From: Nitrosovibrio sp. Nv6
GTDB taxonomy: Bacteria > Pseudomonadota > Gammaproteobacteria > Burkholderiales > Nitrosomonadaceae
Assembly: GCF_900110495.1 (NCBI RefSeq)
Contig: NZ_FODX01000003.1
Coordinates: 62,001 to 126,000 of the forward strand
Reading direction: 5' to 3'
DNA: 64,000 bases
Shown: positions 1-64,000 of the stretch, one piece after another
Numbering within the stretch: the stretch's first letter is position 1
Layout: each line of letters begins with the position of its first letter
Made by a program: the position numbers and the translations under genes
The notes under the pieces: model-generated
Told to the model about the DNA's origin: nothing
Databases searched by the model: none
The model's input: only the letters and a program-made list of their open reading frames with translations

Positions 1-283
1 CATCCTTGCTGACTCGACCATCATTGTCGGTATCCGCCATGGACATTCCACATCGGCCCTCGCCGTACTTCTTGTCGCCCTTCTTTTCGCCGTACCCATC
101 CTTCTTGTCGCCATATGGGTCCTTGTCGTGATAATGAGACTCGGCCACCATGTAACCTTTATCCAGGGATTGCGCAGTGAAGGGGTTCTCGGCCGCGGAC
201 GCAATCGATGCAGTACCGAAGGTTGCGGCAACAGCGGATCCTATGGCGAGAGAAATAATTGATTTTTTACTGGGCATATTCAT
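1..283 (-). CDS. Partial HvfA/bufferin-like precursor with EF-hand
   Basis: The gene reads leftward and is cut by the window edge after 94 codons. The start at 283 has a good ribosome site (AGGAGA, 7 bases upstream). Residues 1-30 are a signal peptide (MNMPSKKS, a hydrophobic stretch, then ASA). ENPFTAQSLDKGYMVAE follows at residues 32-48, then a Lys/Gly/Asp/Tyr-rich linker, a single EGRCG motif at 75-79 and an EF-hand-like calcium loop starting DTDNDGR at 84. The signal peptide plus ENPF..QSL..GYMVA plus EGxCG arrangement is that of HvfA/BufA2-type RiPP precursors, in which MNIO (DUF692) enzymes modify the cysteines of EGKCG repeats. Here only one such motif is visible and it runs into an EF-hand, so a plain secreted calcium-binding protein is the alternative. 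Modification genes would lie left of the window. Confidence 0.6.
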   Translation of the reverse strand, partial: MNMPSKKSIISLAIGSAVAATFGTASIASAAENPFTAQSLDKGYMVAESHYHDKDPYGDKKDGYGEKKGDKKYGEGRCGMSMADTDNDGRVSKD

Positions 284-680
284 GATGTCTTCTCCTAAAT
301 GTTTTGCTTCATTTAAAGGAAACCTCCGGGAAAGCACGCACTAACCAATCGCCGCGTCCCAACAAAGATTCTATCTTCCTTGTTTCTATTTATTACAGTC
401 TGTTACGATAGGAACCCAAACCGCAGCACCTCGCATACGCTTAACGTAACACGCCAAATTGTGACGTTTTCAGCTGAGCGGTTCCGTTCGATAGCACACA
501 TAATGACGCGCACTTGGGCGCTACCAATCCAGGCTCTGTAGTCATCGCCGCTAATAGCAGAGGATCGAAAAGGCGAAACACCGATAGGAATAAACTGTAT
601 TGCCGGGGCGATGCGATTACCAGCGCAGGCCTTTATGGTCGGCCTCCGTTTGTTGCAATACGATATTAGAATGGGTACTC
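284..680. other. Intergenic region between divergent genes
   Basis: This 397-base stretch separates the leftward precursor gene from the rightward DUF815 gene. It is relatively AT-rich close to the leftward gene, where that promoter should lie. I could not place a confident -35/-10 pair or any further gene in it. Confidence 0.5.
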
Positions 681-1586
681 ATGAAAGATTGGGACAAGCT
701 ATATGATCGCACCGAAACATTACTTTCCCGTATGGAGGAGTTGCTCGCGGTTGGCCAGCCCGAGCCTGACTGGAACGCAGCTAAAGCTTTCCGCTGGCGA
801 AAAAGCGGCGGTACCGGCTTTATTCAGCCTGTCATCCACGCTCATCACATTGCGTTCGACGCCTTGCAGGGTATCGAACGGCAAAAAAAACTCATAGATC
901 AGAATACGCATCAGTTTGTACGAGGCCATCCCGCCAACAATGTGCTACTTACGGGCGCGCGTGGAACAGGAAAGTCATCGTTAGTGAAGGCAATGCTGAA
1001 CAAGTATGCGGCAATGGGACTACGTTTAATAGAAGTGGAAAAGCATCATCTCACCGATTTGCACGACATCGTCGAAAAGATACACCGGCGTCCGGAACGC
1101 TTCATTCTGTATTGTGACGACCTCTCGTTCGAGGCTGGCGAGCCTGGCTACAAGGCATTAAAGGTAGTACTCGACGGTTCCATCGCCACGGCTTCTGAAA
1201 ACGTCCTTGTCTATGCGACTTCCAATCGCCGCCATCTGATACCCGAATCCATGCGGGACAATCTGGACGCAAGGCATATAGGAGAAGAAATCCACCCCAG
1301 TGAAGCGGTCGAGGAAAAAATTTCGTTATCGGAACGTTTCGGACTGTGGGTATCGTTCTACCCATTCGATCAGGAGCAATACCTGACTATTCTTGAGCAT
1401 TGGCTGACCTATTTCGGTTTGGAAAAAACGGCTCCTTCAATACGTGAAGCGGCGCTGCAGTGGGCGCTGGCACGCGGATCCCGAAGCGGACGCGTAGCGT
1501 GGCAGTTTGCACGAGACTGGGCGGGAAAACAGAAAACAGATGGAACGGATGGAATAGACGGGAAAAAGTGGCAATGGGAGCCGTAA
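681..1586 (+). CDS. DUF815-family AAA-type ATPase
   Basis: A 301-residue cytosolic P-loop ATPase of the DUF815 family. It shows a Walker A motif (GARGTGKSS) near residue 94 and a Walker B-like FILYCDDLSFE near residue 145, followed by a sensor-like YATSNRRHL segment. An upstream in-frame TTG at 600 would add 27 residues of unconvincing sequence, so the ATG at 681 (MKDWDKLYDR) is preferred. The gene ends 15 bases before the Nudix gene, and the two are probably cotranscribed; this pairing is common in betaproteobacteria. The role of the family is poorly defined; no substrate can be inferred from the sequence. Confidence 0.85.
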   Translation: MKDWDKLYDRTETLLSRMEELLAVGQPEPDWNAAKAFRWRKSGGTGFIQPVIHAHHIAFDALQGIERQKKLIDQNTHQFVRGHPANNVLLTGARGTGKSSLVKAMLNKYAAMGLRLIEVEKHHLTDLHDIVEKIHRRPERFILYCDDLSFEAGEPGYKALKVVLDGSIATASENVLVYATSNRRHLIPESMRDNLDARHIGEEIHPSEAVEEKISLSERFGLWVSFYPFDQEQYLTILEHWLTYFGLEKTAPSIREAALQWALARGSRSGRVAWQFARDWAGKQKTDGTDGIDGKKWQWEP

Positions 1587-1601
1587 ATAATTCCGTTCGG
1601 C

Positions 1602-2552
1602 ATGTTTCATCCCTCCGACATCGTTGAAGTCGCTGCCGGGGTCATCACCCGGCCCGACGGCGCTTTTCTTCTGGCGCGCCGGCCCCAAGGCAAGCCCTAT
1701 GCGGGCTACTGGGAGTTTCCGGGCGGGAAGGTGACCCCCGATGAGCCACTGCTACATGCGCTCAGACGCGAGTTGCTGGAAGAACTGGGTATATATGTCG
1801 AGCATGCCTATCCCTGGATCACTCGCACGTTTACCTATCCGCACGCCACCGTACGCCTCTGCTTTTATCGTGTCGTAGAATGGCATGGCGATCCACAGCC
1901 TTGTGAAGACCAAGAGTTGTCATGGCAATTTGCAAACAATACCGGCGTTGAACCGATGCTGCCGGCGAACGCACCTGTCTTGCGCGCACTCGATCTGCCA
2001 CCGATCTACGGAATTACCAATGCCGCGGAATGGGGAGCGAATGTTGCACTGGCCCGGATCGAACGCGCATTGCAAAAAGGGCTACGCCTTGTGCAGATAC
2101 GAGAGAAAGAGATGGCAAGGAAAGAATTACATGATTTTACAAGTGAAGTAATTACCCTTGCTCATCGTCACGGTGCGAGGGTATTGGTGAACGGCGATGT
2201 TGGCAACATCGGCTTCTGCCGCGAAGCGGACGCGGACGGAATACATTTTCCATCAACACAGCTGATGAATCTGGTGAAGCGCCCGGATATCGAATGGTGC
2301 GGGGCATCCTGTCACAATGCGGAAGAGCTTTTTCGAGCCCAGCAGCTGCGCATGGATTTTATCGTGCTGGCTCCCGTGCTGCCGACATTGAGTCATCCCG
2401 GATCTACTCCATTGGGCTGGCAGAAATTTGCCGCGCTCACTCGTGGCTGCTCCATACCCGTGTATGCGCTAGGCGGGTTGCAGCCATGCGATTTAACCAC
2501 AGCATGGGATCACGGCGGACACGGCATAGCACTGATGCGAGGTATTACCTGA
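1602..2552 (+). CDS. mutT: Nudix hydrolase (MutT) fused to TMP synthase-like domain
   Basis: A 316-residue two-domain protein. The N-terminal 130 residues are a Nudix domain with the box signature GGKVTPDEPLLHALRRELLEEL, whose REL..EE residues bind Mg. This part is expected to hydrolyse 8-oxo-dGTP and so clean the nucleotide pool. Residues from about 138 (PPIYGITN) onward form a thiamine-phosphate synthase/TenI-like TIM barrel (VLVNGD near 198, HFPS, GASCHN, LAPVLPT, YALGGL). The same fusion is widespread in proteobacteria, where the second domain has no proven thiamine role. It lies directly after the DUF815 ATPase and faces yacG. Full length with no breaks seen. Confidence 0.9.
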   Translation: MFHPSDIVEVAAGVITRPDGAFLLARRPQGKPYAGYWEFPGGKVTPDEPLLHALRRELLEELGIYVEHAYPWITRTFTYPHATVRLCFYRVVEWHGDPQPCEDQELSWQFANNTGVEPMLPANAPVLRALDLPPIYGITNAAEWGANVALARIERALQKGLRLVQIREKEMARKELHDFTSEVITLAHRHGARVLVNGDVGNIGFCREADADGIHFPSTQLMNLVKRPDIEWCGASCHNAEELFRAQQLRMDFIVLAPVLPTLSHPGSTPLGWQKFAALTRGCSIPVYALGGLQPCDLTTAWDHGGHGIALMRGIT

Positions 2553-2572
2553 GGAACGTCTGGATAGACTGC

Positions 2573-2776
2573 CTATTTCTCATCATCTCTTAATGGATCG
2601 TTCCCCTGGCTTTCCGTATTCTTTTCGGTAGGGATGCGGTAGGATTCCGTGGCCCATTGGCCCAGGTCGATCAGCTTGCAGCGCTCCGAACAAAAAGGGC
2701 GGTACCGATTGCTGATATCCCAGACGATAATCTTGCCGCATTGCGGGCAGTTAACGAGCGTTTTCTTCATAGTCAT
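2573..2776 (-). CDS. yacG: DNA gyrase inhibitor YacG
   Basis: A 67-residue zinc protein with the YacG four-cysteine pattern: CPQC near the N-terminus and CSERC after YRPF, followed by the conserved [16 protein letters not shown] segment. In E. coli, YacG binds the gyrase B subunit and blocks DNA binding. It is convergent with the Nudix gene, 20 bases apart. In related genomes yacG follows coaE and pilD; those genes are not adjacent here, and the upstream stretch is the intergenic region before petA. Length is normal for the family. Confidence 0.92.
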
Positions 2777-3209
2777 GAACTCAAAACATGTATTGTTGGA
2801 CCAGCCGCGCGCAATAAATGTTCACCCGACGTTTGCTTGTTGCTGTCGATCGGCTACATCGGTGGATCAGTTACAGCAACGCATTTCTGATATCCGTTCG
2901 GTAATCTTCCCTAAATGGCCGCTGCGCTCGCCGTGAGATTCTCCCCGAGTAAAAATATTATAAATGGTATATGAATCAAGCCAGGCTCGAACCATCTAGC
3001 GCGAAAAAAAGAACCAAAATCCAACGACGCAGCAAGAAAGTGCGGTCGCAGCGCGTTGATGGATAAAGAGCGATCTGTAGCGGATTTTACCGTCCAATCA
3101 ACAAGTTTTTACAATGCGTATTTATTTTCCAATACGTACTATGGTAAAATGGTTAAGTTTTTTATGAGTTTTTTTAGAGGTCCGAACTGAAAAACGGGAC
3201 TGCAAAAAT
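2777..3209. other. Intergenic region upstream of petABC
   Basis: This 433-base region separates yacG from petA and must hold the promoter of the bc1 operon. The last 110 bases are AT-rich, with a TGGTAAAAT segment near 3140 as a possible -10 element, but no well-spaced -35 partner was found. A possible 31-residue basic ORF at 2971 lacks a ribosome site and is not called. Confidence 0.4.
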
Positions 3210-3815
3210 ATGGCAGATATTGGGGAAAAACAAGAAATGAACAGCAGGAGGCGCTTTCTCCTCGTCGCAACTTCGATTGCGGGCGGGATCGCAACTGCTG
3301 CGGTGGCAACTCCTTTTGTATTAAGCATGATGCCCAGCGAACGCGCAAAGGCGGCTGGTGCACCGGTCGAGGTCGACATTACCAAACTTGAACCAGGTAT
3401 GCTGCTTCTGGTGGAATGGCGTGGCAAGGTAGTGTGGGTACTGAACCGTACTCCGGATATGCTGGCCAATCTGAAGAAGCTTGACAGCCAGGTAGCTGAT
3501 CCCAAGTCGGAAAAAGACCAGCAACCCGCCTATGCAAAGAACGAAACGCGTTCCATCAAGCCGGCAATTCTCGTAGTGGAAGGTGTCTGCACCCACCTCG
3601 GCTGCTCTCCCGTGTATCGCAAGGATATCGCTCCTGCGGATCTCGGCGCCGACTGGCTGGGCGGTTTTTTCTGCCCCTGTCACGGTTCCAAGTTCGATCT
3701 GGCCGGCCGCGTTTACAAAAGCGTTCCGGCGCCAACGAATCTGGTCGTCCCTCCCCATACGTATTTAAGCGATACCACGCTATTGATCGGGTCTGATCGT
3801 AAGGAGACCGCATAA
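3210..3815 (+). CDS. petA: Ubiquinol-cytochrome c reductase Rieske iron-sulfur subunit
   Basis: A 201-residue Rieske protein of the cytochrome bc1 complex, which passes electrons from ubiquinol to cytochrome c1. The N-terminus (SRRRFLL, then a hydrophobic segment at residues 15-40) is a Tat-type signal anchor, keeping the cluster domain in the periplasm. The 2Fe-2S ligands are in CTHLGCS and CPCHGS, as expected for the high-potential type. The next gene, petB, starts on the base after the stop codon, so petABC form one operon. In an ammonia oxidiser this complex connects the quinone pool to cytochrome c and oxygen. Confidence 0.97.
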   Translation: MADIGEKQEMNSRRRFLLVATSIAGGIATAAVATPFVLSMMPSERAKAAGAPVEVDITKLEPGMLLLVEWRGKVVWVLNRTPDMLANLKKLDSQVADPKSEKDQQPAYAKNETRSIKPAILVVEGVCTHLGCSPVYRKDIAPADLGADWLGGFFCPCHGSKFDLAGRVYKSVPAPTNLVVPPHTYLSDTTLLIGSDRKETA

Positions 3816-5063
3816 ATGAGCAAACGATTGGAGTCCATGATCGGTTGGATAGACGCGCGTTTTCCGTTAACCGCTAACTGGAGGGCCCATCTCAGCGAGT
3901 ATTACGCACCGAAGAATTTCAACTTCTGGTATTACTTCGGTTCGCTTGCCATGCTTGTCCTGGTGAATCAGCTTCTCACCGGTATTTTTCTCACCATGAA
4001 CTACAAGCCGGACGCGAGCATGGCATTCGCCTCGGTGGAATACATCATGCGGGATGTGAATTTCGGCTGGCTGATCCGCTACATGCATTCCACTGGCGCA
4101 TCCATGTTCTTTGTGGTCGTCTACCTGCATATGTTCCGCGGCATGATGTACGGCTCATATCGCAAGCCGCGCGAACTTCTCTGGCTTATCGGCATGGGTA
4201 TCTTCTTCGTCCTGATGATGCTGGCGTTTACTGGTTATATCCTCCCCTGGGGGCAGATGTCCTATTGGGGCGCGCAGGTGATCATTAGTATGATCGGTGC
4301 AATTCCGGTAGTAGGCGAAACGCTCTCGAACTGGCTTCTCGGCGACTTCATGCTGTCGGACGCCGCGCTGAATCGCTTTTTTGCCTATCACGTCGTCACT
4401 CTGCCCGTCTTGCTGGTGGTGCTGGTGGTGGTGCATATATTGGCATTGCATGAAGTCGGCTCGAATAACCCGGACGGGATTGAAATCAAGGCAAACAAGG
4501 ATCCGGTGACGCATATTCCGGTGGATGGCATCCCTTTCCATCCCTACTATTCCGTGAAGGATATTTTTGGCGTGGTCGTGTTCCTGATGCTGTTCACCGG
4601 GATCATATTTTTCGCCCCGGAAATGGGGGGCTATTTCCTTGAGTACAACAATTTCGTTCCCGCCAATACACTGCAAACACCCGACCATATCGCTCCGGTC
4701 TGGTACTTCACTCCGTACTACTCGATGCTGAGGGCGGTCACCGTTAATTTTCTCTGGATAGATGCAAAACTCTGGGGTATCGTACTGATGGGCGGTTCGG
4801 TCGCAATCTTCGCCCTGCTGCCCTGGCTGGACCGCAGTCCCGTAAAATCGATCCGCTACAAGGGGCCGATTTTCAAGTTTGCCCTCACACTCTTTGTCAT
4901 TAGTGTCTTTGTGCTTGGCTACCTCGGCACGAAATCGCCTACCCCTCTCTACACGTTACTCGCGCAGATATTCACGGTGGTCTACTTTGCCTTCTTCATT
5001 CTCATGCCGTGGTACAGCAAGATAGACAAAACCAAGCCTGAACCAACCAGGGTGACAGAATGA
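3816..5063 (+). CDS. petB: Cytochrome b of the bc1 complex
   Basis: A 415-residue membrane protein with about eight to nine transmembrane helices. It carries haem-ligand histidines in the RYMHSTGAS and AYHVVTLPVLL helices, the GYILPWGQMSYWGA segment lining the Qo quinol site, and the PxxW motif as PVWY. It is the quinol-oxidising core of complex III. It abuts petA and its last 4 bases overlap petC (ATGA), the sign of a translationally coupled operon. Length is usual for proteobacterial cytochrome b. Confidence 0.98.
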   Translation: MSKRLESMIGWIDARFPLTANWRAHLSEYYAPKNFNFWYYFGSLAMLVLVNQLLTGIFLTMNYKPDASMAFASVEYIMRDVNFGWLIRYMHSTGASMFFVVVYLHMFRGMMYGSYRKPRELLWLIGMGIFFVLMMLAFTGYILPWGQMSYWGAQVIISMIGAIPVVGETLSNWLLGDFMLSDAALNRFFAYHVVTLPVLLVVLVVVHILALHEVGSNNPDGIEIKANKDPVTHIPVDGIPFHPYYSVKDIFGVVVFLMLFTGIIFFAPEMGGYFLEYNNFVPANTLQTPDHIAPVWYFTPYYSMLRAVTVNFLWIDAKLWGIVLMGGSVAIFALLPWLDRSPVKSIRYKGPIFKFALTLFVISVFVLGYLGTKSPTPLYTLLAQIFTVVYFAFFILMPWYSKIDKTKPEPTRVTE

Positions 5064-5797
5064 GAAAAATAACGAGTATCTTATTAGTCTTTTGCCTGGC
5101 TCCGCTTGTCGCGTTTGCCAGCGGCTCGGACGTGAAGCTGGATCATGCACAGATCCATCCCAGCGACAAACTTTCGCTGCAACGCGGCGCACAGACCTTT
5201 GTCAACTATTGCCTGTCGTGCCATAGCGCGGAATATATGCGATACAACCGGCTGAGAGATATCGGACTCACGGAGAATCAGATCAGCGATAACCTGATAT
5301 TCACCGGACAGAAAGTAGGTGAACTGATGACTGTCGCCATGAAGACTAAAGACGCCAAGCAATGGTTGGGCGTAGCCCCCCCTGATCTGTCGGTAATCGC
5401 GCGTTCGCGCGGTCCCGACTGGCTCTACACATATCTCAGGAAGTTTTATCGTGATGAATCCACAGCTACCGGCTGGAATAATCTCGTATTCGACAAAGCT
5501 GCCATGCCTCATGTGCTATATCAGTTGCAGGGCGAGCAATCACTCATGGTGAAGAATGTCGACGATGGCCATGGCGGCACGCATGAGGTAAAGGAACTGA
5601 AACTCGACAAGCCTGGCACGCTCTCAAAAACAGAGTATGACGCATATGTTACTGATCTTGTTAACTTCCTGGTTTATCTGGGTGAGCCGGCCGCCACTAA
5701 ACGGGTACAATTGGGAATTATTGTAATGCTTTTCCTGTTTGCCATGCTGGGACTGACCTATGCACTGAAACAGGAATACTGGAAGGACGTCCATTGA
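5060..5797 (+). CDS. petC: Cytochrome c1 of the bc1 complex
   Basis: A 245-residue cytochrome c1. It has a cleavable signal peptide (residues 1-20, ending VAFAS), a c-type haem site CLSCH near residue 51, and a C-terminal membrane anchor (LGIIVMLFLFAMLGLTYAL). The haem domain sits in the periplasm and hands electrons to soluble cytochrome c. The gene overlaps petB and is followed by sspA after 55 bases; the pet-ssp arrangement is conserved across beta- and gammaproteobacteria. Confidence 0.97.
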   Translation: MRKITSILLVFCLAPLVAFASGSDVKLDHAQIHPSDKLSLQRGAQTFVNYCLSCHSAEYMRYNRLRDIGLTENQISDNLIFTGQKVGELMTVAMKTKDAKQWLGVAPPDLSVIARSRGPDWLYTYLRKFYRDESTATGWNNLVFDKAAMPHVLYQLQGEQSLMVKNVDDGHGGTHEVKELKLDKPGTLSKTEYDAYVTDLVNFLVYLGEPAATKRVQLGIIVMLFLFAMLGLTYALKQEYWKDVH

Positions 5798-5852
5798 TTA
5801 TTTCTCATCTGCTACAAAGTGTTCCGCCCATATACGCTGAAAGTAACAAGTC

Positions 5853-6452
5853 ATGATGACATTGTATTCAGCCACTACCTGTCCGTTCAGCCACCGCTGC
5901 CGTATCGTGCTGTACGAGAAGGGTATGGATTTTCAGATCATCGATGTGGATCTGCATAACAGGCCGGAAGACCTTGCGGTAATGAGTCCGTATGGCAGGG
6001 TGCCAGTGCTGGTAGAGCGTGATCTCATCCTCTACGAGTCCAATATCATCAATGAATATATCGATGACCGTTTTCCTCATCCCCAGTTGATGCCCGCGGA
6101 CCCGGTAATGCGTGCCCGCGCACGGCTATTTCTGCATCGCTTTGAGCAAGAGCTTTTTTGCCATATTGATGCGGTCGAGCACGGAAATCAGAAGGCTGCG
6201 GATAAGGCGCGCGCAGCCATTCGTGATAACCTGACGGTGATTGCGCCTGTATTTGTCAAACAGAAATACATGCTGGGGGATGAATTTTCCATGCTCGATG
6301 TGGCCATTGCGCCCCTGCTTTGGCGGCTGGATCACTATGGTATCCAGCTACCCAAACAGGCCGCACCGCTATTGAAATTCGCCGAACGGCTGTTCAGCAG
6401 GCCTGCATTCATCGACGCACTCACCGCCTCCGAGAAGGCGATGCGCAAATGA
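5853..6452 (+). CDS. sspA: Stringent starvation protein A
   Basis: A 199-residue glutathione-transferase-fold protein: a thioredoxin-like N-domain (MTLYSATTCPFSHRCRIVLYEKG) and an all-alpha C-domain. SspA binds RNA polymerase and affects transcription during starvation and acid stress; it lacks GST activity in E. coli. The YESNIINEYID segment is typical. The stop overlaps the start of sspB (ATGA), so the two are translationally coupled. Confidence 0.95.
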   Translation: MMTLYSATTCPFSHRCRIVLYEKGMDFQIIDVDLHNRPEDLAVMSPYGRVPVLVERDLILYESNIINEYIDDRFPHPQLMPADPVMRARARLFLHRFEQELFCHIDAVEHGNQKAADKARAAIRDNLTVIAPVFVKQKYMLGDEFSMLDVAIAPLLWRLDHYGIQLPKQAAPLLKFAERLFSRPAFIDALTASEKAMRK

Positions 6453-6874
6453 AAGAGCTTTCCACCAAGCCGTATTTGATTCGCGCCATCTACGAATGGT
6501 GTTCCGATAGCGGCTTTACGCCCTATCTATCCGTTAAAGTAGATGCCCAGACTCGCGTACCAGATGAATTTGTAAAAGATGGCGAGATTCTGCTCAACAT
6601 CAGCCATGATGCCGCACATCATCTTACGCTCGGTAACGATGTAATCCAGTTCTCCGCCCGATTTAGCGGCGTCTCGCGCGAAATTTCAGTGCCAGTGAAC
6701 GCAGTCCAGGGAATATTTGCCAAGGAAACGACACAAGGCATCCTCTTCGCACTTGAGGGTGAAAGCGATAAAGGCCAGGCGGAAAACAGTATTGAAGAAT
6801 CTGGTAAACCACAACTGTCAACACAAAGCTCATCATCTGCAGGTGTAAAACGCCGCTTTCAGGTCATCAAATAG
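6449..6874 (+). CDS. sspB: ClpXP specificity factor SspB
   Basis: A 141-residue adaptor that delivers ssrA-tagged peptides to the ClpXP protease. The fold region covers residues 1-105 (KPYLIRAIYEWCSDSGFTPYL, then NISHDAAHHL). A low-complexity linker follows and ends in GVKRRFQVIK, which matches the ClpX-docking tail of the family. I chose the ATG at 6449 because it overlaps the sspA stop by 4 bases and begins at the conserved MKELSTKPYL; a longer reading from 6320 lies inside sspA. Confidence 0.95.
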   Translation: MKELSTKPYLIRAIYEWCSDSGFTPYLSVKVDAQTRVPDEFVKDGEILLNISHDAAHHLTLGNDVIQFSARFSGVSREISVPVNAVQGIFAKETTQGILFALEGESDKGQAENSIEESGKPQLSTQSSSSAGVKRRFQVIK

Positions 6875-6905
6875 AATTCTGATCACTTTGCAGCACCTTC
6901 ACGGT

Positions 6906-6934
6906 TTGCTCCCCCGCTTCCCAACCTCTATAAT
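6906..6934 (+). promoter_or_regulatory. Sigma-70 type promoter of tRNA-Thr
   Basis: TTGCTC at 6906-6911 and a perfect TATAAT at 6929-6934 are separated by exactly 17 bases. Transcription would begin near 6941, just before the tRNA at 6944. Confidence 0.8.
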
Positions 6935-6943
6935 TGCACCCGC

Positions 6944-7019
6944 GCCGGCATAGCTCAGTTGGTAGAGCAGCTGATTTGTAATCAGAAGGTCCCGAGTTCG
7001 ACTCTTGGTGTCGGCACCA
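6944..7019 (+). tRNA. tRNA-Thr (anticodon TGT)
   Basis: A 76-base cloverleaf with a 7-bp acceptor stem (GCCGGCA with TGTCGGC, one G-T pair), D arm GCTC..GAGC, anticodon loop TTTGTAA giving TGT, T arm with GTTCGACTC, and an encoded CCA at 7017-7019. The anticodon reads ACA. The top pair of the anticodon stem is a G-A mismatch, which is a small oddity. Confidence 0.95.
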
Positions 7020-7241
7020 TATACAGTGACTTATATTTTAAATTCTTTCCATTACTGTATAAGTCAATTCAGATTTAATCATCCGAAGTGCTTTTCCCGA
7101 TGGCAGTTTGGGCACAAGGCGATGGCGTTGGCTACCGCAGAATAATGGTGTCTGACCCCATTTCCTTGCCCTGAGGAGCCTTAGCCCAATCCTCGTGATG
7201 CAGGAAAACACCATCCGCTTCTGATAATGTCCGCCGTGGTG

Positions 7242-8246
7242 CTAGGGTTGTCCTTCCCCGCCCGAGGCACCCCACACTTGTCCGGTTGCGTAGCTTGATT
7301 CCTGCGAGGCAAGCAAGACGTACAGAGGACCTAGCTCAGCAGGTTGGCCGGGCCGGCCAAGCGGAGTATCTTTGCCGAACCGGCTGAGATCTGCCCATCC
7401 GGTCGTTTGCATCGGCGTCCAGAATGGTCCCGGCGCCACCGCGTTTACCCGTATACCCTGCTGGGCTACCTGCTTCGCCAGCGATTTTGTGAAAGCAACG
7501 ATGCACGCCTTCGTCTGCGCGTAATCGAGAAACGCCTCGGATGGAGTGTAAGCCTCGACGGAACTCGTATTGATTATCGCCGCGCCGGGCTTTAGGTGCG
7601 GCATGGCAGCCCTGGTGATCCAGAACATCGCATAAACGTTGCATTTGAATATCGAGTCGAACTGCTCGGTCGTGAGATCGACGATCGAGGGCTGCGCGGC
7701 CTGCATGGCCGCATTGTTGACAAGGATGTCCAGTCCGCCCAGATCCCGGATCGCGGTGGTGACGAGGCGGGAGCAAAAACCCTCGTCCCGGATGTCACCG
7801 GGGATCGCGACCGCCTTTCGCCCTTCTGCCCGGACCAGTTCCACGACCTCCCGCGCGTCGGGCTCCTCAACAGGAAGATAGTTGATCGCGACATCGGCGC
7901 CTTCACGCGCAAAGGCGATAACGGCGGCGCGGCCAATGCCGGAATCGCCGCCGGTCACGAGTGCCTTTCTACCCACCAGCCGGCCCGAGCCCTTGTAGGT
8001 TGTTTCGCCATGGTCTGGCCGCGGTATCATCTTGATCGCAAGGCCGGGTGGCTCCTGTTTCTGCGGGGGGAAGGGGGGACGCGGGTATTGAGTCGTCGGG
8101 TCCTGTTTGCTGGATCCTTGTAGCGAACCGGCGGGACCGCTTTCTTGCTGCCCGAAGGCCGGGGAGACGAATGCCGCGGCAAGGCCAGCCGTCATGCCGC
8201 CAACAAACTGGCGCCGTGAGGCGCTGGCGTCGTCTTCTGGTTTCAT
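7242..8246 (-). CDS. SDR-family oxidoreductase with Tat signal
   Basis: A 334-residue short-chain dehydrogenase of the YdaD/YhxD-like group often seen with general stress genes. The N-terminus (SRRQFVGG, hydrophobic stretch, AFG) is a twin-arginine signal, so it is probably exported folded. After a Pro-rich spacer (residues 45-75) comes the Rossmann domain: TGGDSGIGR for the NAD(P) site, NNAA, the catalytic Ser in NTSS, and YAQTK. The sequence shows no truncation. The substrate is unknown. It stands alone beside the IS110 element, and its GC-rich coding differs somewhat from the AT-richer flanks. Confidence 0.88.
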   Translation of the reverse strand: MKPEDDASASRRQFVGGMTAGLAAAFVSPAFGQQESGPAGSLQGSSKQDPTTQYPRPPFPPQKQEPPGLAIKMIPRPDHGETTYKGSGRLVGRKALVTGGDSGIGRAAVIAFAREGADVAINYLPVEEPDAREVVELVRAEGRKAVAIPGDIRDEGFCSRLVTTAIRDLGGLDILVNNAAMQAAQPSIVDLTTEQFDSIFKCNVYAMFWITRAAMPHLKPGAAIINTSSVEAYTPSEAFLDYAQTKACIVAFTKSLAKQVAQQGIRVNAVAPGPFWTPMQTTGWADLSRFGKDTPLGRPGQPAELGPLYVLLASQESSYATGQVWGASGGEGQP

Positions 8247-8636
8247 ACCTGTACTCCTATGAAAATTGCTGAGGTAGTTTCCAATCAGAGATTCTCGTCA
8301 GTCCGGCGATCGAACTCGAAGCGCAGCCGGGAGCGGTCTCGCCAAGAACCGGTGTACGAACAGGGCCACCAAAACAAGCAATAGTTGTCGGGATGCGGGG
8401 AACATATGATTTCGCTTTTCATATATTCCATCCGTGCGTTAAATCACATTAGAGGCAAGTATGTAATAGTGTAATAGGGGCAAACTGAGCTAACCCGGCT
8501 TTTCCTCGCATGTACGGGCAGTCTCGGAAGATGGGAAAAACCATGGTCTGAGAATCATCTAGCCGACCTCCCGCCGCAGGCTGCGGTGGAGTAAAAAGCA
8601 AGGTGCGAACTTTGTAATTTACTCAAGGAGGCCGAA
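8247..8636. other. Intergenic region containing the IS left end
   Basis: This region separates the SDR gene from the transposase gene. No coding signal was found. The notable element is a hairpin at 8571-8589 (8-bp stem, loop GGC), within what is probably the left end of the IS110 element. The exact junction with host DNA is not visible. Confidence 0.4.
8571..8589 (+). repeat. Hairpin in IS110 left end
   Basis: CCGCCGCA at 8571-8578 pairs with TGCGGTGG at 8582-8589 (one G-T pair) around a 3-base loop. It lies just upstream of the transposase ribosome site (AAGGAGG). Confidence 0.6.
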
Positions 8637-9650
8637 ATGAGATTCTGTGGCATAGACCTGCATTCCAACAATAGCGTAGTAGTGATTACGGATGAAATGG
8701 ACAAGGTTCTCGCCAGTCGACGCTGCCCGAACGATCTGAGCAGGATTGTTGCGGTACTGGAACCGCACAAGGCCGAACTGGCGGGGGTGGTAGTCGAATC
8801 CACCTACAACTGGTACTGGCTGGTCGATGGATGGATGGCGGCAGGCTATGAGGTCAAGCTGGCCAACACCGTTGCCATGAAGCGCTACGATGGGCTCAAG
8901 CACAGTGGTGACGAGGATGATGCTGCCCATCTGGCCCACCTGCTACGGCTGGGCATTCTGCCCACCGGATATATTCATCCGCCATCCGAGCGGGGGCTGC
9001 GGGATTTGGCGCGCAAGCGTATCCAACTGGTGCGCTCGCGCACACAGCATGTACTGGCGGTCGAAAACATCCTGGCGCGGGAACTGGGCGCAACCCTGTC
9101 GAGTAACGCAATCAAGCGACTGAGGATTGAACAGGTCGATACGTTGAGGTTATCTGCCGATGTGGCGCTGGCGGTAAAGTCGAATGTGGCCGTCATCGAG
9201 GTACTCAACCGGGAAATCGAACGATTGGAAGTCTGCTTACTGGAAAGTGCCAAATTGCGTCCCGAGTATGCATTGCTCAAGAGCATTCCCGGCATCGGTG
9301 AAGTATTGGCAATTGTGATCATGCTGGAGACGGGCGATATCAGCCGTTTTGCGCAGGTTGGCAATTTTGCTTCATACGCCCGCTGTGTAGACAGTGCCCA
9401 TTATTCCAACAGCAAGAAAAAAGGCGCAGGCAACACCAAAAACGGCAATGCCTACCTGGTGTGGGCTTTCATTGAAGCAGCCAACCTTGCCCGGCGTTTC
9501 AGTGATGAGGCCAGACGCTTCTTTGACAAGAAGAAAACCAAAACCAACAGCGTGGTGGCCACCAAGGCGCTGGCACACAAGCTGGCGCGGGCGAGCTACC
9601 ACATCCTGAAGGAGAAACAGCCGTTTGACGTGAAGCGCTGTTTTGCCTGA
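8637..9650 (+). CDS. IS110-family transposase
   Basis: A 337-residue DEDD transposase/recombinase. The N-terminal RuvC-like domain has Asp in FCGIDLHSNN, Glu in VVVESTYNWYWL and acidic residues in KHSGDEDDAAHLAHLL. A central helical region follows. The C-terminal domain contains SIPGIGEVLAIVIMLE and YARCVDSAHYSNSKKKGAGNTKNGN, where the family has its catalytic serine. A strong ribosome site (AAGGAGG) precedes the ATG. The gene is intact, so the element may still be active. Transposition in this family is guided by a structured RNA from the element. Confidence 0.95.
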   Translation: MRFCGIDLHSNNSVVVITDEMDKVLASRRCPNDLSRIVAVLEPHKAELAGVVVESTYNWYWLVDGWMAAGYEVKLANTVAMKRYDGLKHSGDEDDAAHLAHLLRLGILPTGYIHPPSERGLRDLARKRIQLVRSRTQHVLAVENILARELGATLSSNAIKRLRIEQVDTLRLSADVALAVKSNVAVIEVLNREIERLEVCLLESAKLRPEYALLKSIPGIGEVLAIVIMLETGDISRFAQVGNFASYARCVDSAHYSNSKKKGAGNTKNGNAYLVWAFIEAANLARRFSDEARRFFDKKKTKTNSVVATKALAHKLARASYHILKEKQPFDVKRCFA

Positions 9651-9654
9651 TGAG

Positions 9655-9870
9655 GTTAAAGGTGACAGCAGGTCAGCCAGCAATGGGGACTGGATGCGAG
9701 CCAGCGAGTCTGAATGGAGACCTGCTGCCACCGCCTGAGTGTTGTACTCCGGGTCGTCTGCCGGGGTGAGCCAGTTGGGGACTGGACGCTTAAAAGCGAG
9801 CCACAGGTCTGTGATCATTGCCCGGACACCTTGGCGGCACCAACGTTTCTCTGGGGCGATTTGCGCCAGG
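9655..9870 (+). ncRNA. Candidate IS110 bridge RNA region
   Basis: Directly after the transposase stop, bases 9661-9674 pair with 9719-9732 (14 positions, one mismatch), enclosing a 44-base loop. A second unit further on has the hairpins CCAGT..ACTGG (9770-9784) and CGCTT..GCG. The two units share similar blocks: GCCAG, GGGGACTGG and GCGAGCC occur in both. A tandem two-loop layout is what is expected of a bridge RNA, which has a target-binding and a donor-binding loop. In IS1111-type members this RNA lies at the right end. Transcript ends are guesses. Confidence 0.45.
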
Positions 9871-9980
9871 GCAGCGCCAGAATATCGGACACTGCTTGAT
9901 CCACATGGGTGACAGGCACGACTCGATCGTAGCCAATAATGAGGAAACGGGTTCGACTGGAAACAACAAACAGGTCTGCA

Positions 9981-10015
9981 AAAAGAAAACCCCGCTGTCA
10001 AAAAAAACAGCAGGG
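9981..10015 (-). terminator. Likely rho-independent terminator, leftward
   Basis: On the minus strand CCCTGCTGT (10015-10007) pairs with ACAGCGGGG (9998-9990) with one mismatch, and is followed by TTTTCTTTTT. It would stop leftward transcripts such as that of the small gene at 10248-10427. Confidence 0.6.
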
Positions 10016-10247
10016 AAAATTTGGTTTCGCCCTTGACACGGGGGCGGCTAATGGGTGTCCCTATTATTCATGGGAGACAAAAAAGCCCAGAACGGACTAA
10101 CCGTGGCTGGGCATGGGTCAATATCGGAGAGGACGGACCCAAGATGTTTACAGAAGGGGTAAATGTAAACACCGGAAATGATTTTCTCATAACGATATGT
10201 CGAATCTATGACGCGCAATCACTTTAGCCGATAAATTTCGGCAAAAT

Positions 10248-10427
10248 TCAATGCCGCTTCTCCAGTTGCTGCTTGATTTGCTCCAAGTCCTGCTGGATTT
10301 GTTCCACGGACGCAACCAGATAAATAAGGCCGAGATAAAGGTTATATTTCTCGGGCTGGGTTTTTTGGTCGCCAAAGGCATTGAGATTTTCGACGAACAT
10401 TCTTTTCGCATCCGAGGCTGCTGACAT
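10248..10427 (-). CDS. Small coiled-coil protein (59 aa)
   Basis: A short gene of 59 codons with a strong ribosome site (GGAGATAAAC before the ATG). The product begins MSAASDAKRM and contains a YNLYLGLIYLVASVEQIQ segment, ending in a Gln/Glu/Lys-rich amphipathic helix (QQDLEQIKQQLEK) that looks like a short coiled coil. I do not recognise the family. It is probably a cytosolic oligomer. It sits between the amidase remnant, transcribed in the same direction, and a leftward terminator. Confidence 0.6.
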   Translation of the reverse strand: MSAASDAKRMFVENLNAFGDQKTQPEKYNLYLGLIYLVASVEQIQQDLEQIKQQLEKRH

Positions 10428-10522
10428 GTTTATCTCCTTCCGCCAAAAAAATACGGTTGTTTGGAATGCCGTCCAAGAAGCATTGCGAGCTTCGCTACAT
10501 CTCTCTCCAATCCCCCTCGCTT

Positions 10523-10744
10523 CTACCAGGCATTGAGGGGATTTTCAGATGGAGAGGGGTGATAACCCGCGGTGCGTGGGTATGCGACTGCGGGAAGATT
10601 GTCTGGAAGCTCGTCAACCTTGTCATAGGCTTTAAATGTAGCCTCCATGAGTTCCATGTAATCCCGAATTTCTTGCTCAGACATATGCATGTGCAGACTG
10701 CCGGCCAGGTCTCGCATCTGTTCGAAAGTAGGCCGCTTTATCAT
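10523..10744 (-). pseudogene. Amidase N-terminal fragment
   Basis: The 73-residue reading frame matches only the first part of amidase-signature enzymes (several hundred residues when complete): an N-terminal helical region (RPTFEQMRDLAGSLHMHMSE), then the conserved PRTAGYHPSPSENPLNAW. A stop codon follows at the position where family members continue with WYxK. The sequence beyond does not resemble an amidase in any frame I checked, so the catalytic Ser-Ser-Lys domain is missing. This looks like a decayed remnant, possibly truncated by a deletion near the IS element. Confidence 0.7.
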
Positions 10745-10886
10745 TTTGGTTTTATCTCCGCATCATTTGTCGGCAAAACCTCATCCCTTCGCGATGATGT
10801 ACTCGCTTTTGACACGCCGACGCGCAACCTTGCAGTCTGATTCTCGATTTGGACTCCCCGACATGCCGCTGCACGCGGTGCCGGAT

Positions 10887-11501
10887 TTATCCGCCAAGTG
10901 TCCGGTCCTGCCGCTTGAACCAGGACAGGGCATGCTCAAAATGTTGGGGCTCGAAATCCGGCCAGTATTCATCCCTGACATAAAAATCCGCGTACACGGA
11001 TTGCACCGGAAGAAAACCGCTCAGGCGGCGTCCTCCTCCCCATCGCACAATCAGATCAAGACGCGAAACATCATTTGAGCGCAGACCGCCATTTTTAAGG
11101 CCATCCAGATCCCATTCCCATCCATAGTTAATGAGTAGATTCACCTTCATGCCGGTGCCCTGGCGCGTTCTGAATGATTCCAGAACCTTGGGAAACTGCG
11201 CGGAAGTCTCGTCGCCCAGAACAAGCAGGGCCGCGCCGCGGCGAGCAATTTCAAAAGCAAACGCTACGGATGCATCGGTAAAGGCAAGCTTCTGCGCGTT
11301 GGGCCGCCTGGTGTTGTCTTGCGTAAAACAGTAAATGGAAGCTTCGGCTATTCCGCGTTTTTTGCAAATTTCGTAGAGTGATAAACCCGGCCCGATACCT
11401 GATGCATATCCCTCCTCTTTAGGCAGGCCGCGGTTCATGGCCCAGCGGCGATTCCCGTCTGGAATGAAGCCGACATGGCGCGGAGTACTATTTTTTGCCA
11501 T
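10887..11501 (-). CDS. Divergent UPP-synthase-family prenyltransferase
   Basis: About 204 residues of the cis-prenyltransferase (UppS) family, shorter than the usual 240-260. It keeps the diphosphate-binding FIPDGNRRWA near the N-terminus, SIYCFTQDNTRRP and a C-terminal DLIVRWGGGRRLSGF plus YADFYVRDEYWPDF. In standard UppS these last motifs read GGExR and AEFY; here the first Glu is Gly and the second is Asp, so metal binding or chain length may differ. The true lipid-carrier enzyme is expected elsewhere with dxr and cdsA. I chose the ATG at 11501, which has AAGG 6 bases upstream, over the one at 11507. It lies 42 bases after ppsA on the same strand. Confidence 0.75.
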   Translation of the reverse strand: MAKNSTPRHVGFIPDGNRRWAMNRGLPKEEGYASGIGPGLSLYEICKKRGIAEASIYCFTQDNTRRPNAQKLAFTDASVAFAFEIARRGAALLVLGDETSAQFPKVLESFRTRQGTGMKVNLLINYGWEWDLDGLKNGGLRSNDVSRLDLIVRWGGGRRLSGFLPVQSVYADFYVRDEYWPDFEPQHFEHALSWFKRQDRTLGG

Positions 11502-11549
11502 TTGCATCCTTATCGAAGCATGATTCGGAGTAACACCGCGGCTTTAGAA

Positions 11550-13940
11550 CTATACCTTTTTTTTTGCCTCCCCTGCGAGATACAACCAGGTATCCACTAC
11601 AGTGTCGGGATTAAGCGAAAGGCTTTCGATTCCTTCCTCCATAAGCCAAAGCGCCAGATCGGGATGATCTGATGGCCCTTGACCGCAAATGCCGACGTAT
11701 TTGCCGGCTTTACGGCACGCCTGGATGGCCAGCCGCAGCAGGGCCTTCACCGCGGGGTCGCGTTCATCGAAGGCTTCGGCAACGAGGCCTGAATCGCGAT
11801 CCAGTCCAAGTGTGAGTTGTGTAAGATCATTGGAGCCGATGGAGAAACCATCGAAATATTCCAGAAATTGCTCGGCCAGCAGTGCGTTGGAAGGAATCTC
11901 ACACATCATGATCAACCGCAGCCCGTTCTCACCGCGCTTCAAGCCGTTCTCTTCCAGCAGCTCTATTACGCGCCGGGCCTCTGCCAGCGTTCGCACAAAG
12001 GGGATCATGATTTCCAGATTGGGGAGTCCCATTTCATCGCGTACTTTCTTCAGCGCCCGGCATTCCAGTTCGAAACAATCGCGGAAATTGTCTGCTACAT
12101 AGCGCGATGCGCCCCGAAAGCCCAGCATCGGATTTTCTTCCCTGGGCTCATATTGCTGTCCGCCGATGAGGCTGGAATACTCGTTCGATTTGAAATCCGA
12201 CATACGTACGATCACAGGTTTGGGGAAAAAAGCGGCGCAAAGAGTAGCAATGCCTTCGGTCAGTTTTTCTACATAAAAACTGACCGGATCGGGGTAACCT
12301 GCACTTTGGCTTTCCACCTGCTGTTGCAGGTCGGCGGAAAGATTGGAATATTGCAGTGCGGCTTTGGGATGGATTCCGATCATGCGCGCAATGATGAATT
12401 CCAGCCGCGCAAGCCCTACGCCATCGTTGGGCATGCGCTGAAACCCGAACGCCAGTTCCGGATTGCCGACATTCATGCTGATTTTGACCGGTGGCTTTGG
12501 CATACTTTCCAGTGCGAGATCGTTAACTTCAACTTCCAGCACCCCCCGATAAATATTGCCGGTATCGCCCTCCGTGCAGGATACCGTCACCATCTGATTC
12601 TCAGCCAGCAAATCAGTAGCGTTACCGCAGCCCACCACTGCCGGAATCCCCAGTTCACGAGCAACGATTGCGGCATGGCAAGTACGGCCGCCGCGATTGG
12701 TGACAATGGCGGAAGCACGTTTCATGACAGGCTCCCAATCGGGATCGGTCATGTCAGTCACCAGCACATCGCCTTCGCGCACGCGTGACATTTCACTGGC
12801 ATTCAAGATCAGGCGCACGGGCCCCGTGCCTATTTTCTGGCCGATGGCGCGCCCTGAAACCAATATCTCGGATTTGCCCTTCAAGCGATAGCGCCGCAAT
12901 GTATCCATCCCTGCCCGTGCCTGCACCGTCTCGGGCCGGGCTTGCAGGATATAGAGCTTGCCGTCAACGCCGTCCTTGCCCCACTCGATATCCATCGGTC
13001 TTTGATAATGCCGTTCGATGACAACCGCATGATGAGCCAGCTCCTCGATATCCGCGTCGCTGATGGAAAATCGCTTGCGCTCCGCCTCCTTCACATCCAC
13101 TGTTTCGACTGGACGGGCCGCTTCACGGCTTGCAGAAAATTGCATCTTGATGAGCTTGGACCCGAGATTCCGCCGCAGAATTGCGGGCTTTCCCTGCGTC
13201 AATGCGGGTTTGTAAACGTAGAACTCGTCGGGATTCACCGCGCCTTTGACCACGGTTTCGCCGAGACCATAAGAAGACGTGATAAAAACTACTTTATCAA
13301 AACCTGATTCGGTATCCAGGGTGAACACTACTCCGGCGGCCCCGATGTCGCTGCGAACCATTCGTTGAATCCCCGCGGATAGCGCCACTTCGGAATGAAT
13401 GAAACCCTTGTGCACGCGATAGGAAATAGCACGGTCATTGTAGAGCGATGCGAATACATCCTTGACCGCCTTCAGCAGATTGTCCGGCCCCTGTACATTA
13501 AGAAAGGTTTCCTGCTGCCCCGCAAATGAAGCGTCTGCCAAATCCTCGGCGGTTGCCGAGGAGCGCACCGCCAGGGAGATATCGCCGTCTTCCGCTTCAC
13601 GCAACATCTTTTCGTAAGCATCGGAAATTTCTTTTTCCAATCGTGGGGGCAACGGTGTTTCTATTATCCAGCCGCGAATCTGCGCGCCAGCCGTTGCCAA
13701 CGCGGCGACATCTCCCGTATCGAGGTTTGCAAGTCGCTCCTCGATGCGTTGCGCAAGTCCACCATAAGCCAGAAAATCACGATAGGCATCGGCTGTCGTA
13801 GCAAAACCACCGGGAACCCTGACTCCTGCCTGGGTAAGCTGACTGATCATTTCACCCAGCGAAGCATTCTTGCCCCCGACACTGCTCACATCGTTCATGC
13901 GCAACTCGTCGAACCAGATCACATATCGTGAATCGCTCAT
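11550..13940 (-). CDS. ppsA: Phosphoenolpyruvate synthase
   Basis: A 796-residue PEP synthase (pyruvate, water dikinase), which makes PEP from pyruvate and ATP for gluconeogenesis. The order is an N-terminal ATP-grasp domain ([30 protein letters not shown]), a swivelling phosphohistidine domain ([23 protein letters not shown] with the catalytic His), and a C-terminal PEP/pyruvate TIM barrel ([34 protein letters not shown]). I start at MSDSRYVIW because AGGAG precedes it; six extra upstream codons are possible. It is divergent from ppsR, its regulator, across about 125 bases. Its presence fits an organism that builds all sugars from fixed carbon. Confidence 0.96.
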
Positions 13941-14066
13941 TTCTGCTCCTGTTCGCAAGTGGGGTGCGGTAGGTGATTAAAGAGGATTGTATTACATCCC
14001 TAAACGCGATATTTTGCCCTAAGTCGCATAAATCAACGTGTCAACATTACTGGCGAGCCGGATCAA

Positions 14067-14921
14067 ATGTCAACCATGACGAAGCTGCCCATGTCGGAGC
14101 TGTCGCAGCGAACTGCGTTCTTCCTTTCGGATCGCACTGGCATTACTGTCGAAATGCTGGGGCATAGTCTGCTCAGCCAGTTTGAAAACGTGGCTTTTGA
14201 AGAAATCACCCTGCCCTACCTCAATACCAGGGAAAAAGCCGTGGCCGTTGTGGGGCAAATCAATGAGCGCGCCAGCATGGGACAGTCGCGTCCACTGGTA
14301 TTCAGTACATTCGTAAATCCCGAAATACGGCTTGTTCTTGACTCTGCCAATGCATTGCATCTCGACTGTTTCAGTATTTTTATTGCCCCGATGGAAATCG
14401 AACTTGGCATACGTTCATCGCATACCGTTGGGCTTTCCCACCGGGTCGAAAACCCGATCGATCACCGCCAGCGAATTGAGGCAATAAGGTACACGTTGGA
14501 ACATGATGACGGTATTTCACAAAAGAACTGGCGCCAGGCCGACATTACGCTGATCGGCGTATCCCGCACCGGCAAGACTCCCACCTGCCTCTATCTCGCG
14601 CTGCAATACGGTATTCATGCCGCCAATTATCCTCTCGTCCCCGAGGACTTCGATCGCGCGACGCTCCCGGCCCAGCTCAGGAATGTGCACAGCAAGCTGT
14701 TTGGCTTTACCATCGATCCCCTACGGCTGCATCGAATGCGAAACGAACGCAAACCGGACAGCAAATATGCATCTATCAAGAATTGCCAGTATGAAGTGCG
14801 CGAAGCGGAAATGCTGATGCGCCGTGAAGGAATTCCGTATCTCGACGCAACCAGCAAATCCATCGAGGAACTGGCAACAGCTGTAATGCATGAGGCGAAA
14901 CTGGAGCGAAAGATCTATTAG
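14067..14921 (+). CDS. ppsR: PEP synthase regulatory protein PpsR
   Basis: A 284-residue DUF299 bifunctional kinase/pyrophosphorylase. It inactivates PEP synthase by ADP-dependent phosphorylation of a threonine next to the catalytic histidine, and reactivates it by phosphate-dependent removal. The P-loop-like GVSRTGKTP is at about residue 160, preceded by the N-terminal [15 protein letters not shown] and followed by a [15 protein letters not shown] segment. It is divergent from ppsA, the usual arrangement. Starts at 14067 or at MSELSQ a few codons later are both possible. Confidence 0.94.
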
Positions 14922-14985
14922 GAAAATCATTAATGGCGAGAAAGCGGATGAATGCAGAAGAGCCCGCAAAAACGTGCAACGCATT

Positions 14986-15606
14986 CTAGGCAACCCGTCC
15001 GAACCCGTGGTCATGACGATATTTCGCCAGCAGCAGCTGCACGTCACTGTCCTCTGAAATCTTGTTTGCTGATTCCTTCAGTGGCCGATCATCCGGGTAT
15101 AAATCAGAAAATGCAACGATTGACATGGCCGCGAGCTCCCATTCTTTCCTCGCGAATTCGCTATCACTGCCATCCCTGAAATCCGAATTGCCATAAACCG
15201 ACCTCGGTCTGTCTACCCTCAGGCTCATCTGGTAGAGCACGTACCCCACCATACACATGAAGATGCCGCCGGCAAACATTTCCTTGAGGAAATATACAAA
15301 ACCGAGGAGGAAAGATGTCAGGTACAGGATTACACTGTTAAGCTGCTTTTTCCACGAAGTGGTCGGAGAGGCAAGCGCCATCCAGTGCTTCACGATATAA
15401 GCGGTCAAATCGTCGGCATTGTCCCACTTATCGGCAAGAATTCTGGTTATCGTTGCGGGCGGCATATCCGGTCTACCGATCAATACATGAGGCGCCACGA
15501 CAAGCGCATAAAATACCGGCAAAACAGCGCCCCAGTAGACCGCGAGCATCTGGTTCAGCGAAAATGAAGCATAAAGCGCGACTGCATTGATGATGAATAT
15601 CATCAA
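14986..15606 (-). CDS. Unknown membrane protein, four predicted TM helices
   Basis: A 206-residue protein I do not recognise. Hydrophobic segments lie at about residues 2-18, 22-42, 92-108 and 111-126. The region between helices 2 and 3 is soluble (RPDMPPATITRILADKWDNADDL), and the C-terminal 75 residues are hydrophilic and acidic. The fold suggests a small inner-membrane protein with a cytoplasmic tail. It is convergent with ppsR, 64 bases away. No catalytic motif is visible. Confidence 0.6.
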   Translation of the reverse strand: MMIFIINAVALYASFSLNQMLAVYWGAVLPVFYALVVAPHVLIGRPDMPPATITRILADKWDNADDLTAYIVKHWMALASPTTSWKKQLNSVILYLTSFLLGFVYFLKEMFAGGIFMCMVGYVLYQMSLRVDRPRSVYGNSDFRDGSDSEFARKEWELAAMSIVAFSDLYPDDRPLKESANKISEDSDVQLLLAKYRHDHGFGRVA

Positions 15607-16077
15607 CCTTCCTTCCGGATCAGTAGATTTGAATTTACAGGCTTCCGGTTTAATGACGGCATAAGTTTATCTTCGCAGATCGACGAAAAACAAGGGCGGC
15701 GCCGAACCGCTGTAGCAGGTCTGCTGTGCCTGGCAAGGGCCGCCATGAGGACCGGGTTGGTCGCGAGGTAGATCGAAGGGCGATGTTGATGCAATTCGGC
15801 AGCCGTGGCAAGATGCTTGTGAAGTGTTTTCCATAGCTTCTTTGGATGCGCTGAGCATGACTCGCAGCGCGGCGAGAATCATCTTTTATGTGCTCTTGAG
15901 CAAGAAGAAAGGCTATGTCGCCGCAGCCGGTAGTCGATAAGCTTTTAAGGCGACGTATTATTGCAAGCACATCACCCCTATGCCAAATGTTACGCACGGG
16001 CTTCCTTTGGCGTCGTGAATTCGCCAGAGGAGGTAGAGATAGCTTGAGAGCCATTCATGCCCTGATCTGAGATAGGA
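15607..16077. other. Region with no confident gene
   Basis: A 471-base stretch. Overlapping minus-strand frames (15667-15882 and 15650-16054) are open but lack ribosome sites and recognisable motifs. The shorter one would encode a 71-residue peptide with CHGC and two more cysteines. It may be decayed coding DNA. Confidence 0.3.
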
Positions 16078-18516
16078 CTATGAATGGGAATCAGGCCAAC
16101 GCCACTCCCGGATCTCTGGCATATCCTCGCCATGGAGCGTGATATAACGCTTGTGCTCGATCAGTTTATCGCGCATCAATTGCTTGAGGTAAGCGCCTTT
16201 GGAGGCCAGCTTCGGTACGCGGTCGACAACGTCCATTACCAGATGAAAACGGTCCAGGTCGTTGAGCACCGTCATGTCGAAGGGAGTCGTGGTGGTGCCC
16301 TCCTCCTTGTAGCCGCGCACATGCAGATTGTCGTGATTGTTGCGGCGGTAGGTTAGGCGGTGAATGAGCCACGGATAACCATGGTAGGCAAAAATGATCG
16401 GCTTGTCGGTAGTGAATAACGTGTCAAAGTCACGATCCGATAGCCCATCCGGATGTTCGTGCTGCGGCTGCAAAGTCATCAGGTCCACTACATTGATAAC
16501 TCGTATCCGGAGTTGAGGAACATGACACCGCAGCAGATCGACCGCGGCCAGTGTTTCGAGAGTAGGCACGTCCCCGGCGCAGGCCATCACGACGTCGGGT
16601 TCGCAGTCCCGATCGTTGCTCGCCCAACCCCAAATGCCGATCCCAGCCGTGCTGTGCTTGACAGCCGCATCCATATCCAGCCACTGCAGCGCCGGTTGTT
16701 TACCCGCCACGATAACGTTGATGAAATTGCGCGAACGAAGGCACTTGTCCGTAATGAACAGGAGCGTGTTCGCATCCGGCGGGAGATAAACACGGATGAT
16801 ATCGGCTTTTTTATTGACGACGTGATCGATGAACCCAGGATCCTGGTGCGAGAAGCCGTTGTGATCCTGCCGCCATACATGCGACGTCAGCAGATAATTA
16901 AGCGAGGCAATAGGGCTGCGCCAGGGAATTTCTTTACTGCTTACCTTGAGCCACTTGGCGTGCTGATTGAACATGGAGTCAACAATATGGATGAACGCCT
17001 CATAGCAGGAAAAGAGGCCGTGGCGTCCCGTCAGCAGATAACCTTCAAGCCAGCCCTGGCATGTGTGCTCTGAGAGAATCTCCATCACTCTTCCATCGGG
17101 GGAAAGATGCGTATCCTCCGGCAGGGTCTGAGCGACCCAGGTTCGACCGGTCACCTCAAACAGGGCGTCGAGGCGGTTGGAACTGAGCTCGTCCGGTGCC
17201 ATCACCCTGAAATTGCGGCTTTTCAGATTAAGCTTCATCACGTCGCGCAAAAATTTGCCCATTTCCCGCGTCGCTTCACCCACTACGCAAGCTGGTGCAG
17301 GCACCTCGACAGCATAGTCCTGGAAATCCGGCATTTCCAGTTCCTTCAGCAGCTGGCCGCCATTGGCATGGGGATTTGCGCCCATGCGCCGCTCTCCCTC
17401 CGGCGCCAGCGCTGCCAGCTCCGGCATGAGAACACCTCTGTCATCAAACAATTCTTCCGGCTTGTAGCTCTTCAGCCAGCCTTCCAATTGCTTCAAATGC
17501 TGCGGGTTTGAACCGATCTTCGCGAGCGGCACCTGGTGCGAACGCCAGTAATCTTCCACTTTTTTGCCGTCAACCTCTTCCGGGCCAGTCCACCCCTTGG
17601 GGCTGCGTAGAATGATCAGCGGCCAGCGCGGGTATATCCCAGGGCCGGCGCTTGCCCCGGGGCTTGTTTCCCTGGTACGGGCCTCGTTCTGAATGGTTAG
17701 AATCCGGTCAACCGCGACATCCAGCGCAGCCGCCATGGACTGATGCATAAGTTCCGGATCAGATCCTTCGATAAAATAAGGCTGATAACCATAGCCTGCG
17801 AACAGGCTCTCCAATTCTTCATGGCTGATGCGCGCGAGCAGTGTCGGATTTGCTATCTTGTAGCCGTTCAGATGCAGAATCGGCAGCACCGCGCCGTCAT
17901 TGACAGGATTGAGAAATTTATTAGAGTGCCAGGCGGCAGCCAGCGGCCCGGTCTCAGCCTCACCATCGCCAACCACGCATGCCACGATCAGATCCGGGTT
18001 ATCAAATGCCGCGCCAAAAGCGTGCGACAACGAGTAACCCAGCTCCCCGCCTTCGTTAATCGAGCCGGGCGTTTCCGGCGCGGCGTGGCTGGGAATGCCG
18101 CCGGGGAAGGAGAACTGTTTAAACAGCCGCTGCATGCCTGTGGCGTCCCGGGAAATGTGCGGATAAAACTCGCTGTAGCTGCCCTCAAGCCAGGTGTTTG
18201 CCACCATTGCCGGCCCACCATGACCGGGACCGGCTATGTAGAACATATTCAGATCAAACTTTTTGATGATACGGTTCAGGTGCGCGTAGATGAAATTAAG
18301 CCCGGGTGTGGTGCCCCAATGACCCAGCAAGCGGGGCTTGATGTGCGCGAGGGCCAACGGCTCCTTGAGCAACGGGTTGTCAAGGAGATAGATTTGCCCG
18401 ACCGAGAGGTAATTTGCCGCGCGCCAGTATGCGTCCGTCTTGCGCAACTCGTCTGTCGAAAGAGGGGTATTAAGAGCGCGATTTCCAGTTGTGGTTGCCG
18501 GTTCGGCTTCATTCAT
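16078..18516 (-). CDS. xfp: Phosphoketolase (xylulose-5-P / fructose-6-P)
   Basis: An 812-residue thiamine-diphosphate enzyme that splits xylulose-5-phosphate (and often fructose-6-phosphate) with phosphate into acetyl phosphate and glyceraldehyde-3-phosphate (or erythrose-4-phosphate). Typical segments include [60 protein letters not shown] and the C-terminal [11 protein letters not shown] start at MNEAEP at 18516 because AAGGAGAT lies 5 bases upstream. It follows ackA by 11 bases, so the acetyl phosphate made here can be used by the kinase to make ATP. This gives a bypass that saves carbon and yields acetate or acetyl-CoA. Confidence 0.97.
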
Positions 18517-18527
18517 GTGGATCTCCT

Positions 18528-19649
18528 TCAATTTTTATTTTCTTCGGCCATCACGACGTCCGCTTCTCGCGCCAGGATTATTGCCTCGTTTACGGGAATT
18601 ACCCATACTTCAACCCTGCTCGTCTGGCTGCTGATTAACGACGTTCCATTGGAGCCGAAATTTTTTTCCGGATCGATTTCAACTCCGCACCACTGCATGC
18701 CGGCCAGAATTTTTTCTCGCACTGCCGGCACGTTCTCGCCCACACCGCCGCCAAAAACGATGGCCTCGGCGCCCCCGAGCACGGCCAAATAGGCGCCAAT
18801 ATATTTGCGCACCCGGTAGCAATATGAATCCACTGCAAGCCGCGCGCGCTCATCATCCGATTTCAGCAGTTCATGCATATCGCCGCTGATCCCTGAGACT
18901 CCCAACAGACCCGAGCGCTGGTTAAGCAGTTGATCCACTTGCTCAGGTACCAGGTTCTCCTGGCGTTGCAAAAACGTGATCAGACCCGGATCTATATCGC
19001 CCGAGCGCGTCGCCATCATGAGCCCCTCCAGCGGCGAAAATCCCATTGACGTGTCGCGGGCCAATCCGTCCTCAACCGCAGTGATCGAACAGCCTGCCCC
19101 AAGCTGCATGGAAATTACTCTCGACCCCCTCTCTCCACGCGGACCGCCTGACTGCGATTCCCGCCAGCTCCGCCACATGGCCTGATGCGCCAGCCCATGA
19201 AATCCGTAACGCCGCAGCCCATGCCTTTCAGCAAGTGCGTGGGGAATGGCATAAGTCCGGGCTGGCTCCGGCAGAGCTGCAAAAAAGGCGGTATCAAACA
19301 CCGCGACCTGGGCAACGCCGGCCAGCACCTCTCGTGCTGAGCGTATCCAGTGCAGCGCAACCGGATTGTGCAACGGCGCCAATGGCGCCAGATGCTCAAT
19401 CTCTCTTTCCACTTCCTGGTCGAGCCGCCGGGATGCAATAAGCGTTGCGCCGCCGTGAACCACGCGATGGGCTACCACACTTATTTCCTTGAGCCCATGC
19501 GTCTGCATGAATTCCTTCAGCATGATCCGCGGTTCGCGGCCGGACAGGTCATGACGGACGCCCGCCAACTCCTTCAAAGTGTCGCCGTTGCGGACAAATG
19601 CGACCAGACGAACCGATGAACTACCGGTGTTAATGGTTAAAATGGTCAT
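18528..19649 (-). CDS. ackA: Acetate kinase
   Basis: A 373-residue member of the acetate/butyrate kinase family, making ATP and acetate from acetyl phosphate, or running in reverse. Visible are the N-terminal [10 protein letters not shown] phosphate-binding motif, [29 protein letters not shown] with the catalytic region, [12 protein letters not shown], and the C-terminal [16 protein letters not shown]. It is about 25 residues shorter than E. coli AckA, without a visible gap in a motif. It is the first gene of an ackA-xfp operon, and no phosphotransacetylase gene is adjacent. A cytosolic enzyme linked to phosphoketolase. Confidence 0.95.
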
Positions 19650-19769
19650 GAAAAAAGAACTTGTTGGAGAATCCGGCTCTGTGCTACGTGTGGGCTACTA
19701 CACTACGGTTATTTACGCGCCGGCTACGGGCGGAGCATAAGGTTAACCAGGGGCCGACCCTAAAACTGG

Positions 19770-19813
19770 CTATGAGCTGACTATGAACTGACTATGAACT
19801 GACTATGAACTGA
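19770..19813 (+). repeat. Four 11-bp tandem repeats at 3' end of usp gene
   Basis: Unit CTATGAACTGA (first copy has G for A at the seventh base) occurs four times in a row, at 19770, 19781, 19792 and 19803. Two copies lie inside the end of the universal stress protein gene and supply its stop codon. Confidence 0.85.
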
Positions 19814-20715
19814 CTAGAACCAGCCATAGGACTGACTACGAGCACGTCGCATGGCGTCTCATAGAGAACGTGCTTTGTCACAGACCCGAATAACGCCTCG
19901 TCCAGCTCTGTTTCGCCACGCTTACCCATGACAATCAGATCAATATCAAGAGATTGTGTTTTCTCCCGGATCACTGTCGGTGAGTGGCCATACTCGATGA
20001 GGGACGCCACCCGAGTATCGCCGCGGGCGTGGTCGGCGACTATCTTCTCCATGCCTTCACGGGCCCGGCTCAGCATCTTGTTGCGGTAGAGATCGATCCA
20101 TTTCGCGTTGAAGCCGGCCTGCTCCATTTTCCGCCCAAGCGGCATCTCGATTGCATGCAACACATGAACCGATGCCTGCGTCGCAACTTTCAGCGCCACG
20201 TTCAAGGCGTCCAGAGAAGGACGTGAAAAATCCACTGGCACCAGCACATGCTTGTATTGCCCCTTCGGTTCCTGTTTTATGATCAGCAGCGGATGATGTC
20301 CCGTACGAAGGGTTTTCGATGCGGTAGTACCCAGAAAGAGTTCCTTGACAAATGTCTCGCCCTGGTCGCCGACCACTATCAGATCGACATGATGAGACTC
20401 TGCATAACGATTTATCTCGACATGCGCTCTGCCAACCGCGACGTGATGTCTGGCGCTTATCCCATCCCTGGTTAAAGTTTCCACCTTATTTTGCAGCGCC
20501 AGCTTGGCACGATTGCAGAGTCGCTGCTCCGTTTCCAAGGGGGTCTCGGCGATCAGGTGCTTGAACGATTCGAGCGGAAACACGGGAAGAACGTGCAACA
20601 GATCCAGTTCTGCTTCGTGCTCCGCCGCCAGCTGCGCGGCACGCTGCACGGCCCTGTCGGCACGCGGCGAAAAATCGGTAGCGACGAGAATGCGTTGAAT
20701 TTTTTCCACGTGCAA
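19792..20715 (-). CDS. Tandem universal stress protein (UspA)
   Basis: A 307-residue protein made of two UspA domains. Domain 1 (residues 5-145) starts RILVATDFSPRADRAV and has the ATP-binding pattern VGDQGETFVKELFLGTTASKTL. Domain 2 (from about 155) starts KHVLVPVDFSRPSLDAL and ends MGKRGETELDEALFGSVTKHVL. Such proteins bind ATP and help survival during stress. The last residues (SQFIVSS) are encoded by an 11-bp tandem repeat, so the C-terminus may vary between strains. It lies upstream of ackA-xfp on the same strand, a neighbourhood often seen for phosphoketolase. Confidence 0.92.
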   Translation of the reverse strand: MHVEKIQRILVATDFSPRADRAVQRAAQLAAEHEAELDLLHVLPVFPLESFKHLIAETPLETEQRLCNRAKLALQNKVETLTRDGISARHHVAVGRAHVEINRYAESHHVDLIVVGDQGETFVKELFLGTTASKTLRTGHHPLLIIKQEPKGQYKHVLVPVDFSRPSLDALNVALKVATQASVHVLHAIEMPLGRKMEQAGFNAKWIDLYRNKMLSRAREGMEKIVADHARGDTRVASLIEYGHSPTVIREKTQSLDIDLIVMGKRGETELDEALFGSVTKHVLYETPCDVLVVSPMAGSSQFIVSS

Positions 20716-21179
20716 TTCCTCGCAATAAGCCTGCTGATCGAACTATGCCTGCTGATCGAACTATTCTATTTATTTAATACGGGGTTTTAGTGGCCGTCTG
20801 TGCGGAAACTATCATATGACGGTATTACCCCTACGACCCTACGGCATCTCAAGAGAGTACCAATAAGCTTCCCATTTGAGCGACCCGGCAAGGACTCCAG
20901 GTTTCGGCTCGCAGCAAACCCATGCCCCGCAAATATACGACCCCTCGCGTTTGAATCTGCTATCTGAATCTGCCTATCGGAATCAGAAGTATTTCCAGTT
21001 CAAGGACAATAAAGACCTGATCCAGGTAAGCACCGCGTTTCGATATTTCGACCTTGTCGCGCGCTGATACGAGTATTCGGAAATGGCTTGAAAATAAGAT
21101 AACCGGCCCAATTTATGAGACATCGCGACGAATTGATAATGCTATACTCTTCACTTTCACCGTATCTCAGGAGACCTTC
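20716..21179. other. Intergenic region upstream of Tim44-like gene
   Basis: This 464-base region has no confident gene. A 63-codon frame from a TTG at 20876 lacks a ribosome site and known motifs. Near 20733-20762 the segment CTGCTGATCGAACTAT occurs twice in tandem. The promoter of the 21180 gene probably lies near 21130. Confidence 0.35.
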
Positions 21180-22070
21180 ATGAAGAAAATATTGACCCTG
21201 CTGACCTTGGCCATTTTAAGCTTCGGATTGGCCGCCTTCGATGCGGAAGCAAGGCGCTTTGGCGGCGGTAAAAGCATTGGCAAGCAACGCGAAGCGATAA
21301 ACCAGCAAGCGGCTCCCAAACCGGCGCAAACGCCAGCGGCCGCGCCCGGCTCGGCCGCTGCGGGTGGCAGTAAATGGATGGGGCCGCTGGCCGGCCTGGC
21401 TGCGGGCGGACTGCTGGCGGCACTTTTCATGGGCGGCGCATTCGAAGGCATCAATATGATGGACGTGTTGATGCTGGCTGCGCTGATGGCCGCGGTTTTC
21501 TTTGTCGTGCGCATGTTGCGCAGGCCTCGCCAGGAGCATTCCGCAAGGCCAATGCAATATTCAGGCATGGGAGCTGGCGCCGGTAGCGGCGCGCCGTCGG
21601 CAAAAAACGCGGGGGCAGGCCCGGCAACAGGAGCACCTTCGGGGGCGTCAGCGGCCAGAACGGCGGCGCCAGCTACCGGCAGCAACGCAAATATTCCTGC
21701 GGACTTCAAGGTCGAGCCGTTTCTGCGCAATGCCAAAACTTCATTCATCCGCCTTCAGGCAGCCAATGACGCTCGTGACCTGAGCGATATCCGGGAATAC
21801 ACCACTCCGGAAATGTTTGCCGAGATCAGCATGCAGATAAACGAGCGCGGCAATGAGGCTCAAAGAACCGAGGTGATGGCCATCAATGCGGAACTACTCG
21901 AAGTAGTTACCGAGAAGGACACAGCCATTGCCAGCGTACGGTTCAACGGTCAATTGCGTGAATCCGCCAACTCGTCTCCGGAAGCATTTGATGAAATATG
22001 GCACGTACAGAAGAATCTTAAAGACCCTGAATCAGTCTGGCTGCTGGCAGGAATTCAGCAAGTCTCCTAG
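21180..22070 (+). CDS. Tim44-like domain protein, secreted or membrane-bound
   Basis: A 296-residue protein. Residues 1-23 are a signal sequence (MKKILTLLTLAILSFG..DAEA), followed by Arg/Gly-rich RRFGGGKSIGKQR, an Ala/Pro-rich linker, two hydrophobic segments (residues 62-80 and 88-102), a low-complexity Gly/Ala stretch, and a Tim44-like domain from about 175 to the end (FLRNAKTSFIRLQAANDARDL, EYTTPEMFAEI, DEIWHVQK). Bacterial members of this family are of unknown role. I chose the ATG at 21180, with AGGAG 7 bases upstream, over an upstream frame start. It lies just before ubiJ. Confidence 0.85.
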   Translation: MKKILTLLTLAILSFGLAAFDAEARRFGGGKSIGKQREAINQQAAPKPAQTPAAAPGSAAAGGSKWMGPLAGLAAGGLLAALFMGGAFEGINMMDVLMLAALMAAVFFVVRMLRRPRQEHSARPMQYSGMGAGAGSGAPSAKNAGAGPATGAPSGASAARTAAPATGSNANIPADFKVEPFLRNAKTSFIRLQAANDARDLSDIREYTTPEMFAEISMQINERGNEAQRTEVMAINAELLEVVTEKDTAIASVRFNGQLRESANSSPEAFDEIWHVQKNLKDPESVWLLAGIQQVS

Positions 22071-22083
22071 ATCCTGACCCACC

Positions 22084-22665
22084 ATGCTGGCATCCGTTGC
22101 GATAGCCCCGCTCAACCACTTGCTGCGTGGGGAAAGCTGGGCGCGCAGGCGGCTTCAGTCCTGTGCCGGCAAGACGGCGCGTTTTTGCGTTCCGCCCTTC
22201 CTTGACCTCGCCCTGACCGTCCAGGCCAGCGGCGAGGTATCCATGGCGGCGAGGAATGCTCCCACTGATGCTATCTTTACCCTTGTTCCCGGCCTGGTGC
22301 CGCGTTTGCTGGCTCATGACGAAGATGCGTACCGTGAAATCCGGGTTTCGGGTGACGGTGCCTTCGCTGAAGAAATCCTCGATATCGGGAAAAATCTGCA
22401 CTGGGATATGGAGCAGGATTTAAGCGGTGTGATGGGCGATATTCTGGCACATCGCGTGACGCAGGCAGGCCAAAGTCTGTTGCATTGGCATACCGGAACC
22501 GTTCAAAACTTATCGCGGACATTGCTGGAATACCTGACCGAAGAGCAGCCGCTGCTTGCCAAGCCCGCGGATATGCATGCATTCATCCATGAAGTAAACG
22601 CATTACGGGAACATGCCGCAAACCTGGAAACGCGCGTGAAAGCACTGACAAAAAAGCGCCTGTAA
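22084..22665 (+). CDS. ubiJ: Ubiquinone biosynthesis accessory protein UbiJ
   Basis: A 193-residue SCP2-type lipid-binding protein. UbiJ is needed for ubiquinone synthesis, where it helps hold the hydrophobic intermediates of the Ubi complex. The SCP2 domain spans about residues 15-120, with the central VSGDGAFAEEILDIGKNLHWD-like segment. A C-terminal helix (HEVNALREHAANLETRVKALTKK) is predicted to form a coiled coil. It is 64 bases upstream of ubiB; ubiE, which often precedes it, is not here. The ATG follows the Tim44-like gene by 13 bases. Confidence 0.85.
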   Translation: MLASVAIAPLNHLLRGESWARRRLQSCAGKTARFCVPPFLDLALTVQASGEVSMAARNAPTDAIFTLVPGLVPRLLAHDEDAYREIRVSGDGAFAEEILDIGKNLHWDMEQDLSGVMGDILAHRVTQAGQSLLHWHTGTVQNLSRTLLEYLTEEQPLLAKPADMHAFIHEVNALREHAANLETRVKALTKKRL

Positions 22666-22729
22666 ACGAGCTGAGAAGATTATCCAAGGAACCTCTGAAT
22701 AAATCGGGCGAACTGTCGTCATAGAATAA

Positions 22730-24244
22730 ATGCGTTTCTTTCGTCTTCTCAAAATACTCGCTGTCGCATTTCGTTTCGGCCTTGATGAATTTGTTCTGGG
22801 CCACGAGCGATTGCGCCTGCTGCGACCCGTCGTCAAGGCGGCTACATTCTGGCGGCGGCTGGATAGAGCGCGAGGCGAACGCCTTCGCCTGGCACTGGAA
22901 GCGCTGGGCCCCATCTTTGTCAAATTTGGCCAGATGCTCTCTACGCGCCGCGACCTTCTGCCACAGGATATTGCCGATGAGCTGGCAAAACTGCAAGATC
23001 AGGTTCCGCCGTTTCCCTCCAGCGTGGCCCTTGCAACACTGGAGCAAATCTATGGGAAGTCCGTCAACGAAGTCTTCCTGACGTTCGATGCCGAACCGGT
23101 AGCCAGCGCATCAATTGCCCAGGTTCATCTGGCTGTGCTGCATGACGGTACAGAGGTAGCAGTGAAAGTGCTGCGCCCCGGCATCGCACCGATAATCGCC
23201 CATGACGTGGCATTGATGGATTCCGGCGCTTTACTGCTTGAGGCGCTGTGGCCTGATGCAAAGCGTCTGAAGCCTCGCGAAGTCGTAACCGAGTTCGCCC
23301 GCCATCTGGATGATGAGCTGGATCTCATGCGTGAGGCTTCCAACTGCAGCCAGTTACGGCGCAACTTTCTGGATTCCCCGTTGTTGCTGGTCCCGGAAGT
23401 CTATTGGGACTACTGCTATTCCGGCGTCATGGTGATGCAGCGCGTGAAAGGCACGCCTATCAGTCACGTGGGCAAGCTTCGCGAACTGGGCGTAGACATT
23501 CCCAGACTTGCTCGCGTCGGAGTGGAAATTTTCTTCACCCAGGTATTCCGTGACGGTTATTTTCATGCCGATATGCATCCCGGAAATATTTTTGTTGGCA
23601 GAGACGGCCGTTATATTGCCGTCGATTTCGGCATAATGGGCACCCTCACCGATGAGGACAAAAATTATCTGGCACAAAACTTTCTTGCATTTTTTCGCCG
23701 CGACTACAAGCGTGTGGCGGAGGCCCACGTGGAGGCGGGTTGGGCGCCGAAAGAAACGCGGGTTGATGATTTCGAAACCGCAATCCGTGCCGTATGCGAG
23801 CCAATTTTTGACAAGCCACTGAGGGAAATTTCGTTCGGCCGTGTACTGCTTCGGCTGTTTCAGACGTCGCGCCAATTCAACGTGGAAATCCAGCCGCAGC
23901 TGGTAATGTTGCAAAAAACCCTTTTGAATATCGAAGGGCTAGGACGCGACCTCGATCCCGATCTCGACCTCTGGACAACTGCAAAGCCGTACCTGGAAAA
24001 CTGGATGGCGGACCAACTGGGCTGGCGCGGATTCAGTCGCCGCCTGCAGAAGGAAGCGACGAGCTGGGCGGTAATAATGCCACAGTTTCCGCGCTTGATG
24101 CATCATGCCTTGACGGAAATTCGTACAAGTGCGCTGGAAGAAAAAATGAATCAGTTTATCCTCGAAAAAAGGCGCCAGAACCTCTTGTTTTCCATCCTTA
24201 TAGCGTTGCTAACGGTGGCAATGCTGTGGCAGCTGTGGGTATAA
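22730..24244 (+). CDS. ubiB: UbiB family atypical kinase/ATPase for ubiquinone synthesis
   Basis: A 504-residue member of the ABC1/ADCK/UbiB family. It has the family KxGQ motif in [16 protein letters not shown] near residue 66, the Ala-rich loop ASASIAQVH near 126, the catalytic loop [11 protein letters not shown] near 280 and the DFG motif in AVDFGIMG. Two C-terminal hydrophobic segments (from [15 protein letters not shown]) anchor it to the inner membrane. It supports ubiquinone biosynthesis, probably through ATPase-driven extraction of lipid intermediates. It is downstream of ubiJ. Confidence 0.95.
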
Positions 24245-24509
24245 GGTTTGATAATTCGTTTTGTTTTAGGTTCTCTTCGCCTGCACTACTTCAGCTTTGG
24301 GAAATAATGATTAGCGAACGCATTTTACTCCCGAGTACTCCTGGGCCAGTTCCGGCAATATCTGCATCTTTCTGACGAAGATAGTTCCGCCCACCCTTCT
24401 CCTTCCACGAGAAGCCCTTCCGGGCAATGATCCAGGGCGGGGGCGGCTAGTCAATCCATAAACGAATTTTGGTAAAATTTCAGCTTTTTTACTTTAATTT
24501 GGGACGACA

Positions 24510-25595
24510 ATGGCGCTCCTGGAAATCCGTAATGTGACACGGCGCTTTTCGAACTATACCGCTGTCGATAATGTCAGCATCAGCGTAAAGGCTGGTGAGT
24601 TTTTTACGCTATTGGGGCCATCCGGTTGCGGCAAAACCACGCTGTTACGGATGATAGCCGGATTTGATCTCCCTGATTCGGGTCAAATTCTGCTGGACGG
24701 CACAGATATGGTCGGCACTCCACCGGAAAAACGCCCGGTCCATACTGTGTTCCAAACCTATGCTTTGTTTCCGCATATGACGGTAGCGGACAATATCGCT
24801 TTTCCACTCAAGATGGCAGGCAAGACACCACAGGAAATAAAAACCAGAGTCGGAGAGGCTCTGGATAGCGTGCGCTTGCCGAATTTTGGCAGCCGTTTTC
24901 CTCACGAATTGTCAGGCGGGCAGAAACAGCGCGTGGCGTTCGCGAGAGGACTTGTCAATCGCCCCCGTCTGCTGTTGCTGGACGAACCGCTGGGCGCGCT
25001 CGACGCGAAGCTGCGCGAGGAGATGCAAATCGAACTCATTAATCTTCAGAAGGAGCTGGGAATTACGTTCGTTTTTGTCACGCATGCCCAGGATGAAGCG
25101 CTGGCGCTGTCGCATCGCATCGCAGTGATGAATCGTGGCAATGTTGAACAAATTGACGAACCCTCGAGAATTTATAGTTTTCCGAGAAATCGTTTCGTCG
25201 CGGATTTCATCGGCAAGATCAGCATGATGAACGCACATGTGGTGGAAACGGCGCCCTCGCATTTAAAACTCGATGTGAAGGATTTAGGCGAAGTGACGGC
25301 TGCCGGTAACGCGGACGTAAAAGTCGGTGATAACGGCGTGATGGCAATTCGCCCTGAACAGATTCGTATTTCCCATCCTTCGGCCGAGCCGTATCTGAAG
25401 AACCATTTCCTGGGCAAGGTGCACGATTTTCTGTACGTAGGGGATGTCACCACTTATATCGTGGAGCTTTCCAATGGCATCTACATTGAGGCTCTGCTGC
25501 CCAACTCGGCGCCTGGACGCGCCACCTTTTTCGAGGTGGGGGATCAAGTAGGCGTCTCCTGGCGCCATGATGTGGGTATTTTTCTCAATGATTAA
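24510..25595 (+). CDS. potA: Spermidine/putrescine ABC transporter, ATP-binding protein
   Basis: A 361-residue ABC ATPase. It has Walker A GPSGCGKTT near residue 37, the Q-loop TVFQTYALFPHMT, signature LSGGQKQRVAFARGL, Walker B LLLLDEPLGALD and the switch His in VTHAQDEAL. A C-terminal TOBE domain (residues 290-360) is typical of PotA/PotG. It energises polyamine import. The gene starts a four-gene operon with overlapping reading frames; the upstream 260 bases are AT-rich near 24470 and probably hold the promoter. Confidence 0.94.
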   Translation: MALLEIRNVTRRFSNYTAVDNVSISVKAGEFFTLLGPSGCGKTTLLRMIAGFDLPDSGQILLDGTDMVGTPPEKRPVHTVFQTYALFPHMTVADNIAFPLKMAGKTPQEIKTRVGEALDSVRLPNFGSRFPHELSGGQKQRVAFARGLVNRPRLLLLDEPLGALDAKLREEMQIELINLQKELGITFVFVTHAQDEALALSHRIAVMNRGNVEQIDEPSRIYSFPRNRFVADFIGKISMMNAHVVETAPSHLKLDVKDLGEVTAAGNADVKVGDNGVMAIRPEQIRISHPSAEPYLKNHFLGKVHDFLYVGDVTTYIVELSNGIYIEALLPNSAPGRATFFEVGDQVGVSWRHDVGIFLND

Positions 25596-26496
25596 GGAAG
25601 GCGCCAAGGATGCGCGCCTTGCCAGATTTCTGGTAGGCGGACCGCCGCTGTTGTTCCTGCTGATATTCTTCGTCGCCCCCAGTCTGATCATGATCCTGAC
25701 CTCGTTCCGTTTTCCGGGCGAATTCGGAGGATTGGCTCCTGTCACGCCCGAGGATACGGCCGCGGGCGAGTATGGCCTCACGCCCGAAGCCTATCAGTTC
25801 TTTTTCAGCGACATTCTTTACGCTGAAATTTTCCTCAAATCTTTCGTCATTGCGTCAACTACCACGCTGATTTGCCTCATCATGGCTTATCCGCTGGCAA
25901 TGCTGATCGCGCGCAGCAAGAAGCGTTTCCGCAATCTGATGGTACTGCTGGTGGTGCTGCCGTTCGCCAGCAATTTTCTCATCCGTATTTACGCCTGGAT
26001 GATTATTCTTGGGCCGGAATCGGGGCTTAGCCATTTTATCAACGCCATTCTCGGTGTATTCGGAATCGCTCCGGTAACGCTGTTGTTCTCACCTTTCGCG
26101 GTATTGGTAGGCATGGTTTATGTACATCTGCCGTTCATGGTGCTGCCTCTTTATACCAACCTTGAAAAGCACGATCCCTCACTCCTCGATGCGGCGCAGG
26201 ATCTGGGCGCGAACAGCTGGCAGCGCTTTTGGAGCGTCACCTGGCCGCTTTCCTTGCCGGGCGTATTTTCGGGTTCGGCACTGGTATTCATCCCGGTGCT
26301 CGGCATGTTCGCGGTGCCGGAAATATTGGGCGGCACGGGGGATATTCTTATCGGCAACCTCATCAAGGATCAATTCCTCGGCACCCGCGACTGGCCTTTT
26401 GGTTCAGTGCTGTCGATCATGCTGACACTGGCGGTGCTATCCGTCGCTGGACTAGCCACATGGTTCTCGCGCTTCGCCGCGGGACAGAGAGCGTAG
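25588..26496 (+). CDS. potB: Polyamine ABC transporter permease PotB
   Basis: An inner-membrane permease of about 302 residues with six predicted helices. The EAA loop, where the ATPase docks, is LLDAAQDLGANSWQRFWSVTWPLSLPG near residue 195. It pairs with PotC to form the channel. The ATG at 25588 overlaps the potA stop (ATGATTAA); ATG codons at 25567 and 25570 would give 6-7 more residues. The periplasmic loop after helix 1 is large (RFPGEFGGLAPVTPEDTAAG). Confidence 0.93.
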   Translation: MIKEGAKDARLARFLVGGPPLLFLLIFFVAPSLIMILTSFRFPGEFGGLAPVTPEDTAAGEYGLTPEAYQFFFSDILYAEIFLKSFVIASTTTLICLIMAYPLAMLIARSKKRFRNLMVLLVVLPFASNFLIRIYAWMIILGPESGLSHFINAILGVFGIAPVTLLFSPFAVLVGMVYVHLPFMVLPLYTNLEKHDPSLLDAAQDLGANSWQRFWSVTWPLSLPGVFSGSALVFIPVLGMFAVPEILGGTGDILIGNLIKDQFLGTRDWPFGSVLSIMLTLAVLSVAGLATWFSRFAAGQRA

Positions 26497-26497
26497 C

Positions 26498-27298
26498 ATG
26501 AGCCGCAGCAATATATGGCTGTGGTCCGCAGCGGTGCTGACTTACGCCTTTCTGTACATTCCGCTCGCTATCGTAGTTCTGTATTCGTTCAACGATTCCA
26601 GATTGAATGCAGAATGGGTCGGCTTTACATTATCCTGGTATAAAGCACTGTTCAACAATACTGAAATGCTCGCTGCCGCGCGTAATTCCCTGATTATCGC
26701 GGTCTGCGCGAGTTTCAGCGCCACCCTGCTCGGCACAATGGCTGGGCTGGCGATACACCGGTACAAACTCAGGGTATTGCCGGTATTGGTATTCACACCG
26801 GTGGCAATGCCCGAAATCCTGCTGGGTGTATCGCTGCTGTTATTCTTTTTGCAGGTCCTGAATTTAACGCTCGGCATGGTATCCATCATCATCGCGCATA
26901 CCACATTCTGTATCGGGTTCGTCGCGATCATCGTGCGGGCGCGGCTCCAGGGCATGGATGAAAGTATCTTCGAGGCTGCACGCGACCTGGGCGCATCTCC
27001 TTGGCAGACTTTCCGTCTTGTCACATTGCCGCTTATCATGCCGGCGGTAGTCGCGGGCGCCTTGATGTCATTTACCTTGTCCATCGATGATTTTGTCATT
27101 ACCTTCTTTACCAAGGGGGTTGGCGAACCCATTCTTCCCATCCAGATCTATACCATGATAAAAGTCGCCGTGACACCCGAAGTGAACGCCATCTCCACAT
27201 TACTGATGCTGCTCACGCTGGTCATGATCATTGTTGCATTCCAGCTGGAGGCACGCGCTTCGGCCAGAACAATGTCTCGTAACGAAGCGGGAAAATGA
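26498..27298 (+). CDS. potC: Polyamine ABC transporter permease PotC
   Basis: A 266-residue permease with six helices, starting one base after the potB stop. The EAA loop is IFEAARDLGASPWQTFRLVTLPLIMP near residue 160, followed by the FTLSIDDFVITFF segment typical of PotC. It forms the import channel together with PotB. The 3' end overlaps potD by four bases (ATGA). Confidence 0.93.
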   Translation: MSRSNIWLWSAAVLTYAFLYIPLAIVVLYSFNDSRLNAEWVGFTLSWYKALFNNTEMLAAARNSLIIAVCASFSATLLGTMAGLAIHRYKLRVLPVLVFTPVAMPEILLGVSLLLFFLQVLNLTLGMVSIIIAHTTFCIGFVAIIVRARLQGMDESIFEAARDLGASPWQTFRLVTLPLIMPAVVAGALMSFTLSIDDFVITFFTKGVGEPILPIQIYTMIKVAVTPEVNAISTLLMLLTLVMIIVAFQLEARASARTMSRNEAGK

Positions 27299-28413
27299 AC
27301 GGGCTGCGTTTCAGGGGATCTCCGGGATCGCTTGTGTTCTTGCTCGCCTGGCTGGCCCTGTTCTCGACCGGCTGCGCCAGACACGATCCACACACGATTG
27401 ATGGCGCGGAAAACGTTCTGCATCTGTTCAACTGGAATAATTACATTGCGCCGGAAACGATTGCTCGCTTCGAGACATTCTGCAATTGCGAACTCTCGCA
27501 GGATTATTATTCCGATAATGAGGAAATGCTGGCAAAACTTGCGGCTGGAGCGGCAGGGTATGATCTCATCGTCCCCACCGGGAACGCGATGGACGCCCTG
27601 ATTCGTCAGGGTGCGCTGAAACCGCTCGATAAATCGCTGTTGCCCAATCTCGAGAATATCAATCCTGCATATCTCGACACCGCATTCGATCCCGGCAACA
27701 AGTATTCCGTACCTTACGCCTATACGCTCACCCTGCTCGGCTTCAACGAGGAGAAGATAAGGGAACTCGGCCTGCCTGTCGACACCTGGGCAATCATTTT
27801 CGAACCGAAATACCTCGAAAAAATAAGGGGCCGCGTCACAGTGCTGGATAGCCAGCGCGAGTTAATGGCTGCGGCGCTGAAGTATCTGGGCTATTCGATT
27901 AACGATGTCGATGAGAATCACTGGAAGGAAGCGGCTGACCTTATCGTGCGCGCCAAGCCTTACTGGGCGGCCTTCAGCAATACCAGTTATGTCAAGGAAC
28001 TGGCCGTAGGCAATCTCTGGGTCGCGCACGGCTATTCCAACGATATGTTTCAGGCGGCGCTCGATGCCAAAAAAACCGGACGAAAATTCATGATCGGCTA
28101 CTCGACGCCGAAGGAAGGCGCGGTTCTGGCACTCGATAGCATGGTGCTGCATCGAAGCGGAAACCGGCCCCATCTCGCCCATCAATTCATCAATTTCATG
28201 CTGGACGGCAAGAATTCCGCTGAGCTCACCAATCTTATAGGCTCCGGCAATCCCAACATGGCTGCGATGCAATATGTCCGGCCGGAAATCGCGGGTAACG
28301 AAGCGATATTTCCGGATCCGGAACTGCTCACCCGACTGGAAATGCTGCGCGACCTGGACCGCAAACAACGGAGGCTGCTGAGCCGCTTGTGGACTGAAAT
28401 AAAATTGAGATAG
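27295..28413 (+). CDS. potD: Polyamine-binding lipoprotein PotD
   Basis: A 372-residue substrate-binding protein. The N-terminus carries a lipoprotein signal (LLAWLALFSTGCA), so it is tethered to the membrane rather than free in the periplasm. NVLHLFNWNNYIAPETIARFE is the conserved start of the mature PotD/PotF domain; NEEMLAKLAAG, DLIVPTGNAMDALIRQG and YAYTLTLLGFNEEKI follow. It is the last gene of potABCD. Which polyamine it binds cannot be told from the sequence. Confidence 0.93.
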   Translation: MNGLRFRGSPGSLVFLLAWLALFSTGCARHDPHTIDGAENVLHLFNWNNYIAPETIARFETFCNCELSQDYYSDNEEMLAKLAAGAAGYDLIVPTGNAMDALIRQGALKPLDKSLLPNLENINPAYLDTAFDPGNKYSVPYAYTLTLLGFNEEKIRELGLPVDTWAIIFEPKYLEKIRGRVTVLDSQRELMAAALKYLGYSINDVDENHWKEAADLIVRAKPYWAAFSNTSYVKELAVGNLWVAHGYSNDMFQAALDAKKTGRKFMIGYSTPKEGAVLALDSMVLHRSGNRPHLAHQFINFMLDGKNSAELTNLIGSGNPNMAAMQYVRPEIAGNEAIFPDPELLTRLEMLRDLDRKQRRLLSRLWTEIKLR

Positions 28414-28568
28414 CAGGGGAAATTGAAAAAAAAGCCGCGGAGTGTTGTGATAAGCCTCTGAGCAAGTGGATAAAGTCCGATGATGTTTTGGGTGTAAACT
28501 GATCAGCCTGAGAAGACAACCGTTGTTCCGGTATAATCTTTATTCATCCAATTTCCTCGAACATTCTC

Positions 28569-28880
28569 ATGAGCTACTATCTACGCCATGTATTTTTCTG
28601 CGTAAACCAGCGCGAAGCGGGAGCATTATGTTGTAATAATTTTGGGGCTCAGGCCATGCGCGACTACGCCAAGGCACGCATTAAAGCGCTAAAACTCGAC
28701 AGCAAGAACAGGAGAGTGAGGATTAACAATGCTGGCTGCCTCGACCGCTGCAATGAAGGTCCGGTTATCGTGGTGTATCCCGAAGACGTCTGGTATACCT
28801 ATGTGGATAAGGAGGATATTGATGAGATCATCGAGGAGCATTTGAAAAACGGACGCGTGGTCGAGCGGTTGCGAATTTAG
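28569..28880 (+). CDS. Thioredoxin-like [2Fe-2S] ferredoxin
   Basis: A 103-residue protein of the small thioredoxin-fold ferredoxin family. Cysteines that can bind a 2Fe-2S cluster are in FFCVNQRE, LCCNN and CLDRCNEGPV. The sequence PVIVVYPEDVWYTYVDKEDIDEIIEEHL is characteristic. It probably carries electrons in the cytosol. A TATAAT at 28532-28537 is a possible -10 box, though its -35 is weak. Confidence 0.88.
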   Translation: MSYYLRHVFFCVNQREAGALCCNNFGAQAMRDYAKARIKALKLDSKNRRVRINNAGCLDRCNEGPVIVVYPEDVWYTYVDKEDIDEIIEEHLKNGRVVERLRI

Positions 28881-28942
28881 AATTCACAGAGCAGTTCAGA
28901 GATTCCTGAATATACTGTTCAATTATTGTATGGCTGAGCCCA

Positions 28943-29620
28943 TTGTTGAATCCGCACGTTCCCCAGAAATTATTCATTGATGGTCCGGCAGGAAAGCTGG
29001 AAACGGATCTTGCCGAGCCCGATTCAGGCCCGCCCCGCGGTATTGCGGTGGTCGCACACCCTCATCCGCGGTATGGCGGAACCATGAACAACAAGGTTGT
29101 GTACACCCTGTTCAAATCTTTTCTTGAGTCGGGATTTATATCGGTCAAATTCAATTTTCGCGGCGTGGAACAAAGCGAAGGCCGCCGTAATTCTGGCGAA
29201 GACAATGGTGAAGGAGAAACGGAGGATGTGCTTGCGGTAGTGGAAACCGTCACAAGTCAGTTCGCTGCGCGCCTGAACACGCCCGCGCCACTATTGCTGG
29301 CTGGCTTTTCCTTCGGCGGGGCGATTCAGGCGTATGCAGCCCAACGGGTCAAGCCGCAAAAAGTGGTATTGATAGCGCCGGCGGTCCAGCGCTTGAACGC
29401 GCCGCCTATCGCCTATCCTGGCGCCAGTAACGACATGGAGCATGCGCCCGAGGTTCTGATCATTCACGGCGATCAGGACGAAACAGTCCCTCTGAAAACC
29501 GTGCTGGACTGGGCTGCTCCCCAGGAATTACCGGTCGTCGTGGTACCCGGCGCAGAACATTTTTTTCACCGCCGGTTGCACATTCTCAAACGCGTTGTTC
29601 TCGATTTCTGCCGACCTTGA
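28943..29620 (+). CDS. Alpha/beta hydrolase, YsgA/dienelactone-type
   Basis: A 225-residue alpha/beta hydrolase. It shows VVAHPHPRYGGTMNNKVV near the oxyanion region, FNFRGVEQSEG, the nucleophile elbow GFSFGG near residue 125, an acid in IHGDQDETVP and a His in GAEHFFHRRL. This pattern is common in a family of uncharacterised proteobacterial hydrolases. The start is uncertain: it probably uses TTG at 28943 or 28946, as no in-frame ATG lies near. Substrate unknown. Confidence 0.85.
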   Translation: MLNPHVPQKLFIDGPAGKLETDLAEPDSGPPRGIAVVAHPHPRYGGTMNNKVVYTLFKSFLESGFISVKFNFRGVEQSEGRRNSGEDNGEGETEDVLAVVETVTSQFAARLNTPAPLLLAGFSFGGAIQAYAAQRVKPQKVVLIAPAVQRLNAPPIAYPGASNDMEHAPEVLIIHGDQDETVPLKTVLDWAAPQELPVVVVPGAEHFFHRRLHILKRVVLDFCRP

Positions 29621-29802
29621 TGCGCCAAGGTATGACCCGCAGCGGAATTGTAGACGTCCTGTGGCCGTCGCGCCCCGACGCTGCCCCATCCCCGCTTCGC
29701 GGAGCCCCTCGGACGATGCTTTGGGGCCAGCCGGGAAGGGCGGAGCAGTGCCTTCCGAAGGAAGGTGGACCCCGTAGCGGGATGCAGGCACCCTGCGGGC
29801 GC

Positions 29803-30327
29803 CTATTTGCAGCTCAACATCATTGATCGGAAATCATCGAAAAATCCCATCTTTTCCGACATATCGGGGACATTTCCATTTGCCTCGATAAATTTATTCT
29901 GGTCTCTGAAGTCTCGATTGTCATAAATGGTGACGCCTGCCCTGGGGCCGGTTTTAAGGCTGCGAACCTTGTTCTCCCAATCACTTCCGAAGGGGCCGAT
30001 CAGCCGTGGCAAATTCAGCGGACCTGCGAGCGTCAAGCTGTCGCCTTCATAATTTTTCTTTTCATAAAACTTTACCCAGCAGCCTTTTCTTTCCAGATCG
30101 ACCGAAACCTCAACCGGGACTAGCATCAATATCGGCACCTGAACAGTCGTCGGGCCATCCCTGGTTCCGGACTGTGGCTTGCTCTTGTCCGTAGGCTCCG
30201 GCTTTTTATTCATTATTGGTCTATCAGGCAGCTCTTGCGCGCCAACGCCAGTTGCGGCGCATACGCCAAACACCAGTGCGAGGGCAGCCAAAAAATCCCG
30301 GGAGTTCTTCTGTATCGAAATATTCAT
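29803..30327 (-). CDS. Secreted beta/gamma-crystallin-like protein
   Basis: A 174-residue protein with a signal peptide (residues 1-30, ending VGAQ), a Pro/Lys-rich linker and a domain of two Greek-key motifs. The first is CWVKFYEKKNYEGDSLTL with the typical YExxNYxG start; the second is AGVTIYDNRDFRDQNKFIEANG. Such domains are known as beta/gamma-crystallins and often bind calcium. A ribosome site (AGGAG) precedes the ATG. Only one cysteine pair candidate is present (CWVK and the terminal SCK). Its location would be the periplasm or outside. Confidence 0.8.
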   Translation of the reverse strand: MNISIQKNSRDFLAALALVFGVCAATGVGAQELPDRPIMNKKPEPTDKSKPQSGTRDGPTTVQVPILMLVPVEVSVDLERKGCWVKFYEKKNYEGDSLTLAGPLNLPRLIGPFGSDWENKVRSLKTGPRAGVTIYDNRDFRDQNKFIEANGNVPDMSEKMGFFDDFRSMMLSCK

Positions 30328-30648
30328 GTTATCCTCCTAAAAACCGTGAAAAGGGGTTATGGCACTGAATCCGCTCAGTCCAACTGAAACAGCAGGTCAA
30401 GCATGTTCCATTAACAACCTTCTTCCAAACTCCGTACCTGACCTTCCTGAATTTTAAACACTTCCCAGAGCCGCTCCGTTCGCTGACATACATATTCCTT
30501 ATTCATATTGCGTCTCGGGGGTTGAGCGAGCCATCGGATAAGTTAAACAGACGACATTTGGTCATACTGAGTGTCCGCAGTTTCAATGCAGAAAGGTTGA
30601 CTGCACTGGTCAGTATGATGATTCAACACTCGGAAGGGCAGTTCCTCT
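30328..30648. other. Intergenic region, nothing recognised
   Basis: About 320 bases between two minus-strand genes. I see no gene, terminator or strong promoter here. Confidence 0.35.
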
Positions 30649-31974
30649 CTAGCCCTCCAGCCAGCCTCCACGAAAGCCTGCACGGCGCAAACCGGTCACG
30701 AGATAAGGGCATTGCCGCATCAGTGACCACAACAAGCCAGAGTGATAATTTTCGATCATCATAACGATTGGCCCCTGATTCAAACCAAAGTGATAGGGCG
30801 ATACCCATCCGAATTCGTGGTGCGGCTCAACCGGAAAGGTGGGGTTGAACGTGGCCTTGTAACCATACTCCTGGGCTTCTCTCAGGTTCATGCGTTCGTA
30901 GTTCTCGATGGTCGGGAGCACGATATCGGGCGCGAACGGGAGTGAAGCGACCACAGCCCATGGCGCCAGTGTGCCATCGTCCGGGCCGTACGGGGCGCCG
31001 CGGCCGATGTAATCATAAAAAACACGAAGGATGCCGTCCACTTGCCTGACAACAGGGCCTGGGCCGTCGCTGGAAGTTATACCCCAGCAATATTCACTGT
31101 AATGTTTGAACTCGAGCGGGTTACGCGCCGCATACCGCTGCTGAACAAGCGTCGCGCAACGAGAATTTGCGAAGTAGTCGCTGTCGTGCTCACGCATGAA
31201 CGAATCCTGAATTCCGCGAAAATCGATCCATGCATGCGACAACTGGTGAATGAATAACGGTCCCGCATAAAGAAACTCTATGTCATAGATCTTCTTCCAC
31301 TTGTAGGTGGAAGTCCATGCCGTATAGCTTTCGTCGGATAATGGATGTATGGGTGAGCCCAATCCAAGTAGATAGATGATCAGCGCCTCGTCATAGCCAG
31401 TCCATCGATAACGCAGAAAACCTTTTTCGGGCGTCCACCCATGGCTTACTGCAGCCTCCCCGTTCTGCATCCATTGCCAATCAACACGCCTGTAAAGTTC
31501 ATCGGCAAGCCTGCGGGTTTCCCCTTCTTCCTCCGTCTCGTGCTTATAGTAGGCTCGTGCGATGAGCATGCCGGCGATCAGGAAGGCGGTGTCGACGCTG
31601 GAGAGTTCGCAATTCCAGACGCGTCTTCCCGTGTTCATGTCCAGGAAATGATAATAAAACCCCTTGTACCCGGTAGCGTCGCGCTCGGGGCCATGGGGTG
31701 CGTTCGCGAAAAACTTCAACACGATGAGCGTGCGCTTCACAGCCTCTTGCCGCGTCATGAAACCGCGTTCAACTCCAACCGGATAGGCCGCGAGCGCGAG
31801 GCCCACCGCGGCAATACTTGCTGGCCAATCAGAATGCGACTTGTCCAGGACGAGTCCGTTTGCGGGATTGATTTTGTGGACGAAATAATTGAACGAGTCC
31901 TGCTGCAGACTCCTGAGCATCTCATCTTGCCTGGATTGTTCGGATGCTATGGACTCGGACATAAGCATGATCAA
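30649..31974 (-). CDS. Glucoamylase-family (PF10091-type) protein
   Basis: A 441-residue protein of the cytosolic type (no signal peptide). It resembles the glycoamylase domain family: DSFNYFVHKINPANGLVLDK, IAAVGLALAAYPVGVERGF, NCELSSVDTAFLIAG, YRWTGYDEALIIYLLGLGSP and the C-terminal WVSPYHFGLNQGPIVMMIENY. Acidic residues in ELSSVDT and WTGYDEA are likely functional. It is expected to be an alpha/alpha-barrel glycosidase that cuts an alpha- or beta-linked glucan. It lies 48 bases after the GH39 gene on the same strand, so the two probably act together on a sugar polymer. Confidence 0.82.
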   Translation of the reverse strand: MIMLMSESIASEQSRQDEMLRSLQQDSFNYFVHKINPANGLVLDKSHSDWPASIAAVGLALAAYPVGVERGFMTRQEAVKRTLIVLKFFANAPHGPERDATGYKGFYYHFLDMNTGRRVWNCELSSVDTAFLIAGMLIARAYYKHETEEEGETRRLADELYRRVDWQWMQNGEAAVSHGWTPEKGFLRYRWTGYDEALIIYLLGLGSPIHPLSDESYTAWTSTYKWKKIYDIEFLYAGPLFIHQLSHAWIDFRGIQDSFMREHDSDYFANSRCATLVQQRYAARNPLEFKHYSEYCWGITSSDGPGPVVRQVDGILRVFYDYIGRGAPYGPDDGTLAPWAVVASLPFAPDIVLPTIENYERMNLREAQEYGYKATFNPTFPVEPHHEFGWVSPYHFGLNQGPIVMMIENYHSGLLWSLMRQCPYLVTGLRRAGFRGGWLEG

Positions 31975-32022
31975 GTTTCACCGTTGGAACGGAATTTCAA
32001 CCCGGCTTCCCGCGTCCCTCGT

Positions 32023-33483
32023 TTAGAACCGTTCAGGTGTGCTGCCGGACGCACACTCAATTTTCATCGCAGCGATCGATTGCGGCGGCATCGAGATATC
32101 GAAATCTATGCGATTTTCCAGGACGTGTAATGGATACGGCTCGGGGTTCAGCGCCGAGGCGGATTGCAGCGTCTCAACGTCACGCAGGTTCAGGTATTCG
32201 GGCTCGCCCATTTCCTGCCAGACATGCTTCGGATTTACGTGGTCTTCATCAATGCGTATCACGTGGGCCGACAACGGCCGCGGTGCGTCAGTTAGCTGCA
32301 CGTGGACCGAAACCGTGCATATTTCATGACGCGGCATGGCGTAATTGGTGATAAATACGGTAATGGCCTTATCTCCCCCACTTATCCATACGCTGACCGT
32401 TTCGTGCGAGCCTTCCACCCGATGGAGTTTATTTCCCAAGCCATGCAACAGCTGAAACGCCCTATAGATTGGCTTGGGAATGCCGTGCAGATTCAGGAGG
32501 CCGAAACCGCCGTGAAAAGGCACGCTGGGAAAATAATTCTCCTCGAAGATATCAGTAAAGGTCCAGAAGCTGTAACCCTCTACGAACGGATCAACCGAGA
32601 GTGCGATATTCGCGGCGAACGCCGCGGCAAAGGACTCGTCGTGTAACGGATCACGCGGATTCGAACTTACATTCCATTCGGTGTAATAGAGCGGCAGACC
32701 GCGGGCTTGTACGCTCGCGGTTTCCGCCTTCTCTTTCATTACATCACGTGGTGCGTGTTCGAGTTGAGTAAGTGTGTCGGCGCCGATTTGGCCAAAGGCG
32801 TCGGTGGGATAATAATGCGTACTGACGAAATCAATCGGGAGCTCGTGTTGAGCGCAATAATCCAGAAACTCGGGGATCCAGGCGCTCTGGGCGCTCGAAG
32901 GGCCGCCCACTTTCAATGCGGAATCTATATTCTTTATGGTTTCGACGGTAGTACGGTAAAGCTGCTGGTAACCTTTTTTACCGCCTGTCCAGAATGCCTT
33001 CAGGTTGGGTTCGTTCCATACTTCCAGGCACCATCCGCTAACTTCGCCCGATCCATAGCGGTCAATCCAGTGACGAACCAGTCTGTCGATAAGTTTTCCC
33101 CATTGCCGGTAATTTTTGGGCGGAGTAATGTTGGCCCGATATTGAAACACGGTAGACTTGCCTGAAGACAGCATCGACGGCATAAAGGAAAGCTCGACGA
33201 ATGGCTTCATGCCGATAGACAGCAGATAGTCGTTGATTTGATCCGCATTAAAAAATGAGTAGAGGGGTTTCCCGGTGTGGCGGATCAACGTACCCATATC
33301 GTCATCAAGCAGGCCATGAAAGCGTACGTGGCGAAATCCGAGCTCGGTGTGCGCGCGCCTCAACTGCGCCTGCCAATCGGCGCGCAGCGCAAGCAACGCA
33401 CGCCCGCTGCCCACGGTATGTTCCCAGGAATGTTTAAGCGGAACCGAAGTTGAAGCAAGATTGCTTTTGAACTCGATAGCCAT
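32023..33483 (-). CDS. GH39-family glycosidase (beta-xylosidase-like)
   Basis: A 486-residue protein with the GH39 (clan GH-A) TIM barrel. The acid/base Glu lies in WCLEVWNEPNLKAFW, and the nucleophile Glu in LYYTEWNVSSNPRD. The N-terminus (LKHSWEHTVGSGRALLALRAD) and FRHVRFHGLLDDDMG are typical of GH39 beta-xylosidases, and a beta-sandwich C-terminal region follows from about residue 380. No signal peptide is visible, so a cytosolic role on imported or stored glycans is likely. It is cotranscribed with the glucoamylase-like gene downstream. Confidence 0.85.
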   Translation of the reverse strand: MAIEFKSNLASTSVPLKHSWEHTVGSGRALLALRADWQAQLRRAHTELGFRHVRFHGLLDDDMGTLIRHTGKPLYSFFNADQINDYLLSIGMKPFVELSFMPSMLSSGKSTVFQYRANITPPKNYRQWGKLIDRLVRHWIDRYGSGEVSGWCLEVWNEPNLKAFWTGGKKGYQQLYRTTVETIKNIDSALKVGGPSSAQSAWIPEFLDYCAQHELPIDFVSTHYYPTDAFGQIGADTLTQLEHAPRDVMKEKAETASVQARGLPLYYTEWNVSSNPRDPLHDESFAAAFAANIALSVDPFVEGYSFWTFTDIFEENYFPSVPFHGGFGLLNLHGIPKPIYRAFQLLHGLGNKLHRVEGSHETVSVWISGGDKAITVFITNYAMPRHEICTVSVHVQLTDAPRPLSAHVIRIDEDHVNPKHVWQEMGEPEYLNLRDVETLQSASALNPEPYPLHVLENRIDFDISMPPQSIAAMKIECASGSTPERF

Positions 33484-33656
33484 AACAGTTCTTCACAGAA
33501 TGTTATTTCTGCCCCGCGCTGGGGCGAAGCTGGTCTCCGCCTTCTGCCTTCTGGGTATTAAACGTGAATACCGCCGCTTTTTTTACTCGGCGCCAGTGGC
33601 TGGCGTCGAATTTCTGCGACCGTCGGTAACGCCATCAAATAACAGCGGTCGTTTAA

Positions 33657-34283
33657 CTACTTCACTTTCGGGCAGCCCTGGCAGCCCTCCGTATTTACGC
33701 TGGAAAAATCGACTTCGTCGAGGATCGCGCCTCTAAAATCAGCTCCTTGCAGCATTGCGTTGTCCAGCTTTGCCCTAGTGAGGTCAGCACCGCGAAAATC
33801 AGTCTGTGTCATCACCGTCCCCGATAAATCCGCTCTTTGAAGCTGGGCATTGCGAAATTGGGCCTTCGTAAGATTAGCGCCACTTAAATTGGCGCCCTTG
33901 AGCAATGCGCCAGTGAGATCAGCACCCGCCAAGTTGGCGCTTTTAAGATTCGTGTCTTTAAGCCGCGCGAGATTAAGCCTGGCATCAACCATTGTGGCGT
34001 TTTTCATATCCGCCTCATCCAATATGGCACCACTGAGGTTGGCGCCAGTGAGATCGATCATGTCCATATTGGCATTGAATAAATTTGCACCTTGCAAGTC
34101 GGCGCCGTTTAAATTGGATTGACGAAGCCCAGCTCGAGCAAGATCCGCGCCATGCAAATCGGCGCCGCGAAGATCCCACTCTACGCACAATGTGCCCGAT
34201 CTGATAGGACAACCATTTATCTCTGCGGCCATTGCGGTGTTTGCGATCAAAAAGGCAGCTAATAGAATCAGAAGATTTGTCAT
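33657..34283 (-). CDS. Secreted pentapeptide-repeat protein
   Basis: A protein of about 208 residues. A signal peptide (MTNLLILLAAFLIANTAMA) is followed by ING CPIRSGTLCVEWDL and then about 26 pentapeptide repeats of the A(D/N)LxX type (GADLHGADLARAGLRQSNL and so on), which form a right-handed beta helix. The C-terminus ends in EGCQGCPKVK with two cysteines. The start at 34283 has a strong ribosome site (GAGGAAAAA); the frame runs open up to 34355. It is probably periplasmic; the function of most such proteins is unknown. Confidence 0.85.
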   Translation of the reverse strand: MTNLLILLAAFLIANTAMAAEINGCPIRSGTLCVEWDLRGADLHGADLARAGLRQSNLNGADLQGANLFNANMDMIDLTGANLSGAILDEADMKNATMVDARLNLARLKDTNLKSANLAGADLTGALLKGANLSGANLTKAQFRNAQLQRADLSGTVMTQTDFRGADLTRAKLDNAMLQGADFRGAILDEVDFSSVNTEGCQGCPKVK

Positions 34284-34564
34284 TTTTTCCTCGATCATGA
34301 CGGATTCAAAATGGAATCTTATCTGATGCTGTACCGTAATTCCGTGTGTTAGCACACTTAGGAAAGCAAATTGGCGGGGAACAAGGCAAGAAGATTGCTG
34401 ACAAATGTCGAGGTTGACTTCATGTTATGAGCTATTGGAAACATTGGCAGAAGAGCAAAATTGATATTTCCCGGAAAAAACCTTTACACTAACCTTCAGT
34501 CTTCCTCCAGGTTCTCAAAGCGAGACAACACTCCGGATCGACGCGACGCTCTCAAAGAAATCCT

Positions 34565-34768
34565 ATGCAACGCCTACTCATCATTGCCGGGATCCTGCTT
34601 CTGTTTGTTGGCATTGCGTGGCCCTGGCTATCGAAATTACCCTTCGGAAGGCTGCCGGGAGACATCGTCATTGAGCGTGAGAATTTCAGACTCTACTTTC
34701 CCCTGACTACGGGCCTGCTGGTATCCTTGTTGCTGTCGCTGCTGCTCTGGTGGTGGTCCCGGAAATGA
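34565..34768 (+). CDS. DUF2905 family small membrane protein
   Basis: A 67-residue protein with two transmembrane helices (residues 3-22 and 45-64) joined by a short loop containing GRLPGDIVIERENFRLYFPLT, the core signature of the DUF2905 family. It ends in WWWSRK. Its function is unknown. It stands 27 bases upstream of a second small membrane protein and they may form one transcript. Confidence 0.88.
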   Translation: MQRLLIIAGILLLFVGIAWPWLSKLPFGRLPGDIVIERENFRLYFPLTTGLLVSLLLSLLLWWWSRK

Positions 34769-34795
34769 TTGCTCAGCTTTGAAGAGGATACGTAA

Positions 34796-34915
34796 TTGGA
34801 CCTGTATGAGTCTATGTTGTTTTGGTTCGTCAAGGAATTTATCAAGGCCGTCCTGGGCCTTGGCCTGATTCTAGGGATTATCGTTTTCCTGCGATGGATC
34901 AATAGCGACGACTGA
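34796..34915 (+). CDS. Small single-helix membrane protein (39 aa)
   Basis: A 39-codon frame starting at TTG with GAGGA seven bases upstream; an ATG six codons in (MLFWFVKEF) is an alternative. The product is one hydrophobic helix (AVLGLGLILGIIVFL) with a charged C-terminus (RWINSDD). It follows the DUF2905 gene directly. I do not recognise it; the ribosome site and helix support a real gene. Confidence 0.5.
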   Translation: MDLYESMLFWFVKEFIKAVLGLGLILGIIVFLRWINSDD

Positions 34916-35233
34916 GCAATCTGTGCCGCTCCCGTTCGCTTTCCTTTCCCTAACGCATCCACGTTCATCGACTACTGCCTGCATGTATTAGTCACATATG
35001 TCCGGACACAGTGTCCCCTCGATTATCCTGCAAGCTCAATCCCTGCTTATCGAGGCGCTGTGCGATTTAACCTCTGCAACAGTGCGTCACCGCACAGAAC
35101 CGCACAACTTTCGCTGTTTAAATTACTATAAATTTTTGCTTATCTTAATAATTGTCAAGAATAATCAGCAGTTAGAGCAAGAATGAGGGAAATTTCTCAC
35201 GGAGCACCTTTTTTCTACTTCATTGGAGTTACC
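34916..35233. other. Intergenic region, nothing recognised
   Basis: This 318-base region is AT-rich close to 35150 and probably contains the promoter of the Cys-rich protein gene. I see no gene in it. Confidence 0.35.
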
Positions 35234-35671
35234 ATGAAATCTTATTCGATCATTGGTATAGCTGGGCGCTTTATAGCGCTGCTTGCGTTAACCGTGGGCT
35301 TGGCTACTGGTTTAAGCGTGACGGCTCATGCTCAGGCTGACGCGTCGGGCGGTAGCACGTCTGCGTCACAGCAGGAAGGCGCCATCGACGGCCGGCCTTG
35401 TGGCGGGCCCTCCCAACTTACCTGTCGCGAAGGCTTGATATGCGTGGACAATCCCGGGGATAACTGTAATCCGACTCAGGACGGTCTCAAGTGCCCGGGA
35501 ACATGCAAAGTGAACACCGCGAAGGAAGACGAGATCAACCGCCCCTGCGGCGGGACAACCGGGTATAACTGCCGTGGCGGCATGATTTGCGTGGACGACC
35601 CTTCGGACGACTGCAATCCCACACAGGATGGCGCTAAATGCAAGGGGATATGTGTGCGCGGTCCACAATGA
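35234..35671 (+). CDS. Secreted cysteine-rich protein with two repeats
   Basis: A 145-residue exported protein. The signal peptide covers residues 1-34 (ends TAHAQA). Two similar repeats of about 44 residues follow: RPCGGPSQLTCREGLICVDN, then DNCNPTQDGLKCPGTC; and RPCGGTTGYNCRGGMICVDD, then DDCNPTQDGAKCKGIC. Each holds six cysteines, probably in three disulfides. The pattern CGG..C..G..CVDDP.DDC.P..GG..C.G.C is found in extracellular proteins of bacteria and some eukaryotes, but I cannot name a function. A rho-independent terminator follows. Confidence 0.75.
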   Translation: MKSYSIIGIAGRFIALLALTVGLATGLSVTAHAQADASGGSTSASQQEGAIDGRPCGGPSQLTCREGLICVDNPGDNCNPTQDGLKCPGTCKVNTAKEDEINRPCGGTTGYNCRGGMICVDDPSDDCNPTQDGAKCKGICVRGPQ

Positions 35672-35760
35672 CGGCTCCCATCGTTCGCACCGCATGACGA
35701 TACAGACAAAGCAGAAGGGATGAATCTGCTGTGATTGGTCCCTTTTGCTTCCTGGCAATA

Positions 35761-35782
35761 ACGGGTCTTCAACCCGTCTTTT
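35761..35782 (+). terminator. Rho-independent terminator
   Basis: ACGGGT (35761-35766) and ACCCGT (35772-35777) form a 6-bp hairpin with a 5-base loop, followed by CTTTTT. It lies 90 bases after the Cys-rich protein gene and would end its transcript. Confidence 0.75.
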
Positions 35783-35872
35783 TGGAATGCGAGTGGTGCT
35801 AGGGGTACGGGATGCAAGAGAGAACGGTCGCCCGAAAAATGAGCGGTCTTGACTTATCCAACGCAACCCGGA

Positions 35873-38800
35873 TCAGCCTGGATTCACCTCTGGCTTTTCG
35901 CTTTCTTCACGCAGATCGCTTTTAACCGCACGTGTCGCCGGGCTTTGATCGGGTAACGACCGAGTCCTGTCAACAAGCGGTTTCAATATAGGCAAGAGGT
36001 GTTTCATGACTTGCGTCGAGAGTGCCGAGGTAAATGCGTAGTTCTCGGCATCCGCGCCGGGTACGAATGCGGTCATGGTCCCGAAAAAACGGTCCCCAAT
36101 GAAGAAAACAAAGGTGGCAGAGCGGTTTACCGCTCTGGATTCCTTGATGACACCCGGCGAAGAAAACGTGACATGACGATGATCGCCGGTTCCGGTCTTT
36201 CCGCCGATCAGAATTTCAGCGCCATCCTCTTCCACCATGGCCCGCGCCAGCCGCGAAGCTGTACCGGTCTCCACCACGTCGGTCAGAACACCGCGTACCG
36301 CTGCCGCCAGCTCGGGCGAGAACACTCGTTCGCCCTGCGCGGGCGCCCGTTCGACAATGGCCTCAAAAGGGGTACCAGCCGCAAAGCGAAGCCGTTCGAT
36401 AAGCACCGGCGGCACCCGGACTCCATTGTTGAGGATGATACCCATCAGCTCCGCGAGCGCGGCGGGATGGTCAGCCGAGGTCCCGATAGCTGTGGCGAGC
36501 GACGGCACCAGCGAATCGAAAGGATAGCCTACGCGTTTCCAGTTGCGGTGAATTTCCAGAAATGCTTCAAGCTCCAGAAGACCGCGAATCCGGATATCCT
36601 GCGAGTTCTTGTTCACAGTCTTGAACAGCCAGTGGTAGACGTCTATCCGCTCATCCTTGCTGGCCTCGATAATATCCTTGTGCTGCGCATCGGGGTGAGA
36701 GATCAGGTAGCGTACCAGCCACAATTCCAGAGGGTGCACGGTCACGATATAGCCTTGGTCGGCCAGCGAATATTTACCCGGTGCATAGCTCTCATACAAT
36801 TCATCGAGCATTGCCGGCGTCACGCCTTTGAAACCGGGCAGGTGCGGCGCCATGGATTTCTTGAACTCGGCGAGCGCGGCATCAGGATAAATATAGCGAT
36901 AAGCGGCGGCGAGGCGGCGAGGCGTATGCCGGAAGCTGGAAAAGAATGCCTCGCTAACCTGGTCCGGTCTCGCCGTTTTGCCTTTGTACTTGAGATAGAA
37001 CCGATTGATAAACTCCCGGCCTTCCTTGTCAGCAAAGCGTCTGAGATATTCTGCACGGCCCGAACTCCCGACATCCTTCAGTATCCTGGCGGACGAACCC
37101 CCGACCTGGAACATGTAGTGGCGCACGATATCCCGCATCAAACGGATGTATACCAGATTGACGGAGTTCCTCGTCGCCTCACGCACACTCAAAATCTTGC
37201 GGTCGTCTTCACGCATGAAATTATGAAAAATATGGGAGCCGCCACCGGTAAAGAACCGCTCTTCGGAATTGGCCGAGTACTTCCGCTCCAGAGCGGCGTT
37301 CAGCATGGATGCCAAACTCTTGTCCGTGCTTTGCAAAAGATACCCGATCGCCCAGCGGCTAAGAATATCGCCGGTGGCAACTTCTTGTTTGCGGAGCGCT
37401 TTCAGCTCCATTGTCGAATATTTACTATGCAGGGCCTCGATAATCTCAAGATAGGTCACCAGCGTGCGTAATTTTGCGGTAGAACCCAAGTCCAGCTTGG
37501 TGCCTTTATTGATGTCCAGGGGTTGTTCGAAATTGTCCGCCAGGATCCGGAATTTAGCGCCTTCCGGTGTCAACTCTGAAAGCGTGAAGCTGTAGATAAT
37601 TTTCCCCGGATCTTCCGTGCCAAGCAGGCGGTGTCCGTATAGCCCGGCAGCGTGTGCGTATTCCGGATCCTTGAGCCGACGCAGCAGATCGGTGGTTTTT
37701 TTCTGCAGTTCGACGTCGAGCGTGCTTTGCACGGATAAATCCAGCCGGTCCAGGTCGTACATCCGCCGTAACCCGAGCTGAGAGGCAAGGCGCATACGCA
37801 CTGCATTAACAGCCTTCTGCTCGGAAAAATTCCTGATTTCCTCTGGTGCGGCAGCGGTGTCACGAAAACGGAGCGGCAGTTTGAGCGCGGCATCCCTGAG
37901 ACGGGAGGGGATCACACCTGCCTGAGCCAAGACCCGCAGATAGCTGTCGGTAAGCTCGGCAAGTTCTTCGCGGCCGCCAAGCAGGTAGTAGGACGGCCTG
38001 CGTTGGGCGATCATCAGGCTTAGTATATGTTTGTAGAGAAATGCCGCCTCGACAAGGGCGTCGCCTTGTACGAATCGCGAATTCAGGATGTGATTGGTTT
38101 CGTCGAATTTCAGGCCGTACCACGCCCAGAGCCCGTCTCCTATCCCGTTCGTCTCCCCGAAACCCGCAGCAGCCGAAAGCGGGACTGTATTAAGATAATC
38201 TACTACAATCTGCTTGCGCGCCGGTAATGTGTTTGTGCCATGCAGATAAGCGCGTACAGAGGCGGAGGCAATCTGTTGAAGCTTATCTTTTGCGCTCATC
38301 GTCATTCCGTTGGGAGAGTGGCGATATTTTTCGATTTGTGTTGCGAGCGTGCTACCTCCTGGTACATCATGCTCGGTGCGGAAAAGTTGAATTCCTTTGT
38401 CCAGCACTGCCCTGCCCAACCGATTCCAATCTATGGCCGGATTCTTTTTCGGGTGAGCCAGATCGAGCAACTCGCGATTCTCGATAAATAGCAGACTGTC
38501 TGTCACCACGGACGGGATCGATTCGAAGTTTTCATAGATGCGCGACGGAAACATAGCGCGATACAACGGCTGACCATCCTCCGCGGTTATCTCCAGGCCC
38601 GCCTGAGACTTCTCACGATAAGGAATAAACAGGCCCTGCTCGACAAGCTCCTTCATGCGCGTGGAAACTCGTGCCTGAGAATGGACTTGAAAACCGTGTT
38701 TTGCCAAATGCTGAAACATTTCCGGCAAGCGGCTATAGCCCAGACGAACGTCATATGGCCCTGCCTGCGAAAAATACGGGTCGCCATTCGGGCCGCTTTG

Positions 38801-38971
38801 CATGTCCCAGCGCAGGTCATTGGCCAGCCTGGACAGTTCCCGCGCCTGAAATGTAGAGGTCTGGACTTCCACGTAGAAAACGAAGGCCGCAATAGCGAGT
38901 GCAGCGAGAAGCAGGATCAGAACAGCAAAAGCAAAAAACTTGAGCGCGCGCCTCACCATGGAAATCATCAA
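35873..38971 (-). CDS. Bifunctional class A penicillin-binding protein, unusual long form
   Basis: A 1032-residue cell-wall enzyme. An N-terminal membrane helix (residues 8-30) is followed by a glycosyltransferase 51 domain whose markers are the catalytic Glu in ENRELLDL and GGSTLATQIEKYRHS. A transpeptidase domain follows: the Ser-x-x-Lys motif is in LDLGSTAKLRTL and the KTG motif in GGKTGTGDHR near residue 930. It adds sugar chains and cross-links in the periplasm. It is longer than PBP1a/1b (about 800-850), with inserts in the middle. The last 40 residues are charged. It stands alone; a standard PBP1 is expected elsewhere. Confidence 0.88.
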   Translation of the reverse strand: MMISMVRRALKFFAFAVLILLLAALAIAAFVFYVEVQTSTFQARELSRLANDLRWDMQSGPNGDPYFSQAGPYDVRLGYSRLPEMFQHLAKHGFQVHSQARVSTRMKELVEQGLFIPYREKSQAGLEITAEDGQPLYRAMFPSRIYENFESIPSVVTDSLLFIENRELLDLAHPKKNPAIDWNRLGRAVLDKGIQLFRTEHDVPGGSTLATQIEKYRHSPNGMTMSAKDKLQQIASASVRAYLHGTNTLPARKQIVVDYLNTVPLSAAAGFGETNGIGDGLWAWYGLKFDETNHILNSRFVQGDALVEAAFLYKHILSLMIAQRRPSYYLLGGREELAELTDSYLRVLAQAGVIPSRLRDAALKLPLRFRDTAAAPEEIRNFSEQKAVNAVRMRLASQLGLRRMYDLDRLDLSVQSTLDVELQKKTTDLLRRLKDPEYAHAAGLYGHRLLGTEDPGKIIYSFTLSELTPEGAKFRILADNFEQPLDINKGTKLDLGSTAKLRTLVTYLEIIEALHSKYSTMELKALRKQEVATGDILSRWAIGYLLQSTDKSLASMLNAALERKYSANSEERFFTGGGSHIFHNFMREDDRKILSVREATRNSVNLVYIRLMRDIVRHYMFQVGGSSARILKDVGSSGRAEYLRRFADKEGREFINRFYLKYKGKTARPDQVSEAFFSSFRHTPRRLAAAYRYIYPDAALAEFKKSMAPHLPGFKGVTPAMLDELYESYAPGKYSLADQGYIVTVHPLELWLVRYLISHPDAQHKDIIEASKDERIDVYHWLFKTVNKNSQDIRIRGLLELEAFLEIHRNWKRVGYPFDSLVPSLATAIGTSADHPAALAELMGIILNNGVRVPPVLIERLRFAAGTPFEAIVERAPAQGERVFSPELAAAVRGVLTDVVETGTASRLARAMVEEDGAEILIGGKTGTGDHRHVTFSSPGVIKESRAVNRSATFVFFIGDRFFGTMTAFVPGADAENYAFTSALSTQVMKHLLPILKPLVDRTRSLPDQSPATRAVKSDLREESEKPEVNPG

Positions 38972-39463
38972 GAATAAAAATGTGACATTACAGATTTATT
39001 GGTAGGAGGCAGGTCGCAAAATGCGGCATTTTTCCGGCCCTGTTCGGTTTTTGAGGTTTTAGCCAAGGGTACCGGGGAATTTTTCTCATCCTCGTTCTAC
39101 TTGCCTGAGATCGGCAACGCTTTCATCAAGTGATTTTGGCGAGAATAAACAAGGTAGATAACAATACGCAACGTCGCAAATTCCCGCTATAAACGGGACT
39201 CCTGATGTAAGAGGCTATTTCGCCAACCCTATTCCATCCCCGGAAAGACCTATAGAGATCCTGTAGTTCGCGCCGATAAAATTTTATTACGACCCGAAAT
39301 TCAGCAGGATATACTCTGGCCCCGGCTCCCATAATAAAAATCCGGCCTGCGCAAACTATCAGGAACAAGCCGCGAGATCACGAAAAGGCGGTATTTGCGC
39401 CACGGGCATAAGCAATAAAAATCAAAATTTCAAAGCTCATTTACCGAATCGATAGAACATCCG
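38972..39463. other. Intergenic region between divergent genes
   Basis: A 492-base region holding the promoters of the PBP and the carotenoid gene. A small inverted repeat, TCCCG (39182-39186) and CGGGA (39194-39198), lies in it. An open minus-strand frame at 39126-39368 has no ribosome site or recognised motif. Confidence 0.35.
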
Positions 39464-40276
39464 ATGGAATTCCTCAGCCTCCTGCTAAAGACAATTATCC
39501 TGCGCCCCTACGTTTTCGTATTTCTCGCCGTGTTTCTGTTCCTGGCAAGCAGGCTGATTGGCTGGCGGAGAACAGGCTGTTTCATGGGAATCACGTTTGT
39601 TGTGGCATTTTTGTGCGAGTTCTCTTCTACTCGCACCGGGATTCCGTTCGGCTGGTATCACTATACCGGTTCCACGGTCGGCCAGGAATTGTATATCTCG
39701 AATGTCCCGTTTATGGATTCTCTCTCGTTTCCCTTTCTTCTTTATGCGAGCTATTGCATGGCCCTGGCTTTTCTCCTGCCTGCGACCAGCAGCAGCAACG
39801 CCGGTTCTGGTATCAACATGATACCGATGGGATTTCCACTTGCGGCGAGAACCGGTTGGCCCGTGGTGGTGCTCACGATGATTTTTTTCACGTACCTCGA
39901 TATCATTATTGATCCGGCCACGCTCCGCGGCGAACGGTGGTTTCTCGGTCAGATATATTACTATCCCGATCCCGGTACGCATTTCGGTGTACCGGTCGCG
40001 AACTATATTGGCTGGGCTGTCGTAGCTTTCCTCTCGCTTCTTGCCTATCTTCCTCTGGATCGCAAACTGGCTCAGACCAGTCTCTCTCCTGCCCCGCTGA
40101 TCACCAGACGCATACTCCTCGGCTGCGGTCTTTATTATGGGGTATTGATCTTCAATCTCGCTATCACTTTCTGGATTGGAGAATACCTTTTAGGAATGAC
40201 CGGTCTTTTCATTTATCTTCCCGTCACCGCACTGCTTGCCCTCCGGCTCCTCGGTCGTTTGCCGGCGCAGGGTTAG
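39464..40276 (+). CDS. CruF-like carotenoid biosynthesis membrane protein
   Basis: A 270-residue integral membrane protein with about seven helices. It carries the DUF422/CruF family signature FLCEFSSTRTGIPFGWYHYTGS and PFMDSLSFPFLLYASYCMA, followed by DIIIDPATLRGERWFLGQIYYY. CruF-type enzymes hydrate the end of a carotene (1',2'-hydratase). No other carotenoid gene is next to it, so its exact substrate is unknown. It precedes the TonB receptor cluster but is separated from it by 440 bases with a different promoter region. Confidence 0.8.
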   Translation: MEFLSLLLKTIILRPYVFVFLAVFLFLASRLIGWRRTGCFMGITFVVAFLCEFSSTRTGIPFGWYHYTGSTVGQELYISNVPFMDSLSFPFLLYASYCMALAFLLPATSSSNAGSGINMIPMGFPLAARTGWPVVVLTMIFFTYLDIIIDPATLRGERWFLGQIYYYPDPGTHFGVPVANYIGWAVVAFLSLLAYLPLDRKLAQTSLSPAPLITRRILLGCGLYYGVLIFNLAITFWIGEYLLGMTGLFIYLPVTALLALRLLGRLPAQG

Positions 40277-40718
40277 CGGTTAGCCCAAGGTTAAAAAAGA
40301 AGAATCCCCAACGCGTTATCTCGAGTGTCAGCTTTATCGCAGCGATACAGGTAACCGCGACGCTATGACAAAAGATTAAATTTCCGTCTTCGATCTGCTC
40401 AGCCGAGCTCGACGGAGGTGCGACAATATGTCACATGCGTCAATTTGTCACATGCGACAATATGTCACATTCCTAATCTCATCGATTTGATTTACATTCC
40501 ATATCAGCAAGTATATGGGTGTTTGTAACCGCGTTTAAGCGATTGTTTCAAACTCCCGATTGCCGTCCCGCCACGGCAATTTATATTTGTCCATCATAAA
40601 AAACAAACTCATTGCGTCAGTCGTGTGCGGAAGCACATGGGATTCAGAAAACTATATGTCTTTGACATTAGTAGGTCTTGTCTTTTCCAGCACAGATAAT
40701 TCAAATAAAAGAATAAGA
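40277..40718. other. Regulatory region upstream of the receptor gene
   Basis: The main feature of this 442-base stretch is the triple 17-bp repeat at 40420-40470. The bases from 40690 to the start codon are a run of A/G (AAATAAAAGAATAAGAATG). No gene was found. Confidence 0.45.
40420..40470 (+). repeat. Three 17-bp direct repeats, operator-like
   Basis: GCGACAATATGTCACAT occurs at 40420-40436 and 40454-40470, and a copy with two changes (GCGTCAATTTGTCACAT) at 40437-40453, head to tail without a gap. Each unit holds GACAATATGTC or a variant, a near palindrome. It lies about 250 bases before the TonB receptor start and is a likely regulator binding array. Confidence 0.75.
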
Positions 40719-42662
40719 ATGAGAATAAGAAAAACCACAGTGGCCATCATATCAATGGCCATAACAATGGTCTTTTCAGGGTTCGCAATGGCACAGAGTA
40801 CAGCACCATCTCCGAGCACCAAACTATCTCCGGTTGTTGTGACGGCCAACCCGATCATTGACAGCGTCCGCATCGATCCGTTTTCAAGCACATCCGCGGT
40901 GGTGACCGAAAGCCAGTTGCGCGATCAGAATGCATTCGATCTTGCTACGGCACTACGCCGCACCCCCGGCGTGCAAATATCTCGCTACAACCCGGTGGGC
41001 GCCTTTGGCGGCGATCAGGGCGGCGCTGTTTATATCCGCGGGATGGGCGTCAGCCGGCCAGGTAGTGAAATCAAGACCTACATTGATGGCGTTCCGTTTT
41101 ACATGGGTGTGTGGAGTCATCCACTGCTCGATTTGCTGCCCGTTAACGGCATGCAATCCATCACTGTCTATAAAAGCCCGCAACCACAGATCAACGGCAA
41201 CAACTTTGCCTCGATCAACCTGGAAACGAAGCGCGCAGCCGAAGATGGTATCCAGGCCAGTGCAAGGATATCCGGCGGCTACTTCAGCACCTTTATCGAA
41301 CAGGCGGATCTGGTTGGCCGCTACGGAAATGTAGATTTCATGCTGGCACAAGGCCATGCCCAGTCGAATGGACATCGACTCAATGCCAGCGGCGAATTGA
41401 ACAATGTCATGGGCCGCATTGGCATGCGGCTGAACGACAATTGGTCTGTTGGCACGAGCTTTCTTTATGTCGACAACCAGGCGCGTGATCCGGGTGACAA
41501 CCGTCTTCCGGCGCCCGCCGTGGCGCCGCAGTACAACACTCAGGCCGGAATGGTTTCCGTTTTTGCATCGCATCGTCATGGCGACTGGCGCGGCGACCTG
41601 CGTTTTTACCACAACAGGGGAGAAGGCAACTGGCTGCATCAGTCTGGTCTGGAGGGGGATACGCCTACCAATTTTCAAATGACCGGTCTGCGCTGGAAGG
41701 AAGAGTTCTCTCTTTGGTCCGGGGGAACGATTGTTGCAGGATTAGACAATGACTGGATCTCGGGTGACGTACGATTCAATCGTGTGGCACCCACCCCCCA
41801 GGGGAGTTTTAATGCGCCGACTTTCCGCGTCACATCGCCCTATGTTGCCCTGAGCCAGAAGATCGATCTAGGCAAGGGCTGGGCACTGGTGCCCGCTGTG
41901 GGTATGCGGGTATATGATCACAGCATGTTCCGGACAAGGACCTCGCCGCATGCGGGCCTGTCTCTGGTATCCGAGAGAATTACCCTGTTTGGTAATGTGT
42001 CGCGTGGCATCAACTATCCCGGTTTGGAAGCTCCCGTTCTCTCCTCCCTGATCCCTGCGCTGGGGCAAAGCTGGAAACAGCTTGCGGCGGAAGAACTGAA
42101 TCATGCGGAGGTCGGCGTGAAACTGAATCCCGTTGATGCCACGCAAATCGACATCAGCGTGTTTGTTGATCAGGTAAAAAACCGTTATATCTTCGGTTTC
42201 CCGCCACATGTTCCGCCTCCTCCCCAATTCCTGAATCTCGGCACCTATGTGATGCGTGGCGCCGAAATTGCAGTCCGGCAAAATATTACCCCGAATTGGA
42301 CGGTATTTGGCGGACTGACCTTGCTTGATCCCAGCATAGACAATTTGCCCTATACGCCCAAGAGAGCTGTCACCGCAGGGATAAATGGACGGATCGGCCC
42401 CTTTCGCTTGACAGTCGATACCCAATATCAGTCGAGTGTGCTGGCGCTTAACCGCGCTCGCACTGCGGGAACTGTCAATACCGAAAAAGTTGATTCATTT
42501 GTGATCATGAATGCACGTGTGTCTTACCAATTGCCGATGCTGGGAAAGAAAGGCGAAATTTTCGTAGCCATGGAGAACCTCCTGGATGCCAATTATGCCT
42601 ATCGTCCTGGATATCCCATGCCGGGGCGCTGGGGTCAGATCGGTTTATCGGCGAGCTTCTGA
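40719..42662 (+). CDS. TonB-dependent outer-membrane receptor
   Basis: A 647-residue receptor. Residues 1-27 are a signal peptide (MRIRKTTVAIISMAITMVFSGFAMAQS). The plug domain has SPVVVTANPIIDS and TALRRTPGVQISRYNPVG, then GAVYIRGMG and GVPFYMGVW. The barrel ends in WGQIGLSASF with a terminal Phe. Such receptors import iron or other metal chelates with TonB energy. The frame is open for 53 codons further upstream, but the signal peptide fixes the start at 40719. It precedes the thiocarboxylate genes in the same direction and is the obvious receptor for their product. Confidence 0.88.
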   Translation: MRIRKTTVAIISMAITMVFSGFAMAQSTAPSPSTKLSPVVVTANPIIDSVRIDPFSSTSAVVTESQLRDQNAFDLATALRRTPGVQISRYNPVGAFGGDQGGAVYIRGMGVSRPGSEIKTYIDGVPFYMGVWSHPLLDLLPVNGMQSITVYKSPQPQINGNNFASINLETKRAAEDGIQASARISGGYFSTFIEQADLVGRYGNVDFMLAQGHAQSNGHRLNASGELNNVMGRIGMRLNDNWSVGTSFLYVDNQARDPGDNRLPAPAVAPQYNTQAGMVSVFASHRHGDWRGDLRFYHNRGEGNWLHQSGLEGDTPTNFQMTGLRWKEEFSLWSGGTIVAGLDNDWISGDVRFNRVAPTPQGSFNAPTFRVTSPYVALSQKIDLGKGWALVPAVGMRVYDHSMFRTRTSPHAGLSLVSERITLFGNVSRGINYPGLEAPVLSSLIPALGQSWKQLAAEELNHAEVGVKLNPVDATQIDISVFVDQVKNRYIFGFPPHVPPPPQFLNLGTYVMRGAEIAVRQNITPNWTVFGGLTLLDPSIDNLPYTPKRAVTAGINGRIGPFRLTVDTQYQSSVLALNRARTAGTVNTEKVDSFVIMNARVSYQLPMLGKKGEIFVAMENLLDANYAYRPGYPMPGRWGQIGLSASF

Positions 42663-42787
42663 GTGAACAAAACCTTGTAAGCCGGAGCATCGCCCGTTTC
42701 ATTTCCCGGATTCATCTTCGAACCGGGCATTCAAGCTGAAACGCCAGAATAAATATTGAATTCTATGATTTAAACATGGAGGTTTTG

Positions 42788-43957
42788 ATGCAACTATTAC
42801 CGTTAGCAGCCCCTTCAGAAGCATTAACCCCGGAAGAAATCTCGCGGTACAGCCGCCATCTGCTGATTCCCGACGTTGGCATAGAAGGACAAAAGCGCCT
42901 CAAGAACAGTAAAGTCCTGGTGATAGGCGCCGGGGGCCTGGGATCCCCGGTTCTTCTCTATCTCGCGGCAGCCGGGGTTGGGACATTGGGAATCATTGAC
43001 TTCGACACCGTAGATGAATCCAATCTGCAAAGACAAATTATCCACGGACAATCGGATGTTGGCAGATTCAAGTCCAGAAGCGCGAAGGACTCGGTCAATG
43101 AGTTGAATCCCTATGTTCACGTTCAACTTCATAATGAACGTCTTGAAGCAACCAATGCCATTCAGATAATTTCGGGCTACGACCTGGTAATAGACGGTAC
43201 GGATAATTTCGCCACACGATATCTAGTCAATGACGCCTGCGTGCTTTCTGGAAAACCATATGTCTGGGGTTCCATTTTTCGGTTCGAAGGGCAGGCCTCT
43301 GTGTTTTGGGAAGATGCGCCGAACGGACGCGGCCTGAACTATCGCGATCTATATCCTGAGCCACCGCCTGCGGAAATGGCGCCGTCATGCGCGGAAGGCG
43401 GGGTATTAGGCATCCTCTGCGCTTCGATCGGCGCGATCATGGCGACTGAGGCAGTCAAGTTGATTATCGGCTTAGGTGAAACCTTACTTGGCAGGCTTGC
43501 TGTCTACGACGCCCTGGATATGACATACCGATTCATCCCCCTGCGACGCGCACCAACAAGAACTGCCATAACCGGACTGGTCGATTACCAGGAACTGTGC
43601 AGACTAAAGCAGCCGGCTGACGGTAAAACAAATGTTCCCACGATCAGTGCAAAGGAACTGAAAAATATGCGAGACAACGGTATGGATTTGCGGCTCATCG
43701 ATATCCGTGGAATCGAAGAATGGAACCTCGTTCGCATAGAAGGCGCGAATCATATTCCCAAAAATAAAATGATGTCCAGCGAGGTCTTATCCCAACTCAA
43801 CAAGGAAGACCTCATCGTGCTTCATTGCAAAATGGGCGTGCGCTCCAGGGATGCTCTCATTGAAATGCAAAAGCGGGGCTTCACGAACGTCAGGAGCCTG
43901 GATGGAGGAATTCTAGCGTGGATAAGAGACGTGGACCGTTCACTTCCCATTTATTGA
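42788..43957 (+). CDS. E1-like adenylyltransferase with rhodanese domain (MoeZ type)
   Basis: A 389-residue two-domain protein that activates the C-terminal glycine of a sulfur carrier as an acyl-adenylate and then loads sulfur. The ThiF/MoeB domain has VIGAGGLGSPVLLYLAAAG (nucleotide site), DESNLQRQI and DGTDNFATRYL, and the conserved Cys in PSCAEGGVLGIL. The rhodanese domain (from about 290) has VLHCKMGVRSRD with the active Cys. The paired CxxC zinc motifs of E. coli MoeB are absent. The start at 42788 has GGAGG 5 bases upstream. It stands next to the JAMM and carrier genes, matching the thiocarboxylate metallophore enzymes QbsC and the PDTC equivalent. Confidence 0.9.
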   Translation: MQLLPLAAPSEALTPEEISRYSRHLLIPDVGIEGQKRLKNSKVLVIGAGGLGSPVLLYLAAAGVGTLGIIDFDTVDESNLQRQIIHGQSDVGRFKSRSAKDSVNELNPYVHVQLHNERLEATNAIQIISGYDLVIDGTDNFATRYLVNDACVLSGKPYVWGSIFRFEGQASVFWEDAPNGRGLNYRDLYPEPPPAEMAPSCAEGGVLGILCASIGAIMATEAVKLIIGLGETLLGRLAVYDALDMTYRFIPLRRAPTRTAITGLVDYQELCRLKQPADGKTNVPTISAKELKNMRDNGMDLRLIDIRGIEEWNLVRIEGANHIPKNKMMSSEVLSQLNKEDLIVLHCKMGVRSRDALIEMQKRGFTNVRSLDGGILAWIRDVDRSLPIY

Positions 43958-44157
43958 GCAGCATCAAGGCGAATGAAGGTTGTTTTTTTGCCCTGACTGC
44001 TCACGTTTCAGCCGCAGTCCAGCTTTTCGCGATTCGATGATCAAATAGCTACAAACCCAACGATGTTTTTCAAAAACTGCCTTTTCTTGGTAGTGCGGGA
44101 AATATTTTTCTTCAGTTCAGATCGATACATGACCAACATTCAGGAGGCTGAAAAATT

Positions 44158-44601
44158 ATGCTGACCATACACGCTAAATTAGTTGAAGCAATGTTTGCCC
44201 GAGCGCGTAAAGATCACCCTGTCGAAACCTGTGGCGTCATTGCCGGCCCCCACGGGTCCAATCTTCCGTTGCGCCTGATCCCGATGCGCAACGCCGCGCA
44301 ATCGGAAACATTTTTTCAGTTTGACCCCAAAGAGCAGTTGCGGGTCTGGAGAGAAATGGAGGCGCGTAACGAAGAGCCAATCGTTATCTACCACTCGCAT
44401 ACCAATACACAGGCCTACCCAAGTCAAACCGATGTCAAATATGCAAGCGAGCCTAGATCCCACTACGTCATTATTCCCGCAGACCCCAGGTACGGAGAAG
44501 AGATTCGCAGTTTTCGCATTTGGGATGGGATGGTGACCGAAGAACGGGTAAGGGTGCGGAATTCATATAAATCGGAATGGGAATTATCCATGGTGGCTTG
44601 A
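44158..44601 (+). CDS. JAMM/Mov34 metallopeptidase
   Basis: A 147-residue zinc peptidase of the MPN+/JAMM type. The metal motif HSHTNTQAYPSQTD matches HxHx(7)SxxD, and the upstream Glu lies in HPVETCGVIAG. In related systems QbsD trims the C-terminus of the sulfur carrier so that GlyGly is exposed, and Mec releases cysteine from CysO. It is cytosolic, and the gene is between the E1-like gene and the carrier gene. Which of these jobs it does here is unclear, because the carrier already ends in Gly-Gly. Confidence 0.9.
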   Translation: MLTIHAKLVEAMFARARKDHPVETCGVIAGPHGSNLPLRLIPMRNAAQSETFFQFDPKEQLRVWREMEARNEEPIVIYHSHTNTQAYPSQTDVKYASEPRSHYVIIPADPRYGEEIRSFRIWDGMVTEERVRVRNSYKSEWELSMVA

Positions 44602-44736
44602 GGGGCGTCTTGCTTCGCAATGGCTTTCTTTAAATAAAGGCGGAAACATTCGGCCTTCACCTCTTCACCTCAAGAACTCTTGATTTTTCGCAATTGCATT
44701 TCTTCATAACCAACCACCAATCCCAAGGGGACAAAT

Positions 44737-45015
44737 ATGCCAATTACCGTAAGTATCCCAACCATATTGAGACCGCTCACCAACAATCAAAAACGGATCG
44801 AAATTGACGGCTTCAATGTGCTTGAAGCTATCGAACAGATGGAGCAGCAATATCCCGGCGTCAAGGAGAAACTGATAACCGGCGGAGAGGCGCGCCGCTT
44901 CATCAATATATACGTGAACGATGACGATATCCGTTTCAGTAATGGCCTTTCGACGAGACTGAATGATGGCGACTCGTTAACCATTCTGCCTGCCGTCGCC
45001 GGAGGCGGAGGATAA
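44737..45015 (+). CDS. ThiS/MoaD-like sulfur carrier protein
   Basis: A 92-residue ubiquitin-fold protein. It starts MPITVSIPTILRPLTNNQKR and ends LPAVAGGGG, so the last residues are Gly-Gly, the site where a thiocarboxylate is formed. It resembles CysO and QbsE in length and layout (NVLEAIEQMEQQYPGV, FINIYVNDDDIRF). It would be adenylated and sulfurated by the E1-like/rhodanese protein and then donate sulfur to an activated acid. QbsE is made with two extra residues (Cys-Phe) that must be removed; this protein lacks them. Confidence 0.9.
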   Translation: MPITVSIPTILRPLTNNQKRIEIDGFNVLEAIEQMEQQYPGVKEKLITGGEARRFINIYVNDDDIRFSNGLSTRLNDGDSLTILPAVAGGGG

Positions 45016-45057
45016 GCCAAACCAACCAAACTTAACCCTTCCCCATAGATAAGAAAT

Positions 45058-46974
45058 ATGCGTATGAATCGTGCATTGGCAGGTTGTGCAATAACGGGTC
45101 CATTAAAAAATTCAGTCCCCGATTTTGACGCCATCGCCTCCTCGCTTCTTTATCAGACTACGGCATTGGGTATGAAAACCGAGGCGCATGAGGATTGCTC
45201 AGGCAACGGGGCGCTTTCTTTTGAATTCAGGACGCCCCATACCACACCGGTGGTATGCGAGGTAACCCCATGGGACGATATCTCGGGACAAGCATCGGTG
45301 ACGGAAAACGTAATGCAGGCGGCATGCGGGTTGATGTCGGTGCATGGCCGGGCAGACGGTAAATCCCGGCCTTTGGGATTGAACTACGTTTCGACCTTGA
45401 CTGCCGCGCTGGCGCTTCAGGGTGGAGTTGCCGCTTCGATTGGTCAACTGCGGGGTCTTTCAGTGTCGAACAGCACTGTTTCAATGGCATCGGCAGCCCT
45501 GTTAAGCGTGGGACAGTATATTGCGGGGGCAACGGCTTCGGAATCTCCTGAAACACCTGAGACCCTGTTCCCCGACCCTATCTCACGTTCCGCTTGCCTT
45601 CCTTTTGTTTCATTGGACGGCGTCATCTTTGAACTCGAAACACTCGATGCCGGACCCTGGCAAAAATTCTGGGCCGAGATCGGCATAAGTTCAGCGGGGG
45701 CTGGAAAGGGATGGAAAGCTTTTTTGCTGAGATATGCCAAAGCTATATCCCCTCTGCCCGCTGAATTACCTGGCGCAATATCAAGATTGACTTATCACCG
45801 CATTTCACAAATATGCGCCAGAACCGGCATCGCTATTTGTCCAATCCGTTCCATTGATGACCGAGCCCAAGACGATGACAGCAGGCACGTGTGGCGGCAA
45901 GGTCCATGGGAGTTTTTGTTCGAGTCGAATCGCAGCGGTAGAGGGTCAAGCCGTGCGACAGGTGATCTGCCGTTAAGCGGACTCACCGTTGTCGAATCGT
46001 GCCGGCGGATTCAGGGTCCTCTTGCCGGGCACCTGCTCTCACTTCTGGGTGCGGAGGTCATCCGGATAGAACCCCCCGGCGGGGATCCTCTGCGAGGCAT
46101 GCCTCCGATGGCCGAGGGTTGTTCCGCACGCTTCGATGCACTGAACCGGTATAAGGCGGTTCGGGAAATCGATATCAAATCGTCAGCGGGACAAGCGGAA
46201 ATCAAGGAACTGGCGGAACATGCCGATGTGTTTCTGCACAACTGGGCGCCAGGCAAAGCCGTGCTGCTAAATCTTGACCACGAAGCGCTGACCGCGATAA
46301 ATCCTTCCCTGGTTTATGCCTACGCCGGTGGCTGGGCAACCGACAGTGCGGCGCACGTCTCATCGAGTTCAATGCCGGGCACGGATTTCATGGCTCAGGC
46401 CTATTCCGGCGTTGCTAAAAAGATTGCCGAGGCCTCTGGTATTCGCGGGTCCCTATTTACGGTACTTGATGTGCTTGGAGGCGTCGTTGCCGCACAAGGG
46501 ATCACTATCGCGCTGCTCAACCGATGCATGAATAACGTGGGTGCGAAGGTCACTTCATCACTGATGAGTTCGGCAACCCTTTTGTGCGCGGATGATTTCC
46601 GGAACATATACAACCTGCCAAGCCCTGGTTCAAAAACCTCAACAAGCGAAACCTCAACAAGCCTCATCAGCACTATCTATGTCACGAAGCAGGGAAAGAT
46701 TGCGGTCGAATGCCCCGACTTTAAAACCTCGTTGCGGCTATCCGAAGCGCTTGATGCCGCTATCGAGGTTGAAGAAGAAGGCTTCCCGCATAGCTTGAGC
46801 GATTTATTCCTGTCAAGAACGGCGGATGAATGGGCCAGAATTTTTGAACAGGCGCAAATTCCGGCAGCGGTTGTTGTTGAAGACCTCTCCGATTTGCAAA
46901 CCATCGCGTACCTGCAACCAAACCTGAGTCCTGGCCCTTATACCAAGGTTAATTCTCCGTGGAGATTTAAATGA
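45058..46974 (+). CDS. Double CaiB/BaiF-like CoA-transferase family protein
   Basis: A 638-residue protein made of two CaiB/BaiF (type III CoA-transferase) regions. The N-terminal half (residues 1-275) is divergent (VCEVTPWDDISGQASVTENVMQ). The second half has the typical start LPLSGLTVVESCRRIQGPLAG and IRIEPPGGDPLRGMPP, then FLHNWAPGKAVLLNL. The residue corresponding to the catalytic Asp of true CoA-transferases (FAxxxPGxD) is present as SSMPGTDFMAQ. It may transfer an acyl group between the AMP ligase, CoA and the sulfur carrier. A homologous gene is found in PDTC-type clusters. Its last 4 bases overlap the AMP ligase start. Confidence 0.8.
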   Translation: MRMNRALAGCAITGPLKNSVPDFDAIASSLLYQTTALGMKTEAHEDCSGNGALSFEFRTPHTTPVVCEVTPWDDISGQASVTENVMQAACGLMSVHGRADGKSRPLGLNYVSTLTAALALQGGVAASIGQLRGLSVSNSTVSMASAALLSVGQYIAGATASESPETPETLFPDPISRSACLPFVSLDGVIFELETLDAGPWQKFWAEIGISSAGAGKGWKAFLLRYAKAISPLPAELPGAISRLTYHRISQICARTGIAICPIRSIDDRAQDDDSRHVWRQGPWEFLFESNRSGRGSSRATGDLPLSGLTVVESCRRIQGPLAGHLLSLLGAEVIRIEPPGGDPLRGMPPMAEGCSARFDALNRYKAVREIDIKSSAGQAEIKELAEHADVFLHNWAPGKAVLLNLDHEALTAINPSLVYAYAGGWATDSAAHVSSSSMPGTDFMAQAYSGVAKKIAEASGIRGSLFTVLDVLGGVVAAQGITIALLNRCMNNVGAKVTSSLMSSATLLCADDFRNIYNLPSPGSKTSTSETSTSLISTIYVTKQGKIAVECPDFKTSLRLSEALDAAIEVEEEGFPHSLSDLFLSRTADEWARIFEQAQIPAAVVVEDLSDLQTIAYLQPNLSPGPYTKVNSPWRFK

Positions 46975-48635
46975 ATCATTCCGGAATCATAGACATCGTT
47001 CCTGCCGAGATTCGCAGACAGTGGTCCCAGAAAGGACTATATCCGGATAAATCCCTGTACGAGTTGTTTTGCGGACATGTGCGGCAACATCCCGATAGTC
47101 CCGCGGTTGCATCACTTGACCAGACCATCACTTACAGGGGGCTATTGGACAAGGTTCATCGCCTGGCTGCCAGCCTCAGGAAATTGGGAATTGTTCCCGG
47201 AGATGTCGTTGCGTACCAGCTTCCCAACGGTTGGCATAGCTGTGCAATCGATCTCGCGGCTGCCGCGCTCGGCGCGATCGTGGCGCCCTTTCCACCCGGA
47301 CGCGGCCGCCTCGATATTCAGTCTTTACTGAAACGGTGTGATGCTCGCGTGATTATTGTCGAGCGGGAGCACGCAAAGACCGATCTATGCGAGCTTATTG
47401 AAACAATACGGCCCACTTTGCTTTCATTGCGTGTCCTCATTGTTGACGGAAAAGCCGAAAAAGGCTGGCACGCACTGAACGACCTATTTCAAGCCGAGCC
47501 AATTGAATCAAGTCAGTTACCAAAAGTCTGCCCGGATTCACCCGTTCGCTTCCTGATCTCATCCGGAACAGAGTCTGAGCCAAAATGGGTTGCCTATTCC
47601 CACAACGCACTGGCTGGCGGCAGAGGGCGTTTTCTGCAACAAATACATCCTGATGGAAAGACTTTTCGGGGTCTTTACCTAATGCCGCTTGGCACAGCCT
47701 TTGGGTCAACTGCGGCATTCGGTGTTCTGTCATGGCTTGGCGGATTGCTTATCGTCCTGCGGCACTTTGACGTTGCAGCGGCCATTCAAACAATAGAGGA
47801 GTTGAAGCCTACTCACATCCTCGGCGTACCCACCATGTTTCAACGCATCGCCGCGGACCCGGCGTTAGCGAAAACCGACACTTCCAGCCTGATCGCCATC
47901 ATCAGCGGCGGAGCGAAAATCGACGAAGCCTCGATTCGCCGATGCACCGAGGCATTCGGATGTGGATTTATCGGCTTATATGGTTCTGCGGATGGGGTTA
48001 ATTGCCATACCGCGCTTGATGATGATGCGGAAACCATTTCCCGGAAGGCAGGCCGGCCTAATCCGGATATTTGTTGTATCCGGATAGTGGATGACCAGAA
48101 GCGGGAAGTACCTCAAGGTTGCGTCGGTGAAATAACCGCCAGGGGTCCGCTGAGCCCAATGCAGTATGTCAATGCGCCAGACCTCGATGCGCTATATCGT
48201 GATAAAGATGGATGGGTCTATACAGGAGACCTCGGTCTAATCGATGATGAGGGGCATCTGGTGCTGTCCGGGCGAAAGAAAGACATCATTATCCGGGGTG
48301 GCGTCAATATCAGCCCTGCCCAAATAGAAAGTATTGCTGTTTCCCATCCCGCGGTCGTCAGTGCCGCCTGTGTACCGGTTGCCGATCCGGATCTGGGTCA
48401 CCGGGTTTGCCTCTGCCTGGCGTTGCGGAACGGAGTTGAACTTCCTTCGCTATCCCAATTTACCGACTATCTGCGTCAACAGGGCCTGGAGACAAACAAG
48501 CTCCCTGAATACTTACGCTATTACCGGCAATTGCCGCTCAGCCCGGCGGGAAAAATCGATAAAAAACGATTGACTGCGGAGATAGAGTTTACGCAATCGA
48601 TGGCTGAGCCAGTTCTCGCCCAGCAGGCCCATTAA
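46971..48635 (+). CDS. Aryl-acid AMP ligase
   Basis: A 554-residue ANL-superfamily adenylating enzyme. Core motifs are SSGTESEPKWVAYSH (A3), GLYGSADGVN (A5, like the aryl-acid ligase GMAEG motif), YTGDLGLIDDEGHL (A7), SGRKKDIIIRGGVNISPAQIE (A8) and the A10 Lys in SPAGKIDKKRL. It resembles DhbE/EntE and the ligases of thioquinolobactin and PDTC synthesis. It would activate an aromatic (perhaps pyridine) carboxylate as an adenylate, which the carrier thiocarboxylate then attacks. It overlaps both neighbours (ATGA upstream, TAATG downstream), indicating tight coupling. Confidence 0.88.
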   Translation: MNHSGIIDIVPAEIRRQWSQKGLYPDKSLYELFCGHVRQHPDSPAVASLDQTITYRGLLDKVHRLAASLRKLGIVPGDVVAYQLPNGWHSCAIDLAAAALGAIVAPFPPGRGRLDIQSLLKRCDARVIIVEREHAKTDLCELIETIRPTLLSLRVLIVDGKAEKGWHALNDLFQAEPIESSQLPKVCPDSPVRFLISSGTESEPKWVAYSHNALAGGRGRFLQQIHPDGKTFRGLYLMPLGTAFGSTAAFGVLSWLGGLLIVLRHFDVAAAIQTIEELKPTHILGVPTMFQRIAADPALAKTDTSSLIAIISGGAKIDEASIRRCTEAFGCGFIGLYGSADGVNCHTALDDDAETISRKAGRPNPDICCIRIVDDQKREVPQGCVGEITARGPLSPMQYVNAPDLDALYRDKDGWVYTGDLGLIDDEGHLVLSGRKKDIIIRGGVNISPAQIESIAVSHPAVVSAACVPVADPDLGHRVCLCLALRNGVELPSLSQFTDYLRQQGLETNKLPEYLRYYRQLPLSPAGKIDKKRLTAEIEFTQSMAEPVLAQQAH

Positions 48636-49849
48636 TGCTGCGCATCAATAGAAAATCAGCGCATACGAAGCTAGCCATTTCACTTTCCCGTGAGGTGAGA
48701 AAATTTGTTGATGAAATGATCATTCCAAATGAGCCGCGGCTGGATGGGAATGGAGGTGAAGGTAGAGATTCATCATTTCGGCTGCAATCGGAACTAACCG
48801 AAAAAGCGCGATCCGCCGGACTATGGGGTTTGTTTTATCCTCTTTCTCACGGTGGAAAAATAGCTTCCCTTGAAGATTACCTGATTGTTGCTGAACAGGA
48901 AGGGCGTTCGGAATTTTCGCCCGCGATTTTCGGCAGCCACTCCGCACTGGATGCGCATATGCTCCTCAAATTCGGCGGTGATGAAATCCGCAAAAACTTT
49001 CTGGATCCCATGGTGGCTGGGAAAGCGGTTCCGAGTTATGGCATGACAGAACCGGGACATGGCGGTTCGTTCCCTGCCTTGATAACCACATCCGCCCATT
49101 TGTCGGACGGAAGCTGGACCATAAACGGAAGAAAATGGTTTGTTGGCAATGCGGACCAGGCGACTTTTGTCACCGTCCTGGCGCGTACTGCTGGGAAAGG
49201 TAGTGTCTCCGGCAAGGCCCTGTCCATGATTCTGGTTCCGTCTGATACACCCGGATTCAAGATTGAACGTCGAATCACCATGATGGGACGCTCTCTCGGC
49301 CAGGGCGAAATTTCTTTCAATGGCGTGCAAGTGCCTGAGCACAACCTTCTTGGCTCCCCTGGTAGTGGCATTGATCTAATGGGTCAACGGCTCGGCATTG
49401 GCCGATTGCTTCGCTCAATGAACTGGGTAGGATTGGCACAGCGATGTTTCGATCTAATGGGCGCCCGGATTAATTCCGAGCGCGGCCTATCCGCCCGGTT
49501 ATCCGAGAAACAACTGGTGCGCCAGCACGTCGTCAATGCATATCAAGCGATTGCAAGTGCGCGGGAATTGATCCGGGTAGCTGCAAGAGGCATCGACGCC
49601 CGACGTCCAAGCGATGTCGAAATCAACGTCGCCAAAATAGCGGCGTCACAAGCGCTATGCACTGCTTCGGACTCGGCGGTGCAACTGTATGGGGCGGAAG
49701 GCATCAGCGATCTCACCCCGCTTTCGGGTATTTACAGGATAGCGCGCACCTCACGCATTCTGGATGGTACGGACGAGTCGCTTATCAGTTCGGTGGGGCG
49801 CCGACTCATCAATTTTTTTAAAGACGAGGATGTGTATTACTTTGCCTGA
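48635..49849 (+). CDS. Acyl-CoA dehydrogenase family protein
   Basis: A 404-residue flavoprotein of the acyl-CoA dehydrogenase fold. It has SYGMTEPGHGGSFPALITTSA and WFVGNADQATFVTVLART in the FAD/substrate site, and a C-terminal ARTSRILDGTDESLISSVGRRL. Family members have YEGT near this place, where the Glu is the catalytic base; here the residue is Asp (LDGT), so activity may differ. It starts one base into the preceding stop. In a metallophore cluster it may oxidise a ring, for example a dihydropyridine carboxylate to a pyridine, but this is speculation. Confidence 0.82.
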   Translation: MLRINRKSAHTKLAISLSREVRKFVDEMIIPNEPRLDGNGGEGRDSSFRLQSELTEKARSAGLWGLFYPLSHGGKIASLEDYLIVAEQEGRSEFSPAIFGSHSALDAHMLLKFGGDEIRKNFLDPMVAGKAVPSYGMTEPGHGGSFPALITTSAHLSDGSWTINGRKWFVGNADQATFVTVLARTAGKGSVSGKALSMILVPSDTPGFKIERRITMMGRSLGQGEISFNGVQVPEHNLLGSPGSGIDLMGQRLGIGRLLRSMNWVGLAQRCFDLMGARINSERGLSARLSEKQLVRQHVVNAYQAIASARELIRVAARGIDARRPSDVEINVAKIAASQALCTASDSAVQLYGAEGISDLTPLSGIYRIARTSRILDGTDESLISSVGRRLINFFKDEDVYYFA

Positions 49850-49915
49850 TCCACTCTTTCTGAATCTTCCGCACTTGTTCGGTGAAATTCTGTCTCGATC
49901 CGGGAACGGACAAAG

Positions 49916-51175
49916 ATGACGGCCAGCACCAAGACAACTATTGCAAGCATCTGGTTTCGGATTGTTCTGGTATTTGCCATGGCCTTACCCATGCTGGTTC
50001 TATATGCCATTAGCACGCTTGGGCCCTTGCTTGGCCGTGACCTGCATTTCAAGCCCGAGCTGCTGGGTTACCTGGTGATGAGCTCATTTGGCCTGGCGGC
50101 TGTTTTATCGCTCTGGGCAGGGGCTTTTGTAGATCGCATCGGTTCGCGTTATGCGTTAACGATACTTTTCTCCGCCATCGCGTTGGCTTTTGCGCTGATC
50201 GCAACGGTTGAAAATTATTATGGTTTAGTCGCAGCCACTACCATCTGCGGAATCGCCCAGGCGCTCGCCAACCCGGTCACAAATCTACTGATCGCGCAGC
50301 AGGTTCCGCCGGAGAAGAAAGCAGCAGTTGTCGGACTCAAGCAATCAGGCGTTCAGTTCGCCGCTCTTTTCGCAGGTCTGATACTTCCCGGTATCGCATC
50401 TCAATATGGCTGGCATACGGCGTTCTGGGTCATTGTTCCGGTAGCAATACTATTCGGACTAACAACGCATTTCGTCACACCCAGGCAACACAGCGGAAGT
50501 GGCAGGGGCTTCGGGATTTCGCTTCCGAATTCGCTGTTGCTGCGGTTGATGGGCATCCAGTTTTGCGTCGGCATATCTCTCTCTGCTTTCGTCACCTTCT
50601 TGCCGACCTTTGCCATCCGACAAGGCATGCCGCTACCGCTGGCCGGTACCTTAATCGCTGTTTTCGGGGTAATGGGAATGCTATCCCGGATCGTGTTGAC
50701 GCCCATGGGAGCAAGACTCAAGGACGAGTCGCTACTTCTGCTTTTCCTTATTGTTATAGCGGCTTGTGCAATGGCAGTGACGATGCAGGCAAGCCCGGAC
50801 GCCCACTGGCGGTTGTGGGTGGGGGCCGTGGGCATGGGGCTTACCGCGGTGGGCACCAACGCAATAGCGATGAGCATGTTGATAAGAGAACCGGGATTTG
50901 GTCCGGTGACTACTGCGTCCGGCTTTGTTTCGGTTGCTTTCTTCGGCGGCTTCGCACTGGGCCCCCCGCTTTACGGGGCATTATCGGATTATTCCCGTGG
51001 CTTGCTGCTTGGCTGGAGTGTGCTGATCGGTGTGCTTTTATGCGCCTGCCTGATGGCGCTGGCGCTGGCCTGCGCTCGCCGGCGTCGGGCGCAGGCGTTA
51101 GCGATGGCTGCTGGTCCCCTCCAGCGCGCGACCGCTGTGAATGTTCAAGAACGCTACAACTTCATGAACAAATAA
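49916..51175 (+). CDS. MFS transporter, probable metallophore exporter
   Basis: A 419-residue major facilitator with 12 predicted helices. The A-like motif is GAFVDRIGSRYALT in loop 2-3, and a second half begins near residue 215. It is in the same direction as the biosynthetic genes, 66 bases after the dehydrogenase gene, so it is likely to export or import the product. Its 3' end overlaps the convergent alpha/beta hydrolase by 78 bases. Confidence 0.85.
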   Translation: MTASTKTTIASIWFRIVLVFAMALPMLVLYAISTLGPLLGRDLHFKPELLGYLVMSSFGLAAVLSLWAGAFVDRIGSRYALTILFSAIALAFALIATVENYYGLVAATTICGIAQALANPVTNLLIAQQVPPEKKAAVVGLKQSGVQFAALFAGLILPGIASQYGWHTAFWVIVPVAILFGLTTHFVTPRQHSGSGRGFGISLPNSLLLRLMGIQFCVGISLSAFVTFLPTFAIRQGMPLPLAGTLIAVFGVMGMLSRIVLTPMGARLKDESLLLLFLIVIAACAMAVTMQASPDAHWRLWVGAVGMGLTAVGTNAIAMSMLIREPGFGPVTTASGFVSVAFFGGFALGPPLYGALSDYSRGLLLGWSVLIGVLLCACLMALALACARRRRAQALAMAAGPLQRATAVNVQERYNFMNK

Positions 51176-51919
51176 TTCAGGTGCGGTTCTCATCGCGCTG
51201 TGTTGTTGTCCCTGAAGCATTTTGGCCTCGCTGCCCGGCAGGACCTGGTGAAGTGCCTCGGCAATATGATGACGGCGCGACGGACTCTCGCTGCCAAGGA
51301 GGAGCAAGGTAGGGATTCGGAGGGAACTGAACCGGGCAGGCTGGAAAACATAGCGGTCGATACTCTGCAATTCACGAAGAATCGTGTGAGCTGCAGCTAT
51401 CCGTCCCGGCCAGTTTGAGCCAGCTTGCATGGCGGCGATCTCATGGGGTGGCGTTTTGACCACGTCGCGGAAAAAAAGCAGCAGAGCTTCTTCCCGGTTT
51501 CCGGCTTCCAGCAGAGCTTGCAGGCGTGCACCGAGTTCCACAGACCAGCCGCTGCCAGTCAACGAAATGGATGGCTCATAGAGGATGAGCCGATGAATGT
51601 TTGGAGTCAGCAATGCGGCTTCCAGGGCGCAGAGTCCTCCGAAAGAATGTCCCAGGACATTCACGGCGCCGCCGATAGCATCGGTAACCGCGGCGATATC
51701 TTCGCACTCGCGTTCGAGCGCATAAACGTCGGCATCGCCGCTGTCGCCGCGTCCCCGTCGATCGATGGTCCAGACGCTGAAGTGACGTTCAAGTGCGGCC
51801 AATGACGATGACCATGCAAAGTGATCGCCGGAGGCGCCGTGCACGAGTAACAAGGGTTCGCCTGCGCCGCTGCGCCAGCACGCGATTGACACCCCATTCC
51901 TGGAGGAGATTATTTCCAT
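51098..51919 (-). CDS. Alpha/beta hydrolase
   Basis: A 273-residue alpha/beta-fold hydrolase. The oxyanion region is PLLLVHGASGDHFAWSS, the nucleophile elbow GHSFGGLCAL near residue 93, followed by an acid in LLLGSESPSRRH and a His near QQHSAM. It may hydrolyse an ester or thioester. It is on the opposite strand and convergent with the MFS gene, with a coding overlap of 78 bases. It is not clear whether it belongs to the cluster. Confidence 0.85.
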   Translation of the reverse strand: MEIISSRNGVSIACWRSGAGEPLLLVHGASGDHFAWSSSLAALERHFSVWTIDRRGRGDSGDADVYALERECEDIAAVTDAIGGAVNVLGHSFGGLCALEAALLTPNIHRLILYEPSISLTGSGWSVELGARLQALLEAGNREEALLLFFRDVVKTPPHEIAAMQAGSNWPGRIAAAHTILRELQSIDRYVFQPARFSSLRIPTLLLLGSESPSRRHHIAEALHQVLPGSEAKMLQGQQHSAMRTAPELFVHEVVAFLNIHSGRALEGTSSHR

Positions 51920-51975
51920 GATTTTTCCGGTTCCTGATTTTTTGCAGCAAAGAACAAATTGATAAACATTGGTAA

Positions 51976-53520
51976 GTGAAAGACTCCAAGCTCGTGCGTG
52001 TAAAGAGGCAAGTCGATTATCGAAAACGATCGAGGCTGTTAATCAGGCTGTTGATTCTCTGGATATTGATCGGAATCTCTTTACGAATCAATGTAGTATG
52101 GGCAATTGACGGAATCAGACCGGTGGGTCAGATCAATGAATACCTGCGCATGACCGGCGAGCTTTATGGCGGCTACGAGGCGTGGAATTACTTCCGGCCA
52201 GATCCGGCAATAAATAATAACAACGACTACGATCTATGGGCGGTGCGCACAAGGTTCGGTGCACTGCTCACTACCCCATATATTGATGGCTACGCACAAG
52301 CGCAATATGTTGGCTTATACGGTCTTCCCAATGATGCAGTCGCATCTCCCGGTGGTCCTTTAGGATTGGGTGGCGCTTATTTCAGGGCGAACCGGTCCAC
52401 CAATGCCAGCAATATTTTTCTGAAACAGGCTTATCTTGACTTCAAGTTCAACGCCATGGGATTGCCGGGCGCATTCCTGAGGATCGGTCGATTCGAGTTT
52501 ATGGACGGCATGGAATACAAAACCGGAATTGCCAAGTTCGATGGTCTCAAAAGAGCACGCATCGCGCAACGTCTCATGGCGTCCAATGTCGTCCATGTGG
52601 GGCGAAGCTTCGATGGTTTTACCGCCTCTTATGATCGGCCCGGTTTCAATATCACGGCAACCGGCGTACGTCCAACCCAAGGTGGATTTACCGTTCAGGG
52701 GCAAAATGAAATCAGCGACATCAACCTGTTTTATGCCGCGCTGACCAGCAAGAAGGACGTGTTGTTGCCAGGAACCGAAGGCCGGCTCTTCTATGTGAAT
52801 TACGATGACAAGCGTAACGCACAGGTGGTGGACAACCGCCCTGTCGCCGCTCGACCCAGACTTGATAGTCAGAATCTGAATCTTCACACCGTAGGCGCTC
52901 ACCTGCTGACGCTTCAGCAACTCGACTCGGGCAGCATCGACGCTTTATTGTGGGGAGCCTATCAGTTTGGCAACTGGACCAACCAGGACCACCGGGCCTG
53001 GGCGATAGCTGCCGAGGCAGGTTATCAATGGACCGGCGTTGCCTTCAAGCCGTGGTTGCGCGCGCTCTATTTTCTAAGTTCGGGCGACGACAACGCAACA
53101 GACGGCAGGCATAAAACCTACTTTACGGTGCTTCCCAGCGGGCGCGCGTATGCCAAGCTTCCATTCTACAATCTGATGAATATGCAGGATGCATCTCTCC
53201 AGATGATCGTCTCGCCCACCCCAAAGACCAGGGTAACCATTGACCTGCATCATCTGTCGCTCAGCAATTCAAAGGACCTGTTCTATGCCGGCTTGGGTCC
53301 CACGCTTGCCTCTGGAGCATTCGGCTATTCGGGGCGGCCTTCCCATGGCAAAAGCGACGTGGGCCAACTGGTGGACATCAGTTTCACGCATACGCTCACC
53401 AAGCGATTGTCATGGAGGTTCTATTATGGGCATGCGTTCGGCGGCAGCATCGTCCAGGATGTCTATCAGGGCAAAAAGGACGCCGATATGGTCTACATAG
53501 ACTTCAATCTGGTTTTTTGA
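51976..53520 (+). CDS. Alginate-export-type outer-membrane porin
   Basis: A 514-residue beta-barrel protein starting at GTG. A long basic N-terminus (MKDSKLVRVKRQVDYRKRSR) precedes a hydrophobic signal segment ending VWAID. The barrel domain is like the alginate export family (Alginate_exp): AQYVGLYGLPNDAV, ANRSTNASNIFLKQAYLDFKF, LRIGRFEFMDGMEYKTG. The C-terminus ends in DMVYIDFNLVF with a terminal Phe, the sign of outer-membrane insertion. The substrate could be an acidic sugar polymer or oligomer. It stands 12 bases before the GH88-like gene. Confidence 0.75.
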   Translation: MKDSKLVRVKRQVDYRKRSRLLIRLLILWILIGISLRINVVWAIDGIRPVGQINEYLRMTGELYGGYEAWNYFRPDPAINNNNDYDLWAVRTRFGALLTTPYIDGYAQAQYVGLYGLPNDAVASPGGPLGLGGAYFRANRSTNASNIFLKQAYLDFKFNAMGLPGAFLRIGRFEFMDGMEYKTGIAKFDGLKRARIAQRLMASNVVHVGRSFDGFTASYDRPGFNITATGVRPTQGGFTVQGQNEISDINLFYAALTSKKDVLLPGTEGRLFYVNYDDKRNAQVVDNRPVAARPRLDSQNLNLHTVGAHLLTLQQLDSGSIDALLWGAYQFGNWTNQDHRAWAIAAEAGYQWTGVAFKPWLRALYFLSSGDDNATDGRHKTYFTVLPSGRAYAKLPFYNLMNMQDASLQMIVSPTPKTRVTIDLHHLSLSNSKDLFYAGLGPTLASGAFGYSGRPSHGKSDVGQLVDISFTHTLTKRLSWRFYYGHAFGGSIVQDVYQGKKDADMVYIDFNLVF

Positions 53521-53531
53521 GAGATGGCGTT

Positions 53532-54722
53532 ATGCATATATCGGAAAAAGAGTTATATGGAATTGATGAACGAATGATGAGCCCACTGCTGAGTCCGCTG
53601 CCGAGTCCGCTGCTGACTCATGAAGAAATGATGAGCGCAATTAGCTTGATGACTCACCGCATGGATGCTATTGATTCAAGCTGCGCGGATGCCTTCCCTC
53701 TTTATTCGCCTGAAAGCACCGATCGCTGGGTTACTTCATCTGGAGGTTCCTGGATTGGCGGATTCTGGAGCGGTTGCTGGTGGCTGCGATCACGAGTAAC
53801 AGGATCAGCATTGGATCAACGCAAAGCCTCTGATATCTGTCAGCGCCTCTCCCAAAAGATAAATAGCGATTCCATAAACCGAAGCCTGATTTTCTGGTAT
53901 GGCGCAGCTCCAGGCGATCTCTGGTTTGGCGACGCAAATGCACGCGAGCTTGCAGAAGAATCCATTGCCGCAATTGCAGCTTCCTATGATCCGGAAATGA
54001 ATTGCATTCCTCTCGGTACCGGCATGGGTGGCGGAAAAGAAGGAAATCAACTCGTTACGATAGACACGCTTGCTCCCTTGATCCAGCTACTTAATGGGAG
54101 TGAGCATGGCATCTATCATCAAATCTCGCGTTGTCATGCGGACACCATAATAGCTGCATGCCATACCGATAGCGGCGCTTATCACGCAACTGCATACTTT
54201 GAGCAAGGGGGCTTTCGAACCGCTGGCCGAGCCGGCATCTGGTCTCGCGGTCAAGCCTGGGCCATGCTGGGGCTGAGCCGGGCGGCGGCGCAATGGGGGG
54301 AACCTTACCTGGCCTATGCGAGATCAGCTTGCGAATACTGGAGACGTTCACGTCCTTCACGTGCAAATTCCTTTCCACCAAATCGACTGGACGATCCTTC
54401 AGGGCCTTCCGATCCTTCATCCTCCGCGATTGCGGCTCTGGCATTCCTCTCCCTGGCTGACCTGGCGCCTGATGGAACGCAGTGGTGCATTTATGCCCAT
54501 CAACAGGTTACCGCGATCGTTCGAAGCCAATACTTCACCGGGTTTCCAGAAAATAGCGATGATAAAAAGAATAGAGACGGGACCGCTTCGGGAATATTCT
54601 GGGGCTGCCATTACAAAACCAGCCACGATAAAGATGAACTGGTCGAGTCGGCATGGGGCAGTCTTTTCCTCATGGCGGCGCTCTGTGTTCTCATTGGCGC
54701 CATCAAGCCCAATGACTTTTAA
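53532..54722 (+). CDS. GH88-like unsaturated glucuronyl hydrolase
   Basis: A 396-residue alpha/alpha-six-barrel protein. Its motif order resembles GH88: SGGSWIGGFWSGCWWL, DTLAPLIQLLNGSE, DSGAYHATAYFEQGG, GIWSRGQAWAMLGLSRA and the late DELVESAWGSLFLMAAL. Asp residues in the CHTDSGAYH segment are candidates for catalysis. No signal peptide is seen. GH88 removes an unsaturated uronic acid from fragments made by polysaccharide lyases; this fits with the porin next to it. I start at 53532, since the frame is open upstream inside the porin gene. Confidence 0.7.
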   Translation: MHISEKELYGIDERMMSPLLSPLPSPLLTHEEMMSAISLMTHRMDAIDSSCADAFPLYSPESTDRWVTSSGGSWIGGFWSGCWWLRSRVTGSALDQRKASDICQRLSQKINSDSINRSLIFWYGAAPGDLWFGDANARELAEESIAAIAASYDPEMNCIPLGTGMGGGKEGNQLVTIDTLAPLIQLLNGSEHGIYHQISRCHADTIIAACHTDSGAYHATAYFEQGGFRTAGRAGIWSRGQAWAMLGLSRAAAQWGEPYLAYARSACEYWRRSRPSRANSFPPNRLDDPSGPSDPSSSAIAALAFLSLADLAPDGTQWCIYAHQQVTAIVRSQYFTGFPENSDDKKNRDGTASGIFWGCHYKTSHDKDELVESAWGSLFLMAALCVLIGAIKPNDF

Positions 54723-54781
54723 AAATATTGATTATGCATTAGCCGCAAGATTCTGAAACGCCTGTAAATCAAGGAAACAAA

Positions 54782-56119
54782 ATGATGAAAAGCACACGCT
54801 TTGGATTGATCAAACGTATCACGCCCTGCTTGTTTTTAATCCTGACTGCACTGCCCTCCTCCCCATCCGCGGCTCAGCCAGCCATGCATGACGCTGTTCT
54901 TCTGCATGCCGCAAGGGTTTTCGACGGCAATAACATGAGAACGGATACTTCCGTCTTGGTGATAAATGGGCGGGTAGCACAAATCGGCACGCGTGAGTCA
55001 TTCAAATCCAGCGATGCTAACGTCATCGATTTGGGCGATGCGACCATACTGCCCGGCTTTATCGAATTGCATGCTCATCTCGCGTTTCAAAATATCCCGG
55101 CGGACACCGTGCTGAAACATGGAATCACGACAATCCGCGATGTGGGCGGACCCATACACAAGCCATATGGCGGAGACGGAAGCCTGCGTGTACTTACCTC
55201 CGGACCGATTATTACGGCGCCTGGCGGTTATCCCATTTCAATCATGGGACATACAAATGTCGCAACCGCGGTCGCCACCGAAGAAGAAGCGCGAACAACA
55301 GTTCGCAACCTCATCAATGAAGGTGCGGTCGTGATCAAGATCGCGCTGGAGCCCGGTGGTGAAGCAGGCGCCCCATGGTCGTCCAGTCATGGTCATGGTC
55401 ACAATCATGGTAACAGTCACAATCATGGTCACGGCCATGGTCATCATGATCAACCAGATGCAGCACATGATGCAGCACAGGCGAATACCCATCACAAGCC
55501 AGCCAGCAGCGCCTCCCCCGCGAAACAACCGTGGCCGTTATTGCCGGAAAAAATTGTAAAGGCGATTGTGGATGAGGCTCATAACAATAAACGCAAAGTG
55601 ACAGCGCACGTTGCCGAGGTACAGGGCGCCCAAATCGCCGTCAATGCGGGTGTCGATGAATGGGCTCACGTTCCCTGTGACGTGATTCCCGAGCCGTTGT
55701 TAAAAAAGGCAGTGGCGCAGAACGTAAAAATAGTCACTACGCTCGATACCTTATCCAAATGTTCGGGTGTGGTTCACAATGCTCGTACCTGGTCGGCACT
55801 AGGGGGCGAATTTTTATATGGCGCTGAAATTGCGCATCCGGACATTCCCCACGGAATTGACGCACAGGAGCTAATCTACATGATGCAAATGGGCAGAATG
55901 GAATTGATCGACGTCTTGCGTGCAGCGACATCGAAAGCGGGTGAACATCTGAATTTTTCCCTTCTGGGCACCATTCAACGGGGCGCCCCTGCCGATATTA
56001 TTGCCGTGAGGGGCGATCCCGCTCATAACCTGAAAATCCTGGAATACCCCGATCTGGTTATTTCAGGCGGCAAAATCGTATTGAATAATTTTAAAAACCA
56101 ATTACCGGTTTCACCCTGA
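54782..56119 (+). CDS. Periplasmic amidohydrolase with His-rich insertion
   Basis: A 445-residue metal-dependent hydrolase. The signal peptide ends near PSAAQP (residue 33). The TIM-barrel start is FIELHAHLAFQN with HxH metal ligands, and further His residues lie in THKVTAHVAE-like KVTAHVAEVQG and WAHVPCDVI. Residues 200-240 hold a His-rich stretch (HGHGHNHGN, HNHGHGHGHHD) not common in the family; it could bind zinc, copper or nickel. The late Asp (GTD) is replaced by Glu in LYGAEIAHPDIPHGID, which may alter catalysis. Related enzymes hydrolyse dipeptides or imidazolones; substrate unknown here. Confidence 0.8.
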   Translation: MMKSTRFGLIKRITPCLFLILTALPSSPSAAQPAMHDAVLLHAARVFDGNNMRTDTSVLVINGRVAQIGTRESFKSSDANVIDLGDATILPGFIELHAHLAFQNIPADTVLKHGITTIRDVGGPIHKPYGGDGSLRVLTSGPIITAPGGYPISIMGHTNVATAVATEEEARTTVRNLINEGAVVIKIALEPGGEAGAPWSSSHGHGHNHGNSHNHGHGHGHHDQPDAAHDAAQANTHHKPASSASPAKQPWPLLPEKIVKAIVDEAHNNKRKVTAHVAEVQGAQIAVNAGVDEWAHVPCDVIPEPLLKKAVAQNVKIVTTLDTLSKCSGVVHNARTWSALGGEFLYGAEIAHPDIPHGIDAQELIYMMQMGRMELIDVLRAATSKAGEHLNFSLLGTIQRGAPADIIAVRGDPAHNLKILEYPDLVISGGKIVLNNFKNQLPVSP

Positions 56120-56244
56120 ACATATGAAATCTCAGCGCCGTGCCAGTGCTATAAGTACCTTTATTACCGGATAGAACGATATAATGCCCACCCTTGGCAG
56201 TTTAAAATGATGGAATTTCCATCCTGTAAAATCGGAGTGCAAAA

Positions 56245-56553
56245 ATGAAGAAAATGGCTTTGTTGTTGACGGTTTCCGCATTGGTGAGCCTGGCAGGCTG
56301 CGCAAAAACCGATAATTACACCCCGCAGGAAAATGCCAGCGGAGAAGATATCTTTTATGCAAACTGCACAAAATGCCACAAGCCGGAATCGGCTGGCAGC
56401 GTGATGACAATAGATGCCAAGATGGCAAACAAGGATGCCATCATTCAGAAGGTTCAGAAAGGAAGCATGGGGATGACAGCCTTTCCCAATATTAAGGGTG
56501 AGCCGGCTCAACGCCTGGCGGAATTCGTTCTGGCAAACAGTAAAACCAAGTAG
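56245..56553 (+). CDS. Class I cytochrome c lipoprotein
   Basis: A 102-residue monohaem cytochrome. The signal region MKKMALLLTVSALVSLAGCA ends in a lipobox (LAGC), so it is membrane-anchored. The haem site is CTKCH near residue 46, and the axial Met is probably in GSMGMTAFPNI. It would shuttle electrons in the periplasm, possibly between the bc1 complex and a terminal oxidase. No oxidase gene lies next to it. Confidence 0.9.
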   Translation: MKKMALLLTVSALVSLAGCAKTDNYTPQENASGEDIFYANCTKCHKPESAGSVMTIDAKMANKDAIIQKVQKGSMGMTAFPNIKGEPAQRLAEFVLANSKTK

Positions 56554-56747
56554 TTTGCCCCGTAGCTTGCAGTCGGAAAGCGTTATTGGAGAAGGATGAT
56601 TCAGCAAAATCCGCTAGAATCGACGATGTAGGAGGAGGATGAGAGCTCTAAGCCGAGTGATGTCGAATCATGACTACGTTGCCAGTGCGGGAGCAGATCC
56701 ATGCCCATCCATCCTCTATCACGTCATTCTGCCAGCGAGGTACTGAT

Positions 56748-57236
56748 GTGTTCATAGTCAAATGGGCGCTTGTCGTCATTGCCCTTGTCGCCATTGCCGG
56801 GTTGGTTGCCGGTCAACTCGGACTCCTCAAGGGAACACCGCCTGCCGATCTCGGCGTGCGCGACGGGAAGCTCAAGCCTCCGTCGCAAACACCCAACAGC
56901 GTATCCAGCCAGGCCTCGCTCTACCCCGATCATCCGCAGCGCGCTTACGCGGACATAGCGCCTCTGCCTTTGAAAGGTGACCCCGACGCCACGCTCGACC
57001 GCATTGCCGGCATTATCGAAGCCATGGACGGCGCGAATATAGTCAAAAGGGAACCAGGCTACATTTACGCGCAGTTCACCACCCGCCTCATGAAGTATGT
57101 GGATGATGCCGAGTTCTGGTTTGATCCAGATGCGAATGTCATTCAAGTCCGATCGGCATCTCGCCTCGGAAAGTCGGATCTCGGCGTGAACCGCGAGCGC
57201 ATCGAGTTCATTCGGCAAAAGCTCAGCTCTTCTTGA
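56748..57236 (+). CDS. DUF1499 domain protein
   Basis: About 162 residues. A single N-terminal membrane helix (FIVKWALVVIALVAIAGLVAG) is followed by a DUF1499 domain: RDGKLKPPSQTPNSVSSQA, a central IVKREPGYIYAQFTTRLMKYVDDAEFWFDP and VIQVRSASRLGKSDLGVNRERIE. DUF1499 proteins have no known function. I chose GTG at 56748, with GAGG upstream, over an ATG at 56670 that would add 26 residues before the membrane helix. It is in front of the penicillin acylase gene. Confidence 0.85.
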   Translation: MFIVKWALVVIALVAIAGLVAGQLGLLKGTPPADLGVRDGKLKPPSQTPNSVSSQASLYPDHPQRAYADIAPLPLKGDPDATLDRIAGIIEAMDGANIVKREPGYIYAQFTTRLMKYVDDAEFWFDPDANVIQVRSASRLGKSDLGVNRERIEFIRQKLSSS

Positions 57237-57345
57237 GCTTGCTGGCCGACAGCTCGCGGATTTCTCACGCGCCTTGCTCATCGTTAAGGCACCTTGATAA
57301 ATCCTCCATGACGCGCGTTGCCCGTGTTTCCCCATACCCGTTTTC

Positions 57346-59757
57346 ATGACTGCTGCGCTCCGCCCGATCTACCGTTTTCTGCTCGCATTTCTTATCCTGA
57401 CGGTACTGCTAGCGGGCAGCAGCGGCTGGCTCATGCTGCGCGGCAGCCTGCCGCAATATGACGGGACGGTTAGCGTAACCGGCCTGTCTGCACCGGTCTC
57501 TGTGGAACGCGATGCTCTTGGCAGCGCGACACTCCGCGCGCAGAATCGCCATGATCTGGCGTGGGCGCTCGGTTACGTCCATGCACAGGAACGCTTCTTC
57601 GAAATGGACTTGATGCGGCGAAAAGCAGCGGGCGAACTGGCCGAATTGTTCGGGGCAGCCGCTTTGCCGGTCGACCGCGAGGCGCGGAAACACCGCATGC
57701 GCGCACGCGCATCGGCAACACTGGCGAATCTGCCGGCCGAACAACGGCAAATGCTCGACGTATATCGAGATGGGGTAAATCAGGGCCTGGATGCGCTTAT
57801 GACGCGTCCGTTCCCATATCTGCTGACACGAATGCAGCCCGTTGCATGGCGCAGCGAGGACAGCATACTGGTTGTGCAAGCGATGTATTTCACGCTGAAT
57901 GAGGCGAGCGATCTGCGCGAACTGGACTTCTCCATGATGCGCTCGGCACTCCCGGAAGCTGCCTACCGTTTTCTCACCTTCAGCGGCGGCGCCTGGGACG
58001 CCCCGCTCATCGGCACAGCGTTTCAATGGCCGGAACCTCCTTCCGCCGACGAACTCGACCTGCGCAAGCTCGACCCCGGCATCATGCCGCGCATCGATGA
58101 GCGCAGCGCCGATGAGCCCGTTGATGACTTTCCCGGCAGTAACAGCTTCGCAGTCTCCGGCCAACTGGCCGGAGGCGCCGCACTGATCGCCAACGACATA
58201 CATCTGGAATTGCGTGTACCGAATATATGGTTCCGCACACGCCTGATCTATCCCAATTCACGCCATACCGGACAAATGAATGACGTCATCGGCGCCAGCC
58301 TGCCGGGCACACCCGCAATCGCCGTCGGCTCCAATCGCCAGATCGCCTGGAGCTTTACAAACAGTTATGGCGATTTCATCGACTGGGCAAGAATCACGCC
58401 AGACCCTGCTGATGCTTTGCGCTACCGAAGCGCGACCGGGTGGAAATCCATTGCCGTTCACCGTGAAGTCTTGCATGTGCGCTATGCGCCGGATGAGATA
58501 CTTGAAGTGTACGAGACCGAGTGGGGTCCAATCCTGGCTGCCGACCACGATGGCGCGCCACTCGCGCTGGCCTGGACCGCGCACCGGCTCGACGCGGTAA
58601 ACATGGAGCTCACTCAGCTTGATGAGGCGGAAACGGTAGACGAGGCAATTGTAATTGCACAAAATGCCGGGATTCCGGCGCAAAACTTTATCGTTGGCGA
58701 CCGGAAAGGCAAGATTGCCTGGACCATCGCCGGCCGAATTCCAGCGCGAACGGGCAACTACGATCCAACACTCCCTGCGGATTGGAGCGCACCGGATACG
58801 GGATGGAACGGCTGGCTCCTACCTATGCAGTATCCGCTTATTGTTGATCCGCCAGGGCAGCGTCTTTGGACCGCGAATGCGCGTACTGTTGACGGCATCA
58901 TGCTCGACAGGCTGGGTGACGGCGGATACGATCTTGGCGCGCGCGCAAAGCAGATCCGCGACGACTTATACGACCGCGAGCACTTCTCACCTGGCGATAT
59001 GCTGGCAATTCAGCTTGATGATCGCGCATTGTTCCTGACACGCTGGCGGCAACTTCTCGAACTGACACTGAACCAGGCGGAAGCAGCGCCATGGCGCGCC
59101 GAGATGCAGCTAGCGCTTCGAGATTGGGATGGGCATGCATCTACGGAATCAGTTGCCTACCGCCTGGTACGCGCTTTCCGCCAGGAGGTTATCCATAGGG
59201 TACTCGACGGTTTTGAAGCAGCGGTCCGCCAAAACGATCCCGATTTTGCGCTCCCGACGTTAACCCAGGCCGAACAGGCAGTATGGACATTGATCGAGCG
59301 TCGCCCCCAGCACCTGTTGCTGCCGGTTTATAGCGACTGGGAAGATTTGCTCGGCAGATGCGCGAAACATGTGGCTGAGCATATGCAAAGCCGGCCGGGC
59401 GGTATCGCCGCTCGTACCTGGGGTGAACGCAATACGGCAAGCATCCGCCATCCGCTCAGCCGGGCTCTGCCGGCGTTTGCCGAGAGCTGGCTGGATATGC
59501 CAAAGGATGCGCTGCCGGGCGACAGCAAGATGCCGCGCGTGCAATCACCTCGCTTTGGCGCCTCGAATCGTTCGGCGGTCGCACCGGGCAGTGAAGAGCA
59601 TGGCTATTTCGAAATGCCCGGCGGACAGAGCGGACACCCGCTCTCACCTTATTATGGCAGCGGGCACGGCGATTGGGTCGAGGGCAAACCGACGCCGTTC
59701 CTTCCTGGCCCGCCCGAGCAGACGTTGTACTTGCGTCCGCTCACGAAAACCCGGTAG
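57346..59757 (+). CDS. Penicillin-acylase family hydrolase (Ntn type)
   Basis: An 803-residue enzyme made as a precursor that cuts itself. A hydrophobic signal/anchor (residues 10-30) is followed by the alpha part: DLAWALGYVHAQERFFEMDLMRRKAAGEL. The nucleophile Ser is in DFPGSNSFAVSG near residue 265, at the start of the beta part, which follows with an Asn in the GASLPGTPAIAVGSNRQIAW segment. Family members cut penicillin, acyl-homoserine lactones or other acylated amines. Nothing here shows which. The protein is probably in the periplasm. It follows the DUF1499 gene by 109 bases. Confidence 0.9.
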   Translation: MTAALRPIYRFLLAFLILTVLLAGSSGWLMLRGSLPQYDGTVSVTGLSAPVSVERDALGSATLRAQNRHDLAWALGYVHAQERFFEMDLMRRKAAGELAELFGAAALPVDREARKHRMRARASATLANLPAEQRQMLDVYRDGVNQGLDALMTRPFPYLLTRMQPVAWRSEDSILVVQAMYFTLNEASDLRELDFSMMRSALPEAAYRFLTFSGGAWDAPLIGTAFQWPEPPSADELDLRKLDPGIMPRIDERSADEPVDDFPGSNSFAVSGQLAGGAALIANDIHLELRVPNIWFRTRLIYPNSRHTGQMNDVIGASLPGTPAIAVGSNRQIAWSFTNSYGDFIDWARITPDPADALRYRSATGWKSIAVHREVLHVRYAPDEILEVYETEWGPILAADHDGAPLALAWTAHRLDAVNMELTQLDEAETVDEAIVIAQNAGIPAQNFIVGDRKGKIAWTIAGRIPARTGNYDPTLPADWSAPDTGWNGWLLPMQYPLIVDPPGQRLWTANARTVDGIMLDRLGDGGYDLGARAKQIRDDLYDREHFSPGDMLAIQLDDRALFLTRWRQLLELTLNQAEAAPWRAEMQLALRDWDGHASTESVAYRLVRAFRQEVIHRVLDGFEAAVRQNDPDFALPTLTQAEQAVWTLIERRPQHLLLPVYSDWEDLLGRCAKHVAEHMQSRPGGIAARTWGERNTASIRHPLSRALPAFAESWLDMPKDALPGDSKMPRVQSPRFGASNRSAVAPGSEEHGYFEMPGGQSGHPLSPYYGSGHGDWVEGKPTPFLPGPPEQTLYLRPLTKTR

Positions 59758-59790
59758 TTGTTGCGTGTTGCAAAGTCACACTGAGCCCCA

Positions 59791-60309
59791 CTATTTCTTT
59801 TGAGTTCCGCCGCGAATGCTCAGCCCCGGTTCGTTCGCCTGGCGTCCTTTTTCGTAATGCGTATAAACGTAGACAGGCAATTCCAACTCACCGAGATGAT
59901 GCTTGATCAGTGGCTCTACCACTTGCCAATCCAGCCCGCCTGCACCCGTGGCGATGCGCGGCAGTGCGACATTGGCAAACCTTCCGCTTTCCAACAGATG
60001 CCGCAGTTCGCGCAGCGCGCGATCGACATACTCAGTCCTGGCGCGCCCCGGCCTGCTCTCACTGTTTTTTGGAGCTTCATTGGTGAGAAGGCTGACGACA
60101 CGCTTGCTCATCGCGCCTGACCATACCCACGCTTCGCCGGATTTGGGCTGCCCGGTGTGGCAGAAGTGGCGAAAATCCTTCACAAGAGCTGGCCATTGCT
60201 GACGCAGACTCAAGGCCAGACCTTGGTCGAAATGGTCATGGGGAGCAACCGCATGGACGATAACCTGAGCATGGCTCAACAGGATATCGCCCCTTACCTC
60301 ATGGATCAT
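59791..60309 (-). CDS. Macrodomain protein
   Basis: A 172-residue protein with a macrodomain, a fold that binds ADP-ribose. Motifs are IHEVRGDILLSHAQVIVHAVAPHDHFDQGLA and RIATGAGGLDWQVVEP, which correspond to the NAD/ADP-ribose pocket of the family. It may remove ADP-ribose from proteins or bind it. I start at MIHEVRG (60309) because of GGAGG 4 bases upstream; the frame is open for 7 more codons. It is convergent with the penicillin acylase gene. Confidence 0.8.
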   Translation of the reverse strand: MIHEVRGDILLSHAQVIVHAVAPHDHFDQGLALSLRQQWPALVKDFRHFCHTGQPKSGEAWVWSGAMSKRVVSLLTNEAPKNSESRPGRARTEYVDRALRELRHLLESGRFANVALPRIATGAGGLDWQVVEPLIKHHLGELELPVYVYTHYEKGRQANEPGLSIRGGTQKK

Positions 60310-60701
60310 GTAGCCTCCGGCAATAGGCATAAGGGAACGAGCATGTACTCCAGTATAGCAACCTGATTTTTATTTACAGGAGACACCACGCTCGCGTATT
60401 TTTTCCCGCAGCGTTATGGACGGTGCTCGGGCAATACCTGATTTGCTTCCAATCAGATGTGCTTCAAAAAGCTCAAGATGATGTTTTACTTTGGGTGACT
60501 GCTATGAGCAGGAATATAGCAAATATAGCGCTACCCCAATCGGCACCATGCGGCTACTGGCTATAAGTGCATACGGGCAAGAGTTCTATTGAAGTGTGCG
60601 CACGCAAATACCTTGATTACCCGAATCGATAAACTATATTTCAATTTGTCAGATAGGAAATCTGCTGCTTTAGTTCTTATCCATTAATTTACGGCCGCAA
60701 C
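60310..60701. other. Intergenic region between divergent genes
   Basis: A 392-base region with no gene that I can support. It separates the leftward macrodomain gene from the rightward FHA gene. Confidence 0.35.
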
Positions 60702-61706
60702 ATGGGACACGTGCACATCAAGCACTTGAGCGGTTCAAAAGCAGGACTGATTGAACAATTCATTCTTGATAATCCCGAGGGACTGTGCATTGGAAGAGGT
60801 TCCAAAGCCAACGTCAAATACGACAACGATGGTTCGGTAAGCCGGTTGCACGCAAGGATTGTGTGTGACGCCGATCCGAAACACGGGTATCGCATCACCG
60901 ATCTCGGCAGCACAAACGGGACGTATGTCAACGACAAGCAACTTACGTCCGGCATCAGTCTCGTTTCTGGCGATCGCGTTCGACTCGGACTTCATGGCCC
61001 CGAGTTCCAGTTCGAAGTCGATTCAGAACCCCAGCCGCCTCAGTTTGTACCCCCTATAGCTTCTGAACAGAGACCTATACGCGGGACTGTCATTGCCGGG
61101 GCCAAAGAACTCGTGGATGAGTTTTTTGTTTTGGGCGAGAAAAAAAACTTCATCGCCCTATTCTTCAAAATCCTGCCATCGCCGACGAATGAAACGATGC
61201 GGATCGTAAACAAGGAAGTAAACGTTAGTCCATTCCGCTTTATGGAGTTCGGTTATGCGGTGCTTGCGATTACAAAATTGTCGGAGCCGTTACTGGAAGG
61301 AGAGCCGAACCTCGCTGACGAGGTCATTGACACGTTGCTGATGCTGGTCTTTTTTCTGGTTTTTACTACTGTGCAATACAAGATATTGAGGGATGTTTCT
61401 CACGCTAATAGAACTTTCCATAGTTACCTTGCCATGTGTGCAATCATAGGGGGAATGGCGTGGTTATTACTGGGTTTGGCGCAGGTCGTGGCTCAGGTAT
61501 CGCAAATTTTCGGCGGCCTCCTTATGATTGGTGCGTCTATCTATTCATTTACTCATAACCTTAGAACTTCCAAGCGCTTTTGGAACATGTCTTATGGACG
61601 AGTCTTTCTTTATAGCTTTCTGTCGGCTATTGCTGGCTCTATCGTACTTCTGGTTTTGGCAGCGCTGCTGGGTATCACGCTGGACGCCTTTTTCGGAATT
61701 GACTGA
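60702..61706 (+). CDS. FHA domain membrane protein
   Basis: A 334-residue protein. Residues 18-95 are an FHA phosphothreonine-binding domain: CIGRGSKANV, VSRLHARIV and ITDLGSTNGTYVNDKQL. After a Pro-rich linker comes a region with four to five predicted helices (from about residue 165: LMEFGYAVLAI-like, LLMLVFFLVFTTV, MCAIIGGMAWLLLG, FLSAIAGSIVLLVLAALLG). The helical part resembles Yip1-type membrane domains. It probably senses a phosphorylated partner at the inner membrane. No kinase gene lies next to it. Confidence 0.82.
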   Translation: MGHVHIKHLSGSKAGLIEQFILDNPEGLCIGRGSKANVKYDNDGSVSRLHARIVCDADPKHGYRITDLGSTNGTYVNDKQLTSGISLVSGDRVRLGLHGPEFQFEVDSEPQPPQFVPPIASEQRPIRGTVIAGAKELVDEFFVLGEKKNFIALFFKILPSPTNETMRIVNKEVNVSPFRFMEFGYAVLAITKLSEPLLEGEPNLADEVIDTLLMLVFFLVFTTVQYKILRDVSHANRTFHSYLAMCAIIGGMAWLLLGLAQVVAQVSQIFGGLLMIGASIYSFTHNLRTSKRFWNMSYGRVFLYSFLSAIAGSIVLLVLAALLGITLDAFFGID

Positions 61707-62039
61707 ATGCCGACCGAATGTAATACGGCAAATTGGAAACTTTCGTGATCAATAATTCGGACAACAAGACAGGTATTGTCGCCATTTTCCGCTTGCAAAT
61801 ACAGCGACAGTAGCACCGATTTCGAGTGAAGGTGGGCATCGTTATAGAGGGCAAAAACGCGTTTTGCAATATCGCATCAAGGGCCTCGACGGCGCTGATA
61901 GTCTCGTTTTCACGCACGCCTCCATAAATTATCGTTCCCGGTTTGACAACCCGATTTGTGTTATCTATATAAATAAGAACCGCGGTTCTTTTTTGCGGCG
62001 CCTGGTTGTACCCACTACAACTCGTTCCGAGGAGCTATC
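61707..62039. other. Intergenic region upstream of sugar dehydrogenase
   Basis: A 333-base region. No gene is supported: an open frame at 61675-61917 on the minus strand has no recognised motif. It contains the strong promoter at 61943-61971. Confidence 0.4.
61943..61971 (+). promoter_or_regulatory. Sigma-70 type promoter
   Basis: A perfect TTGACA (61943-61948) and TATATA (61966-61971) are separated by 17 bases. It would start transcription near 61978, giving a leader of about 60 bases before the dehydrogenase gene, whose ribosome site is GAGGAGC. Confidence 0.75.
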
Positions 62040-63299
62040 ATGATAACCAAATCATTTTCTGCCTTGTTCGCCGTGGTTTTTACCGCTACCGCTTGGGTAC
62101 AACCCGCTTTCGGGCAACAGTTGCAAACCCAGATCGTCGCAACCGGCCTTGACCGGCCCTTGTTCGCCACCGCACCCGCCGGAGATTCGCGACTGTTCAT
62201 TGTTGAGCAGGGCGGCTTGATCAAGGTACTCCAAAATGGGGCGGTGCTGCCAACCCCGTTCCTGGATTTATCCGACTCGGTCAATACCGAGGGCGAGCGT
62301 GGCCTGCTCGGGATGGCATTTGATCCAAATTTTGCTTCCAACCACCGCTTTTATGTCGATTATATCGATAAGACTACCCTCAATACGGTAGTCGCTACGT
62401 ATCAGGTGGGCACGGCTCAACCAAACGTAGCAGATGCCACAAGCGCCCAAACTATACTCACTGTCGCGCAACCCGAGTTCAACAATCACAAGGCCGGGTG
62501 GATCGGTTTTCGCCCCGGCGAAGCAAATAACCTCTACATCGCCACCGGCGACGGCGGGTTCCGCAATGATCCCGGAAATCGCGCGCAAAATCTTTCCGAG
62601 AATCTCGGCAAGATTCTGCGCGTCGACGTGTCTACCGATCGTTCGCCTGGTGACCCTACCCAATACGGTTATGCGATACCGGAGGGAAATGTTGCCGGCG
62701 GCAACCCTGAAATCTACGCTTATGGGCTGCGCAATCCGTTCCGCGACAGTTTCGACCGCGAAACCGGCACCTTCTATATCGGGGATGTCGGGCAAAACGC
62801 ACGCGAAGAGATCAACATTGGCGTCGCTGGCGGCAATTATGGGTGGCGCAAGTTTGAAGGCACACGGTTGAATTTTCCTGACGACCCCGAGATTCCAAAT
62901 CACACACCACCCATTCATGAATATAGCCATACTGACGAAGGCGGCTCGGTCATCGGCGGCTATGTCTATCGTGGATCAGAGATCGAAGGGCTGGAAGGTA
63001 CTTATTTCTTCGCCGACTTCGTGAACGACAAGGTGATGTCCTTCGATCCCGCAGACCCCAACACGACACTCGCCGACCGCACTGCGGAACTGCTGTCCCC
63101 AACCGGCATTTCCGGTGGGATTACCTCGTTCGGCGAAGATGCTGCCGGTAACCTGTACCTGGTAAGTATCAACGGCCAAGTGGGGATGATCGCCGCCATA
63201 CCGGAACCGGAGAGCTACGCCATGATGCTGGCGGGAATGCTTCTGGTTGGGCTATGGGTCAGGCGGAGAGAAAAAGCGGACGCGTCTGTGCTCGTGTAA
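62040..63299 (+). CDS. PQQ-type sugar dehydrogenase with PEP-CTERM tag
   Basis: A 419-residue exported protein. A signal peptide (residues 1-25, ending PAFG) is followed by a six-bladed beta-propeller of the soluble glucose/sorbosone dehydrogenase family: LFIVEQGGLIKVLQNG, GERGLLGMAFDPNFASN, FNNHKAGWIGFRPGE, YIATGDGGFRNDPGNRAQN, YGLRNPFRDSFDRETG and GDVGQNAREEIN. The C-terminus is a PEP-CTERM signal: PEPESYAMMLAGMLLVG then RRRE. This tag is processed by EpsH/XrtA-type exosortases and links the protein to exopolysaccharide export. It may oxidise a sugar of the extracellular matrix. Confidence 0.9.
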   Translation: MITKSFSALFAVVFTATAWVQPAFGQQLQTQIVATGLDRPLFATAPAGDSRLFIVEQGGLIKVLQNGAVLPTPFLDLSDSVNTEGERGLLGMAFDPNFASNHRFYVDYIDKTTLNTVVATYQVGTAQPNVADATSAQTILTVAQPEFNNHKAGWIGFRPGEANNLYIATGDGGFRNDPGNRAQNLSENLGKILRVDVSTDRSPGDPTQYGYAIPEGNVAGGNPEIYAYGLRNPFRDSFDRETGTFYIGDVGQNAREEINIGVAGGNYGWRKFEGTRLNFPDDPEIPNHTPPIHEYSHTDEGGSVIGGYVYRGSEIEGLEGTYFFADFVNDKVMSFDPADPNTTLADRTAELLSPTGISGGITSFGEDAAGNLYLVSINGQVGMIAAIPEPESYAMMLAGMLLVGLWVRRREKADASVLV

Positions 63300-63390
63300 A
63301 ATTTGGATACGCCGAGTTACGGCTGGTGGTCGTACAGTTAATCATCGCCTGGCTACAGTTTTTTATCCGCTCATCAACACCTACTAACAA

Positions 63391-63998
63391 ATTTCAATCC
63401 TCGCCCGGCGGTTTGGCCGGGCGCTACCAGCCTCATGCAGCGTGTTACCTTTTGTTGTGGGGTTTCAATCCTCGCCCGGCGGTTTGGCCGGGCGCTACCG
63501 AGCCGAACAGGTTACCCATCCCTACAATAGCGGGTTTCAATCCTCGCCCGGCGGTTTGGCCGGGCGCTACTGGAGATATTCCGCGCAAATCCCGGCCAAC
63601 TTTCCGTTTCAATCCTCGCCCGGCGGTTTGGCCGGGCGCTACCCTTTTACTTGGACGTACCATGGGCAGCGATACAGTTTCAATCCTCGCCCGGCGGTTT
63701 GGCCGGGCGCTACCTAATCGCGGACTTATTTCCTCCAGCGCGCAACTGTTTCAATCCTCGCCCGGCGGTTTGGCCGGGCGCTACCGAAGGATATCGAGCT
63801 GCATGGCCTTGGCCACCGTGTTTCAATCCTCGCCCGGCGGTTTGGCCGGGCGCTACTATGAGATATCAAGGTAGGCAACTCCCTTGCGCGGTTTCAATCC
63901 TCGCCCGGCGGTTTGGCCGGGCGTACCCGGTTCATGCCGCCATACGTAAATATGGTGTTGAGTTTCAATCCTCGCCCGGCGGTTTGGCCGGGCGCTAC
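63391..63998 (-). CRISPR. CRISPR array, nine visible 37-bp repeats
   Basis: Repeats start at 63391, 63462, 63534, 63606, 63677, 63748, 63820, 63891 and 63962; all are 37 bp except the one at 63891, which has lost one C (36 bp). Spacers are 34-35 bp and all different. On the plus strand the repeat begins GTTTCAATCC, holds an 8-bp hairpin stem (CGCCCGGC with GCCGGGCG) and ends GGGCGCTAC. Read on the minus strand it ends ATTGAAAC, the usual crRNA 5' handle, so transcription is probably leftward. The first repeat (63391) has A instead of G at its outer base, fitting the old trailer end; the leader should lie to the right of the window. No cas gene is visible. Confidence 0.97.
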
Positions 63999-64000
63999 CG

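What the first reader, a model, noticed from the sequence alone, without database searches (positions are those of the whole stretch)
9655..9870. Possible bridge RNA of an intact IS110-family element
Seen: directly after the transposase, a 14-bp imperfect stem (9661-9674 with 9719-9732) and a second hairpin unit share blocks (GCCAG, GGGGACTGG, GCGAGCC). Known: IS110 elements use a two-loop bridge RNA; IS1111-type members keep it at the right end. Inference: this region is the guide RNA, with its two loops giving target and donor specificity.
Basis: partly seen in the sequence, partly recalled or inferred. Interest (0 to 1): 0.6.

Follow-up and report, generated by a model that had tools for sequence, protein, structure and literature searches.

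The report
Three-loop guide RNA of an insertion sequence
A small jumping gene carries, just behind its enzyme gene, an RNA that spells out where the element inserts; comparing dozens of relatives shows which letters do the reading and points to an extra, third reading loop.

Summary
The stem and repeated blocks are real. The region is a bridge RNA of an intact IS110-superfamily element with IS1111-type layout. In 59 non-redundant elements, loop m1 (9661-9732) pairs with eight right-flank and five left-flank target bases; agreement stops at +9 and -6 and holds in disjoint pairs of close relatives. Between the target halves lies a dinucleotide core, usually TG; uninterrupted sites have exactly two bases there (11 of 11). 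Two-base handshake guides after the core in m1 and m3 track LE+2 and RT+1/+2, on the opposite strand and side from IS621. I saw no such third loop in the papers' parts that I read. New variant of a known kind.

The parts
8549..10057 (+). whole insertion sequence, both TG core copies included (1509 bp)
   Evidence: ends set by where relatives' similarity stops and by flank/guide agreement; one full copy found in its genome
8549..8550 (.). left copy of the TG core; left target (LT) lies before it, left end (LE) after it
   Evidence: left core TG in 75, CG in 1 of 76 parsed rows; uninterrupted sites
8556..8568 (.). left subterminal inverted repeat CATCTAGCCGACC
   Evidence: 9 of 13 match to the right repeat here, by eye; TAGCCGGCC shared by both ends in many relatives
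8637..9650 (+). DEDD/serine recombinase (transposase), 337 aa; D7, E54, D92, D95, S257
   Evidence: Pfam PF01548 and PF02371, NCBIfam NF033542, fold match to IS621 and ISCro4, residue counts
9661..9732 (+). module m1: target-binding loop with its outer stem
9682..9689 (+). right target guide (RTG), complementary to RT+1..+8 (C9690 to the core G)
   Evidence: window copy 7 of 8 plus one G-T wobble; family 37 to 57 of 59 per position
9706..9710 (+). left target guide (LTG), same letters as LT-5..-1
   Evidence: window copy 3 of 5; family 38 to 56 of 59 per position
9711..9714 (+). core TG plus two-base handshake guide that reads LE+1,+2
   Evidence: second base equals LE+2 in 54 of 59, 15 of 20 close pairs; first base invariant; in the window copy the second base (A) does not fit LE+2 (G)
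9758..9837 (+). module m2: third, target-loop-like internal loop; outer stem 9758-9768 / 9827-9837, inner stem 9787-9791 / 9794-9798
   Evidence: coordinates mapped
9774..9781 (+). m2 right arm (RTG2), weak agreement with the right target
   Evidence: RT+1 38 of 55, other positions weak or none; 18 of 55 rows were cut short by my parser
9805..9811 (+). m2 left arm (LTG2, AGGTC) plus TG; the bases before TG track LT-1 and, less, LT-2
   Evidence: LT-1 50 of 55, LT-2 40 of 55; 17 of 21 and 9 of 20 close pairs
9840..9915 (+). module m3: donor-binding loop, multi-branched
   Evidence: hairpin 9855-9867 has 5 of 6 pairs with changes on both sides
9845..9851 (+). right donor guide (RDG) GTTTCTC, complementary to core G and LE+1..+6 except +5
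   Evidence: window 6 of 7 by eye; family: LE+2 26 of 52 (13.9 expected), LE+3 no signal, LE+5 1 of 52
9905..9909 (+). left donor guide (LDG) ATGGG, same letters as the right end before the core
   Evidence: right end reads ATGGG in 58 of 59; identity only, too constant for covariation
9910..9913 (+). core TG plus handshake guide AC that reads RT+1,+2
   Evidence: RT+1 45 of 53, RT+2 49 of 53; 8 of 13 and 3 of 5 close pairs; in the window copy only the second base fits
9915..9934 (+). conserved hairpin after the donor loop
   Evidence: 6 pairs, 100% of cells paired, 2 pairs with changes on both sides
10033..10038 (+). TTGACA; could be the -35 box of a promoter formed when the ends join in the circle
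   Evidence: sequence; TTGAC recurs at this place in the relatives shown; function inferred from IS621/IS1111
10042..10054 (.). right subterminal inverted repeat
10056..10057 (.). right copy of the core; right target (RT) starts at 10058
   Evidence: right core TG 70, CG 5, AG 1 of 76 rows

Best explanation
The region downstream of the recombinase encodes a bridge RNA of about 290 nt. Its first loop (m1) binds the target: the 5' arm pairs with the top strand right of a TG core, the 3' arm with the bottom strand left of it. Its last loop (m3) binds the joined element ends (the donor) in the same arrangement. Two further bases after the core in each 3' arm pair with the partner DNA once bottom strands are exchanged (handshake). 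The recombinase swaps strands at the core and inserts the element without duplicating target sequence. A middle loop (m2), built like m1, reads the one or two target bases next to the core on the left; I think it assists capture or exchange of the left target half. Shown here: stems of m1, m2 and part of m3; guide-target covariation of m1; handshake covariation; m2 coupling; two-base core at uninterrupted sites. Inferred: RNA expression, protein binding, most donor pairing, order of strand exchange, circle intermediate, role of m2.
For: (59 rows left after removing duplicates from 72): RTG fits RT+1..+8 in 53, 56, 57, 56, 42, 45, 46, 37 of 59, then 12 at +9; LTG fits LT-1..-5 in 56, 51, 45, 42, 38 of 59, then 18 at -6; all thirteen beat shuffles within clades (z 5.1 to 9.3). 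Disjoint close pairs that differ in the DNA base, RNA fits both: LT-1 20 of 22, RT+3 16 of 18, against 1 of 28 at RT+9 and 2 of 26 at LT-6. Handshakes: same call, five control pairings all 0. Mean fit to own target 10.58 of 13 against 5.33 to other rows' targets; own target best or tied for 41 of 59; 11 of 11 uninterrupted sites have exactly two bases (TG 4, CG 6, TA 1) between the halves. Stem covariation. Fold match to IS621 (TM 0.68/0.75) and ISCro4. A solo right-end fragment elsewhere in the genome has flank ACCTCATT, which fits the RTG at 6 of 8 plus a wobble and the m3 handshake at 2 of 2 (by eye).
Against: No RNA-seq or activity data. The window RNA folds no better than shuffles. The window copy fits its own flanks imperfectly: 10 of 13 (two of the other 58 targets fit its guides better), each handshake 1 of 2, and its m2 left arm fits better (4 of 5) than its m1 left arm (3 of 5). 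Donor ends are nearly invariant, so most donor pairing cannot be tested; RDG at LE+3 shows no signal (28 of 52, 29.2 expected; 0 of 10 pairs). For the IS1111 element ISEc11 an 82-nt RNA with only the target matches was enough (PMC11187229, parts 1-5 read), so a donor loop may not always be needed.
Confidence: 0.9

Rival explanations
1. Only m1 is a guide (a short seekRNA of about 80 nt, as reported for ISEc11); m2 and m3 are processing or stability elements and the ends are recognised by the protein.
For: PMC11187229 (parts 1-5 read): 70-100 nt RNAs co-purify and 82 nt sufficed for ISEc11; m1 here has about that length.
Against: m3 holds the right-end sequence and a left-end complement, and the two bases after its core follow the right target (45 and 49 of 53; 8 of 13 and 3 of 5 close pairs). 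A pure scaffold would not track the target.
Confidence: 0.08
2. m2 is a non-functional relic of a duplicated target loop; its agreement with the target next to the core is shared ancestry.
For: m1 and m2 share architecture and sequence blocks; agreement fades after two bases (LT-3 4 of 25 pairs); 45 of the 59 rows fall in one broad clade, so within-clade shuffles are not free of relatedness.
Against: m2 stems are held by compensatory changes in the 36 sequences aligned, and the base before its TG changes with the target in 17 of 21 disjoint close pairs; a relic would not follow.
Confidence: 0.3
3. The region is an ordinary 3' untranslated hairpin or terminator of the transposase mRNA.
For: It directly follows the stop codon and is rich in stems.
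Against: Loop letters follow the insertion flanks, which a terminator has no reason to do; no plus-strand terminator-like site was found in 9600-10120 (two on the minus strand).
Confidence: 0.01

Closest known systems
IS1111-family insertion sequences and their seekRNA (ISEc11, ISKpn4, ISPst6, ISPa11)
   Same: guide RNA region downstream of tnp, subterminal inverted repeats with 7- and 3-bp extensions, top-strand match (RTG) 5' of the bottom-strand match (LTG), no target duplication
   Different: transposase lacks the GL-P----S(t)G motif (reads SN); a donor loop with handshake guides shown by covariation, and a third loop; the one IS1111-group transposase compared, IS4321, aligns over only 125 aa at 26%
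IS621 / ISCro4 bridge RNA and recombinase (IS110 group)
   Same: target loop plus donor loop, dinucleotide core, handshake guides (IS621), recombinase fold
   Different: bridge RNA is in the right end, guide order in each loop reversed, core TG instead of CT, handshake with the right-hand bases (+1,+2) of the bottom strand instead of the left-hand bases of the top strand; extra loop m2
IS1111 bridge RNAs predicted by Durrant et al. (ISPa11 and others, PMC11208160)
   Same: location in the right end; donor nucleotides in a multi-branched loop in many, as its text says
   Different: cannot be compared in detail: figures were not available to me

Membership tests
IS110 superfamily (RNA-guided DEDD recombinases) | DEDD catalytic residues and C-terminal serine | tested here: met
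   D7 65 of 65, E54 68 of 70, D92 72 of 72, D95 72 of 72, S257 72 of 72 (rows with a gap at the position left out); Pfam and NCBIfam hits
IS110 superfamily (RNA-guided DEDD recombinases) | overall fold of IS621-type recombinase | tested here: met
   AlphaFold2 model pLDDT 88.9; Foldseek to 8wt6 E 5.6e-14, TM 0.68/0.75
bridge RNA | target loop whose two arms pair with opposite strands on either side of a core | tested here: met
bridge RNA | donor loop pairing with the joined element ends | tested here: inconclusive
   identity/complementarity present; donor ends vary too little for a full covariation test (LE+2 positive, LE+3 negative); handshake bases positive
bridge RNA | RNA expressed and bound by the recombinase | not testable with these tools
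   no RNA-seq or binding data
IS1111 family | non-coding guide region downstream of tnp | tested here: met
IS1111 family | subterminal inverted repeats of 11-13 bp with 7- and 3-bp extensions | tested here: met
   by eye: extensions 7 and 3; arms imperfect, 9 of 13 matched in the window copy
IS1111 family | top-strand guide 5' of bottom-strand guide | tested here: met
IS1111 family | GL-P----S(t)G motif in the C-terminal domain | tested here: not met
   R249, V251, S253 conserved, and S257-N258 (N in 71 of 72) instead of S-G
IS1111 family | transposase closest to IS1111-group transposases | tested here: inconclusive
   only IS4321 compared: 26% over 125 aa; no tree built
Rfam family | match to a described RNA family | tested here: not met
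   none here at gathering score; best match E 0.031 is on the other strand and far below its gathering score

The most novel reading that the evidence does not exclude
This clade uses a three-loop bridge RNA: besides target and donor loops, a conserved third loop must match the target base(s) adjoining the core, acting as an extra checkpoint or acceptor during strand exchange, in a system whose handshake runs on the strand opposite to IS621.
Probability: 0.5. Interest if true: 0.75.

Novelty: new variant of a known kind. Interest (0 to 1): 0.55.

Why it matters
Bridge RNAs are being developed as programmable DNA-insertion tools. Two 2024 papers describe IS1111-type elements differently: a full bridge RNA with target and donor loops, or a short target-matching RNA that suffices. 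Here natural variation supports a donor loop with handshakes in an IS1111-type layout. It also gives the programmable positions (eight right, five left, plus handshakes) and a testable third loop that any engineering of this group would have to respect.

Tried and rejected
Folding energy of the window RNA: no excess stability; dropped as evidence. RNAalifold on the 36-row alignment missed the m1 outer stem because its arms are misaligned between clades; replaced by the arm-swap test. A scan of viral contigs gave no relative. An empty site for the window copy was not found: in the 23 genomes of the genus the best right-flank match (L113) has a Y1-type transposase gene (PF01797) where the left flank should be, and a pattern for the joined target found nothing in its own genome. 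Core hypotheses CT and single C were rejected because they do not fit both ends; TG fits both and the uninterrupted sites. First parses of the guides were faulty and were redone. An unbiased column scan of m2 and m3 against flanks and ends: m2 against LT-1 was the top hit of 3823 m2 tests, but many LE columns also scored z 4 to 7 from relatedness, so I rely on the close-pair test. The base pair after the TG of m2 follows neither RT+1 (0 of 13 pairs) nor LE+2 (1 of 20).

Rows dropped before the counts: 84 elements found; 3 not parsed (L045, L098, L107); 5 in which the right-end pattern hit the internal m3 copy (L028, L037, L038, L080, L214); 4 misparsed near-duplicates (L172, L201, L202, L209); 13 duplicates. 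In some searches the left boundary of one row (L047) was one base off through a correction of mine; one search repeats the tests with the right boundary, and its numbers are the ones given (changes of at most one row, or two pairs, per count). The register rule for guides ending in GT uses RNA letters alone, but I set it after looking at some flanks; before it, RT+1 fitted 26 of 39 rows.

Full report
What is there. ORF 8637-9650 encodes a 337-aa protein with both IS110 domains (Pfam PF01548, PF02371; NCBIfam NF033542 'IS110 family RNA-guided transposase'). Its predicted structure (pLDDT 88.9) matches the IS621 and ISCro4 recombinases over nearly the full length. Catalytic residues are kept (D7 65 of 65, E54 68 of 70, D92, D95 and S257 72 of 72), but the residue after the serine is N (71 of 72), not G. 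One full copy was found in its genome and a right-end fragment of about 215 nt on another contig (L007).

Ends and core. One scan of genome contigs gave 377 relatives, of which the best 80 were kept. Upstream and downstream sequences stop agreeing at TGAGAATCATCTAGCCG on the left and CGGCTAATGGGTG on the right. These are subterminal repeats with extensions of 7 and 3 bp, as described for IS1111 (PMC11187229, parts 1-5 of 9 read). In nine genomes, reached through the Pseudomonas relatives, the pattern TAAATAAATC-N(0-4)-TCCCCTTT, the joined flanks of several elements, occurs 11 times in 4 genomes, each time with exactly two bases between: TG 4, CG 6, TA 1. The element is therefore inserted at a dinucleotide core. 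The left copy is TG 75, CG 1 of 76 rows, the right copy TG 70, CG 5, AG 1; the greater variety on the right would fit a right copy taken from the target. At 7144-7170 the window holds an uninterrupted AATGGTGTC-TG-ACCCCATTTCCTTGCC, nearly the site in which the relative L039 sits; it scores best (13 of 15) among 18,886 window sites with a TG or CG core for the window's own guides.

Target loop. I took 84 elements with both ends, parsed the guides and kept 59 (drops are listed under tried and rejected). Counts here are, which repeats with one row mended. The 5' arm of m1 is complementary to RT+1..+8 in 53, 56, 57, 56, 42, 45, 46 and 37 of 59; at +9 it is 12 of 59. The 3' arm equals LT-1..-5 in 56, 51, 45, 42 and 38 of 59; at -6 it is 18 of 59. 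All thirteen exceed shuffles of flanks within clades (z 5.1 to 9.3). Because one clade holds 45 of the 59 rows, I also used disjoint pairs of close relatives (55% identity or more) that differ in the DNA base. The RNA fits both members at RT+1..+8 in 10 of 14, 3 of 5, 16 of 18, 9 of 12, 12 of 20, 14 of 24, 11 of 21 and 8 of 25 pairs, and at LT-1..-5 in 20 of 22, 16 of 21, 15 of 26, 13 of 26 and 7 of 23; at RT+9, RT+10, LT-6 and LT-7 it is 1 of 28, 0 of 28, 2 of 26 and 1 of 25. An earlier analysis of 39 rows gave a similar picture. This is the natural reprogramming expected of a bridge RNA.

Handshake. The second base after the core in m1 equals LE+2 in 54 of 59 (22.8 expected), 15 of 20 close pairs. 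The two bases after the core in m3 equal RT+1 and RT+2 in 45 and 49 of 53 (25.9 and 42.0 expected), 8 of 13 and 3 of 5 close pairs; five control pairings gave 0 of 17, 0 of 17, 0 of 21, 0 of 5 and 0 of 13. In IS621 the handshake guides adjoin the right-hand guides and pair with the two bases left of the core on the top strand (PMC11208158, passages read). Here they adjoin the left-hand guides and would pair with the two bases right of the core on the bottom strand. With the reversed order of target guides reported for IS1111 this makes the layout a mirror image; that bottom strands exchange first is my inference.

Donor loop. m3 carries GTTTCTC, complementary to core G plus LE+1..+6 with one mismatch in the window copy, and ATGGG-TG, the letters of the right end. 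The right end reads ATGGG in 58 of 59, so covariation cannot test it; RDG against LE+2 is positive (26 of 52, 13.9 expected; 9 of 18 pairs), LE+3 is not (28 of 52, 29.2 expected; 0 of 10 pairs) and LE+5 is almost always mismatched (1 of 52). The loop is multi-branched, as the bridge RNA paper says of many IS1111 predictions (PMC11208160, section 12 and passages read; figures not available).

The third loop. Its outer and inner stems have changes on both sides at 14 of 15 pairs in 36 sequences, so it is a real RNA module. Its arms resemble those of m1. The base before its TG equals LT-1 in 50 of 55 (23.6 expected) and tracks it in 17 of 21 close pairs; LT-2 gives 40 of 55 and 9 of 20; LT-3 22 of 55 and 4 of 25; LT-5 29 of 55 and 5 of 22; LT-6 and LT-7 nothing. 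Its right arm is at best weakly related to the target (RT+1 38 of 55, within-clade p 0.004, with 18 of 55 rows cut short by my parser). By eye a similar module exists in two elements whose transposases are 31-33% identical (L236, L237). I could not assign its role. The gradient from the core outward suggests that it touches the left target half next to the core.

The window copy itself. RTG fits 7 of 8 plus one wobble, LTG 3 of 5 (10 of 13), each handshake 1 of 2; the solo fragment's flank fits the m3 handshake 2 of 2. The copy may sit in a near-cognate site, or its flanks may have drifted.

What it targets. Right flanks are of the NCCC kind in 30 of 59. Y1-type transposase genes (PF01797, the REP-associated kind by recall) lie beside such a site in L224 and in the locus L113 that shares the window's right flank. 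Targeting of REP repeats by IS110/IS1111 elements is known (PMC1525189, listing only; PMC11187229 for ISPa11).

Literature. Searches for IS1111 with bridge RNA, seekRNA, handshake, IS110/transposase, bridge recombinase, target-binding loop and donor-binding loop found no description of a third guide loop in the listings or in the parts read; most subscription papers, preprints and all figures were out of reach.

Noticed in passing
window 63391-63998 (-): CRISPR array: eight Rfam CRISPR-DR9 matches running to the window's edge.
   Followed up: no
window 7144-7170: Uninterrupted copy of nearly the site occupied in relative L039, and the best predicted target in the window for this element's own guides.
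   Followed up: partly
L007 1501-1715 (own genome, contig C6): Solo right-end fragment, 99% identical to window 9845-10060, beginning at the right donor guide, with another transposase-like ORF next to it (the ORF was not searched).
   Followed up: partly
window 9982-10044 (-): Sub-threshold match to Rfam anti-hemB (E 0.031, 19.7 bits against a gathering score of 49.5) and a minus-strand terminator-like hairpin at 10015-9990: a possible antisense transcript at the right end.
   Followed up: no
L043, L049, L169, L171, L204, L213 right flanks: Shared TC(A/G)NCGAT(C/T) next to the core and GTCGA about 20 bases on; these copies may sit in the end of another repeated element. L040, of the same cluster as L043, has the first motif only.
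   Followed up: no
L034 right end: A second, partial right end in tandem, with its own target-like flank, directly after the first.
   Followed up: no
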